A program made the translations under genes and the position numbers. Below are positions 1 to 40,899 of a stretch of 40,899 nucleotides of DNA, in pieces; the stretch's first letter is position 1; the number at the start of each line of letters is the position of its first letter. The stretch comes from an uncultured Oscillospiraceae bacterium. GTDB lineage: Bacteria; Bacillota; Clostridia; Oscillospirales; Ruminococcaceae. Under the pieces are notes generated by a model. That model had not been told where the DNA came from. It worked only from the letters and a program-made list of their open reading frames with translations, and did no database searches. Location: the NCBI GenBank assembly GCA_949741215.1, contig CATJLA010000089.1, positions 1 to 40,899 on the forward strand, in the 5' to 3' direction.

Positions 1-71
1 CAGTAGTTAAGCTCATTTGCGCCGACGATACTTGGTGGGTGACTGCCTGGGAAAATTGGTGATGCCGGTAC
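1..71 (+). rRNA. rrf: 5S ribosomal RNA, 3' part (cut by window edge)
   Basis: The first 71 bases match the 3' half of bacterial 5S rRNA: the AGTTAAGCTC segment, GCGCCGACGATACTTGG, GGTGACTGCCTGGGAA and the closing GATGCCGG. The 5' half lies outside the window. A rho-independent terminator follows at once, so this is the end of an rRNA operon read left to right. No tRNA follows it. The exact 3' end is estimated, because the pairing 5' strand is missing. Confidence 0.85.
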
Positions 72-78
72 TTGAAAG

Positions 79-108
79 CCTGTTCCTTTTTGGAATGGGT
101 TTTTTGTT
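79..108 (+). terminator. rRNA operon terminator
   Basis: An 8-bp stem, CCTGTTCC with GGAATGGG (two G-U pairs), has a 5-nt T loop and is followed by TTTTTT. It lies just after the 5S rRNA and ends that transcript. Confidence 0.75.
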
Positions 109-117
109 TGACCGATA

Positions 118-159
118 AAAAGCAGGAGGGCTTCTCCAAAAGAAAGCCCTCCTGCTTTT
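118..159 (-). terminator. Terminator of the Nudix/SPFH-side minus-strand genes
   Basis: A perfect 16-bp inverted repeat (118-133 with 144-159; arm AAAAGCAGGAGGGCTT) overlaps the stop codon of the leftmost Nudix gene. A-rich and T-rich ends on both sides allow it to work in both directions and insulate the gene from the rRNA operon. Confidence 0.85.
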
Positions 160-743
160 CAAATGTGGAGTTCAAACATTGGGGACTTTTGCCAGCTGTC
201 TCGTCTAAAAAAACCAATGGATTTGGCAAGCAAGGGGAGTTCCGGCATAAAGGGGAGCAACTCCTCATTGCGGTGGTGGAGGAGAATCTCGTCAAAGCTC
301 ATCCAGCAAACAGCCTCAACCTCTTTCTGTTGTAACGTTAGGGTGGAGAGATCCACATCTGTGCGGTAAAAATAGTAATCGTTTAGCCCGTGCTCCTGAA
401 CCATCAAACGGCCTAAAAATTCCAGCTTTTCTGCATCAAGGAAAAGCCCCAGTTCTTCCCGAACCTCTCGAACAGCCGCGTCTGCAGACCTTTCTCCCGC
501 CAGAGCAACCCCGCCATGGGCGGCCCACCGCTCAGGGTAAATTTTTTTGCTTTTGGCCCTTTTTTGCATCAAAAATTCGTTTTTATCATTGCAGATCCAA
601 ACGGTTGCCCCCAGCTGGAAATCCCCTGCAGCCATAGGCGCGTGGCGCAGGCAGGTGCGGCCGGTGGGGCGGCCCAGGGCGTCATAAATATCGCAAATTT
701 CGTCCTGCAAAGATTGTGCGGAATAATTTTTTACATCGTACAT
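159..743 (-). CDS. Nudix hydrolase, Idi/YfcD-like (copy 1)
   Basis: A 194-aa Nudix protein. The Nudix box is complete near residues 77-99: Gly, five residues, Glu, seven residues, then REVREELGL. This motif binds Mg2+ and places the hydrolytic water on nucleoside-diphosphate-X substrates. The N-terminal part (CDIYDALGRPTGRTCLRHAP) and FLMQKRAKSKKIYPERW resemble the branch containing isopentenyl-diphosphate isomerase and YfcD. The substrate cannot be told from sequence, and isomerase activity is not claimed. AAGGAG lies about 14 nt before the ATG, which is rather far. The next gene upstream on the same strand is a close paralogue with the same N-terminus, central YYFYRTDVDLSTLTLQ and C-terminal CWMSFDEILL segments. 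The tail after residue 175 differs from the paralogue and may have diverged freely. Confidence 0.88.
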   Translation of the reverse strand: MYDVKNYSAQSLQDEICDIYDALGRPTGRTCLRHAPMAAGDFQLGATVWICNDKNEFLMQKRAKSKKIYPERWAAHGGVALAGERSADAAVREVREELGLFLDAEKLEFLGRLMVQEHGLNDYYFYRTDVDLSTLTLQQKEVEAVCWMSFDEILLHHRNEELLPFMPELPLLAKSIGFFRRDSWQKSPMFELHI

Positions 744-821
744 GTGGTATATAGCTTCTCCTTAGTTTAGCGATTACACTGCCATATGGAAGTTTTCATT
801 TTGCTGGACAAGGGTAAAAAC

Positions 822-1376
822 TTAAGGCCTCCCGTCGGCATTTCCGTCCAAATAGCCGATTGCTTTTGCCAGCATAGGCAGCTCCGGCACAAAGGGAATT
901 AACTCCCCGTTGCGGTGGCGGAGCAGAATTTCATCAAAGCTCATCCAGCAAACAGCGGCAACCTCTTCCTTTTGCAACGTTAGGGTGGAGAGATCCACAT
1001 CTGTGCGGTAAAAATAGTAGTCGTTTATCCAGTGTTCCAGGGTGATCATCCTGCCTAAAAATTCCAACTTTTCCGGGACGAGTGTGAGCCCTAATTCCTC
1101 CCGCACCTCCCGAAGTGCGGCGTCTACAGAGCTTTCTCCCGACTGGGCAGCCCCACCGTGGGATGCCCATATTCCGGGACGAATCCGCTTACTCATGGCC
1201 CGCTGCTGCATCAAAAATTCGTTCTTTCTGTTAAAGATCCAAACGGTTGCCCCCAGCTGAAAGTCTCCCGCTGCCATGGGAGCACGTCGCAGGCAGGTAC
1301 GTCCTGTAGGGCGGCCCAAAACATCGTAAATATCACAGAGCTCGTCCTGTATGGGGGTAAGATTCGTTTTACTCAT
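822..1376 (-). CDS. Nudix hydrolase, Idi/YfcD-like (copy 2)
   Basis: A 184-aa paralogue of the preceding Nudix gene, in tandem and in the same direction. It also has an intact box ending REVREELGL, so both copies look catalytically competent. Differences cluster at the N-terminus, in the loop before the box (RPGIWASHGGAAQSGE against YPERWAAHGGVALAGE) and at the C-terminus, which may mean different substrates. A GAGGAGAG site precedes the ATG. The 78-bp gap to copy 1 has no obvious terminator, so the two may be co-transcribed with the SPFH gene upstream. Confidence 0.88.
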   Translation of the reverse strand: MSKTNLTPIQDELCDIYDVLGRPTGRTCLRRAPMAAGDFQLGATVWIFNRKNEFLMQQRAMSKRIRPGIWASHGGAAQSGESSVDAALREVREELGLTLVPEKLEFLGRMITLEHWINDYYFYRTDVDLSTLTLQKEEVAAVCWMSFDEILLRHRNGELIPFVPELPMLAKAIGYLDGNADGRP

Positions 1377-1424
1377 GGTAACATCTCTCCTCTCAAAGCA
1401 GTTGTTAAAGACGAAACTGCAGCC

Positions 1425-2360
1425 CTATTCTCCTTCAGGAGAAACGGAAGAACTGCTGCTGTAGCTGTTGCCTCCGGAGCTGCTGAGGGCACCGCTGTCG
1501 TTCAGCATAACAAAGGGGTTTACCGTTTCTCCAATGGCCTGGGGCAGCTGGCCGTTCCAGCGCTTGATCTTTTCAAACTCAATGTATTGAGGGGAGTTGG
1601 TAAGCTCCTCCTGCACCAGCCGGATACTGTAAGCCTCTGCCTCCGCCTGGATTTTTTCACTGTCCGCCTTGGCCTGGGCCTCAATTACCGCCTGACGGGC
1701 AAGCTCCTCGGTTTCCTTGGTTTTATTCTGCATTTTTAAGGCCTCCTGCTCTGCTACAACCTTGGCCCGCACTGCTTCCTCAAAACCGTTTTCAAAGTCA
1801 ATATCCTCAATAGCAAAGGCAGTAACCACAATACCGTTGGGGGAAAGGCTCTCCGCCAGCTTTTGCTGAATGTTGTTCTGCACTACCGAGCGGTTCTGGA
1901 TCAGTTCCTCTGCCCGAAACTGACCGATCTCATTTTTAACAATAGACTGCACCTGAGGCACAATCAGCTTGCTTTCCACATTGTTGATGCCGATATTTCG
2001 GATCAGATTGGAAAGAGCGCTCTGGTCATAGCAGTAATTTAGCTTAATCCGCAGGTTTTCTACCGTTTGGGTGTCCTTAGTATAGGCGTTGGTGGAGGTT
2101 TCATAAATTTGTTCCCTTACATCCACCCGGGTTACCGTTTCTACTATCGGAATTTTGAAATTCAGTCCAGGCGCCATCCGGTCGTCCACAATTTTGCCAA
2201 ACCGGTATTTTACCCCCACATACCCTTCCGAAACGGTGCACAGGGAGGAAAACACCCCCAAAAGCACAATTACCCCAAGAACAATCAAAGCTACAGTGCG
2301 CCCCCATTTTTTGCCGGAGGGCCGCATGTTTACAGGCTGCTGACCGTTGTTTTCAAACAT
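1425..2360 (-). CDS. SPFH/band-7 (prohibitin-like) membrane protein
   Basis: A 311-aa protein with a short basic N-terminus, one hydrophobic segment at about residues 22-42 (VALIVLGVIVLLGVFSSL) and an SPFH domain at about 43-235 beginning TVSEGYVGVKYRFGKI. An Ala/Glu/Lys-rich helical stretch at about 195-250 should form the coiled coil typical of HflC/prohibitin oligomers. The C-terminus is Ser/Gly-rich and probably disordered. Family members form large membrane rings that organise microdomains or modulate FtsH-like proteases; no protease gene is next to it here. It precedes the Nudix pair, and a NERD-like membrane protein lies upstream across a terminator. Confidence 0.9.
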   Translation of the reverse strand: MFENNGQQPVNMRPSGKKWGRTVALIVLGVIVLLGVFSSLCTVSEGYVGVKYRFGKIVDDRMAPGLNFKIPIVETVTRVDVREQIYETSTNAYTKDTQTVENLRIKLNYCYDQSALSNLIRNIGINNVESKLIVPQVQSIVKNEIGQFRAEELIQNRSVVQNNIQQKLAESLSPNGIVVTAFAIEDIDFENGFEEAVRAKVVAEQEALKMQNKTKETEELARQAVIEAQAKADSEKIQAEAEAYSIRLVQEELTNSPQYIEFEKIKRWNGQLPQAIGETVNPFVMLNDSGALSSSGGNSYSSSSSVSPEGE

Positions 2361-2400
2361 CTTAAAATCATTCCTTTCTCAAACAGGTGGTTTCTTTGCG

Positions 2401-2463
2401 GACGTCCTGCAGGCGGATGTTCCCAGGCTAAAGCCCGGGGCTTGCAAGCCGGCAGTGCCGTCC
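2401..2463. repeat. Intergenic GGACG element, inverted pair
   Basis: GGACGTCCTGC at 2400-2410 faces GCAGTGCCGTCC at 2452-2463, which on the other strand reads GGACGGCACTGC. The two forms of the recurrent intergenic element thus sit head to head about 40 bp apart between the SPFH gene and the terminator of the NERD-like gene. The pair could fold as a long-range hairpin. Confidence 0.5.
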
Positions 2464-2469
2464 TATAAC

Positions 2470-2523
2470 AAAAACGCCGGTATCCCTTTTTGTTAACCAT
2501 AAAAGGGAGGCCAGGCGTTTTTT
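2470..2523 (-). terminator. Terminator after the NERD-like gene
   Basis: AAAACGCC pairs with GGCGTTTT, and an inner TCCCTTTT pairs with AAAAGGGA, with a small internal bulge. On the minus strand the hairpin is followed by GTTTTTGTTA. It begins about 6 bp after the stop codon of the NERD-like gene. Confidence 0.75.
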
Positions 2524-2528
2524 GCAGC

Positions 2529-3134
2529 TTATGTACGGCAGGCGTTTTCGGAGATCAGCTTGGTAATGGTTTCCACATCCACGTCCTTATCCTGATCGAA
2601 CTTGGTTTTTTCCAGATAGCTGCCCAGCTTATTGATCCGCAGTACGGTAATGTCTCCTCCCAAATAGGAGGCGGACTTCTTCTCGTTGGCTTCCAGCACA
2701 AAAACCTGCTCCATCCCAATTTTATAAATCCCGTGCTGTGAAAACAGAGAGCGCAGCAGGGCGGTGCTGTTTTCATACTCGGCAGCCAGGTTGGGCATGG
2801 GGTTTTTGAACTTGCCGTCGTCAAACGCCCAGGTTTGAGAACGAGCCTCACCATAATAAGAGCCCCGGCGATCCAGGGGGGTTACCACAAGGATACCGAA
2901 AAAGCCAATGAGCATATGGTCAAAATGGGCTTTTTTGCCGTTAATTTCCAAATTGACGTCCTGCAGAATTTTGTAGTTGCGGATCACGCCGTACCGCACC
3001 AGTATTCCATGGATTTTTTTATGGTACCAACCGGGCTTTTTGCTTTTTACAACCGAAAAATAATACGCCAGCAAAATAACGCCAGGGATGATTACCACAG
3101 CGGCCAAGATCAGGTTCATGGTTAAATCATTCAT
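2529..3134 (-). CDS. Membrane-anchored NERD-like domain protein
   Basis: About 201 aa. One N-terminal transmembrane segment (NLILAAVVIIPGVILLAYYF) is followed by a cytoplasmic domain resembling NERD, the nuclease-related PD-(D/E)XK-like fold, at residues of about 65-150 (LEINGKKAHFDHMLIGFFG, then a YYGEARSQTW segment). The Asp of the DHMLIG strand is kept. The usual ETK triad after it reads TPL here, so nuclease activity is doubtful. A TTG at 3141-3143 would extend the frame, but GGAG sits 10 nt before the ATG at 3134, which I prefer. It is monocistronic, with its own terminator. NERD-like assignment is by motif only. Confidence 0.72.
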   Translation of the reverse strand: MNDLTMNLILAAVVIIPGVILLAYYFSVVKSKKPGWYHKKIHGILVRYGVIRNYKILQDVNLEINGKKAHFDHMLIGFFGILVVTPLDRRGSYYGEARSQTWAFDDGKFKNPMPNLAAEYENSTALLRSLFSQHGIYKIGMEQVFVLEANEKKSASYLGGDITVLRINKLGSYLEKTKFDQDKDVDVETITKLISENACRT

Positions 3135-3297
3135 AACACTCAAACTCCAGCTCTACTCAATTTTATACTTAGTTTACCAAGAGATTCCCTGCGGGTCAAG
3201 TAGATTTTGTAAACATTTTCCCGGCGACGTCCCGCAGCTTTGTTGTCTTCAGCCCAGGCCCGTAAAAATCCGTTTTTTTCTGCCAGCAGATGGCATC

Positions 3298-3327
3298 TTG
3301 ACACTTCCATGCAATTTCCGTTATAAT
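3298..3327 (+). promoter_or_regulatory. Strong sigma-A promoter upstream of the DUF4358 lipoprotein
   Basis: A perfect TTGACA at 3298-3303 and a perfect TATAAT at 3322-3327 are 18 bp apart. The start would be near 3334, about 385 nt before the next start codon on this strand, which is far too long for an ordinary leader. Confidence 0.8.
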
Positions 3328-3333
3328 AGAAGC

Positions 3334-3717
3334 AAACTGAGGTCGGAATCTGCTGAAAAACGACGCGGTTCCCGGCTTGTTAAAAAGACAGAAATGGATT
3401 TGGGACATGATACGGCAGGTCCAGCTGCATTCCGGGTATGGCGGCAGCCGGAGAACAGTGCCCGCCGGTTTTGCCCTCTGCCGGAATGCTTCCGGCTACA
3501 AAGGGGATTGGCAAAACTTATCAGGAAACGGCTTTTCTCTGCGGGTTCTTTTTACAAAGGAAAACCTGCGGCAGCAGGGTTAGAGAAGGCGCTTTGGCGC
3601 ATTGGCACGGCTTGCCGGGCCGGCGGCGGAGACGTCCGCCTAACCCCCGTAAACACAAAATGCCTGTGAAACCGTGCTGCAGCGGCGGAGGGAATTTAGC
3701 CGGGAAAGGATGCTTTT
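3334..3717 (+). other. Long non-coding leader or possible independent RNA
   Basis: This stretch runs between the consensus promoter and the DUF4358 lipoprotein. The open frame that crosses it has no ribosome-binding site and no family character. Local hairpins are visible, for example GCCGGAATGCTTCCGGC and GGCGGAGACGTCCGCC (3625-3640), but no terminator tail. Two GACGTC sites occur, at 3226 (just upstream of the promoter) and 3631. No known riboswitch core was recognised. It may be a structured 5' leader or an unrecognised ncRNA. Confidence 0.35.
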
Positions 3718-4299
3718 ATGAATCTACCGTGCTTTTTGCGTGGGAAAAACCTGCTTTGCACTATATTAACTGCTGCCATTGGGGTTTTGCTGCTGCCAGG
3801 CTGCTCTTCCGGGAATCCGAACGATTCGGTTACCGTATCGGCCTCTACCTCCTCCCGCAGTGAAAATATTGCCAACGATTTTTTCTACATTGATCCGGAC
3901 CAGTTAGAGCCGGTGCTGGAAGAGATTTACGAGGCTTGTCCTGAACTGCTGAGAGAATCTATTGAAATTCCTACCCAAGCCCAGATGCAGGAGCAGCTGA
4001 AGCTGGATATGGACACTCTGGACGATTACTATATCCGCCGGGCTTCCGGCTCCTACGGGGTGGCGGACATCTACCTGATCAAACCCGGCGTGGATAAAAC
4101 CGTTGCCGTATATGACGAGCTGGAGCAGATTCGTCAGCAGCGCCGCCAGGAGTTTGAGGAATATGACGTTTACAACGCCCTGGCCATTGTTAATGAGGCG
4201 GAAATCCACGAGATCGGCAGCTATTTGGTAATGATTTTGATGGAAAACGAGGACACGGTGCTGGAGCAGCTTCGGCCCATCATCCCCATTGGCGAATAA
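3718..4299 (+). CDS. DUF4358-type lipoprotein
   Basis: A 193-aa predicted lipoprotein. A basic N-terminus and hydrophobic stretch lead to the lipobox LPGC (Cys29), followed by a Ser/Thr-rich linker. The mature domain (about 55-190) has the pattern seen in DUF4358 proteins of Firmicutes: a YGVADIYLIKPG strand, a helix rich in Arg/Gln/Glu (VYDELEQIRQQRRQEFEEYD), then a strand ending YLVMILME. The function of the family is unknown. It would sit on the outer face of the membrane. AAAGGA lies 7-8 nt before the ATG. A strong terminator follows, so it is a single-gene unit driven by the distant consensus promoter. Confidence 0.82.
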   Translation: MNLPCFLRGKNLLCTILTAAIGVLLLPGCSSGNPNDSVTVSASTSSRSENIANDFFYIDPDQLEPVLEEIYEACPELLRESIEIPTQAQMQEQLKLDMDTLDDYYIRRASGSYGVADIYLIKPGVDKTVAVYDELEQIRQQRRQEFEEYDVYNALAIVNEAEIHEIGSYLVMILMENEDTVLEQLRPIIPIGE

Positions 4300-4320
4300 T
4301 TTTCTGCAATATGGCAAACT

Positions 4321-4370
4321 CCGGCTTTCAGGAGCGCTTTCCTGAGAGCCGGGGCTTTTTTCTTTTTTCA
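4321..4370 (+). terminator. Terminator after the DUF4358 lipoprotein
   Basis: A 13-bp stem (4321-4333 with 4340-4352, one G-U pair) with loop GCGCTT is followed by a T-rich tail containing TTTTTTCTTTTTT. Confidence 0.88.
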
Positions 4371-4476
4371 GGGGACAAGACTGCGCTTTTGGTTCCCACA
4401 CCTTTTACGGAACCTTTGACAGCCTGCGGAGCGCCCCAACCGGAGCCTCTGCAATACAAAACTGCGCGACGTCCCC
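4371..4476. repeat. Intergenic GGGAC element, inverted pair
   Basis: GGGGACAAGACTGCGC starts at 4371, and ACTGCGCGACGTCCCC ends at 4476. The outer GGGGAC and GTCCCC and the inner GCGC tracts are complementary, so the two copies face each other between the lipoprotein terminator and the end of the minus-strand gene trio. Confidence 0.5.
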
Positions 4477-4483
4477 AAAGCTG

Positions 4484-4894
4484 TTACAATAGAATATAAG
4501 CCAATGCCATCAGTAAGGTAACATCCGCCTGATCTGACGCCAAAAGCACCAGAATACCCAACACCAGCCACTGGGAGCTGTCCAGCTGGGGCAGTGGGGG
4601 CGCTCCCTCCCTTACAGTGGGGGCTTCCGCCCTTATGGCGGCCCTGTCTCCAGGGCGGCGCTGTAACTCCGGCCCGGCCAGCATCTCCTGCCTGCTGGGG
4701 GGCGGCGGCGCAGGAACCAACCGGTCCTGCCCTCCGCTTGGGGGTGCAAATTCCTCCACCATGCTGGAGGCCAGCGCCTTTTCCTGCCGCATTCGCTGTT
4801 CTACCCGCATTTCCGCCTGACGCTGCATCTGCAGCAAATCCTGCTGGCTGTACCGGCGGGAGGGGGTAGTCTCCCGCCAATGATTTACCGCCAT
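4484..4894 (-). CDS. Small unknown protein with hydrophobic C-terminal helix
   Basis: A 136-aa protein of unknown function. The N-terminal third is Gln/Arg/Glu-rich and probably helical (YSQQDLLQMQRQAEMRVEQR), the middle is Pro-rich and probably disordered, and the last 30 residues form a hydrophobic segment with the pattern LVLGILVLLASDQADVTLL. Short proteins of Clostridia often carry such an L-rich tail interrupted by acidic residues. AAAGGAGGGG precedes the ATG. It is the last gene of three on the minus strand, 27 bp after its neighbour. A longer overlapping frame was rejected because it lacks a ribosome-binding site and the hydrophobic tail. Confidence 0.72.
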   Translation of the reverse strand: MAVNHWRETTPSRRYSQQDLLQMQRQAEMRVEQRMRQEKALASSMVEEFAPPSGGQDRLVPAPPPPSRQEMLAGPELQRRPGDRAAIRAEAPTVREGAPPLPQLDSSQWLVLGILVLLASDQADVTLLMALAYILL

Positions 4895-4921
4895 CCTCCA
4901 CCCCTCCTTTTTTTGCTCCGA

Positions 4922-5341
4922 TCATTCTCCAAAGCCCTGAAACAGCCCGGAATCCTTTAACAGCGGCAGCATCCGGATCAGCTGCATAATACGGATGGCA
5001 TCTCCCCCCCGCCGGCCCCGTTCCTCGCTTAACAGAGGACGAAGCGCCTGCAGCAGCGCCACCTTTTCATCAGGCTGATTCATGGCGGAAAAGGCTTTTT
5101 GCAGGGTGATCAGCATTTGAGGATCAAACCCTGGCAAACCGTCCCCGCCCCCGGCAGCCCCCTGCCCCAGCATGGAAAGAGCTGCCCCAGGATTGTTTTG
5201 AGCAGGCGGCGGTGTATTTTCCGGATTCTGCCCTGGGGCAAGGCCCAGCATGGAGGCTAAATCCTGCACCTGTTTCATGCCCTCCGGGGAGTTTAGCAGC
5301 TGCCCCAGCTTGGCGCTGAGTTCATCCATTTCCATCGGCAT
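4922..5341 (-). CDS. Unknown protein, middle gene of the small-protein trio
   Basis: A 139-aa protein not assigned to a family. It has a helical N-terminus (DELSAKLGQLLNSPEGMKQV), a Pro/Asn/Gly-rich linker at about 37-70 and a helical C-terminal half (LITLQKAFSAMNQPDEKVA, then LLQALRPLLSEERG and IRIMQLIRMLPLLKDSG). No transmembrane helix or signal peptide is seen. AGGAGG lies 7 nt before the ATG. It sits 10 bp after the first gene of the trio, so the two are surely co-transcribed. The shared helix-linker style suggests that the products work together. I infer no function. Confidence 0.75.
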   Translation of the reverse strand: MPMEMDELSAKLGQLLNSPEGMKQVQDLASMLGLAPGQNPENTPPPAQNNPGAALSMLGQGAAGGGDGLPGFDPQMLITLQKAFSAMNQPDEKVALLQALRPLLSEERGRRGGDAIRIMQLIRMLPLLKDSGLFQGFGE

Positions 5342-5351
5342 GGTTATCCTC

Positions 5352-5600
5352 CTATTTTCCCATCAGTTTTTGCAGCAGCTGCTGTACCTGTTGGGACTGC
5401 ATCAGCTGATTCAGGGCCTGCGGGTCCTGCAGCAGCTGGTTGATCTTCTGGCTTTGGCTGGGAGAAAGATTTTTGATCAACTGCTCTAGCCGGCCGGCTT
5501 CCATCTGCTGCTTTACCTGATCCGGGGACTTACCCAGGGTTTGGGCGGCCATCCGCAAAAGCTGCTCCTGTTGTTCTTTCGATAAATTCTGTGCGCTCAT
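5352..5600 (-). CDS. Small Gln/Leu-rich unknown protein, first gene of the trio
   Basis: An 82-aa protein rich in Gln, Leu and Lys. It looks all-helical, with short amphipathic repeats (SPDQVKQQMEAGRLEQLIKN, SQSQKINQLLQDPQALNQLM). It starts from an ATG behind GAGGGAG and heads the three-gene unit on the minus strand. Repeats of the form QxLxxLLQ suggest helix packing against the middle protein. There is no recognised family, catalytic motif or membrane segment. Confidence 0.72.
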   Translation of the reverse strand: MSAQNLSKEQQEQLLRMAAQTLGKSPDQVKQQMEAGRLEQLIKNLSPSQSQKINQLLQDPQALNQLMQSQQVQQLLQKLMGK

Positions 5601-5985
5601 CCCATCGCTCCCTCTCTAATAATCCAATTAGTTTATCTTTATGCGGGGCCTAGGTAAAATATGACAGTTTTCCCGCTTGTCCCCATTTTTTTGCAGGCCT
5701 TTTGGGGGGGACAAGGCAGCAAAAGGCGATTCTCTGCCTCAAAACAGGGCCTGATGGATTTTGGAGCACCTGCCGGGAACCAAGCAAAAACTCTTTGCAT
5801 AGCCGCACAAATCCAGGATTTTGGGATTTTTTGGAATGCTGCGGAAAGAGTAGGTGTATACTTTTTGGACAAAAAAGGGTATAATGTAAATATCGGATAA
5901 CAGAAGCTGCACAGGATAATACCCTTGCAGTTACGTCGCTGTAAGCTTGGCGGCGGTGGGGATGGAGAAGAAAGGATGCCTGAAA
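5601..5985. other. Divergent intergenic region, no gene seen
   Basis: It separates the minus-strand trio from the phosphoesterase. GGGGACAAG-like stretches occur at about 5670-5683 (minus) and 5706-5716 (plus). A TATAAT at 5880-5885 has no good -35 partner at the right distance (TTGGAC at 5865 is too close). Frames crossing the region look spurious. Confidence 0.4.
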
Positions 5986-6471
5986 ATGACAAAAATTGTG
6001 GTGGTTTCGGACAGCCACCGGAACTTTGACGCGCTGCTGCAGACAATGGAGCAGAACCTGGATTTGGATTATATGATTCACTTAGGGGACGGGGAGCGGG
6101 AGTTTGATGATCTGCGGGCCTTGTACCCGGAAAAAAAGCTGCTGAACGTGCGTGGCAACTGTGATTATGGCTCTGAAACCAGAGATACAGATATTTTGAT
6201 ATGCGAGAAGCAAAAGATTCTGTTTACCCACAGCCACTGCTATAACGGCTTGGGGCATATGGTAGACACAGCCAAGGCGGCTAAAGCCTCAATGGTGCTG
6301 TTTGGTCATACCCATAGGCCTTTGAACAGCGAGAAGAACGGGATACTCCTGTTAAATCCCGGCAGTGTAAACGACTATGTTTGCCCCACATATGCCAGGA
6401 TTTTTATTGAGGACCGTAAAATTGTGCCGGAAATATGCCTGCTGCGCCAACCCCGAACGAAAGGAGCCTGA
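5986..6471 (+). CDS. YfcE/MJ0936-type metallophosphoesterase
   Basis: About 161 aa with the calcineurin-like phosphoesterase signature: VVSDSHRN (Asp and His metal ligands), HLGDGE (bridging Asp), VRGNCD (GNCD motif), THSHCYN and FGHTHRP (metal-binding His residues). Proteins of this length hydrolyse phosphodiesters or small phosphoesters with Mn2+ or Ni2+; the physiological substrate is not known. An upstream in-frame ATG exists, but AAAGGA at 5971 lies 9 nt before the ATG at 5986. The stop is 6 bp before birA, so the two are probably co-transcribed. Confidence 0.9.
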   Translation: MTKIVVVSDSHRNFDALLQTMEQNLDLDYMIHLGDGEREFDDLRALYPEKKLLNVRGNCDYGSETRDTDILICEKQKILFTHSHCYNGLGHMVDTAKAAKASMVLFGHTHRPLNSEKNGILLLNPGSVNDYVCPTYARIFIEDRKIVPEICLLRQPRTKGA

Positions 6472-6477
6472 CAGCCT

Positions 6478-7257
6478 ATGCCCCGTACAACCCGATGGCT
6501 GGGGGAGAATTTTATCACCCTGCCTGTTGTGGATTCCACCAACAATTATTTGAAGGAAAATGCCGCCGGCCTGCCCCACGGCGCCGCCCTCACCGCCCGG
6601 CTGCAAACCGGCGGAAAAGGTCGGTTAGGCCGCCAATGGGAAGCTCCGGAGGACAGCTCGCTGTTTCTCTCCTTCTTATTAAAAAACTGCCGGCTGGAGG
6701 ATTTGACCCTGCTGCCGCTGTTATGCGCCATGGCGGTTTGCCGGGGGGTTACCAGGCTAAGCGGGGTTCCCTGCTCTATTAAATGGCCTAACGATATCCT
6801 GGCCCCAGCGGGCGGGGAACAAAAAAAGCTCTGCGGCATTCTGTGTGAAAGCGTTTTAGGACGGGACAGCAATTGGGTTGTTTGCGGCTTGGGGGTAAAC
6901 CTTACCCAAACCGAGGCCTGGTTTTTGCAGCACGGATTGGAGCACGCAGCTTCCCTGCAAATGTCGTGTGACAAAGTGTTTGCCCCGGAGGAAACCGCTT
7001 GGGCGGTGCTGAACGAGATGGAGCCTCTGTGGGAGGAGTATCTTGCCCATGGCATAAGGGCGTTGCTGCCGGAGTACCGTCAGCTTTGCGTTACCTTGGG
7101 CAAGGAGGTGCAGGTGATTTTCAGCGGAGAGACGGTTACCGGCACCGCTTTGGACGTAAGCGAAACCGGTGAGCTTTTATGCAATATTGGGGGCCGGGTG
7201 CGGGCGGTCCGGTCGGGAGAAGCCTCGGTGCGGGGGCTTTATGGGTATCAGCCGTAA
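6478..7257 (+). CDS. birA: Biotin--[acetyl-CoA-carboxylase] ligase, catalytic type without HTH
   Basis: A 259-aa biotin protein ligase. It makes biotinyl-AMP and transfers biotin to the biotin carboxyl carrier protein. The ATP/biotin loop reads GGKGRLGRQW (canonical GRGRxGRxW), preceded by VDSTNNYLKE and followed by KWPNDIL and GLGVNL, all hallmarks. The C-terminal SH3-like domain (about 212-255) has TGTALDVSETGELL. The length and the start directly at the catalytic domain show that the N-terminal winged helix of bifunctional BirA is absent, so it should not repress transcription. AAAGGAG is 11 nt before the ATG. Confidence 0.93.
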   Translation: MPRTTRWLGENFITLPVVDSTNNYLKENAAGLPHGAALTARLQTGGKGRLGRQWEAPEDSSLFLSFLLKNCRLEDLTLLPLLCAMAVCRGVTRLSGVPCSIKWPNDILAPAGGEQKKLCGILCESVLGRDSNWVVCGLGVNLTQTEAWFLQHGLEHAASLQMSCDKVFAPEETAWAVLNEMEPLWEEYLAHGIRALLPEYRQLCVTLGKEVQVIFSGETVTGTALDVSETGELLCNIGGRVRAVRSGEASVRGLYGYQP

Positions 7258-7296
7258 AATATTTTAAGAGATGCTCTGCTGCCTTGAGTTGCATTT

Positions 7297-7831
7297 ATGT
7301 CAAAAGAAGAACTCGGCCTTGCTCTGCCAGACCAAAGCTTTGCCCGGGAATACGAACGGGTTATGGACCGTTGGGAGGCTTTGGAAACCAATATCCAGCC
7401 GGCGTTGCTGCGCCGGTACAGCAGTACGCTGAAAGGCAATGTTCCTTACGAAAAATGGATTCAGTGGTGTGAGGACTACAGGATCTATGCTTTCCACAAA
7501 AGTTCCGGCTTCCCTTCATTTTCTTATCAATGCTCAGAAAGAGATTTTTGGGGTAATTGTTATCAATCATGGCAGTACATATCGGGGACATTTACACGCG
7601 GGGATTGTTCCATGGCACAGAGGCAAGGGGTATGGGACAATTATGCTGCGGTTAGCTCTGGAGCGCTGTCTGGAAATGGGGATCGACCGGGTGCAGATTG
7701 TTTCTCGGAAAGAAAATACCGCTGCCATTGAAACGATTTTGCGTAACGGCGGAGTGCTTTTGGAGGAGTTTTGTGAGGACAGGCAGTACTCTCTCCGCTT
7801 TGAAATAAAAATAGCTGCAGATGCGGAATAG
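7297..7831 (+). pseudogene. GNAT-family acetyltransferase, frameshifted
   Basis: Two overlapping frames together give one GNAT-like protein. The first (7297 on) supplies the N-terminus through WIQWCEDYR. The second carries the core from about 7485: VPASLHFLINAQKEIFGVIV, HAGIVPWHRGKGYGTIML (the acetyl-CoA pyrophosphate loop, RGKGYG) and the C-terminal NTAAIETILRNGGVLLEEF. Going from the first to the second needs a one-base shift near 7470-7495. No good ribosome-binding site precedes either start. It is either a recent pseudogene or a sequencing error. The full-length ancestor would be about 175 aa. Confidence 0.75.
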
Positions 7832-7875
7832 AGTTTGAAGAATCAGGGAGGCAGGACGTCCCCAAAATGAAAAAG

Positions 7876-7908
7876 AAAAGCCGTTGGTTGGCCGCCGGCG
7901 GCTTTTGC
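7876..7908 (+). terminator. Terminator after the GNAT gene
   Basis: AAAAGCCGTTGG (7876-7887) pairs with CCGGCGGCTTTT (7895-7906) through a 12-bp stem with two G-U pairs, ending in TTTT. A GGCAGGACGTCCCC element lies just before it (7852-7865). Confidence 0.75.
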
Positions 7909-7937
7909 ATTTTCTCTGAAAATCTTTGTTTTGTTAT

Positions 7938-7966
7938 TTTACAATTAAATCCAGAAATGCTATAAT
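7938..7966 (+). promoter_or_regulatory. Promoter of tex
   Basis: TTTACA (7938-7943), a 17-bp spacer and TATAAT (7961-7966). The predicted start near 7973 places the parS palindrome inside the untranslated leader. Confidence 0.75.
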
Positions 7967-7992
7967 AAACAAACAAGCGTTTTCAGCAAAAA

Positions 7993-8008
7993 TGTTTCAC
8001 GTGAAACA
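7993..8008. promoter_or_regulatory. parS: parS site 1 (ParB-binding palindrome)
   Basis: TGTTTCACGTGAAACA is a perfect 16-bp palindrome matching the conserved chromosomal parS consensus TGTTNCACGTGAAACA. It lies between the tex promoter and the tex start codon. Two more identical copies are in the window. Confidence 0.92.
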
Positions 8009-8047
8009 ATCGTTCTTTTTGCAAACTAAAATGAAAGGACTGCGCAT

Positions 8048-10195
8048 ATGATAGACACAACCGCCGTTTTGGCAAAGGAATTTTCGGTTCAGCCCTGGCA
8101 GGTGCAAAGCGCCGTGGAGCTGATGGATGAGGGGTGCACCATCCCCTTTATTGCACGGTACCGCAAGGAGAAAACCGGCTCGCTGGACGACCAGCTGCTG
8201 CGGGAGCTTGCAGACCGGCTGGAATACCTGCGGAACCTGGAAAAACGCAAGGAGGAGGTTCTGGCTACTATAACCGAGCAGGAAAAACTGACTCCGGAGC
8301 TGCAAAAGTCCATTGAAAATGCCGTGACGCTGGCGGAAGTGGAGGATCTGTATCGTCCCTTTAAGCCAAAACGGAAAACCAGGGCCTCTGTAGCCAGGGA
8401 GCGGGGCCTGGAGCCATTGGCCAGGCTGATTGAGGCGCAGAAGCTTACTCCCGACCAGCTTATAAAAGAGGCCCAAGCCTTTGTAAACCCGGAAAACGAG
8501 CTGGAAACCCCCGAGCAGGCCCTGGAGGGAGCGAAGGATATTTTGGCGGAGGAGCTTTCGGACAATGCGGAAATCCGGGGGCTTTTGCGGGAATACTATT
8601 GGCGGAACGCCCAGCTTGCCGCCGAGGGGGACGATGAAAAGGAAAGCGTGTACCGCAGCTACTATCATTTTAGCGAGCCGGTTGCCAAGCTGCCCGGGCA
8701 TCGGATTCTTGCCATTGACAGAGGAGAGCGGGAGGGCTTTTTAAAGGTTTCGGTGACGGTAGAGCTCCGGTATGCCTGCGGCCTGATAGAGGGCCGGGTG
8801 ATTACCGGGAAGGGCGACGTCACACAGCTGATGAGAGAGACGGTGGAGGACAGCTTTACCCGGTTGATACACCCCTCGCTGGAAAGGGAAACCCGTTCTG
8901 CCCTAACCGAGCAGGCGGCGGAGCAGGCGATCAAGGTGTTTGCGGTGAATTTGGAGCAGCTTTTGATGCAGCCCCCGGTAAAAGGCACCGTTACCCTGGG
9001 GCTGGACCCTGCTTACCGCACCGGCTGCAAAATTGCGGTGGTGGACCAAACCGGCAAGGTGGTGGATACCACTGTGATTTACCCTACCCCGCCGCAAAAA
9101 AAGGTGGAGGAGGCCAAGCGGGTAATGAAGGCCCTGATAAAAAAGCATGGAGTTACCACCATTGCCATTGGCAACGGCACAGCCTCCCGAGAGTCGGAGC
9201 AGTTTGTGGCGGAGCTGCTCCATGAGCTGGATACCCCTGCCGCATATATGATTGTCAGTGAGGCGGGGGCTTCGGTCTACTCGGCCTCCAAGCTGGCGGC
9301 AGAGGAATTCCCGGAGTATGATGTCTCCCTGCGCAGCGCTGTTTCCATTGCCCGGCGCTTGCAGGACCCCTTGGCAGAGCTGGTGAAAATTGACCCTCAG
9401 GCAATTGGCGTGGGGCAGTACCAGCACGATATGCCGAAAAAGCAGCTGAGCGGCGCGCTTTCCGGCGTGGTAGAGCACTGTGTAAATACTGTGGGGGTGG
9501 ATTTGAACACCGCTTCTCATTCTTTGCTTTCTTATGTGGCGGGAATCAATGGTACTGTTGCCAAAAATATTCTTGCCTACCGGGAGGAAAACGGCATGTT
9601 CCACAGCCGTAAGGAACTGCTGAAGGTGCCTAAGCTGGGCAAAAAGGCCTTTGAGCAGTGCGCGGGCTTCCTGCGGGTGCCGGAAAGCGACGAGCTGCTG
9701 GACCATACCGCTGTGCATCCGGAAAGCTACCCTGCCGCGAAAAAGCTGCTGAAGCGCTGTAAAACCGATCCGGAAAAGGGCGGCTTAAAGGAGCTGGAGC
9801 GGGCGGCCGACGCGATTGGGCTGGAAACCCTGGCCCAGGAGCTGGAAATCGGCGCGCCTACCCTGCGGGATATGATCCAGGAGCTGACGCGCCCCGGCAG
9901 GGACCCCCGGGATGAGCTGCCTAAGCCTGTTTTGCGCACTGACGTCCTGGAAATGAAGGATTTGAAGGAAGGCATGGTTTTAACCGGCACGGTGCGCAAC
10001 GTGATCGACTTTGGCGCTTTTGTGGACATTGGCGTTCATGAGGACGGTTTGGTGCATATTTCTCAGATTTGCAATCGGTTTATCCGCCACCCCTCCGAGG
10101 TTTTGAAGGTGGGGGACGTGGTAAAGGTAAAGGTGCTGGGTGTGGATCTGCAGAAAAAGCGGATATCCCTTACAATGAAACAGCTGGATCAGTAG
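8048..10195 (+). CDS. tex: Tex-family S1 RNA-binding transcription accessory protein
   Basis: A 715-aa protein of standard Tex length. Order: N-terminal helical Tex region (about 1-200, with IPFIARYRKEKTGSLDD), YqgF/RNase H-like domain (about 315-440, LGLDPAYRTGCKIAVVD), helix-hairpin-helix repeats (about 485-560, including YVAGINGTVAKNILAYREEN and VPKLGKKAFEQCAGFLRV) and a C-terminal S1 domain (about 640-712, LTGTVRNVIDFGAFVDIGVH). Tex binds nucleic acid and affects transcription and gene expression in several bacteria. AAAGGA lies 10 nt before the ATG. A parS sits in its leader. Confidence 0.95.
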   Translation: MIDTTAVLAKEFSVQPWQVQSAVELMDEGCTIPFIARYRKEKTGSLDDQLLRELADRLEYLRNLEKRKEEVLATITEQEKLTPELQKSIENAVTLAEVEDLYRPFKPKRKTRASVARERGLEPLARLIEAQKLTPDQLIKEAQAFVNPENELETPEQALEGAKDILAEELSDNAEIRGLLREYYWRNAQLAAEGDDEKESVYRSYYHFSEPVAKLPGHRILAIDRGEREGFLKVSVTVELRYACGLIEGRVITGKGDVTQLMRETVEDSFTRLIHPSLERETRSALTEQAAEQAIKVFAVNLEQLLMQPPVKGTVTLGLDPAYRTGCKIAVVDQTGKVVDTTVIYPTPPQKKVEEAKRVMKALIKKHGVTTIAIGNGTASRESEQFVAELLHELDTPAAYMIVSEAGASVYSASKLAAEEFPEYDVSLRSAVSIARRLQDPLAELVKIDPQAIGVGQYQHDMPKKQLSGALSGVVEHCVNTVGVDLNTASHSLLSYVAGINGTVAKNILAYREENGMFHSRKELLKVPKLGKKAFEQCAGFLRVPESDELLDHTAVHPESYPAAKKLLKRCKTDPEKGGLKELERAADAIGLETLAQELEIGAPTLRDMIQELTRPGRDPRDELPKPVLRTDVLEMKDLKEGMVLTGTVRNVIDFGAFVDIGVHEDGLVHISQICNRFIRHPSEVLKVGDVVKVKVLGVDLQKKRISLTMKQLDQ

Positions 10196-10229
10196 GCTGT
10201 CCCCCAAAAAACAAGACAGGAGATACAGT

Positions 10230-10694
10230 GTGAAAGAAGAAAAGAAAGTCAGCCGGAAAGCACTGGCGGTCTGGCGTATCCGGATTGGGCTGCTGGCGTT
10301 TTTTCCCGCCTTCATCACCTTTTTCTTTTGGGCGCCTTGGTCGGTGGTATGGCAGGTGTTTACCGCCCTTTGGGTGCTGGGTGTGGCGGTGATGTTCTGG
10401 ATTTATTACCCCATTAAGTACAACAAGCTTGCTTATTTGTTGACAGGGCAGGCCTTTGTGTTGCACTGCGGCGTAATTTATACCCGAGTAAAGGCTATTT
10501 ACCGGGAGAATATCCAGTTTGCAACGATTGCCTCCGGCCCGGTGCAGCGGCTTTTGGGGGTGTGTACCCTATACCTGGTTTCGGCCGGCGGGGGGATTCA
10601 TGTAAGCTGCCTGGAGCAGGAGGAAGCAGTTCGTCTGCAAAACCTGCTTTGCCCAGAGGTTGCCCCCGATGCCCGAGAGGAGGGCCCGCTATGA
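10230..10694 (+). CDS. PH-domain membrane protein, YdbS-like
   Basis: A 154-aa protein with two adjacent transmembrane segments at about 17-60 (GLLAFFPAFITFFFW and VFTALWVLGVAVMFWIYYPI) and a bacterial PH-like domain (bPH2, formerly DUF304) after them (YKLTGQ-type strand AYLLTGQAFVLHCGVIY, then IYRENIQFATIASGPVQRL). The GTG start at 10230 has AGGAG 7 nt upstream. The stop overlaps the start of the next gene by 4 bp (ATGA), which implies translational coupling. YdbS/YdbT-type pairs occur together in Bacillus. Their role is not well defined. Confidence 0.85.
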   Translation: MKEEKKVSRKALAVWRIRIGLLAFFPAFITFFFWAPWSVVWQVFTALWVLGVAVMFWIYYPIKYNKLAYLLTGQAFVLHCGVIYTRVKAIYRENIQFATIASGPVQRLLGVCTLYLVSAGGGIHVSCLEQEEAVRLQNLLCPEVAPDAREEGPL

Positions 10695-12163
10695 GCCGCC
10701 GGCAGGGGTTTCGGCACCCGCATCCTATCAGTATTGTTACCCACATCTCCCGTTTTTTGTTTTTGCTTTTGATACCATTGGTTCGGGGCCTGCTGCTCTC
10801 ACTGCAGGGAGGATTTGGCCAGTGGTTGGCAGGCAGCTGGGTGGATATTCTGATGATGACGCTGATTTCATGCATCGGCGTGCTGGAATGGCTGATGAGT
10901 GGCTATCGCTGGGGGGAGGGCCGGCTGGAGTTCTATACCGGCATTTTTTTTCGGAGAAGCATCTGTATTCCCCTTTGCAGGACGTCCTGCGTCAGTATAA
11001 TCCACCACTACTATTTAAGGCCCTTTGGTGTGGTAAGGCTGCAGGCCGATACCCCCGGAGGCTCCTGGAACCGGGCGGATTTTTCGATTTTGCTGAAAAA
11101 GGAGGAGGCCAACCGCCTGTTTGACGCCCTGGAGCGGCAGGAGGAGGACTTTCTCTCCCGGGAATACCGGCCCAGGGGGCTGTATGTAGCGGTGCTTTCC
11201 GCTTTGCTTTCCAACTCCTTTGCGGGGATATTGTTTGCCTCCACGGCAATTTCCCAGGCCGGTAAGCTGCTGGGTAAGGAGTTTGCCGACAGGATTTACG
11301 GCACCCTGGAGCAGATTACCCGGCTGCTGGCCTTTGGGATTCCCCCGGCGGCGGCCGCTATTGGCTACCTGCTGCTGGGCGGATGGCTGCTGGCCTTTTT
11401 AGTGAATGGCGCAAGACATAAAAATTTCGCCGCCGTCCGCAAAAAGGAAAGCTTAGTGATTCACAGCGGCATTTTAACCCACCGGGATTATTTTTTACCC
11501 TTTGGCCAGATTAACTACCTGGACATTCGGCAGTCGGTTACCACCAGGGCGTTGCGGTTGTACTCGGTGTTTTTGCAAACCGCCGGCTATGGCAAAAATA
11601 AGGACGATCTTTCGGCGCTGATTCCTGCCTGCAACAAGAAGGAGCTTCATAAAACCTTAAAGCTGCTCTGCCCGGAATTTCAAGTGACCGAGCGTGCCTT
11701 AAAGCCTAACTTTGGAGCTCTGCTTAAATTTATCAACGATGCTTTATGGCCCAGCCTGCTGCTGCCGGTGGTGGCCTGGCTTGTCAGCTTATGGCTGCCG
11801 GATTGGTCGGATTTTATTTGGTATACCGGATGGATGGCAACCGTGCCTGCCATATGGTTTTTGCTGGTACGGCTGTTTGACTTTGCCACCTCCGGCCTAT
11901 CCCGCAACGGGGATATGTTTACCCTGCGCTACTCCCACTTTTATTACCTGCACACCATTGTTCTGCCCAAAAACCGGATGGCAGGCTTCTGCCTGCGCCA
12001 ATCCATCCTCCAAAGGCAGGACGGCCGCTGCGATATTTTAGTATACAGCCGCAGTGAGGGACGAAAACGCCATCACCTGAGAAACCTGCTGAAAAAGGAC
12101 GCTGCCGCGCTGTTTGGTATCCCTCAGGCATACCGGGAAAAACCGAAGAAAAGGAGGACTTAG
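10691..12163 (+). CDS. PH-domain membrane protein, YdbT-like
   Basis: About 490 aa with repeated bPH2 units separated by paired transmembrane helices: helices at about 18-75, first PH unit about 75-150 (IPLCRTSCVS, then RPFGVVRLQADTPGG), helices at about 165-240, second PH unit about 250-330 (VIHSGILTHRDYFLPFGQIN), helices at about 355-415 and a third unit at the C-terminus. The frame remains open upstream, but the ATG at 10691 overlaps the previous stop and has GAGGAGG upstream, so I use it. A perfect 14-bp palindrome GCAGGACGTCCTGC lies within the coding sequence at 10977-10990. Cotranscribed with the YdbS-like gene. Confidence 0.85.
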   Translation: MSRRQGFRHPHPISIVTHISRFLFLLLIPLVRGLLLSLQGGFGQWLAGSWVDILMMTLISCIGVLEWLMSGYRWGEGRLEFYTGIFFRRSICIPLCRTSCVSIIHHYYLRPFGVVRLQADTPGGSWNRADFSILLKKEEANRLFDALERQEEDFLSREYRPRGLYVAVLSALLSNSFAGILFASTAISQAGKLLGKEFADRIYGTLEQITRLLAFGIPPAAAAIGYLLLGGWLLAFLVNGARHKNFAAVRKKESLVIHSGILTHRDYFLPFGQINYLDIRQSVTTRALRLYSVFLQTAGYGKNKDDLSALIPACNKKELHKTLKLLCPEFQVTERALKPNFGALLKFINDALWPSLLLPVVAWLVSLWLPDWSDFIWYTGWMATVPAIWFLLVRLFDFATSGLSRNGDMFTLRYSHFYYLHTIVLPKNRMAGFCLRQSILQRQDGRCDILVYSRSEGRKRHHLRNLLKKDAAALFGIPQAYREKPKKRRT

Positions 12164-12166
12164 CCT

Positions 12167-13633
12167 ATGAAGAACCGCCGCTTCCAGTGGATTTTGCTGG
12201 ACGCCGACCAAACCCTGTTTGATTTTCATAAAGCGGAGAAAACCGCCCTTTCCTGCCTGCTGGAGGAATACGGACTCCCCGGCGGAAAAGAAACCCAGGC
12301 CCTTTACCATGAGATTAACGGCTGCTTATGGAAGCAGTTTGAACTGGGGGAGGTTACTCGGACACAGCTGCAGCGGCTTCGGTTTGAGCGCCTGCTTGCC
12401 GCTTTGGGGATGTTTGACGGCCCCGCGCCAGAGGAGATGAACAGCCGGTATCTGGACTTTCTTTCTCAAGGGGCCTACCTGCTGCCGGGGGCGGAACTGC
12501 TTTGCAAAGCCCTGTTTGAGGCGGGCTATCGGCTTGCTATCATTACCAATGGCATTTCCCGCAGCCAGCATGCCCGGTTTGCGGCCTCCCCCCTGCAGCC
12601 CTATTTTGAAAAGCTGTTTGTCTCAGAGGATTTGGGCTGCCAAAAGCCCCAAAAAGAGTACTTTGACAAGGTTTGTGCAGAAATCGGGCTTGCGGACCGC
12701 TCTCAGGCACTGATTGTAGGGGATTCTTTAAGCTCCGATATACAAGGGGGACATAACAGCGGCATTCCCACCTGCTGGTTTTGCCAGGAGCCCCAGAGCG
12801 TACCGGAGCAGCCTTGTCCTGACTACATAATTACCCATTTAACCCAGCTGCCCTGCCTGCTGTGGGGCCTTGGGGACGAAACTGCTGCCTATGGCTGGGA
12901 GACCTTGGGAGAAAACTTAAGCATCTGTGTCTCCCCCGACCATAAGTTTGGGACCGACAGCTTTTTGCTGGCCGACTTTGCCGCCCCCAAACGGAAGGAA
13001 ACCGCCTGCGATTTGGGGACTGGCTGCGGGATTATTCCGCTGCTGTGGTTTAGAAGGCGGTTGGACGCCCCCCGGCAGGCCTTTGGGGTGGAGCTGCAGC
13101 AAAAAGGCGTTTTTCAGCTTACCCAAACAATAAACCGCCATCGGGAGCTTGTGGGCCGGATCACCGGTATCCACAGTGATTTGAAGGAGCTTGCCGGCAA
13201 GCTGCCTGCCGGGGGTTTTGATGTCGTCACCTGCAACCCGCCCTATAAACCGGCTCAAACCGGGATTTTAAGCAGGTCTGATCCGGATAAAATTGCCCGG
13301 CATGAAACGGCCTGTACCATCGGGGACGTATCTGCTGCGGCAGCCCGGCTTTTACGGTTTGGGGGCAGGCTTTGCCTTTGCCAGCGACCGGAGCGGCTTA
13401 CCGATGTGCTGGAGGCTCTGCGTCAAAACGGCTTGGAGCCAAAGCGGCTGCGGTTTGTGCAGCAACGGCAGGAAAAAGCGCCCTGGCTCTTTTTGGTGGA
13501 GGCCCGCAAAGGAGGCAAGCCCTTTTTAAGGGTGGAGCCGCCCCTTTTGGTGGAGGGAGAAGGCGGTTTTTCCCCAGAGCTTTTACGAATTTACCAGTAC
13601 GACCATAACCTTGCGGGGAAGGATGGACAGTGA
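12167..13633 (+). CDS. Fusion of HAD phosphatase and TrmN6-type methyltransferase
   Basis: 488 aa, two enzymes in one frame. Residues 1 to about 232 form a YjjG-like HAD phosphatase: LLDADQTLFDF (nucleophile Asp), IITNG, GCQKPQKEYF (Lys) and GDSLSSDI (acidic motif). Residues of about 242-488 form a class I methyltransferase like YabB/TrmN6, which methylates N6 of A37 in tRNA1(Val): GWETLGENLSI, FGTDSFLLADFA, CDLGTGCGIIPLL (SAM loop) and CNPPYKP (NPPY catalytic motif). YabB precedes rsmI in many Firmicutes, and rsmI follows here with a 4-bp overlap. The linker (LGDETAA) is encoded by GGGGACGAAACTGC, which looks like an intergenic element found elsewhere in the window. The partners are normally separate genes. 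Confidence 0.88.
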   Translation: MKNRRFQWILLDADQTLFDFHKAEKTALSCLLEEYGLPGGKETQALYHEINGCLWKQFELGEVTRTQLQRLRFERLLAALGMFDGPAPEEMNSRYLDFLSQGAYLLPGAELLCKALFEAGYRLAIITNGISRSQHARFAASPLQPYFEKLFVSEDLGCQKPQKEYFDKVCAEIGLADRSQALIVGDSLSSDIQGGHNSGIPTCWFCQEPQSVPEQPCPDYIITHLTQLPCLLWGLGDETAAYGWETLGENLSICVSPDHKFGTDSFLLADFAAPKRKETACDLGTGCGIIPLLWFRRRLDAPRQAFGVELQQKGVFQLTQTINRHRELVGRITGIHSDLKELAGKLPAGGFDVVTCNPPYKPAQTGILSRSDPDKIARHETACTIGDVSAAAARLLRFGGRLCLCQRPERLTDVLEALRQNGLEPKRLRFVQQRQEKAPWLFLVEARKGGKPFLRVEPPLLVEGEGGFSPELLRIYQYDHNLAGKDGQ

Positions 13634-14472
13634 ATATGGCAGGAAAATTATATGTGGTAGGCACCCCCATTGGCAATTTGTCGGACATGTCCCCCCGGGG
13701 GCTTGAAACACTGCGGCAGGTGGATTTTATTGCCGCCGAGGATACCCGGGTTACCCTGAAGCTGCTCAACCACTTTGACATCAAAAAGCCTCAGATCAGC
13801 TACCACGAGCACAACATCCGGGAAAAAGGGGAACAGATTACTGCCCGGATTTTGGCGGGGGAAAGCTGCGCCATTGTTACCGACGCCGGAATGCCCTGCA
13901 TCTCCGACCCGGGAGAGGACCTGGTGCGGCTGTGTGCCCAGTTGGGGATTGAAGCAGTGGTGGTGCCCGGCCCCAGCGCGGTGATTTCCGCTTTGGCGGT
14001 TTCGGGGCTTGCAACCTCCCGCTTTGCCTTTGAGGGCTTTTTAACGGTGAGCCGAAAACGCCGGTATGAGCGCTTGGAGCAGCTAAAGGACGATCCCCGT
14101 ACCTTGATTTTCTACGAGGCGCCCCATAAGCTGAATACAACCCTGAACGACCTGCTTGCCGTGTTTGGGGATCGAAAGATTTCCCTGTGCAGGGAGCTTA
14201 CCAAGCTGCATGAGGAGACGGTGCGCACTACCGTCGCCCAGGCGGTGGCTTACTATGGGGAAAACAAGCCCAAAGGGGAGTTTGTTCTGGTGGTGGAGGG
14301 CGCGCCGGAAACCGCCCCCCAGCCGGAGGAGGAACAAACCTTGGAGCAGGCGGTGGAGCAGGTAGCCGCCTTGCAGGAGGCGGGGCTTTCTCTAACCGAG
14401 GCCGCCAAGCAGGTGGCAAAGCAAACAGGATATCAAAAGCAGGAGCTTTATAAGCGGGCCACAGAGCGCTGA
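13630..14472 (+). CDS. rsmI: 16S rRNA (cytidine1402-2'-O)-methyltransferase
   Basis: 280 aa. RsmI 2'-O-methylates C1402 in the ribosomal P site. Seen: GKLYVVGTPIGNLSDMSPRG (N-terminal SAM-binding motif of tetrapyrrole-methylase-fold enzymes), AAEDTRVT, TDAGMPCISDPG, VVPGPSAVISAL, FEGFLT, FYEAPHK and CRELTKLHEE. The C-terminal tail (about 235-280) is the usual small helical domain. The GTG start overlaps the TGA of the fusion gene; an ATG two codons later is possible. Its position after the TrmN6 part keeps the YabB-YabC arrangement known from Bacillus. Confidence 0.95.
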   Translation: MNMAGKLYVVGTPIGNLSDMSPRGLETLRQVDFIAAEDTRVTLKLLNHFDIKKPQISYHEHNIREKGEQITARILAGESCAIVTDAGMPCISDPGEDLVRLCAQLGIEAVVVPGPSAVISALAVSGLATSRFAFEGFLTVSRKRRYERLEQLKDDPRTLIFYEAPHKLNTTLNDLLAVFGDRKISLCRELTKLHEETVRTTVAQAVAYYGENKPKGEFVLVVEGAPETAPQPEEEQTLEQAVEQVAALQEAGLSLTEAAKQVAKQTGYQKQELYKRATER

Positions 14473-14518
14473 CGATGCGCGATGTCCCAAAGAGAAAACA
14501 GGAGAGGCGGGAAACAGA

Positions 14519-15145
14519 ATGAACATACTGATTATCGGGTGCAGGCGGGCAGGCTCCAGTTTGGCCAACCGGCTGGACCAGCTGGGGCATGACGTCTCGG
14601 TAGTGGATGCCGACCCGGAGACCTTTGAGTTTTTAGACAGCGCTTTTACCGGCTTTACCCTGGCCGGCAACCCTATCGACCAGGAAACCCTGCGGGCCGC
14701 CGGCATTGAAGGCTGTGACGCGGCTGCGGCGGTTACGCCGGATGACAATACCAATATCATGGCGGCCCAATTAGCTGCGGAGATTTTCCATGTACCCAAG
14801 GTAATTGCCCGGGTGACTGACCCGGACAGGGAAACGATTTATTCCCGTATGGGGATGATCACCGTATGCCCCACCAATCTTTCGGTCCATGCCCTTTCCA
14901 GCGCTTTGCTGGAGGATTCCGACGTAAAGCAGCTGAGCTTTGACAATGCTACCGTCTCCTTTTCCCGCATTCATCCCAGCAAAGGGTACCTGGGCAGAAC
15001 GGTGGGGGATTTGACGGACCGCCAGGGGGAGGAGCAGCTTTTTGCCATTCAGCGCCCCGGCGAGGGGATTTATCTTGCCAGCCAGAAGCCCTATTGGGTG
15101 ATTGAACAGGAGGATTACCTGATCTTCGCCCAGGTGATTGACTGA
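14519..15145 (+). CDS. TrkA/KtrC-like RCK protein with altered nucleotide loop
   Basis: A 208-aa RCK protein: TrkA-N Rossmann domain (1 to about 130) and TrkA-C domain (about 140-208). These cytoplasmic subunits gate K+ transporters of the Trk/Ktr type in response to nucleotides. The first strand reads IIGCRRAG, whereas the canonical GxGxxG has Gly where Arg4 of this motif lies. The acidic end of strand 2 (VVDADPE) is kept. Nucleotide binding may therefore be weakened. A second, canonical RCK protein follows after 16 bp. AGGAGAGG precedes the ATG. Confidence 0.85.
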   Translation: MNILIIGCRRAGSSLANRLDQLGHDVSVVDADPETFEFLDSAFTGFTLAGNPIDQETLRAAGIEGCDAAAAVTPDDNTNIMAAQLAAEIFHVPKVIARVTDPDRETIYSRMGMITVCPTNLSVHALSSALLEDSDVKQLSFDNATVSFSRIHPSKGYLGRTVGDLTDRQGEEQLFAIQRPGEGIYLASQKPYWVIEQEDYLIFAQVID

Positions 15146-15161
15146 TGGGGAGGACAAGCAG

Positions 15162-15836
15162 ATGAAAGTAATTGTAGTAGGCGGCGGCAAGGTGGGCTTT
15201 TATCTTGCAAAAACATTGGGGGAACACGGCCATAAGCCGGTGCTGATTGAGCGGAACAAAGCCCTGTGCAGCCATGTGGCAAATCAGCTGGATATGCCCG
15301 TGGTATGGGGGGACGGCACCATGCTGGAAACGCTGGAAGCAGCGGGGGCAGCTGATGCGGACGCTTTTGTCAGTGTAACAGGGCGGGATGAGGATAACCT
15401 GATTGCCTGCCAGATGGCTAAGCAGCAATATGGCATCCCCCGTACAGTGGCCCGGGTAAATAACCCTAAAAACAAAGAAGTTATGCGGAAATTAGGGGTG
15501 GATATCCCTATCAGCAGCACCGATAACATTGCCCGGATGCTGGAGCGGGAGATTGATGCTTCCGCTATCAAAGAGCTGATTTCCATCAACGGGGGAGAGG
15601 CTTCCATCAATGAGCTGCAGATCCCGGAAAACTACCCCCTCAGCGGCTCCACCCTCACGGAGCTGAAGCCTCCGGCAGGGTCAGTTATTATTTCCATTAT
15701 CCGGGATGGCGCCCTGATTGTTCCCCGAGGCAAAACCCAAATTTTAAGCGGGGACAAGATCATTGCCTTAGTGCAGGGAGAAGCGCTGCATGACTTCCAG
15801 GAAAAGATGATGCTTTTAGAGGAGCAGGACCGGTAA
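15162..15836 (+). CDS. TrkA/KtrA-like K+ transport RCK subunit
   Basis: About 224 aa with a canonical TrkA-N Rossmann domain (VVGGGKVGFYLAKTL, then VLIERNK at strand 2, GDGTMLETLEAAG, VTGRDEDNLIACQMAK) and a TrkA-C domain from about 140 (LPEN-like IPENYPLSGSTLTELKPP). GGGAGG lies 8 nt before the ATG at 15162; a longer frame from 15138 lacks such a site. No TrkH/KtrB channel gene lies in the window, so the partner must be elsewhere. A terminator follows. Confidence 0.9.
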   Translation: MKVIVVGGGKVGFYLAKTLGEHGHKPVLIERNKALCSHVANQLDMPVVWGDGTMLETLEAAGAADADAFVSVTGRDEDNLIACQMAKQQYGIPRTVARVNNPKNKEVMRKLGVDIPISSTDNIARMLEREIDASAIKELISINGGEASINELQIPENYPLSGSTLTELKPPAGSVIISIIRDGALIVPRGKTQILSGDKIIALVQGEALHDFQEKMMLLEEQDR

Positions 15837-15869
15837 TCCTACCTCCCGCACACAGCTTACAAGGACGTC

Positions 15870-15895
15870 AAAGCCGCTCGCAGAGCGGCTTTTGC
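15870..15895 (+). terminator. Terminator after the TrkA-like genes
   Basis: AAGCCGCTC and GAGCGGCTT form a 9-bp stem with loop GCA, ending in TTTTG. A GGACGTC element lies just before it (15863-15869). Confidence 0.8.
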
Positions 15896-15979
15896 ATGTC
15901 CTAAAATGACAAAAAGGCGGGAAAAACGGTTTTTTCATAATTTTTGCGGTAAATCTGCAAAAAAAGTTGCAAATTTTCA

Positions 15980-16018
15980 AAACAAATGTTTGCATTTTTT
16001 TAAAAAAGCTGTTATGAT
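15980..16018 (+). promoter_or_regulatory. lexA promoter with overlapping LexA-like box
   Basis: TTGCAT (15990-15995), a 17-bp spacer and TATGAT (16013-16018). A palindrome AAACAAATGTTT (15980-15991) overlaps the -35. It resembles the Gram-positive LexA site GAAC-N4-GTTC with one symmetric change (AAAC-N4-GTTT), which would give autorepression. The start is near 16025, leaving an 80-nt leader. Confidence 0.6.
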
Positions 16019-16104
16019 AGAAATAGAAAATACAATCGCAGATTTTAAAACAGGAAAAACACAATATTATTAAGCCCAGAATACCGGGAAGGAGTGAACG
16101 GGCC

Positions 16105-16698
16105 GTGAATAAACAGGCTCATCAGGAAGAACGTATCCTCAATTATATCAATGAGCGAATCGGGGAAGGGGTGCCCCCTTCTATCCGGGAGATTTGCAAT
16201 GATCTTTCCATCAAGTCCACCTCCACCGTCCACCGGTACTTGAAAATTCTGGAGGAAAAGGGCCTGCTGCTGCGGGATCAAAACCTGAACCGTTCCATCC
16301 GCTTAAGCCAGGAGAGAACGCTGCAGGTGCCTTTGGTGGGCACAGTTACCGCAGGCCAGCCCATTTTGGCAGTGGAGTCCATGGAGGGTTACATACCGTT
16401 TCAAACCAATTCTTACCGTCCGGAGGATCTGTTTGCCCTTCATGTGCGGGGGGAAAGCATGATTAACGCCGGCATTCTGGATGGGGACGTGATTATCGCC
16501 CGCAAAACCCCTACGGCAGCAAACGGTGAGATCGTAGTGGCATTGATCGAGGATGAAGCCACCGTTAAGCGGTTTTATAAGGAGAACGGCCATTACCGCC
16601 TCCAGCCGGAAAACGACACCATGGAGCCTATCTATACTGATTCGGTTTCCATTTTGGGCAAGGTTATCGCTTTGATGAGAAATTACGAGAGAGCGTAG
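16105..16698 (+). CDS. lexA: SOS repressor LexA
   Basis: A 197-aa LexA, normal length. An N-terminal winged helix (about 1-65, PPSIREICNDLSIKSTSTVH) is followed by the cleavage region with the Ala83-Gly84 bond (TAGQPI) and the S24-type protease fold with catalytic Ser118 (RGESMINAGILDGD) and Lys155 (EATVKRFYK). On DNA damage, RecA-stimulated self-cleavage inactivates it. The GTG start has GAAGGAG 10 nt upstream. The gene has its own promoter, likely operator and terminator. No SOS target gene was identified in the window. Confidence 0.96.
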   Translation: MNKQAHQEERILNYINERIGEGVPPSIREICNDLSIKSTSTVHRYLKILEEKGLLLRDQNLNRSIRLSQERTLQVPLVGTVTAGQPILAVESMEGYIPFQTNSYRPEDLFALHVRGESMINAGILDGDVIIARKTPTAANGEIVVALIEDEATVKRFYKENGHYRLQPENDTMEPIYTDSVSILGKVIALMRNYERA

Positions 16699-16714
16699 CA
16701 CTATCATATTGCAG

Positions 16715-16720
16715 GACGTC
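16715..16720. repeat. Intergenic GGACGTCC element after lexA
   Basis: TGCAGGACGTCCCGCC lies between the lexA stop and its terminator, in the same form (GCAGGACGTCCC) as those near 7852, 18357 and 20417. Confidence 0.5.
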
Positions 16721-16766
16721 CCGCCATGCCATTAAAAATGTGCTTGCGGAGGAAAGCTTGGCAGAC

Positions 16767-16808
16767 AAAGCAACGCCCTTTACAGAACAGCTGTAAGGGG
16801 CTGCTTTT
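16767..16808 (+). terminator. Terminator after lexA
   Basis: AAAGCA pairs with TGCTTT, and GCCCTTTACAG with CTGTAAGGGGC (one G-U pair), around loop AACAG. The tail is TTTTG. Confidence 0.8.
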
Positions 16809-16929
16809 GTCATGTTCCTGTTGTTTGGGAGCTTTGGGCCGGTGGATTCATTTTATCCCAAAGCAGCTTTGGCGGATGGGACTGCACAGATACAGTTTTG
16901 CGCATCGTCTGCGGCACTGTGTAAACCAA

Positions 16930-16966
16930 AAAACCGGCTCTGCCCAATGAAGGCAAAGCCGGTTTT
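16930..16966 (-). terminator. Terminator of the tRNA-Arg gene
   Basis: AAAACCGGCT (16930-16939) pairs with AGCCGGTTTT (16957-16966), with an inner TGCC/GGCA. On the minus strand it follows the tRNA by about 12 nt and ends in a T-tract. Confidence 0.82.
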
Positions 16967-16977
16967 CTTTTGTATTA

Positions 16978-17049
16978 TACGCCTGATTGGAATCGAACCA
17001 ACGCACCCGGCTCCGGAGGCCGGTGCTCTATCCACTGAGCTACAGGCGC
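16978..17049 (-). tRNA. tRNA-Arg (anticodon CCG)
   Basis: A full cloverleaf reads on the minus strand: acceptor GCGCCTG with CAGGCGT (G-U at the end pair), D arm GCTCAGTGGATAGAGC, anticodon arm CCGGC-CTCCGGA-GCCGG with anticodon CCG (reads CGG, Arg), and T arm with loop TTCGATT. CCA is not encoded, and the 3' discriminator is A. It runs opposite to the neighbouring protein genes and both rRNA operons. Confidence 0.93.
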
Positions 17050-17086
17050 AAAATTAAATTTTCCCTTTCAGGGAAAAAGCGCAATA

Positions 17087-17123
17087 TTCTGTAAAGCACT
17101 TTTACAGAACATCAATTATTATA
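17087..17123 (-). promoter_or_regulatory. tRNA-Arg promoter (extended -10) and inverted repeat
   Basis: On the minus strand TGTTATAAT (TATAAT at 17118-17123) is an extended -10 without a clear -35. Right at the expected start lies a perfect 9-bp inverted repeat, TTCTGTAAA with TTTACAGAA (17087-17109, loop GCACT). It may be an operator or a 5' leader hairpin. Confidence 0.5.
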
Positions 17124-17207
17124 ACACAACCTTTTCCAAAAGGGAAGTCCTTTTTTGAAAAATTTTTCCGTCAGCGCTCCCATTTCTGCAGCTTTTCTTT
17201 CCGGCAC

Positions 17208-17243
17208 AAAAAAATAGCTCCTGCTGATCAGAAGCTATTTTTT
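17208..17243 (-). terminator. Terminator of the 70-aa gene
   Basis: AAAAAATAGCT and AGCTATTTTTT pair, with an inner CTG/CAG and loop TGAT-like centre. The T-rich ends serve the minus-strand gene 15 bp away. Confidence 0.8.
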
Positions 17244-17257
17244 CACAGACATAACTG

Positions 17258-17470
17258 CTACAAATCGTCCGCATCCTGCACGGGAACCTCCATCGGCGCC
17301 CGAGGGCTGCCGGTATAGCTGCCCATAGGGTCGGTCTGCAGGGTTTCCGGGGTAACCATGGCGTCCACCATTTCCTGCACCACCGGGGCCAGCTTTGGAT
17401 CGGTTTCCACCTTACCATGTGGACTGCACCGTACTACAACCCGCTTGCCCTTTGAAGAACGGTATTCCAT
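17258..17470 (-). CDS. Small conserved-looking unknown protein
   Basis: A 70-aa protein with no recognised family. The N-terminus is basic and strand-like (MEYRSSKGKRVVVRCSPHGK), with a CxxH pair. The middle is a helix (LAPVVQEMVDAMVT), and the C-terminus is Pro-rich and acidic (PVQDADDL). There is no signal peptide or membrane segment. AAGGAGGG lies 5-6 nt before the ATG, and a strong terminator follows, so it is a genuine single-gene unit. Neighbours (tRNA, XRE regulator) give no functional hint. Confidence 0.75.
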   Translation of the reverse strand: MEYRSSKGKRVVVRCSPHGKVETDPKLAPVVQEMVDAMVTPETLQTDPMGSYTGSPRAPMEVPVQDADDL

Positions 17471-17627
17471 AAAAACCCTCCTTACTATAAATTTTTCTTT
17501 TGGTTAGTATGCCAACCTGCCGGATAAAAATACGGAAGAAGAACATTTTTGTTCAGGAAAGGAAAATCTCGCGATGTGTCCTGTAAAAAAACAGCAAAAA
17601 CTGCTATTCTGTCAGTGAAAGGAGCGG

Positions 17628-18161
17628 ATGGATCAAATGGATCAACAAAAATTCGGCGCATTTTTAAGGCAGCTCCGTAAGGAGAAGGGCCTCACTCAGG
17701 AGCAGCTGGCAGAACAGCTGGGGGTAACCAACCGCAGTGTTTCCCGGTGGGAAACCGGCGCCAACCTGCCGGATTTTGACCTGGTGCTAACCCTTGCAGA
17801 TACCTTCGGGGTAACCATTGAAGAACTTTTGGATGGAGAAAGGAGAACCAATATGCCTATCACAGACCCAAAACAAGCGGAAATCCTGCTGAAAACCGCA
17901 GATTACAGCAATCAGGAGAAAATACGCCTTTCCAAACGGATGACAGTGCTGTTTTCTCTAAGCAGCATTGCCTTTATTGTGTATATGGTAATCGAACAGC
18001 TGGGGCTGAGCTCCACCGGCATTTATGAAGACATCGCCAGTGCCTCCCTGGGCTTTGCACTGGGGATGCAGCTGGTAGGGGTGCTGTATTCCAGCGGAAC
18101 GCTGCACAAAGCCTGCACCTTTAAGGAACGAGTGCTGTTCCGCCGCGGAAAGCCGGAGTAA
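17628..18161 (+). CDS. XRE-family regulator with membrane C-terminus
   Basis: About 177 aa. An HTH_3 (Cro/CI) domain spans about 8-66 (LRQLRKEKGLTQEQLAEQLG, then VTNRSVSRWETG, the recognition helix). After a linker, two hydrophobic segments occur at about 107-125 (MTVLFSLSSIAFIVYMVIEQ) and 137-158 (SASLGFALGMQLVGVLY). Membrane-attached XRE regulators of this layout are common in Clostridia; targets are usually unknown. AAAGGAG at 17618 is 3 nt from the first ATG (17628) and 12 nt from an in-frame ATG at 17637, so the start could be either. No target gene is adjacent. Confidence 0.85.
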   Translation: MDQMDQQKFGAFLRQLRKEKGLTQEQLAEQLGVTNRSVSRWETGANLPDFDLVLTLADTFGVTIEELLDGERRTNMPITDPKQAEILLKTADYSNQEKIRLSKRMTVLFSLSSIAFIVYMVIEQLGLSSTGIYEDIASASLGFALGMQLVGVLYSSGTLHKACTFKERVLFRRGKPE

Positions 18162-18243
18162 AGGCTTGCAAACCGCAAAGCGGCAGTCATGTCCCACCCA
18201 AAAACGACCAAGTGCCTGAAAAGCACGTCGGCCCGCCTCAGGC

Positions 18244-18272
18244 TTGACATTCCCGCAGATGCCACCTATAAT
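18244..18272 (+). promoter_or_regulatory. Consensus promoter of the Mrp ATPase gene
   Basis: A perfect TTGACA (18244-18249), 17-bp spacer and perfect TATAAT (18267-18272). The start is near 18279, giving a leader of about 160 nt. Confidence 0.88.
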
Positions 18273-18353
18273 AAAAGCAGTGATTTGCCCGTCTTCCGCT
18301 CTTTTGCGCCATACAGGGGGCAGGTTACTGCTTTCTTTTATTGTATTATTTTC

Positions 18354-18407
18354 GGGCAGGACGTCACCGCGCCCGCCCCTTACGGGGCGTTTGCCGGCGG
18401 GCCTGCC
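18354..18407 (+). other. GC-rich leader hairpin containing a GACGTC element
   Basis: GGCAGG (18355-18360) pairs with CCTGCC (18402-18407). Inside it GCCCGCC pairs with GGCGGGC and CCCC with GGGG. The hairpin ends about 32 nt before the Mrp start codon without a T-tract, so it is a leader structure rather than a terminator. Its 5' arm carries GGCAGGACGTC. Confidence 0.55.
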
Positions 18408-18439
18408 TACAAATTTGTGGGAAAAGAGGAAGATAAACC

Positions 18440-19282
18440 ATGAGCAACCAATCTCAATGCAGCCACGACTGTGAACACTGCGCCTCCAACTGCGGGGACC
18501 GCACCGCCCCCCAAAGCTTTCAGGAAAATCCCCATGAAATGAGCTGTATCCGCAAGGTGATCGGAGTAGTAAGCGGCAAGGGCGGCGTAGGCAAGTCCTT
18601 TGTTTCTTCCACTATGGCGGTTGCCATGGCCCGCAGGGGCTACCATGCCGCTATTTTGGATGCGGACATCACCGGCCCCTCTATTCCAAAAGCCTTTGGC
18701 GTTACCCAGCGGGCTATTGGTACCGAGGCGGGAATTCTGCCGGTAAAAACCAAGGGCGGCATTGATATTATGTCGGTAAACCTGCTGCTGGAGGACGCAA
18801 CCGACCCAGTAGTGGTGCGGGGGCCTATTATCGCCGGCACTGTCAAGCAGTTTTGGACCGATGTGATCTGGTCGGATGTGGACTTTATGTTTGTGGACAT
18901 GCCTCCCGGAACCGGAGACGTTCCTTTAACCGTATTCCAGTCCCTGCCGGTGGACGGTATCCTGGTGGTAACCTCCCCTCAGGACCTGGTTTCCATGATT
19001 GTGGATAAAGCAGTGAAGATGGCGGCTATGATGGACATCCCGGTAATTGGCCTGATTGAAAACTACAGCTTCGTCCGCTGCCCGGACTGCGGCAAAGAGC
19101 TGAAAATTTTTGGAGAAAGCCATATTGACGAGATTGCGGAAAAGCATCATCTGCCGGTGCTGGCCCGCCTGCCTATCGACCCTGGCTTTGCCAAAGCCTG
19201 TGACGAGGGTAAGGTAGAGGAGCTGGAGCTTTCCGCCTTAGAAAAGGCCGCCGCAGCCGTAGAAAATTTTGTGCGGGGATAG
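18440..19282 (+). CDS. Mrp/NBP35-family Fe-S cluster carrier ATPase
   Basis: A 280-aa P-loop ATPase of the Mrp/NBP35 group, which carries Fe-S clusters to target proteins. The N-terminus has Cys7, Cys11, Cys14 and Cys18, a likely cluster-binding set. The deviant Walker A is GKGGVGKS at 46-53. DADITGPSIPKAFG, DMPPGTGDVPLTVFQ and TSPQDLVSMIV are typical. The C-terminal CPDC (about 213-216) supplies the two cysteines that bridge a cluster between subunits. ATG start after GAGGAAG. Driven by a consensus promoter through a structured leader. Confidence 0.92.
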   Translation: MSNQSQCSHDCEHCASNCGDRTAPQSFQENPHEMSCIRKVIGVVSGKGGVGKSFVSSTMAVAMARRGYHAAILDADITGPSIPKAFGVTQRAIGTEAGILPVKTKGGIDIMSVNLLLEDATDPVVVRGPIIAGTVKQFWTDVIWSDVDFMFVDMPPGTGDVPLTVFQSLPVDGILVVTSPQDLVSMIVDKAVKMAAMMDIPVIGLIENYSFVRCPDCGKELKIFGESHIDEIAEKHHLPVLARLPIDPGFAKACDEGKVEELELSALEKAAAAVENFVRG

Positions 19283-19494
19283 GCCATGCTAAAAAAATAC
19301 ACAATGCTGAAAAAAGCAATCCGCTTGCCGGCTAAAGCCTCTATTTCTCCCTGCAGACGAAACTGCTTGCTTTATCGTTTGGGAACTGCGCAGGCAATCC
19401 TCCGGCAATTTGGTTGCTTGTGCAGATTTTTCAAACAAGCCCTAATAAGCGGCGCGGTTTTGTCTAACCTGCTGAGAGAGAGGTGTTTTCCCTC

Positions 19495-20265
19495 ATGAGC
19501 CAACCGATTCGAATTTCCACCCAGCCTGCCCGCAGGATTGCCTTTTTGGATCTGTGGCGGGGGCTTGCGGTTGTGGTGATGATTTTTTACCACGGCGCTT
19601 ACGATCTGGCCTCTATCTTCGGGGTAAGCTTTTCTTTTTTTGGCAACCCGGTTTACCATGTGATACAGCGGTTTATCTGCTGCAGCTTTATCCTGCTTTC
19701 CGGCATTTCCTGCCGGTTTTCCAAAAATAACCTAAAGCGGGGGGTTATTACCTTTTGCTGCGGCCTGCTAATGACCATCGTCACCTGGCTGGTTATGCCC
19801 TCGGAGCTGATTCTGTTTGGAATCCTCCACTTTTTGGGCATCGCCATGACGTTAGCGGGCCTGATGATGCCTCTGCTGCAAAAAATTCCGCCTCTTGCCG
19901 GTTTTATAGGCACGCTGCTGCTTGCCGCCCTTACCTGGAATGTCTCCCGGGGAACATTAGGCATGGGGGTGCTGTCTGTCCCGCTGCCGGAGGTTTTGTA
20001 CCGCAGCAACCTGTTGTTTCCATTGGGGTTTTATTCCCCCAGCTTCTTCTCCGCCGATTATTTTCCCCTACTGCCTTGGTTTTTTCTGTTTTTAGCGGGG
20101 TACTTTTTGGGGCGCCCTTTTCAAAGCCCTTTTCTGCCTGGCTTTTTTCGCAAAAACTGGGCGCCGCCGCTGGCATTTTTAGGGCGGCATTCCCTGTTAA
20201 TCTACCTGCTGCATCAGCCGGTTTTGTTTGGCGTGCTGTGGCTGTGGTTCCGGCTGTTTTCGTAA
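19495..20265 (+). CDS. DUF1624/HGSNAT-like multi-pass membrane protein
   Basis: About 256 aa with seven or so transmembrane helices. The first has RIAFLDLWRGLAVVVMIFYHG, the signature of the heparan-alpha-glucosaminide N-acetyltransferase-like (DUF1624) and acyltransferase-3-related family, with the conserved His in FYH. Later features are FGILHFLGIAM, LLPWFFLFLAGYFLG and a C-terminal FLGRHSLLIYLLHQPVLFG. Such proteins may move acyl groups across the membrane; the substrate is unknown. GAGAGAGG is 11 nt before the ATG; an upstream GTG at 19483 is less likely. It lies about 210 bp downstream of the Mrp gene. Confidence 0.85.
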   Translation: MSQPIRISTQPARRIAFLDLWRGLAVVVMIFYHGAYDLASIFGVSFSFFGNPVYHVIQRFICCSFILLSGISCRFSKNNLKRGVITFCCGLLMTIVTWLVMPSELILFGILHFLGIAMTLAGLMMPLLQKIPPLAGFIGTLLLAALTWNVSRGTLGMGVLSVPLPEVLYRSNLLFPLGFYSPSFFSADYFPLLPWFFLFLAGYFLGRPFQSPFLPGFFRKNWAPPLAFLGRHSLLIYLLHQPVLFGVLWLWFRLFS

Positions 20266-20469
20266 TGGCTTGGGGACAGGAGCGCATATCTATATTTTTA
20301 TAGCATACAAAAAAGCTACCCTTTAGAAGACAAAAATCGAATAGCTTCCGATTTACCCCTCTTCTCAATAGATGCTTTTCCGGAGAACGCCACCGTGGAT
20401 TACGCAGGATAAAAGGGCAGGACGTCCCGGAAAAATAAAAGCCGGATTGTACTGCCGGAAGAGGCAGGT
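20266..20469. other. Intergenic stretch, no gene seen
   Basis: No convincing gene. It holds a GGGGACAGG stretch after the DUF1624-like gene, a 6-bp AAGCTA/TAGCTT inverted repeat (about 20313-20347) and a GGGCAGGACGTCCCGG element (GACGTC at 20421). Confidence 0.4.
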
Positions 20470-20566
20470 GATAGAAAACTGCCTGTTTGTGGAAAAATCT
20501 TTGGTAAAAAAGCTGTTTGTATTTCTGCGATTTACAGTTGACTTTTAATGGAGCACGATCTATAAT
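20470..20566 (+). repeat. 97-bp promoter repeat, copy 1
   Basis: It aligns without gaps to 21872-21968 with roughly 15 differences in 97 positions. It ends in TTGACT (20538-20543), 17 bp, TATAAT (20561-20566). The shared block extends about 65 bp upstream of the -35, well beyond normal promoter conservation. Copy 1 reads away from any protein gene on its strand. Confidence 0.85.
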
Positions 20567-20572
20567 AGTTTT

Positions 20573-20650
20573 AACACACTAAAACAACCGATCCCCCGCC
20601 TGCTGCCTCATGGCTGCATCCCTGAGGGATCGGTTTCTGCTTTCCTTCAT
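20573..20650 (+). ncRNA. Candidate short RNA driven by promoter copy 1
   Basis: A transcript from copy 1 would meet ACCGATCCC (20587-20595) and GGGATCGGT (20626-20634), a perfect 9-bp stem followed by TTCTGCTTTCCTTC, within about 70 nt. No start codon with a ribosome-binding site lies inside, and only the opposite-strand AraC-type gene follows. It could be a small RNA or the remains of an attenuated leader. Confidence 0.45.
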
Positions 20651-20654
20651 AACT

Positions 20655-20690
20655 AAAAGGGTGAAGGCAAGAGATTGCCTTCACCCTTTT
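20655..20690 (-). terminator. Terminator of the AraC/GyrI-like gene
   Basis: A perfect 16-bp inverted repeat (arm AAAAGGGTGAAGGCAA, loop GAGA), A-rich and T-rich at the ends. It lies 20 bp past the stop codon and also serves the facing short transcript. Confidence 0.88.
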
Positions 20691-20709
20691 GCTTACGCCC
20701 CTAACGGCA

Positions 20710-21597
20710 CTATTTTTTTACAACGGGAATGTATATTTCCATAGTCGCGTCAGGACGAAAATGGCATCTCTCGTCATAAAACTCAAAGTCAACCTTGCTT
20801 TCGTCATAGGCATAGTCACTGTTGGGGAACCATTCCTCAAAGATGTATTTCCAGGTTGCCTTTACAGTAGCCGCCAACGGGTCGCTTTGGGCAATATCGG
20901 CTTTTGTCAAATCAACCGGCGGAGTAGTAAAAACCGCATATTCCGCCGTGGGAACCTCAATCTGAATCATATCCGGCGTAGCCTTAGTAAAATCCTCGAC
21001 GATAACGCCTAAAAGGTACACCACGTTTTCGTCCCCTGTAGGGGAAACACAGAGTCCAACCTCGCCGTGCTTAGGCGGGTTCAGCTGTGCGTACATTTTG
21101 CTTTCCAGGTTTTCGCCGGTATAAGTATCCCAATAAGCGGCGATATCTTTCATATATCCGCTTGCGATATTTGTTTTGATGCCGTATCCAGCCACTTTAA
21201 ACGCTTCTTTTTTCACAATAACAGGATTCATCATATAACCTCCAGCTTTAGTCCATAACAGTTTTGGATCAAAACCACTTATATGAGCCATATAAGTAGT
21301 TGGACTGTATCCAAATTCTTTTTTAAACGATTTTGTGAAGCCGCTTGCCGTTTCGTAACCGTAATCTACAGCAACATCAATTATCTTTTTGCCTTTTGTT
21401 AGCTCGGACCGCGCAAGGGATAATCTTCTTTCGCGGACATATTCCATCAGTGTTATGCCTTTTTGTAAAGCAAACACCCTGCAAAAATGATAAACGGAAT
21501 ATCCGGCCTTTTCGGCAATCCGCTGTGCGGTTAGCTCCTCTTTGATGTGTGCCTCGATAAACGCGACAGCATCGTCGATTGCTTCATAATAATTCAA
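20710..21597 (-). CDS. AraC-family regulator with GyrI-like effector domain
   Basis: A 295-aa protein. The N-terminal AraC DNA-binding domain (about 1-105) holds two helix-turn-helix motifs: LTAQRIAEKAGYSVYHFCRV and IIDVAVDYGYETASGFTKSF, ending in FKKEFGYSPTTY. The C-terminal half (about 125-295) is a GyrI-like/Rob-type effector-binding domain (MNPVIVKKEAFKVAGYGIKT, a VYLLGVIVEDF strand, YAVFTTPPVD, YDERCHFRPDATMEIYIPV). Such proteins bind small hydrophobic or cationic molecules and often control efflux. The start is TTG behind AAGGTGG; no ATG fits. It lies between the two promoter-repeat copies. Confidence 0.9.
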   Translation of the reverse strand: MNYYEAIDDAVAFIEAHIKEELTAQRIAEKAGYSVYHFCRVFALQKGITLMEYVRERRLSLARSELTKGKKIIDVAVDYGYETASGFTKSFKKEFGYSPTTYMAHISGFDPKLLWTKAGGYMMNPVIVKKEAFKVAGYGIKTNIASGYMKDIAAYWDTYTGENLESKMYAQLNPPKHGEVGLCVSPTGDENVVYLLGVIVEDFTKATPDMIQIEVPTAEYAVFTTPPVDLTKADIAQSDPLAATVKATWKYIFEEWFPNSDYAYDESKVDFEFYDERCHFRPDATMEIYIPVVKK

Positions 21598-21779
21598 CCA
21601 ACCACCTTACCTTTCTCCGTACGGTGATTTTAATATACCATATGTCCAAAAGCTGTGCTGTTCCTGTTTTGCTAAGATCAAAGTGCCCTATTCGCTTGTA
21701 TTTCTTGTAAAATCTATTTTATCACAAAAAGTAAAGCTATTTCAAACTCAAAGAACAAACCAATATTCTCTGCAACATT
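21598..21779. other. Gap upstream of the AraC/GyrI-like gene
   Basis: No gene seen. It must hold the minus-strand promoter of the AraC-type gene, but I could not pick a convincing pair of hexamers. A frame reading rightward through it has no ribosome-binding site and is AT-biased. Confidence 0.35.
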
Positions 21780-21838
21780 TAATCGCTCCTTTTGGAGCGT
21801 ACCTTCCCTATTTACTATTCACTATTACTTTTTACCTA
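21780..21838 (+). repeat. Short dispersed repeat, copy A
   Basis: It begins TTAATCGCTCC, has a small GCTCC/GGAGC hairpin, then CTATTTACTATTCACTATT and ACTTTTTACC. A related sequence lies at 28965-29032, and a shortened inverted one at 38371-38410. Confidence 0.6.
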
Positions 21839-21871
21839 AAATCAGATTGTGTCTGCCCAGAAAAACCAGAT

Positions 21872-21968
21872 GTTAGAAATCTGCTGATTTGTGGAGAAAT
21901 CTTTGGTGAAAAAGCCGCTTGTATTTCTACGATTTACAGTTGATTTTTAATGGCGCACGGCTTATAAT
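21872..21968 (+). repeat. 97-bp promoter repeat, copy 2 (serC promoter)
   Basis: An ungapped match to copy 1 at 20470-20566. TTGATT (21940-21945), 17-bp spacer, TATAAT (21963-21968). The start is near 21975. The leader then forms CGAAC (21987-21991) with GTTCG (22009-22013), followed by GTTTCCGCTGTGC, the same layout as the hairpin and GTTTCTGCTTTCC of copy 1. No T-box sequence is present. Confidence 0.8.
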
Positions 21969-22072
21969 AAACCCAATACACAAAATCGAACATGTTTAAT
22001 TTCTACAGGTTCGGTTTCCGCTGTGCTGTCTTATTATGGCAGGCGGCAAAAAAGAGAGTGAGGGAATAAATA

Positions 22073-23158
22073 ATGGCAAGAGTATACAATTTTTCCGCCG
22101 GCCCTTCCGTTCTGCCGGAAAAGGTGTTGCAAACCGCCGCAGAGGAGATGCTGGAATATAAAACCTCCGGCCAATCAGTTATGGAGATGAGCCACCGCAG
22201 CAAGGAGTATGAGGAGATTATAAACGGCTGTGAGCAGCTGCTGCGGGAGGTTATGGCCATTCCGGAAAACTATAAGGTGCTGTTTTTGCAGGGGGGCGCT
22301 TCCTCCCAGTTTGCTATGGTGCCGTTAAACCTGATGAACAAGTCCCGCAGGGCGGATTTTGTGATTACCGGCCAGTGGGCAACCAAGGCTTATCAGGAGG
22401 CCCAGAAATTCGGCGTCTGCCGGGCAATTGCATCCAGTAAGGATCAAACCTTCAGCTACATCCCCAAGCTGAATCCCGCGGATTTTGACCCGGAGGCAGA
22501 TTATTTCCATATTTGCTACAATAATACCATTTACGGCACCCGGTTCCATCAGCTGCCGGATACTGGTAAGGTGCCGTTGGTGGCGGATTTTTCCTCCTGT
22601 ATTTTAAGCGAGCCTATTAACGTTTCGGACTTCGGCGTAATTTATGCCGGGGCGCAGAAGAATATGGGCCCTGCAGGGCTTACGGTCGTCATTATCCGGG
22701 AGGATCTGATCGGCCATGCCCAGGAGATTACCCCTACCATGTTCAACTACAGTACCCATGCGGAAAACGGCTCCATGTACAACACGCCGCCTACCTATGC
22801 CATTTACATCTGCAAGCTGGTGCTGGAGTGGATCAAAAACGACATCGGCGGGCTTGCTGAAATGAAAAAAAACAACGAGCAAAAAGACGCTTTGCTGTAT
22901 AACTTCCTGGATCAGTCTAAAATGTTCAAGGGCACAGTTGTTAAGGAGGATCGCTCCCTGATGAATATCCCCTTTGTTACCGGTAACGAGGAGCTGGATA
23001 AAAAGTTTGTGAAGGAGGCTGCCGCCGCCGGCTTTGTCAACTTAAAGGGACATCGCTCAGTGGGTGGCATGCGGGCTTCCATCTATAATGCCATGCCGGT
23101 GGAGGGCGTTGAAAAGCTGGTGGCATTTATGGCTGATTTTGAAGCCAAAAACCAGTAA
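22073..23158 (+). CDS. serC: Phosphoserine aminotransferase
   Basis: A 361-aa PLP-dependent class V-fold aminotransferase. It converts 3-phosphohydroxypyruvate and glutamate to phosphoserine, the second step of serine synthesis. Seen: VYNFSAGPSVLPEKV at the N-terminus, GGASSQFAMVP, CYNNTIYGT, VADFSSCILS, the PLP lysine Lys196 in YAGAQKNMGPAGL, and HRSVGGMRASIYNAMP at the C-terminus (phosphate-binding His/Arg). Normal length. It is first in an operon with serA, 18 bp apart, driven by promoter copy 2. Confidence 0.96.
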   Translation: MARVYNFSAGPSVLPEKVLQTAAEEMLEYKTSGQSVMEMSHRSKEYEEIINGCEQLLREVMAIPENYKVLFLQGGASSQFAMVPLNLMNKSRRADFVITGQWATKAYQEAQKFGVCRAIASSKDQTFSYIPKLNPADFDPEADYFHICYNNTIYGTRFHQLPDTGKVPLVADFSSCILSEPINVSDFGVIYAGAQKNMGPAGLTVVIIREDLIGHAQEITPTMFNYSTHAENGSMYNTPPTYAIYICKLVLEWIKNDIGGLAEMKKNNEQKDALLYNFLDQSKMFKGTVVKEDRSLMNIPFVTGNEELDKKFVKEAAAAGFVNLKGHRSVGGMRASIYNAMPVEGVEKLVAFMADFEAKNQ

Positions 23159-23176
23159 AAAGGGAGGAAAAACGCC

Positions 23177-24340
23177 ATGTATCAGATTAAAACCATGAAT
23201 AAAATCTCCCCCATGGGGCTGGACCGTTTTGATCCCCAAAGCTTCTGCTACGGGGAAGACGTTGATAAGCCGGACGCAATTTTGGTGCGCTCTGCGTCCT
23301 TACATGAAACAGAGCTGCCCAAAAGCCTGAAGGCCATTGCCCGGGCTGGGGCAGGAGTAAATAATATTCCGGTGGAAAAGTGCTCGGAGAAGGGGATTGT
23401 CGTTTTTAACACCCCCGGGGCCAACGCCAATGCGGTAAAGGAGCTGGTGCTGGCAGGGCTGCTGCTCTCCAGCAGAAAGATTGTACAGGGCATCCAGTGG
23501 AGCCAGTCCCTGGCAGGGCAAGGGGAGCAGATTCCTGCCCTGGTGGAAAAGGGCAAAGGCAAATTTGTAGGGCCGGAGCTGCTGGGCAAAAAGCTGGGTG
23601 TTATCGGCCTGGGGGCGATTGGCGGCCTGGTGGCCAACGCGGCAATCTCCCTGGGGATGGAGGTTTACGGCTATGACCCCTATATTTCGGTAGACTTGGC
23701 CTGGAAGCTCTCCCGCTCGATCATTCACGCTTCGTCCTTAAAGCAAATTTACGAAAACTGTGACTATATCACCATCCATGTGCCGGCGGTGGGGGACACC
23801 AAGGGCATGATCAACAGCGAGAGTATCCAAACCATGAAGCAGGGGGTGCGGATTCTCAACTTTTCCCGCGGGGAGCTGGCGGTTGCCGCCGATGTAAAAG
23901 AGGCGGTACAAAGCGGCAGAATGGCCTGTTATGTCACCGATTTCCCCAGCGAGGAACTGATGGGGATAGAAAATATTATCACAGTGCCTCATCTGGGCGC
24001 GTCCACGCCGGAGTCGGAGGACAACTGTGCCGGCATGGCGGCCTCCCAGCTGGTGGATTTTTTAGAAAACGGCAACATTGTCAACTCGGTAAACTTCCCC
24101 AACGTAACCATGCCCCGGACCACCAAGCTGCGGTATGGCGTGGTGCATAAAAATATCCCCAATATGTTAAGCCAGATCACCAATGCGTTCTCCAGTTCTC
24201 AGGTAAATATTGAGAATATGGCCAGCAAGTCCAAAAAGGACTATGCGTATACCATTTTGGACATAGCCGGAGAGGTTTCCGGCGCATTTGCGGAAAAGAT
24301 TCAGGCAATTGAAGGGATTGTGCGGGTTTATCAGTTCTAA
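23177..24340 (+). CDS. serA: D-3-phosphoglycerate dehydrogenase
   Basis: 387 aa. It oxidises 3-phosphoglycerate to 3-phosphohydroxypyruvate with NAD+, the first step of serine synthesis. The N-terminal substrate domain has LVRSASLHETELP and AIARAGAGVNNIPVE. The NAD domain has LGVIGLGAIGGLVANAA (GxGxxG), LNFSRGELA (catalytic Arg region) and the catalytic His in VPHLGASTPESEDNCA. The last 75 residues form an ACT domain (IPNMLSQITNAFSSSQVNIE), the usual site of serine feedback. GGGAGG precedes the ATG. It is second in the ser operon and is followed by a terminator. Confidence 0.95.
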   Translation: MYQIKTMNKISPMGLDRFDPQSFCYGEDVDKPDAILVRSASLHETELPKSLKAIARAGAGVNNIPVEKCSEKGIVVFNTPGANANAVKELVLAGLLLSSRKIVQGIQWSQSLAGQGEQIPALVEKGKGKFVGPELLGKKLGVIGLGAIGGLVANAAISLGMEVYGYDPYISVDLAWKLSRSIIHASSLKQIYENCDYITIHVPAVGDTKGMINSESIQTMKQGVRILNFSRGELAVAADVKEAVQSGRMACYVTDFPSEELMGIENIITVPHLGASTPESEDNCAGMAASQLVDFLENGNIVNSVNFPNVTMPRTTKLRYGVVHKNIPNMLSQITNAFSSSQVNIENMASKSKKDYAYTILDIAGEVSGAFAEKIQAIEGIVRVYQF

Positions 24341-24354
24341 ACAGTTTTTTTGAA

Positions 24355-24405
24355 GGCAGGGCGTTCTCTTTTGCAAGGGGGGACGTCCTGCCCTTTTTGT
24401 TTTTA
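24355..24405 (+). terminator. Terminator of the serC-serA operon with embedded GACGTC
   Basis: GGCAGGGCGT (24355-24364) pairs with ACGTCCTGCC (24383-24392; one G-U), with inner CTC/GGG pairing, followed by CTTTTTGTTTTT. Here the GGACGTCCTGCC element forms the 3' arm of a real terminator. Confidence 0.8.
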
Positions 24406-24486
24406 GAGTTTCAGGAAAGTCTTCTGAAAATTGTAGATCTAAAGTAAAAGCAAATTTTTTGCGCAATTTATCTCGGATTGGCAGAC

Positions 24487-24522
24487 AAAATAGCGGCAAG
24501 GAATCATCCCTGCCGCTATTTT
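24487..24522 (-). terminator. Terminator of the flavoprotein gene
   Basis: AAAATAGCGGCA and TGCCGCTATTTT form a 12-bp stem, extended past one mismatch by GGA/TCC, loop ATCA. It lies about 120 bp beyond the stop codon of the minus-strand flavoprotein gene. Confidence 0.8.
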
Positions 24523-24640
24523 ACGGATCACTTATGTATATATGATTTCTTGGGTTACAATCTCCGCTGTACTTGCCTGAATATGGTTCATCCTGCCGGC
24601 CAATATCGTCTGATCGACCGTTTTCAGTTCCTCTTCCGGA

Positions 24641-25186
24641 TTAAAACTTCTCCGCCAGAGCGGCGGCCTGCCTGCATCCGTCCGTCTTTTCAATATCGCC
24701 GACATTCAGAACACCCGGAACCAGAACCTCGCCTACAATCTTCCACTTCATCAGCGCGGCAGAACGTTCCATAGGAATGCGCACACCGTCAAAAACAGAC
24801 AGATCCTCTTCTTCACAGCAGGCAATTACGGCGCATTCCTTGCCGGCAATATCCTTTCCGCCTACAACAAATGCAAACAAACGGTCAATAACGCCTTTTA
24901 TCTGCGCCGGGATAGAGTACCAGTATACAGGCATGGAGAAAACTACGGCGTCAGCCTCCAAAATAGCGGGGGCAATTGTGTTGAAGTCATCGTCAAAGGA
25001 ACAAGCCTTCCCGGTTTTAAAACAGGTTTCGCAGGCCCGACAGCCGCCTACGTTTTTCATTGCGGCATCAAAGCGGGTGACGGTATGCCCCTTGGCCTCC
25101 GCCGCCTGGATGAACGCATCTGTCATGGCAAAGCTGTTGCCTTTTTTTCGAGGGCTGCCGGTGATTACAACGATCTTTTTACTCAT
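24641..25186 (-). CDS. NADPH-dependent FMN reductase-like flavoprotein
   Basis: A 181-aa flavodoxin-fold protein. The FMN phosphate loop is TGSPRKKGNS. GGCRACETCFKTGKACSFDD is the cysteine-rich segment typical of iron-sulfur-flavoprotein-like or NAD(P)H-oxidoreductase relatives. MPVYWYSIPAQIKGVIDR is the second FMN loop. It probably reduces quinones, nitro-compounds or another small oxidant; the donor and substrate are uncertain. GGGAGG precedes the ATG. It is divergent from an HxlR regulator, which most likely controls it. Confidence 0.88.
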   Translation of the reverse strand: MSKKIVVITGSPRKKGNSFAMTDAFIQAAEAKGHTVTRFDAAMKNVGGCRACETCFKTGKACSFDDDFNTIAPAILEADAVVFSMPVYWYSIPAQIKGVIDRLFAFVVGGKDIAGKECAVIACCEEEDLSVFDGVRIPMERSAALMKWKIVGEVLVPGVLNVGDIEKTDGCRQAAALAEKF

Positions 25187-25212
25187 GCAAAATACCTCCC
25201 TGTTTCACGGGC

Positions 25213-25292
25213 TTGACTTTGCCCGCACCTGATAGTATCATTGTAACAGAAATTGAAACAGAATCAAGTACGCACATTCAGGTGCGATACTT
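25213..25292. promoter_or_regulatory. Divergent promoters and likely HxlR operator
   Basis: Plus: TTGACT (25213-25218), 17 bp, TATCAT (25236-25241). Minus: TTGATT (complement of 25262-25267), 16 bp, TACAAT (complement of 25240-25245). The -10 regions overlap, so the promoters compete. An inverted pair CGCACCTG (25222-25229) and CAGGTGCG (25280-25287) brackets them, and GTACGCAC/GTGCGATAC (25268-25290) forms a near-palindrome suited to a dimeric winged-helix regulator. Confidence 0.55.
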
Positions 25293-25311
25293 ACCTGGGA
25301 GAAAGTGTGCA

Positions 25312-25674
25312 ATGAAGGAACGCTGTATTTCACAAGAGTGCCTTAGCGATACGGGCTTTAGCTATACCCTCTCTTTAATCAACGGAAAATATAAAATGAT
25401 CATTCTTTATACATTGATGGAATTTCAGGTGGTACGGTTTAATGAAATGAAAAAATATATTGGAAATATTTCTTATAAAACCCTAAGCTCCACCCTGAAG
25501 GAATTGGAGGCCGATCAACTGGTGCATCGTGAGGAATACCCCCAAATTCCGCCTAAGGTTGAGTATAGCTTAACGGAACGGGGAAAATCTCTGATCCCCC
25601 TTTTAGACGAAATGTGCGAATGGGGAGAAAAGAACAGGCTTCCAACCGCGTCATTCCCGGTTAACCCCACTTAA
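25312..25674 (+). CDS. HxlR-family transcriptional regulator
   Basis: About 120 aa. Winged helix of the HxlR type: YTLSLINGKYKMIILYTLME, then RFNEMKKYIGNISYKTLSST, LKELEADQLVHREEYPQIPP and KVEYSLTERGKSLIPLLDEM. Two cysteines near the N-terminus (RCISQEC) could sense oxidants or electrophiles, as in HypR or QsrR-type members; this is inference. The ATG at 25312 has GGGAG about 10 nt upstream; the longer frame from 25213 covers its own promoter. Divergent from the flavoprotein. Confidence 0.9.
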   Translation: MKERCISQECLSDTGFSYTLSLINGKYKMIILYTLMEFQVVRFNEMKKYIGNISYKTLSSTLKELEADQLVHREEYPQIPPKVEYSLTERGKSLIPLLDEMCEWGEKNRLPTASFPVNPT

Positions 25675-25708
25675 AAGGAGGGCGCTGCAAAACAAACAGG
25701 CGCTTACG

Positions 25709-26536
25709 TCACGGAAGCAAAACCTCCGGGGCGGTTTCTTCTCCTCCAAAAGAGCCTGCACGGCGTTTTAAGTACTCAATCTCGCTTTGCTGTAAGCTTT
25801 TGGGGCAGGTTACCGTTACCGGGCGGTTTACCTGACGGTACCGGATAGAATAAATATCCTGGGCGGTTGAAAGAACCTTATCCCGGGTAAAGGGGTAGGT
25901 GCGGGTTAAATCAACCGTTTCAAACACCAGGTCCAGGGTAAGGGTAGCGGCAATCTCCACAGTTTCATCCGGCCGAAGAATCTCTCCGGTAATTGGGTCC
26001 GGCAGGTTGGAGGATTCCAGCAAAACTTTGGCTGTAAAGCCGTTTTCCACCGCAAAAAGCTCGTCAGAAACCACCTGGTACTGCTCCGAGAAAAATTCCT
26101 GAGGGATACCCATATAGTCCTGCGCCAAATTGCTGGCGTAGCGGTTGTAGACGTCCACAAACCAGGTGCCGCTGTGCTTGTAAAAGTAGTTTACGCCGTC
26201 ATAATAATCCGGCTCCGGGTAATACCAGAACACCAACGGCTGCCGCTGCCGGTAGGTAAGCACCCGCCTGCCGTCCCCTTGGGTGCGGAACACAATATCC
26301 TCCTGTGTGTAGGCGAAAAAATCCAGCAGATTTTGGGTGTTTTGATGGGTCTTTTCAATCTCGCCGCTGTTCAGATTTGCCACAAAGGTTTTGTACAGCG
26401 AGAGGGCGCTTACCCCTTCCATCAGTTGGGGCTCTTTTTTCAGCCTGGGGGTAATGGCGGCGCAGTGATAGGCGGCAGCGCCCAGCAGGGCCACCCCTAA
26501 CAAAATACTGAGAATCCGGGGGAGAAGCTTTGCCAA
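25709..26536 (-). CDS. Membrane-anchored protein of unknown function
   Basis: About 275 aa. One N-terminal transmembrane segment (ILSILLGVALLGAAAYHCAA) is followed by an extracytoplasmic domain rich in Tyr, Thr and acidic residues (YYPEPDYYDGVNYFYKHSGTW region). No family was recognised. TTG at 26536 is the likely start because AAAGGAGG lies 8 nt before it; the longer frame lacks this. It converges on the HxlR gene with 34 bp between stops. Confidence 0.75.
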   Translation of the reverse strand: MAKLLPRILSILLGVALLGAAAYHCAAITPRLKKEPQLMEGVSALSLYKTFVANLNSGEIEKTHQNTQNLLDFFAYTQEDIVFRTQGDGRRVLTYRQRQPLVFWYYPEPDYYDGVNYFYKHSGTWFVDVYNRYASNLAQDYMGIPQEFFSEQYQVVSDELFAVENGFTAKVLLESSNLPDPITGEILRPDETVEIAATLTLDLVFETVDLTRTYPFTRDKVLSTAQDIYSIRYRQVNRPVTVTCPKSLQQSEIEYLKRRAGSFGGEETAPEVLLP

Positions 26537-26880
26537 GTGGCAGGCCTCCTTTATTTTACAAAATTTGGGGCTTTGGGGACGCAGTGGAGGCGGGAGGCCG
26601 TAGGGACAGCCCGCAGTCTTCACTGCACAAAGCCTGTAGGTATCTTACATTTTACACTATTTTTGAAAAAAAGTACACAAAAAACCTTGTTTTTACAAAA
26701 AAATGTTTATCGGGTATTTAACCGAAAACCATCTGGTTTTTTATACGCTTCCACGATATAATAAAAGAGTTGCGGCGCGGCGATGATAAAGAAAGCGGCG
26801 CAGAGGCTGTTTTGAGGATAACCTTGCCCCCGGCGTAACAGGGACGTCCGGCAAAGGTTTGTGAAAAGGAGAAATGTATT
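26537..26880 (+). other. typA upstream region
   Basis: No gene. A TATAAT at 26757-26762 with a poor -35 (TGGTTT at 26734) is the best promoter candidate for typA, giving a leader of about 115 nt. GGGGACGCAGTGG (from 26577) and CAGGGACGTCCGG (GACGTC at 26843-26848) are copies of the recurrent element, the second within the predicted leader. Confidence 0.45.
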
Positions 26881-28701
26881 TTGGTTAGAAATGATTTAAG
26901 AAATATTGCAATTATCGCCCACGTTGACCACGGTAAAACCACCCTGGTGGATGAGATGCTCAAGCAGGGTGGCGCCTTTAGGGAAAACCAGGTGGTGGAG
27001 GACCGGGTAATGGACAGCAACGACCTGGAACGGGAACGGGGCATTACCATCCTGGCAAAAAATACGGCGGCTTATTATAAAGATGTAAAGATCAATATCA
27101 TTGATACCCCCGGCCATGCAGATTTTGGCGGCGAGGTAGAGCGTATTCTGAAAATGGTAAACGGCGTGGTGCTGCTGGTGGATTCCTTTGAGGGCCCCAT
27201 GCCCCAAACCCGTTTTGTGCTGCAAAAATCCCTGGAACTTGGCCACAAGGTGGTGGTGGTGGTAAATAAGGTGGATCGTCCCGACGCCCGGCCCAAGGAG
27301 ATTGAGGACGAGGTGCTGGAGCTGTTTTTGGAGCTGGACGCCACTGACGAACAGCTGAACAGTCCCTTTGTATACTGCTCCGGCCGGGCAGGTACGGCCT
27401 CCCTCAGCCCGGATAGCCAGGGGACTGATTTACGTCCCTTATTTGACACGATTTTGGAGCATATTCCCGCGCCGGAAGGGGACGAAACTGCCCCCCTGCA
27501 GCTGCTGGTTTCTTCTATCGACTATAACGACTATGTGGGCCGGATTGCCATTGGACGGATTGAGCGGGGGATGCTGCGCACAAACCAGGAGGTTTCCATC
27601 TGCGATTATCACAACCCGGAGGAAAGTTACCGGGGCAAAATTGTCACCATGTATCAGATCGACGGCTTGAAGCGGGTACCGGCCCAGGAGGCCAAGATGG
27701 GAGACATCGTTTGTATTTCCGGCCTGGAAAAGATTACGATCGGCAACACCATTACCGCTACCGACTGCCCCGAGCCGCTGCCCTTTGTCAAAATCAGCGA
27801 GCCTACGGTAGAAATGACCTTCTCGGTAAACGACAGCCCCTTTGCCGGGCGGGAGGGTAAGTTTGTCACCTCCCGGCATCTGCGGGATCGGCTGTTCCGG
27901 GAGCTGCTCAAGGACGTCTCCCTGCGGGTGAGCGAAACCGACTCCACCGAAAGCTTTAACGTAGCGGGCAGAGGGGAAATGCACCTTTCCATCCTGATTG
28001 AAACAATGCGCCGGGAGGGGTATGAGTTTCAGGTAAGTACTCCCAGAGTGCTGTACCGGGAGGAAAACGGCCAGAAGCTGGAGCCTATCGAGCGGTTAAG
28101 CGTAGACGTGCCCAACGAGTTTGTGGGCGCAGTTATGGAGAAGATGGGCAACCGCAAGGGTGTTTTGCAGGAGATGAACCCGCTGGAAACCCGCACCAAG
28201 CTGGAATTTTTGATTCCTGCCCGGGGATTGTTCGGCTATAAAAACGACTTCCTCACCGATACGAAGGGGGAAGGCATTATGAACTCGGTATTTGAGGGCT
28301 ACGAGCCCTTTAAGGGAGAGATTCCCATCCGGCCCATGGGCTCGCTGATCGCCTTTGAATCCGGCGACTCGGTTACCTACGGCCTGTATAACGCCCAGGA
28401 GCGGGGCGACCTGTTTATCTCCGCCGGCGTGCCGGTATACGAGGGTATGATTGTAGGCCAAAACCCCAAGGGGGACGACATGGTGGTAAACGTTTGCAAA
28501 AAGAAGCACGTTTCCAACATGCGGGCATCCGGCAGCGACGAGGCGCTTCGTCTGACACCCCCAAAGAAGATGAGCCTGGAGGAAGCGCTGGAGTTTATCA
28601 CTGACGACGAGCTGGTGGAGATTACCCCCAAGAGCATCCGTCTGCGCAAAAAGATTTTGAGCCACGACCTGCGGATGAAAGCGGCCTCCAAAGCCAAATA
28701 A
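26881..28701 (+). CDS. typA: Translational GTPase TypA/BipA
   Basis: A 606-aa ribosome-associated GTPase of normal length. G1 is AHVDHGKTTL, G2 lies around ERGITI, G3 is DTPGHADF, and G4 is NKVDRPDARP. An EF-Tu-like domain II (about 205-290) and two EF-G-like alpha/beta domains follow; the C-terminal part contains ARGLFGYKNDFLTDTKGEG and RASGSDEALRLTPP, typical of TypA. It helps ribosome assembly and stress growth. Start TTG at 26881 with AAAGGAG 9 nt upstream. Own terminator. Confidence 0.96.
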   Translation: MVRNDLRNIAIIAHVDHGKTTLVDEMLKQGGAFRENQVVEDRVMDSNDLERERGITILAKNTAAYYKDVKINIIDTPGHADFGGEVERILKMVNGVVLLVDSFEGPMPQTRFVLQKSLELGHKVVVVVNKVDRPDARPKEIEDEVLELFLELDATDEQLNSPFVYCSGRAGTASLSPDSQGTDLRPLFDTILEHIPAPEGDETAPLQLLVSSIDYNDYVGRIAIGRIERGMLRTNQEVSICDYHNPEESYRGKIVTMYQIDGLKRVPAQEAKMGDIVCISGLEKITIGNTITATDCPEPLPFVKISEPTVEMTFSVNDSPFAGREGKFVTSRHLRDRLFRELLKDVSLRVSETDSTESFNVAGRGEMHLSILIETMRREGYEFQVSTPRVLYREENGQKLEPIERLSVDVPNEFVGAVMEKMGNRKGVLQEMNPLETRTKLEFLIPARGLFGYKNDFLTDTKGEGIMNSVFEGYEPFKGEIPIRPMGSLIAFESGDSVTYGLYNAQERGDLFISAGVPVYEGMIVGQNPKGDDMVVNVCKKKHVSNMRASGSDEALRLTPPKKMSLEEALEFITDDELVEITPKSIRLRKKILSHDLRMKAASKAK

Positions 28702-28747
28702 TTTGCTTTTAGGACGGCACTGCAGGCGAGAAATCCGCGGCAAAAAT

Positions 28748-28789
28748 AAAGGGCAGGACAAACCCATTGCAGGTTTGTCCTGCCCTTTT
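28748..28789 (+). terminator. Terminator of typA
   Basis: A perfect 17-bp stem (arm AAAGGGCAGGACAAACC) with a 7-nt loop, then TTTT. GGACGGCACTGC (28712-28723) lies between the stop codon and this hairpin. Confidence 0.9.
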
Positions 28790-28964
28790 ATCCTGCGTAA
28801 CCCACGGCGGCGTTCTGCGGGAAAGCATCTGTGGGGCATAGGGGTAAATCGGAAGATCGTCAATTTTTTACCATCTCCACGGCATCACAGTCAAATTCCC
28901 AAATTCTCCACCATTCAAACAAGCTATTTCAATCACAGCCGACCCAAAATCACCGCCGCAATAT
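28790..28964. other. Intergenic stretch after typA
   Basis: No gene, promoter or clear repeat seen. The frame crossing it lacks a ribosome-binding site. Confidence 0.4.
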
Positions 28965-29032
28965 TAAAATCGCTCCCCCATAGGGGAGGGTTCCTACACT
29001 ATTTACTATTCACTATTCCTTCTTACTTCCAG
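28965..29032 (+). repeat. Short dispersed repeat, copy B
   Basis: AAAATCGCTCCCC, a hairpin CTCCCCCATAGGGGAG, then TTCCTACACTATTTACTATT and CACTATT. It matches copy A at 21780-21838 in order and spacing, and ends 4 bp before parS site 2. Confidence 0.6.
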
Positions 29033-29036
29033 TTAA

Positions 29037-29052
29037 TGTTTCACGTGAAACA
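29037..29052. promoter_or_regulatory. parS: parS site 2
   Basis: TGTTTCACGTGAAACA, identical to site 1. It lies between the typA terminator and the ECF sigma promoter, about 43 bp upstream of that -35. Confidence 0.92.
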
Positions 29053-29094
29053 TTTGTTTGAAGTAAAAATTGGAAACGTATTTTTCTCGGGTTA

Positions 29095-29120
29095 TGAACC
29101 TTTTCCCCAATATTCCCGTC
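29095..29120 (+). promoter_or_regulatory. ECF-type promoter of the sigma factor gene
   Basis: TGAACC (29095-29100), 16-bp spacer, CGTC (29117-29120). This matches the TGAAAC-N16/17-CGTC type used by ECF factors such as Bacillus SigM/SigW, and suggests that the sigma factor transcribes its own gene. The start would be near 29127, about 44 nt before the GTG. Confidence 0.55.
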
Positions 29121-29170
29121 TATATTGGTGAAATTGATTTCATCGTACATGCAAATGAGGAGGTGATCAT

Positions 29171-30445
29171 GTGGATAACTTTGAAGCTCTGCTGGAGGAG
29201 CACCGCCGTGCTGTGGAACGGTTTGTGCGGTTTCGTATCAACTCTGTGGCGGATGCGGACGACGTTTTACAAGAGGTATATCTGTCCGCTTACCGAAAAC
29301 AGGGACAGCTGCAAAAGGAAAGCTCCTTTAAGCCCTGGATTCTTACCATTGCCCGGAATAAATGCAGAGACTATTTCCGGCAAATGGCAGCACAGATGGC
29401 CCTCCCCCTGGAGGCGATACCCGAAACTGCGCTGAGCTGTGAGGGCAGGTACGGAATAGAGGAGCCCACTCCCGTCCAGGAAACGATGGAGCTGCTGAAA
29501 GATAAGGACAAGCAGATTTTGTATTTGTATTACTGGAAGGAGCTGCCTCAGGCAGAGATTGCCAAAGCCCTGCAGCTGCCGGTTGGTACGGTGAAAAGCC
29601 GCCTGTATACCGCCAAGCAGAATTTTAAAAAGAGCTATCCATATTGCGCCGGAGAGACGAAAGGAGAAATCATCATGAAAAAACTGCCTGAATTTTTGCC
29701 TGAGTACACCATTATTCCCAGTAAAGAACCACCCTTTGCCGTAAAATGGGAAGAGCTGATGGGCTGGTTTTTGGTGCCAAAGCTGGGAGAAGCCTTAAGC
29801 TGGGGGATGTACGACCTTCCTTCCCGGAAATGCAGCCATATTTATGACATGAAGGTGACCGGCAAGGCTATGGTCCATGGGATTGAAGGGGTGGAGCTTA
29901 CCGCCCGGGAGGCGGAGTATTCCGGCAAAAAGGAGGTAATCAACCGCACCTTTGTAGCCCAGCTGACCGATACCCATTGCCGCTACCTGGCAACCCTGCG
30001 CAACGATGGGGATGTGCGCAACTATATCACCTTTTTGGACGGAGACGCATTTTTTCCAAACTGGGGCTTTGGGGAGAACAACTGCGGCAATGAGGTGAAC
30101 CTCTCCCCAAAAGGAGATATCAAAAGGGAGGGCAACACCGTAACCAGCTGCAAAAAGGATTTTTTGCTGGATATGGTGGGACGATATACCGTTACCATCA
30201 ACGGCAAAAGCTATGATACCGTATGCGTAATGGATATTGAAACCTATAACCACAACGTTGTTTCGGAGCAGTTTTTGGACCAAAACGGCCGGACTATTTT
30301 ATGGCGGCGTTTTAACCGGGACGACTGGGCCTTTGACCGGTACCAAAAGCTTTGGAGCCAGCAGCTGCCGGAAAACGAGCGGCTTACGGTAAACGGCAAA
30401 ACCTATGTCCAATGGTATGACTGTATTACCGATTATATCCTGTAA
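29171..30445 (+). CDS. ECF sigma factor fused to a large unknown C-terminal domain
   Basis: 424 aa. Residues 1 to about 160 are an ECF sigma-70 factor: region 2 (DADDVLQEVYLSAYR, FKPWILTIARNKCRDYFRQM) and region 4 (LPQAEIAKALQLPVGTVKSR, LYTAKQNFKK). Residues 169-424 form a separate soluble domain of unknown family (GWFLVPKLGEALSWGMYDLP, RTILWRRFNRDDW, NGKTYVQWYDC) with no membrane segment. An AAAGGAG at 29660-29666 sits 8 nt before an in-frame ATG at 29675 (Met169, MKKLPEF), so the C-terminal part may also be made alone. The GTG start has GAGGAGGTGATC just upstream. No anti-sigma gene is adjacent. Confidence 0.87.
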   Translation: MDNFEALLEEHRRAVERFVRFRINSVADADDVLQEVYLSAYRKQGQLQKESSFKPWILTIARNKCRDYFRQMAAQMALPLEAIPETALSCEGRYGIEEPTPVQETMELLKDKDKQILYLYYWKELPQAEIAKALQLPVGTVKSRLYTAKQNFKKSYPYCAGETKGEIIMKKLPEFLPEYTIIPSKEPPFAVKWEELMGWFLVPKLGEALSWGMYDLPSRKCSHIYDMKVTGKAMVHGIEGVELTAREAEYSGKKEVINRTFVAQLTDTHCRYLATLRNDGDVRNYITFLDGDAFFPNWGFGENNCGNEVNLSPKGDIKREGNTVTSCKKDFLLDMVGRYTVTINGKSYDTVCVMDIETYNHNVVSEQFLDQNGRTILWRRFNRDDWAFDRYQKLWSQQLPENERLTVNGKTYVQWYDCITDYIL

Positions 30446-30487
30446 AACAAAAATGGCGGGGGGCTTCTCTCCGCCATGCTGTTTTTA
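30446..30487 (+). terminator. Terminator of the ECF fusion gene
   Basis: ATGGCGG and CCGCCAT pair, flanked by AAAACA and TGTTTT, with a T5 tail. Confidence 0.8.
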
Positions 30488-30514
30488 AAGACCGTTGTTT
30501 TCCGCTTCTGCCTC

Positions 30515-30543
30515 TTGCAATTTTTACCAAAGGCATGTATAAT
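30515..30543 (+). promoter_or_regulatory. Promoter of the candidate 285-nt RNA
   Basis: TTGCAA (30515-30520), 17-bp spacer, TATAAT (30538-30543). Confidence 0.65.
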
Positions 30544-30549
30544 AATGAT

Positions 30550-30833
30550 AATGCGGCGCGAGTTCCTGTCGGGTATCGGGAAAAGGCGTTTGCAGGCAAG
30601 TCCGCTGAAGCAGGGTTTATCGGAGAAACCCGGAGTTGGCGGCAGATGAGGGGCGTTGTCGTTCAGATACGGCTTTGTTCCGCCCGAAAAGGGAAATTGC
30701 CAAAAGCGCCAAAGGGCTTTCCTCCATTGCTGTAAGACCGGCAGGCAGGCAGAGCCACTAGGCATATGGCGGCGGTTTTCCGGCGGGTTTGGCTCCGGGG
30801 GAAGATGGAGAGCTTCCTCCGGAGCCATTTTTT
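30550..30833 (+). ncRNA. Candidate structured non-coding RNA, family unknown
   Basis: The stretch has its own promoter and ends in a strong terminator (30791-30833: a 14-bp stem from GGCTCCGG to CCGGAGCC, then TTTTTT), giving about 285 nt. No frame has a ribosome-binding site. Local hairpins include GGGTTT-ATCGGAG-AAACCC, enclosed by CCGC/GCGG. I looked for the conserved cores of RNase P (GAGGAAAGTCC), tmRNA, the SRP tetraloop helix, and TPP, FMN and cobalamin riboswitches and did not see them. 6S RNA cannot be excluded by eye. Confidence 0.5.
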
Positions 30834-30998
30834 AGCTTCCCTTTCCGTTAAGCTTGGGGACGAGGCTGCAAAATAACAGTTTGCTGCCATGTCCCAAAAG
30901 CTATAAAAATATTTTTGGAAAACAGGCAGAAAACAGGGCGATTTTTTTCACTACTATGATAGAGTAAGGCTTTTGTGCTTGAAAAGGAGGACTTCAAG
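30834..30998 (+). other. Upstream region of the DUF4349 lipoprotein
   Basis: It contains GGGGACGAGGCTGC (30856-30869). A TATGAT at 30955-30960 is a possible -10 without a clear -35. No gene seen. Confidence 0.4.
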
Positions 30999-32039
30999 AT
31001 GAAAAAACGAAGTGGGTTGCCCCGTATTTTAGCTTTGACAGCAGCTGTTTGTTTGGGGCTTGCCGGATGCTCCGCCGGAAATGCTTTCAGCGGCAGCTCC
31101 ACTTCCGCTCAGAATAATGAAAGCATATATTATGAGTATGACTCTGCTTTGCAGTCTTCGCCCTTTGAGGAGGCGGCGGTGACGGGGGACGTTTCTGCCG
31201 AAGCTGCGGGAGGAGGGCCTTCCGCCGTGGCTATGAGCAACCAGACCGACAGCAGCCGGAAGATTATCCGCAATGGGGAAGTTTCGCTGGAAACCATGGA
31301 GTTTGACCAGGCGGTACAGCAGGTGAGCGACCTTGCCGGGGAGCTGGGCGGATATCTGCAGAGCAGCTCTATCCAGGGGCTTAGCATGAATTCCTCCCGC
31401 CGCAGCGGGCGGTATGCTAACATTGTGATGAAGGTGCCTGCCAATGAGCTGGAAGCCTGCATTGTCCGGCTGGGGGAGATCTGCCATCTGGTAAGCCAAT
31501 CTACCTCCGGGGAGGATGTTTCTGACCATTATTATGATACACAGTCCCGGATGAACAGCCTGAAGGTGCAGGAGCAGCGGCTGCTGGAGCTGCTGGAGCA
31601 ATCCGGCGATTTGGAGACCTTGCTGCAGATCGAAACCAAGCTGGCAGAGGTGCGGTATGAGATTGAAAGCCTGAACACTACCTTGGCCCGCATTGATAAC
31701 CAGGTGGCCTACTCCACGGTGCGGATTGAGCTGAGGGAGGTTGTCGAATACCAGGAGGTTACCCCAGACATCACCTTTGGAGACCGGCTTGCGTCTACCT
31801 TTAAGGACTCGCTGGAGCGGTTTGCCGGCTTCTGTGAGGATTTGCTGTTTGCCGCTATTTACCTTTTGCCGGGTCTCCTGCTGCTGACGGCTATTGTGGT
31901 GATTATCCTGGTGATCATCCGGATTGCCACCCGGGGCCGCCGGAAAGCAAGGCGGGAACAGGCTGCCGGATATCCCCCCATGAGCGGGTACCCGCCCCCT
32001 GCGGAGGCTTCTCAGGAGGATGAGAAGGAGCAGCGGTAA
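30999..32039 (+). CDS. DUF4349-type lipoprotein
   Basis: About 346 aa. Signal peptide with lipobox LAGC (Cys at about 24), a low-complexity Ser/Ala linker, then the DUF4349 domain (about 85-265): RKIIRNGEVSLETMEFDQAV, GGYLQSSSIQG, IVMKVPANELEACI and a long coiled coil (LKVQEQRLLELLEQSGDLET to EIESLNTTLARIDNQVAYST). A C-terminal transmembrane helix (LLPGLLLLTAIVVIILVIIR) and a basic, Pro-rich cytoplasmic tail follow. Family function is unknown; it is a cell-envelope protein held at both ends. AAAAGGAGG is 8 nt before the ATG at 30999. Confidence 0.88.
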   Translation: MKKRSGLPRILALTAAVCLGLAGCSAGNAFSGSSTSAQNNESIYYEYDSALQSSPFEEAAVTGDVSAEAAGGGPSAVAMSNQTDSSRKIIRNGEVSLETMEFDQAVQQVSDLAGELGGYLQSSSIQGLSMNSSRRSGRYANIVMKVPANELEACIVRLGEICHLVSQSTSGEDVSDHYYDTQSRMNSLKVQEQRLLELLEQSGDLETLLQIETKLAEVRYEIESLNTTLARIDNQVAYSTVRIELREVVEYQEVTPDITFGDRLASTFKDSLERFAGFCEDLLFAAIYLLPGLLLLTAIVVIILVIIRIATRGRRKARREQAAGYPPMSGYPPPAEASQEDEKEQR

Positions 32040-32054
32040 AAAAGATAACATGAA

Positions 32055-32092
32055 GGAACGCCCATCTTCCTGTCAGGGAAGATGGGCGTTCC
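32055..32092. terminator. Bidirectional hairpin between convergent genes
   Basis: A perfect 16-bp stem (32055-32070 with 32077-32092, loop TGTCAG) lies between the DUF4349 gene and the facing cardiolipin synthase gene. Neither side has a good T-tract, so it may act as a weak terminator or an RNA 3'-end barrier. A GACGTC follows directly (32093-32098). Confidence 0.6.
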
Positions 32093-32115
32093 GACGTCAT
32101 AAAAAGAACAAGCCT

Positions 32116-33675
32116 CTACATCAGCGGAGAAAAAATCTGGAGCACCAAACGTCCCAGCCGGCGGTACCAGGGAACGGCAAGACAATCTGCCAGAGTAACA
32201 GGCTGGCAGCGGCGCAGGGTTTCCAGATAATCCCAGTACATTCGCTCAATGCAGCTGGTGCCGTACATCCACACACCGCACTCAAAGTGGAGGTAAAGGC
32301 TGCGGTAATCCAGGTTAATGGTGCCTACTACGCCGTATTTGCCGTCCACCACAAAGGTTTTGGCGTGGATAAAGCCCGGCGTATACTCATAGATTTTCAC
32401 CCCTGCCTCCACCAGCTCCTGATATCGGGAACGGGTGACGGCATGTACATACCATTTATCCGCAATGTGAGGGGTTACAATACGGACGTCCACCCCTGCT
32501 TTGGCGGCAGAACAGAGCGCGGTAGTCATTTCGCTGTCCATAATCAGGTAAGGGGTGTTGATATAGATATACCGCTCTGCCCGGTAAATCAGGTTGAGGT
32601 AAACGGTTTGCCCTACCGGCTCCTGGTCTATGGGATTATCGGTAAAGGGCTGTACATAGCCGTTGGGCTTTTGGCTTGGGGCAAAATGTACATAGGGACG
32701 GTACTGCTCATAGTTTTCTTCAATGCCCTTAATAAAGTCCCACATAGAGAGGAACATCACCGTAAGGCTCCAAACGCCTTCTCCCTGCAAAAGGATAGAG
32801 GCGTCCTTCCAATGGCCGTGCTTGGGATAGCGGTTAATGTATTCGTCCGCCAGATTAATGCCCCCGGTAAAGCCGGTGTAGCCGTCAATGACGCATATTT
32901 TCCGGTGATCCCGGTTGTTGAGCACCGAGCTTAGCACCGGCACCGCCCGGTTGAACACCCCACACTGAATCCCCTTTTGCTCCAGAACCTTGTCGTAGTG
33001 GTTGGGCAGGGTAAGCAGGCAGCCCATATCGTCATAAATCACCCGGACATCCACCCCCTGGGCGGCTTTTTCCTCCAGTACGGTAAGAATATTCTGCCAC
33101 ATATCCCCCTCGCCGATGATGAAGTACTCCAAAAAGATATAGTGCTCCGCCCGGCTCAGCTCCTCCAGCAGCCGCCGGTACTTTATTTCCCCGGAGGGGA
33201 GGAACTCGGTTTGGGTATTCCGGTATAACGGGCATTTGCCCGCGCTGGAAAGATACTGGGACTGTACTGCCGCCTGGGAGCATTCCCCCGCCAGCAGCGC
33301 CAGGTTTTCCGGGCAGGGGGCCAGGTGGGCGCCCATTTTGTCCTGAATGCCGATCATCCTTTTACGGGCGTGGCCGCTGATACCGTCACTGCTGAGCAGC
33401 AGGTAAAACAGACCTCCAAACAGAGGAAACAGCAAAATAGGCGTTACCCAGGCGATTTTATATACCGGCTTCATCCGGCGGCTGAAAATCCAAAAGGCTA
33501 CCCCAAAGCTGACAACAATACACAGCACGTAAAATACGATAAAATACCGATGAAACCGCAGAATCATCCCCAGCAGCAGGGCAATCTGCAAAAGCAGCAG
33601 CACCGCTACTATGGTTACCCGGTGGAATAATCCCCGGAAAATGTTTAAGAAAAAACGCTCTGTTTTTTTGCTCAT
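32116..33675 (-). CDS. cls: Cardiolipin synthase
   Basis: About 519 aa, a phospholipase-D-superfamily enzyme that condenses two phosphatidylglycerols (Cls type). N-terminal transmembrane helices at about 20-40 and 45-65 plus a third near 75-95 (TPILLFPLFGGLFYLLL). Two HKD motifs: HRKICVID (about 257-264) and HAKTFVVDG near residue 435. EYFIIGEGDMW and FTGGINLADEYINR are family hallmarks. ATG at 33675 follows GAGGTGG; an in-frame GTG three codons upstream overlaps that site and is less likely. It lies 30 bp after the AI-2E-family gene, so co-transcription is likely. Confidence 0.94.
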   Translation of the reverse strand: MSKKTERFFLNIFRGLFHRVTIVAVLLLLQIALLLGMILRFHRYFIVFYVLCIVVSFGVAFWIFSRRMKPVYKIAWVTPILLFPLFGGLFYLLLSSDGISGHARKRMIGIQDKMGAHLAPCPENLALLAGECSQAAVQSQYLSSAGKCPLYRNTQTEFLPSGEIKYRRLLEELSRAEHYIFLEYFIIGEGDMWQNILTVLEEKAAQGVDVRVIYDDMGCLLTLPNHYDKVLEQKGIQCGVFNRAVPVLSSVLNNRDHRKICVIDGYTGFTGGINLADEYINRYPKHGHWKDASILLQGEGVWSLTVMFLSMWDFIKGIEENYEQYRPYVHFAPSQKPNGYVQPFTDNPIDQEPVGQTVYLNLIYRAERYIYINTPYLIMDSEMTTALCSAAKAGVDVRIVTPHIADKWYVHAVTRSRYQELVEAGVKIYEYTPGFIHAKTFVVDGKYGVVGTINLDYRSLYLHFECGVWMYGTSCIERMYWDYLETLRRCQPVTLADCLAVPWYRRLGRLVLQIFSPLM

Positions 33676-33705
33676 GAAAACCACCTCAATAACTGGACGG
33701 AAGCG

Positions 33706-34914
33706 CTACCCCTTTTTTGGAGCGGCAGGCTTTGGCTTTCCTCCCTTTTGGGAGGACGAGCGCTGCCGCTTATATACCTCCTGCCGCAGCAGCTGGTACA
33801 GTACCGAGGAAAGAGGCACCGCCAGCAGCATTCCTAAAATGCCCATAACGCTGCCGCCAATGGTAATGGCTGCCAGCACCCATACCGAGGGCAGCCCTAC
33901 CGAATTGCCCACTACCTTGGGGTAAATCAGGTTCCCTTCCAAATTCTGCAGCACCAGGAACAAAATGGCAAACCAAAAAGCCTCCAGCGGGTCTACTACC
34001 AGAATCAGCAGGACACCGATGAAAAAACCGATAAATGCGCCAAACATGGGGATCAGCGCTGTAAAGGAAACCAGCACGGCAATCAGCAGGGCGTAGTGCA
34101 TCCGGAAGATCGTCATGGAAAGGAAGAACATGCCGCCTAAAATCAATGCCTCCAGGCACTGGCCGGTAAAAAAGTTAGAGAAGGTCCGGTTGGCTAAAGA
34201 GCCGATCTCCCAGATACGCTCCACCGCTTTTTGGGGCAAAAAGGCATTCAGCAAGCGGTGGAACTGATCAATCAGCTGTTCCTTCTGCAGCAGCAGGTAT
34301 AAGCTGAACACAAAGCCCAGGGTAAAGTTCATGACGCCGCTGAACACCGACGTCGCAACGCTTACGGTGGACCCTACTATGCTGGTGGCGCCGTTTTGCA
34401 GGAAGTTCCACACCGTATTGGCAATGTCGTTCCAGTTAATGGTCTTCCAGTTAAATTCCGTAGTCTCAAAAAACTGCGCCAGCTGGGGCAGCTGTTCCTC
34501 CAAGGAGGCACTCCACTGCTGAATACGCTCCATCATTCGTGGAACTTGGTCGCTGATAATTTTTACGGTTTGGCCCATTTCCGGCACTACAATAAATACC
34601 ACTACCACAATTATTGCCAGAACGATCAGCAGTGCCAAAAGCAGGCAGATAGGCCGCTTGGCCTTATACAGGGCGGACCAAAACCGCCAGCCCTTTTCCT
34701 TTTCTTTAGGGGGATGGGGGAAAATCCAGCGCTCCAGTGCTCGGATAGGGATATTCAGCAAAAAGGCCATAGCCGCACCCAGCAAAAACGGGGTTAACAG
34801 CCCGATGCCGGTGCCGATCCACAGGGAAAGCAGCTGTAAATTGCACAGCCCCCAGGCCAGCAGAATCCCTCCTGCAATCAGCCAGGCCCACTGCTTGATT
34901 GTTTGTTTCTCCAC
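33706..34914 (-). CDS. AI-2E family (TqsA/YdiK-like) membrane transporter
   Basis: A 402-aa multi-pass protein with about eight transmembrane helices: pair at about 10-55, one at about 90-112 (ICLLLALLIVLAIIVVVVFI), an amphipathic stretch at about 118-165, and five to six helices from 185 to 375, including LIAVLVSFTALIPMFGAFIG and the C-terminal IGGSVMGILGMLLAVPLSSV, both characteristic. Members export autoinducer-2 or other small solutes or act as Na+/H+ antiporters; the substrate here is unknown. GTG start with AAAGGA 10 nt upstream. First gene of the pair with cls. Confidence 0.9.
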   Translation of the reverse strand: MEKQTIKQWAWLIAGGILLAWGLCNLQLLSLWIGTGIGLLTPFLLGAAMAFLLNIPIRALERWIFPHPPKEKEKGWRFWSALYKAKRPICLLLALLIVLAIIVVVVFIVVPEMGQTVKIISDQVPRMMERIQQWSASLEEQLPQLAQFFETTEFNWKTINWNDIANTVWNFLQNGATSIVGSTVSVATSVFSGVMNFTLGFVFSLYLLLQKEQLIDQFHRLLNAFLPQKAVERIWEIGSLANRTFSNFFTGQCLEALILGGMFFLSMTIFRMHYALLIAVLVSFTALIPMFGAFIGFFIGVLLILVVDPLEAFWFAILFLVLQNLEGNLIYPKVVGNSVGLPSVWVLAAITIGGSVMGILGMLLAVPLSSVLYQLLRQEVYKRQRSSSQKGGKPKPAAPKKG

Positions 34915-35072
34915 GATGTCTTCATCCTTTCCCGCCGCTGCTCCAAAAGAGGCGGCTTTTTTGTGCTGTATTTGTTATTTTGCGCTGTTTTTGTTCAAAA
35001 AGTCCGGCTTGTACCGAAAACTTAAAAATGCTTTGGGGACAAAACAGCCGATTTTTTGCCCAGTGCTTTCGG

Positions 35073-35107
35073 GTTTTTCACAATTCCAATGGGGAATTGT
35101 GAAAAAC
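35073..35107. repeat. Perfect 15-bp inverted repeat
   Basis: GTTTTTCACAATTCC (35073-35087) and its complement (35093-35107), with loop AATGG, lie between cobQ and the AI-2E-family gene. It may be a bidirectional terminator. GGGGACAAAACAGCC before it and GGACGGTACTGCC after it (35121-35133) are copies of the recurrent element. Confidence 0.6.
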
Positions 35108-35180
35108 TGCCGCCTGCTCAGGACGGTACTGCCAATAGATTATCTCGCGCTCCCGGCCCAGGTTGCTGTTTTTTGAAATA

Positions 35181-35202
35181 GCTTTCCCTAAAAAGGGAAA
35201 GC
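35181..35202 (-). terminator. Terminator of cobQ
   Basis: GCTTTCCCT and AGGGAAAGC form a 9-bp stem; on the minus strand it is followed by TATTTC, so the T-tail is weak. It lies about 20 bp past the cobQ stop. Confidence 0.6.
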
Positions 35203-35222
35203 GCGGGACATTTGTTTGAACG

Positions 35223-36746
35223 TTAAATGCCTTGCTCCAAAATACGGTAGACAGCATCCATATCCAGAGAAGCCCGTAAGGTATCTGCCAGCAGGTTGTA
35301 CTGGCTCTCCTTATATTCAACGAGGGAAACACCGGTTCGGCTCCCGGGGGTAAGCCCTTTTTCTGTTAAAAGGACGTCCACTACCGCCTGTGCCGCTCCG
35401 TCTCGGTCAAAAATGCCGTGGAGATAGCTGCCGTAAGCATTCCCCCTTTGGGCTCCGTCAAAGACGGGGTCCCCCGACGTCCCAAAAGCCGGATGAAAAG
35501 CGGCAACGGGCAAAACCCCAGCCTGGGTGGGGCGGGTTTCCCCCATGTGGATTTCATACCCGGCAACTTCCATGCCGGAAAGAGGGGCAAAAATACCTTC
35601 CAGCCCGGCCAGCGCGCCCTCCTGCAGGGTACGGGTTTTTTGAGGGGAAAACACCGTTTCTACCGGCAGCAAGCCCAAGCCCCGTATGACGCCTCCTCCT
35701 TCTATTCCCTCTGGGTCGGCAATCTGTTCCCCCAGCATCTGATAGCCGCCGCAGATGCCAAACACCGGCGTCCCCCGGGAGGCCGCTTTCAAAACTGCCG
35801 CCTCCAGCCCTGTCTGCCGCAGCCACAGCAGATCACTGATAGTGCTTTTGGTGCCAGGCAGGATGATCAGATCCGGGTTGTGCAGCTCCTCCGGCCGGGT
35901 AATATACCGCAGGGAAACCTCCGGCAGCCGCTGGAAGCAGTCGAAATCAGTAAAGTTGGAGATTCTTGGCAGCCGGAGAACAGCGATGTCCACAAGCCCG
36001 CCCATGCCTTTTTCTGTAAGACGGCGGGAGAGGCTGTCCTCATCCTCAATATCCACCTGCAGATAAGGCACTACCCCCAGCACCGGTTTGCCGGTAATGC
36101 TTTCAATCATATCCAGCCCGGATTGCAGCAGGGAAACGTCTCCCCGAAATTTGTTGATGATCATCCCCTTGGTCAGCTGCCGCTCCTCCGGCTCCAGCAG
36201 CTGGATTGTTCCTGCCAGCTGGGCAAACACCCCGCCGGGGTCGATATCCCCTACCAGCAGCACCGGGGCGGAAATCAGCTTGGCTAACCCCATGTTTACA
36301 ATATCCTCCCGCTTCAGGTTAATTTCCGCGGGGCTGCCGGCGCCTTCTACTACTATGACGTCGTTTTGGTCCGCCAAAGTGCGGTAGGCTTTCAAAATAT
36401 CAGGGATAAACTCCCGTTTGCGGGCAAAATACTCCTTTGCGGTTAAATTGCCCAGCACCTCGCCGTTGATAATTACCTGAGAGCCTTTGTCGCTGGTGGG
36501 CTTCAGCAGGATAGGATTCATATTCACATGAGGGGGAATGCCCGCTGCCTCTGCCTGTACTACCTGGGCCCGGCCCATTTCAAAGCCTTCCTTTGTAATA
36601 TAGGAGTTCAGCGCCATGTTTTGGGACTTAAAGGGGGCAACCCGCAGGCCGTCCTGCTTCAAAATACGGCAAAGCCCGGCGGCAATCAGGCTTTTGCCGG
36701 CATTGGACATGGTGCCTTGGATCATAATCGGTTTTGCTTGCGGCAT
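35223..36746 (-). CDS. cobQ: Cobyric acid synthase
   Basis: A 507-aa glutamine-dependent amidotransferase that amidates the corrin side chains at b, d, e and g of adenosylcobyrinic acid diamide. The N-terminal P-loop domain begins [20 protein letters not shown]; then [25 protein letters not shown] and [13 protein letters not shown]. The C-terminal GATase domain has [10 protein letters not shown], the catalytic Cys in [10 protein letters not shown] and the catalytic His in GSYLHGIFD. Full length and apparently intact. AAAGGAG lies about 10 nt before the ATG. No other cobalamin gene is in the window and no B12 riboswitch was seen upstream. Confidence 0.95.
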
Positions 36747-37058
36747 AGGCGGCAGGCTCCTTTCCTAAAAAACGAAAAATCGGCAGGCTTTTCCACGGTT
36801 CTGGGAAAAAAACGGTGGAAAACTCTGTGGAAACTGGGGAAAACCCAGGAAAAAACCCTGGTTTTTTCCCGTTTTTTATCGGGGAAAAGCAGAATGTTCA
36901 AAGTTTAGCCACACTATGTTTCATGTTAGCATATCTTTAGGCGGTTGTCATCAGGTTTTCTGCACAAATCCCCATAAAAAAAGAGCCGCGGCCTTTTTGG
37001 CAGCAGCTCGGGGTTGGTTTTGGGGACGTCGGTGTTCCGGGACGTCCCACAGCACAGC
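36747..37058 (-). other. cobQ upstream region with two hairpins and two GACGTC sites
   Basis: Two inverted repeats lie in the likely cobQ leader: TTTTCCACGGTT with AACGGTGGAAAA (36789-36822, 11 of 12 pairs) and one at about 36837-36870 around a run of A (AACCCAGG with CCCTGGTT). Further right, AAGAGC/GCTC (about 36980-37010) may end the DUF3021 transcript. GGGGACGTCGG and GGGACGTCCC (GACGTC at 37025 and 37041) sit 10 bp apart just before the DUF3021 stop codon. Confidence 0.45.
37025..37046. repeat. Two tandem GGGACGTC elements
   Basis: GGGGACGTC and GGGACGTCCC, with their GACGTC cores 16 bp apart (centre to centre), lie between cobQ and the DUF3021 gene. This is the only place where two strict copies are adjacent. 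Confidence 0.5.
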
Positions 37059-37514
37059 TTATTGTTTTTTGGGCAGCTTGCTGTTCAGCTGCCGGACATT
37101 CCGTTTACAGCTCCAGTATTCTGCCAGCCAGATTCCGGCGAAGATTAAGGCAAAAACCCCAAAATACTGTAAAAACCCGGCGGGGGAATGCTCCATCCAA
37201 TAGCAGAAGTAGGCGGTTGGCAGCATAAAGCAGGAAACGATCAGAAAATAGATCCCGGTTTGCTGCACCAGGTTCCAGCGTTCCACCTGCCAGATGGCGG
37301 AGCAGCCCCCAAAGGCGGCCCCCAGCAGCCCGCAAAGAAAGGTTTGCAGTATAACGGCATTTATTTCGCTGCCCATATCGGCTGCCATTTGGGGCACACA
37401 GGGGGAGTAGTACCCTCCGCCCCATATCAAAGAGACGGCGATAGAGATCAGCTGCCCGATGGTAACGCCCAGCGGGATGCCTAAACGAATGCGGGAGAGA
37501 ACGGTTCGCTTCAT
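37059..37514 (-). CDS. DUF3021 membrane protein
   Basis: A 151-aa protein with four transmembrane helices: about 10-31 (LGIPLGVTIGQLISIAVSLI), 54-72 (VILQTFLCGLLGAAFGGCSA), 86-105 (TGIYFLIVSCFMLPTAYFCY) and 114-132 (FLQYFGVFALIFAGIWLAEY). The topology and the basic tail fit DUF3021, a family almost always encoded after a LytTR regulator, as here (92-bp gap). It may sense or respond to membrane state; mechanism unknown. The ATG follows AAAAGGAGGC, spaced 12 nt or less. Confidence 0.85.
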   Translation of the reverse strand: MKRTVLSRIRLGIPLGVTIGQLISIAVSLIWGGGYYSPCVPQMAADMGSEINAVILQTFLCGLLGAAFGGCSAIWQVERWNLVQQTGIYFLIVSCFMLPTAYFCYWMEHSPAGFLQYFGVFALIFAGIWLAEYWSCKRNVRQLNSKLPKKQ

Positions 37515-37569
37515 AAATAAAAAGCCTCCTTTTCTATCAACTCAGTACAAGCTGTCATTTTGTTTTTCA

Positions 37570-37592
37570 GGACAAAACTGCCCGCTTACGTC
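37570..37592. repeat. GGAC element with inverted end
   Basis: GGACAAAACTGC (37570-37581) followed by ACGTCC (about 37588-37593). The GGAC and GTCC ends are complementary, so a small hairpin is possible. It lies between the DUF3021 and LytTR genes. Confidence 0.45.
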
Positions 37593-37605
37593 CTGAGAAA
37601 AAGAG

Positions 37606-38046
37606 CTAAACCCCCAGCAGCTTTTTTACCTTGGGCACATACCGGCGGGAGACATAAGAAACCTGCCCGTTTGTAAGCTTTACGCAGATGGTGCCGGTAA
37701 AGCTCATATCAAAGTGATCTACCTGATTCAGATTGATGATTTCGGAGTTGGAAATCCGTACAAAGCTGCGGGGCTCCAGCCTTGGCTCCAGCTCATACAG
37801 CCGCAGGTGCAGGGTATATTCTCCTTTTGGAGTAACGGCAAACACCTTGCCGGCAGCGGCGTATACCCGGATCAGCTCTGTTTGATCCAGCACCTCCACC
37901 TTACCTTCCCTGATGCCGGAAAGCACCTGGGGGCCTCCTTCCGAAAGCTTTTCCGCCAGGGCGCGCACCTCGTCTGTTACGGCGGCGGTTAAAATCAGCA
38001 GTTTGGGCTGGGGGTAATTGCTGTCCAGCTTAATTTCTACCTCCAT
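37606..38046 (-). CDS. LytTR-family DNA-binding regulator
   Basis: About 146 aa. The C-terminal LytTR domain (about 50-146) shows the usual strands: VEVLDQTELIRVYAAAGKVF, LHLRLYELEPRLEPRSFVRI, SNSEIINLNQVDHFD and VKLTNGQVSYVSRRYVPKVK. The N-terminal 45 residues are a short helix-strand region rather than a receiver domain, so it is not a phosphorylated response regulator. These stand-alone LytTR proteins usually repress their own operon with a DUF3021 partner, which follows here. ATG at 38046 has GGGAGGAG 5 nt upstream. Confidence 0.9.
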   Translation of the reverse strand: MEVEIKLDSNYPQPKLLILTAAVTDEVRALAEKLSEGGPQVLSGIREGKVEVLDQTELIRVYAAAGKVFAVTPKGEYTLHLRLYELEPRLEPRSFVRISNSEIINLNQVDHFDMSFTGTICVKLTNGQVSYVSRRYVPKVKKLLGV

Positions 38047-38220
38047 GGCTTCTCCTCCCTTCCGCATTCATTATAGCAGGCTTTCCCCGGGACGCAAGCG
38101 GTTTACTATAACCGGTTGTTTTGGCCCCATAATCGGCGTGTTTTGATGCTCCTGCCAAGCCTGTCCTCTCGGATTGTTTATAAAATCCCCTTATAATTTT
38201 TATGGTTTATTCATAGCGCT

Positions 38221-38251
38221 TTAACAACTCCCCAATAGAAAATGGTATAAT
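38221..38251 (+). promoter_or_regulatory. Promoter of the candidate small RNA
   Basis: TATAAT at 38246-38251 is perfect. TTAACA (38221-38226) is a possible -35 with a rather long 19-bp spacer. The start is near 38258. Confidence 0.6.
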
Positions 38252-38257
38252 AAAACC

Positions 38258-38370
38258 GTACTCAAAAACAAATAGCCGCAATGTTTTTGAGTATTGCTCT
38301 ACCCTCCTCAAAAACACACCTCAAACTCGCAAAAGACCAGCACCTTTTTTGGGTGCTGGTCTTTTGCTTG
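38258..38370 (+). ncRNA. Candidate bistable small RNA with anti-Shine-Dalgarno stretch
   Basis: An RNA of about 110 nt from promoter to terminator. Hairpin 1: TACTCAAAAACA (38259-38270) pairs perfectly with TGTTTTTGAGTA (38282-38293). The 10-mer CTCAAAAACA occurs again at 38307-38316 and can pair with the same TGTTTTTGAG (38282-38291), so two hairpins exclude each other. Between them lies CCCTCCTC (38302-38309), complementary to GAGGAGGG ribosome-binding sites. The terminator is a 14-bp stem (38331-38344 with 38352-38365) with TTTT on both sides. No coding frame. Confidence 0.62.
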
Positions 38371-38410
38371 TGGTAAAAAGTAAAAGTGAATAGGGAAGAA
38401 GGATGGAATA
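38371..38410 (-). repeat. Short dispersed repeat, copy C (inverted, shortened)
   Basis: On the minus strand it reads TTCCCTATTCAC, TTTTACTTTTTACC: copy A minus one 7-nt TACTATT-type unit. It lies between the small RNA terminator and parS site 3. Confidence 0.5.
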
Positions 38411-38465
38411 TATGTCTTTTCCTTTTTGGACGTAACTGCGCTTTTAGCTTTTTGCGGAGAACAAT

Positions 38466-38481
38466 TGTTTCACGTGAAACA
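38466..38481. promoter_or_regulatory. parS: parS site 3
   Basis: TGTTTCACGTGAAACA again. Here the perfect palindrome extends to 22 bp (38463-38484). It lies upstream of the MATE promoter. Confidence 0.92.
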
Positions 38482-38536
38482 ATTTCTTGACCTTGGAGGC
38501 GGCGGGCGGTACTGTAAAAAAATACTGGCGGCCTCC

Positions 38537-38565
38537 TTGTTTTTCTCCCGCAAACATGTTACGAT
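38537..38565 (+). promoter_or_regulatory. Promoter of the MATE gene
   Basis: TTGTTT (38537-38542), 17-bp spacer, TACGAT (38560-38565). An upstream GGAGGC/GCCTCC inverted repeat (about 38495-38536) ends in TTGTTTTTCTC and could be an attenuator if transcription starts further left. Confidence 0.5.
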
Positions 38566-38618
38566 AGGGCTGATACGATATTCCTATATCCTGCTTATAT
38601 TATGAGGAGGCGTTTCCT

Positions 38619-40010
38619 GTGAGTTCCTATGCTGCCCGGGAAGGGTTCGATAACAGTATCACCGAGGGCGTGATCTGGAAGCAGCTGCTTCAGTTTTTCT
38701 TCCCAATCCTGTTCGGAACCTTTTTTCAACAGCTTTATAATACCGCCGATGCTATCATCGTGGGCCGCTTTGTGGGCAAAGAAGCCCTTGCCGCCGTTGG
38801 CGGCTCTACCGGCACCTTGATTAATCTGCTGGTAAACCTGTTTGTGGGGATTTCGGCAGGCGCTACCGTCACAATTTCTCAATATTACGGTGCACGCCAA
38901 TTTGATCAGATGAGAAAGGCTATCCATACCTCCATTGCTTTGGCTGTTGTGGCCGGTTTGGCTATTACTGCCGTAGGAATCCCCCTTTCTCCCGTTGCAC
39001 TGCGCCTGATGGGCACCCCCGAGGATGTGATGGATCATGCCTTTACCTATATGTGGATCTATTTTGCCGGGATTATCTGCTCCTTCCTGTATAATATGGG
39101 CTCCGGCATTCTTCGGGCGATCGGTGATACCAAGCGTCCTCTTTACTTTCTCATAATCGCCTGCTTTACCAATATCAGCCTGGATTTGCTGCTGGTGGTT
39201 GTATTAAAAATGGGTGTGGCCGGAGTTGCCCTTGCTACCGTGCTGGCTCAGGCAGTAAGCGCTGTGCTGGTAATGCTCTGTTTGATGAGGGCGGATCCTC
39301 TTTATGCCGTTTCCTTAAAGGAAATCCGCATTTCACCTGCTTTGGCCAAAAGTATTGTTTTTATTGGACTGCCTGCGGGGTTTCAGTCCGATATGTACAC
39401 TATCTCCAATATGATTATTCAATCCAGTGTGAATTCCTTTGGCACCAATACCGTGGCCGCTTGGACTGCCTTTGGCAAAATTGACAGCCTGTATTGGATG
39501 GTTTTGGGAGCGCTGGGAGTATCCGTAACCACCTTCGTCGGACAAAATTTTGGGGCCAGGAAATATGACAGGATTCGGAAATGTGTGGGAACCTGCCTGA
39601 AAATTGCCTTGCTTTGCTCTGTGGTGATCAGCCTGATGGTGTGCGGACTTGGGCGGTATATGCTGCCTTTGTTTACTACCGACGCCGATGTTTTGGAGCT
39701 TGGTGTACAAATGCTGTTTTGGACCGTGCCCTTCTACTTTACATATATAGGAGTTGAAATTTATTCCGGCGCTATCCGCGGTTCCGGCGAGGCGCTTTGG
39801 ACAATGGTGCTTTCCGGCTGCGGAATTTGCCTGCTGCGGACCTTGTGGGTGTTTTTTGTGCTACCCTTCCGCAACCAGATGTCCACTGTGGCGGCAAGCT
39901 ACCCTATCTCTTGGGCGATTACCTCTACCTTGTTTGCGATCTACTATTATAAGGGCGGCTGGCTGCAGCGGCAGATTGCCAAAAAGGGATTTGACACGGA
40001 GGACGCTTAG
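38619..40010 (+). CDS. MATE family multidrug/Na+ efflux transporter
   Basis: 463 aa with twelve predicted transmembrane helices in two related halves, as in NorM/DinF-type MATE proteins that exchange drugs or metabolites for Na+ or H+. The first half opens LLQFFFPILFGTFFQQLYNT, then ADAIIVGRFVGKEALAAVGG and GISAGATVTISQYYGARQ. The second half has LPAGFQSDMYTISNMIIQSS and GVSVTTFVGQNFGARKYDRI. Substrate unknown. GTG start with GAGGAGG upstream. It stands alone before the rRNA operon. Confidence 0.94.
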   Translation: MSSYAAREGFDNSITEGVIWKQLLQFFFPILFGTFFQQLYNTADAIIVGRFVGKEALAAVGGSTGTLINLLVNLFVGISAGATVTISQYYGARQFDQMRKAIHTSIALAVVAGLAITAVGIPLSPVALRLMGTPEDVMDHAFTYMWIYFAGIICSFLYNMGSGILRAIGDTKRPLYFLIIACFTNISLDLLLVVVLKMGVAGVALATVLAQAVSAVLVMLCLMRADPLYAVSLKEIRISPALAKSIVFIGLPAGFQSDMYTISNMIIQSSVNSFGTNTVAAWTAFGKIDSLYWMVLGALGVSVTTFVGQNFGARKYDRIRKCVGTCLKIALLCSVVISLMVCGLGRYMLPLFTTDADVLELGVQMLFWTVPFYFTYIGVEIYSGAIRGSGEALWTMVLSGCGICLLRTLWVFFVLPFRNQMSTVAASYPISWAITSTLFAIYYYKGGWLQRQIAKKGFDTEDA

Positions 40011-40136
40011 ACAGAAAATCAGCACTTTGTCTTATAAATGAAAGCCTTTTTTGGGGGAGGCCATGCTGCCAACGCTGTACAGGGCCTTTGCCGGAGAAGG
40101 GCGAAGAAAAATTTTTGGATTTTTTTTCAAAACTAC
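40011..40136 (+). other. Gap between the MATE gene and rrn promoters
   Basis: No gene. A small GCCT/AGGC hairpin at about 40047-40064 with a T-run inside the loop is the only terminator-like feature; no convincing terminator of the MATE gene was found. Confidence 0.35.
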
Positions 40137-40165
40137 TTGACAACCGAAGGGAGACGTGATAATAT
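40137..40165 (+). promoter_or_regulatory. rrn promoter P1
   Basis: TTGACA (40137-40142), then TGATAATAT around 40157-40165; a 17-bp spacer gives TAATAT. Tandem promoters before rRNA operons are usual in Firmicutes. Confidence 0.7.
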
Positions 40166-40230
40166 AGACAAGCACTCTCCGAGAGGGGAGGAGACAGAGC
40201 GAACGGCAGAAGGAAAGATGAAAAAGAGTC

Positions 40231-40259
40231 TTGACAAAGCGTTTGCGATGTGGTAGAAT
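40231..40259 (+). promoter_or_regulatory. rrn promoter P2
   Basis: TTGACA (40231-40236), 17-bp spacer, TAGAAT (40254-40259). A third TTGACA at 40282 has no matching -10. The leader from about 40266 to 40535 contains CCTTGAAAATTAAAC, typical of clostridial pre-16S leaders. Confidence 0.82.
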
Positions 40260-40535
40260 AAATAAGCTGTCGATCGAGGGATTGACAAGCGAAGCGGACC
40301 TTGAAAATTAAACAACATTAAGCTTGAAGGTTCAGGGCATTTTGGAGCTGGAAACGGCGAAGGAATGCAAGAGAACGTAAAGAAGAAAAACCAAGCCCTT
40401 GAAAAGAAATTGAGTGGAAAACTTGGAGAGCTTAAAAGCTTTGAGAGAAGCAAAAGAGACGCAAGTGATTCGCGAAGAAGCTAAGAGAAAGATCTTAGAT
40501 GAGGTAATGGCTGTGGAGACACGGTGATTATACAA

Positions 40536-40899
<364 letters not shown>

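Follow-up and report, generated by a model that had tools for sequence, protein, structure and literature searches.

The window, a 40,899-nucleotide stretch of DNA from an uncultured Oscillospiraceae bacterium, carries a real small RNA (sRNA) gene of about 110 nt, whose transcription we infer. The gene has been conserved within an order whose bacteria live mostly in the gut or in association with animals, and the conserved feature of its RNA is an always-exposed anti-Shine-Dalgarno (anti-SD) segment. We consider it likely that the RNA acts in trans to repress translation initiation under the control of a response regulator; in this it resembles csRNAs and LhrC, but it belongs to neither family. 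It probably lowers protein production once a membrane or cell-wall signal turns it on.

The RNA gene in the window

An extended -10 and an intrinsic terminator bracket the element (Table 1). The initial annotation had described both the TATAAT and the terminator, as well as two identical 10-mers, their complement and an open C-rich segment, and all of these were found where it had placed them. The element folds with a minimum free energy of -44.8 kcal/mol (z = -9.5), and 0 of 200 shuffles folded equally low. The duplicated 10-mer together with its complement arose in 0 of 20,000 mononucleotide shuffles of positions 38258-38325. A simple sigma-70/terminator scan listed neither the promoter nor the terminator of the window, because the -35-like TTAACA lies 19 bp off and the U-run is inside the terminator stem.

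Table 1. Features of the sRNA gene, in positions of the window
Feature	Position	Strand	Description
Promoter box, period 11 bp	38199-38226	+	TTTATG (38199-38204), TTCATA (38210-38215), TTAACA (38221-38226)
Extended -10 TGGTATAAT	38243-38251	+	TATAAT (38246-38251) preceded by TGG; direct reading
Predicted transcription start	about 38257-38258		
5' hairpin of the RNA	38258-38294	+	13-bp stem, loop with conserved AGCCGCAA; from the fold
10-mer CTCAAAAACA	38261-38270 and 38307-38316		two identical copies; direct reading
TGTTTTTGAG	38282-38291		complement of the 10-mer; direct reading
Box 1 CUACCCUCCUCA	38299-38310	+	exposed anti-SD segment
C-rich CCCTCCTC	38302-38309		open; direct reading
Box 2 ACACCUCAAAC	38316-38326	+	second exposed C-rich segment; ACCCCUCAAGC in the second family
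Intrinsic terminator CAAAAGACCAGCACC-loop-GGGTGCTGGTCTTTTG	about 38329-38367	+	17-bp hairpin; from the fold

The element had also been described as free of any coding frame. A 31-codon ATG frame (38281-38376, read by eye) does overlap it, but relatives lack the ATG and differ in linker length by 1-3 nt; therefore, it is not a conserved coding frame.

Distribution and conserved fold

Related DNA was found in several genera of the window's family (61 genomes searched). An exact pattern taken from the common core of these relatives, CTACCCTCCTCN{2,14}CACCTCAAA, occurs once per genome in 31 of 397 genomes of this family, representing 12 genera, and its reversed control gave 0 matches. According to a scan of named genomes, the carriers include Anaerotruncus colihominis, Angelakisella, Merdimmobilis hominis, Marasmitruncus and other Oscillospiraceae/Ruminococcaceae. 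A covariance search in related genomes, suggested in the initial annotation, recovered the family in 31 of 148 genomes of the window's family and in 68 of 150 genomes of a second family of the same order, which was found by the covariance model and has an altered box 2. A third family is represented by one member (G428) with the complete layout. The gene is present in a single copy per genome, second covariance-model matches being rare and mostly weak. A class-wide search with the covariance model beyond the order gave matches of at most 25 bits; those inspected have no promoter, most of them have no boxes, and they look like chance matches. One match on a viral contig (L073) and pattern matches at L033, L039, L052, L054 and L069 were also rejected as chance.

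Since matches occur in Anaerotruncus, Angelakisella and Merdimmobilis, the order of both families is probably Oscillospirales, a major group of gut bacteria whose sRNAs are little described. With its model, promoter signature and exposed seed, the new family makes the regulator, the signal and the targets directly testable, and culturable hosts carry the RNA (A. colihominis and M. hominis).

All members share the three-repeat promoter, the 5' hairpin, the unpaired linker and the terminator. The linker is nearly invariant (CUACCCUCCUCA...ACACACCUCAAAC, or ACCCCUCAA in the second family). In 53 members the median probability of being unpaired is 0.92 for the anti-SD box, as its proposed exposure in the window implied, and 0.92-0.95 for the linker. 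Box 1 is invariant in 37 aligned members of the window's family, partly by construction, because the search pattern fixed it; the covariance-model hits of the second family needed no exact match to box 1, yet the model gives it weight. The terminator hairpins are located at the same place in relatives and are unrelated in sequence. Three second-family members (L207, L209 and L211) have an additional small hairpin between boxes 1 and 2.

The 5' hairpin is conserved as a structure. In a model-based alignment, which is fitted to structure, all six outer pairs have two-sided changes, 90.5% of cells are paired (75.5% in shuffles) and 52 cells are double-sided, whereas shuffles had 15 and slid controls no more than 7. 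The sequence-only alignment already had 15 double-sided cells versus 4.3. MAFFT combined with RNAalifold gave no structure for the first alignment because the 3' arm was misaligned, which was cured by the model-based realignment.

The initial annotation had proposed a switchable RNA, in which the arm at 38282-38291 would pair with one or the other 10-mer and thereby hide or free the anti-SD segment. The exact duplication in the window fits this proposal, and some relatives could form a weak alternative pairing (CTCAAAA or TACCC). However, the exact duplicate is confined to the window (1 of 39 members of its own family); with three more members sharing 8 nt, a duplication of at least 8 nt occurs in just 4 of 39, and in none of the 25 second-family members. 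The alternative fold is the weaker one in 53 of 53 members, with a median of -3.6 kcal/mol against -13.3 kcal/mol for the 5' hairpin, which covaries with its own left arm and forms first during transcription. A conserved switch is thus very improbable. The alternative fold of the window (-8.7 versus -13.2 kcal/mol) ranks with the stronger ones; it may play a part there, but not as a conserved function. The two parts that the initial annotation had expected to recur in relatives fared differently: the duplicate is lacking, whereas conservation of the RNA peaks in the C-rich segment.

Promoter and genomic neighbourhood

Alignment of 55 distinct promoters from both families revealed TTnAnA repeats with information peaks at -47, -36 and -25 from TATAAT, the last repeat being separated from it by a fixed 19 bp. 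TATAAT itself is nearly invariant among relatives, which were anchored there with no more than one mismatch. Tandem repeats with an 11-bp period upstream of the -10 correspond to the arrangement used by OmpR-family response regulators, and the sRNA promoter has three of them. From this repeat geometry, we infer an OmpR/PhoP-type response-regulator box. CiaR is an example of an OmpR-family regulator with such repeats (PMC3091779).

Matches to the box with two mismatches are located in several genera before an operon coding for an OmpR-type regulator and a kinase and before PBP1A-like genes. The regulator of this operon is closest to YycF/WalR, with a score of 254 bits, under the cut-off of 340. 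These two-repeat boxes before the YycF-like operon and PBP1A-like genes are hints that point to a cell-envelope regulator. The box ahead of the regulator/kinase operon, TTCAAAAA..TTCACC, is conserved 19 bp before TATAAT in several genera (L144, i.e., G000:C155; L139-L143 and L153) and looks like autoregulation. PBP1A-like genes at L145-L147, L149 and L150 have a similar box in front of them. A weight matrix found no second strong site in 2.18 Mb of M. hominis sequence: the sRNA box scored 51 bits, other sites at most 31 and the control up to 33, while the promoter of the M. hominis regulator operon, at 17 bits, was at noise level. As no other M. hominis promoter matches the box, there is no regulon to name the regulator, and a regulon shared with the YycF-like operon and PBP1A-like genes is a lead only. 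Phosphate control via a Pho box was considered and found no support, because the pstS regions of three relatives contain a single TTHAYA-N4-6-TTHAYA match, the place of which is unclear.

The same anti-SD sRNA could instead have a promoter under a factor of another type, such as DnaA. TTATTCACA, present in part of the members, fits the DnaA-box consensus; the repeats are unique within the 2.18 Mb of M. hominis sequence, and lexA adjoins the sRNA. On the other hand, three repeats with an 11-bp period have the geometry of OmpR-family tandem sites, and many members have TTCATA or TTTACA, both of which speak against such a factor. Overall, a factor outside the OmpR family seems unlikely.

Of 69 loci from both families, at least 50 have lexA upstream of the sRNA and transcribed divergently; a contig check added two more. 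LexA-type boxes were found near the sRNA promoter in just 9 of 69 members. In the window, lexA (16105-16698, + strand) is on the same contig 22 kb from the sRNA and turned round relative to it, as would follow from an inversion with one breakpoint between the two genes. A palindrome-like AAACAAATGTTT is located upstream of the window lexA. It is tempting, though rather doubtful, to see here an order-wide core regulator that would combine a dedicated envelope/stress promoter, an RNA mimicking the ribosomal anti-SD, broad mRNA repression and a coupling to lexA and DNA damage by location.

The downstream gene varies among relatives in both identity and strand, being often on the opposite strand; therefore, the RNA is free-standing, in agreement with the initial annotation, which had found no attached gene. 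That annotation had also offered a leader switch as an option. A cis-acting leader or attenuator would fit the position of the element, with its promoter and terminator, before a MATE gene (38619), the downstream gene in the window. However, relatives have no conserved same-strand gene directly downstream, as riboswitches and leaders do, and the conserved neighbour is the upstream divergent lexA. A leader is hence very improbable.

Next to the sRNA, the window contains a small regulatory pair on the - strand (37062-38067), a LytTR-domain gene and, after it, a DUF3021 gene; no such pair was found beside the sRNA in the relatives inspected. The contig breaks off inside a 16S rRNA gene, whose first part occupies 40536-40899 (+ strand); the sRNA of A. 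colihominis (L056) is likewise near an rRNA operon.

Predicted action and related small RNAs

We propose that an OmpR-family response regulator would bind the three repeats spaced by 11 bp and turn the promoter on. The 5' hairpin would shield the RNA and leave the linker free, and the terminator would end it. The linker (CUACCCUCCUC and the second C-rich box) could then pair in trans with Shine-Dalgarno (SD) regions of several mRNAs, presumably blocking ribosome entry.

sRNAs of this plan controlled by two-component systems are known: csRNAs (PMC3091779) and LhrC (PMC4132741). Like the csRNAs of the streptococcal CiaRH regulon, the new RNA has a 5' stem-loop and a terminator stem-loop flanking an unpaired anti-SD linker, and a direct-repeat response-regulator box before TATAAT. 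The boxes differ: the csRNA gene finder uses NTTAAG/TTTAAG-N5-TTTAAG about 10 bp before the -10, whereas the new family has TTYAYA-N5-TTMACA 19 bp before TATAAT and a third repeat, and does not match the CiaR box. csRNAs are also present in several copies per genome, as opposed to usually one here, and belong to a different bacterial order. LhrC of Listeria (RF00616, LisRK regulon) similarly blocks the SD with a single-stranded C-rich stretch between stem-loops and is controlled by a two-component system, where the new RNA has a putative response regulator. Unlike the new RNA, LhrC has three UCCC sites, two of them in loops, and five copies, and the window scores 19.2 bits against the RF00616 threshold of 110. 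RsaE/RoxS, FsrA and other C-rich sRNAs of Gram-positive bacteria also aim an unpaired C-rich segment at the SD; they gave no Rfam match to the new RNA, and their C-rich sites and promoter control are different. At the gathering score, Rfam 15 matched only rRNA and tRNA in the window and nine relatives, and matches at the E-value threshold (Thr_leader, LhrC and the like) were at chance level. A literature search found no Oscillospirales sRNA like this one; the supplementary tables of large RNA surveys were outside its scope, so an unnamed earlier prediction is possible. The new family also points to more than one origin of sRNAs with the csRNA and LhrC architecture.

We looked for targets at ribosome binding sites (RBSs), as the initial annotation had proposed. 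In M. hominis (2.18 Mb), the linker pairs ungapped at -14 kcal/mol or below with 287 of 1864 start regions, about three times as many as ten shuffled linkers (45-161). The linker read backwards reached 280, nearly as many, and therefore the excess reflects the anti-SD character of any CU-rich anti-SD strand. The 10-nt exact complement GAGGAGGGTA was found at RBSs in 26 places, about equal to the reversed-pattern control, i.e., without enrichment. The best long target candidate in M. hominis (491659) has no ortholog in most of the genomes bearing the sRNA.

Another pointer comes from the second family. csRNAs have an anti-start codon, mostly CAU, in the unpaired region. Such a CAU at the correct spacing is carried by 17 of 25 second-family members and by 0 of 39 members of the window's family. 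CAUGUUCUACCCUCCUC, the second-family segment with CAU, exactly complements GAGGAGGGUAGAACAUG, which makes up a complete RBS with start codon. As read from the sequence, this anti-start codon hints at RBS pairing more strongly than the duplex counts do.

Alternatively, the conserved sRNA could act as a decoy or sponge, its C-rich linker binding a protein or the ribosome and not selected mRNAs. This linker hardly varies over two families, yet the search yielded no conserved mRNA partner, and it resembles the anti-SD of 16S rRNA (CCUCCU). But the anti-start codon at the correct spacing in the second family would be needless for a decoy of either kind, and no known protein motif was recognised. 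We therefore see a decoy as a minor possibility and prefer repression of translation initiation by pairing with mRNAs.

GAGGAGGGTA is located just before the start codon in two genera (L172 and L184), in front of genes for related proteins with MxxYKPEG...GIIPR.... These proteins, S1-like by eye, are a possible conserved target.
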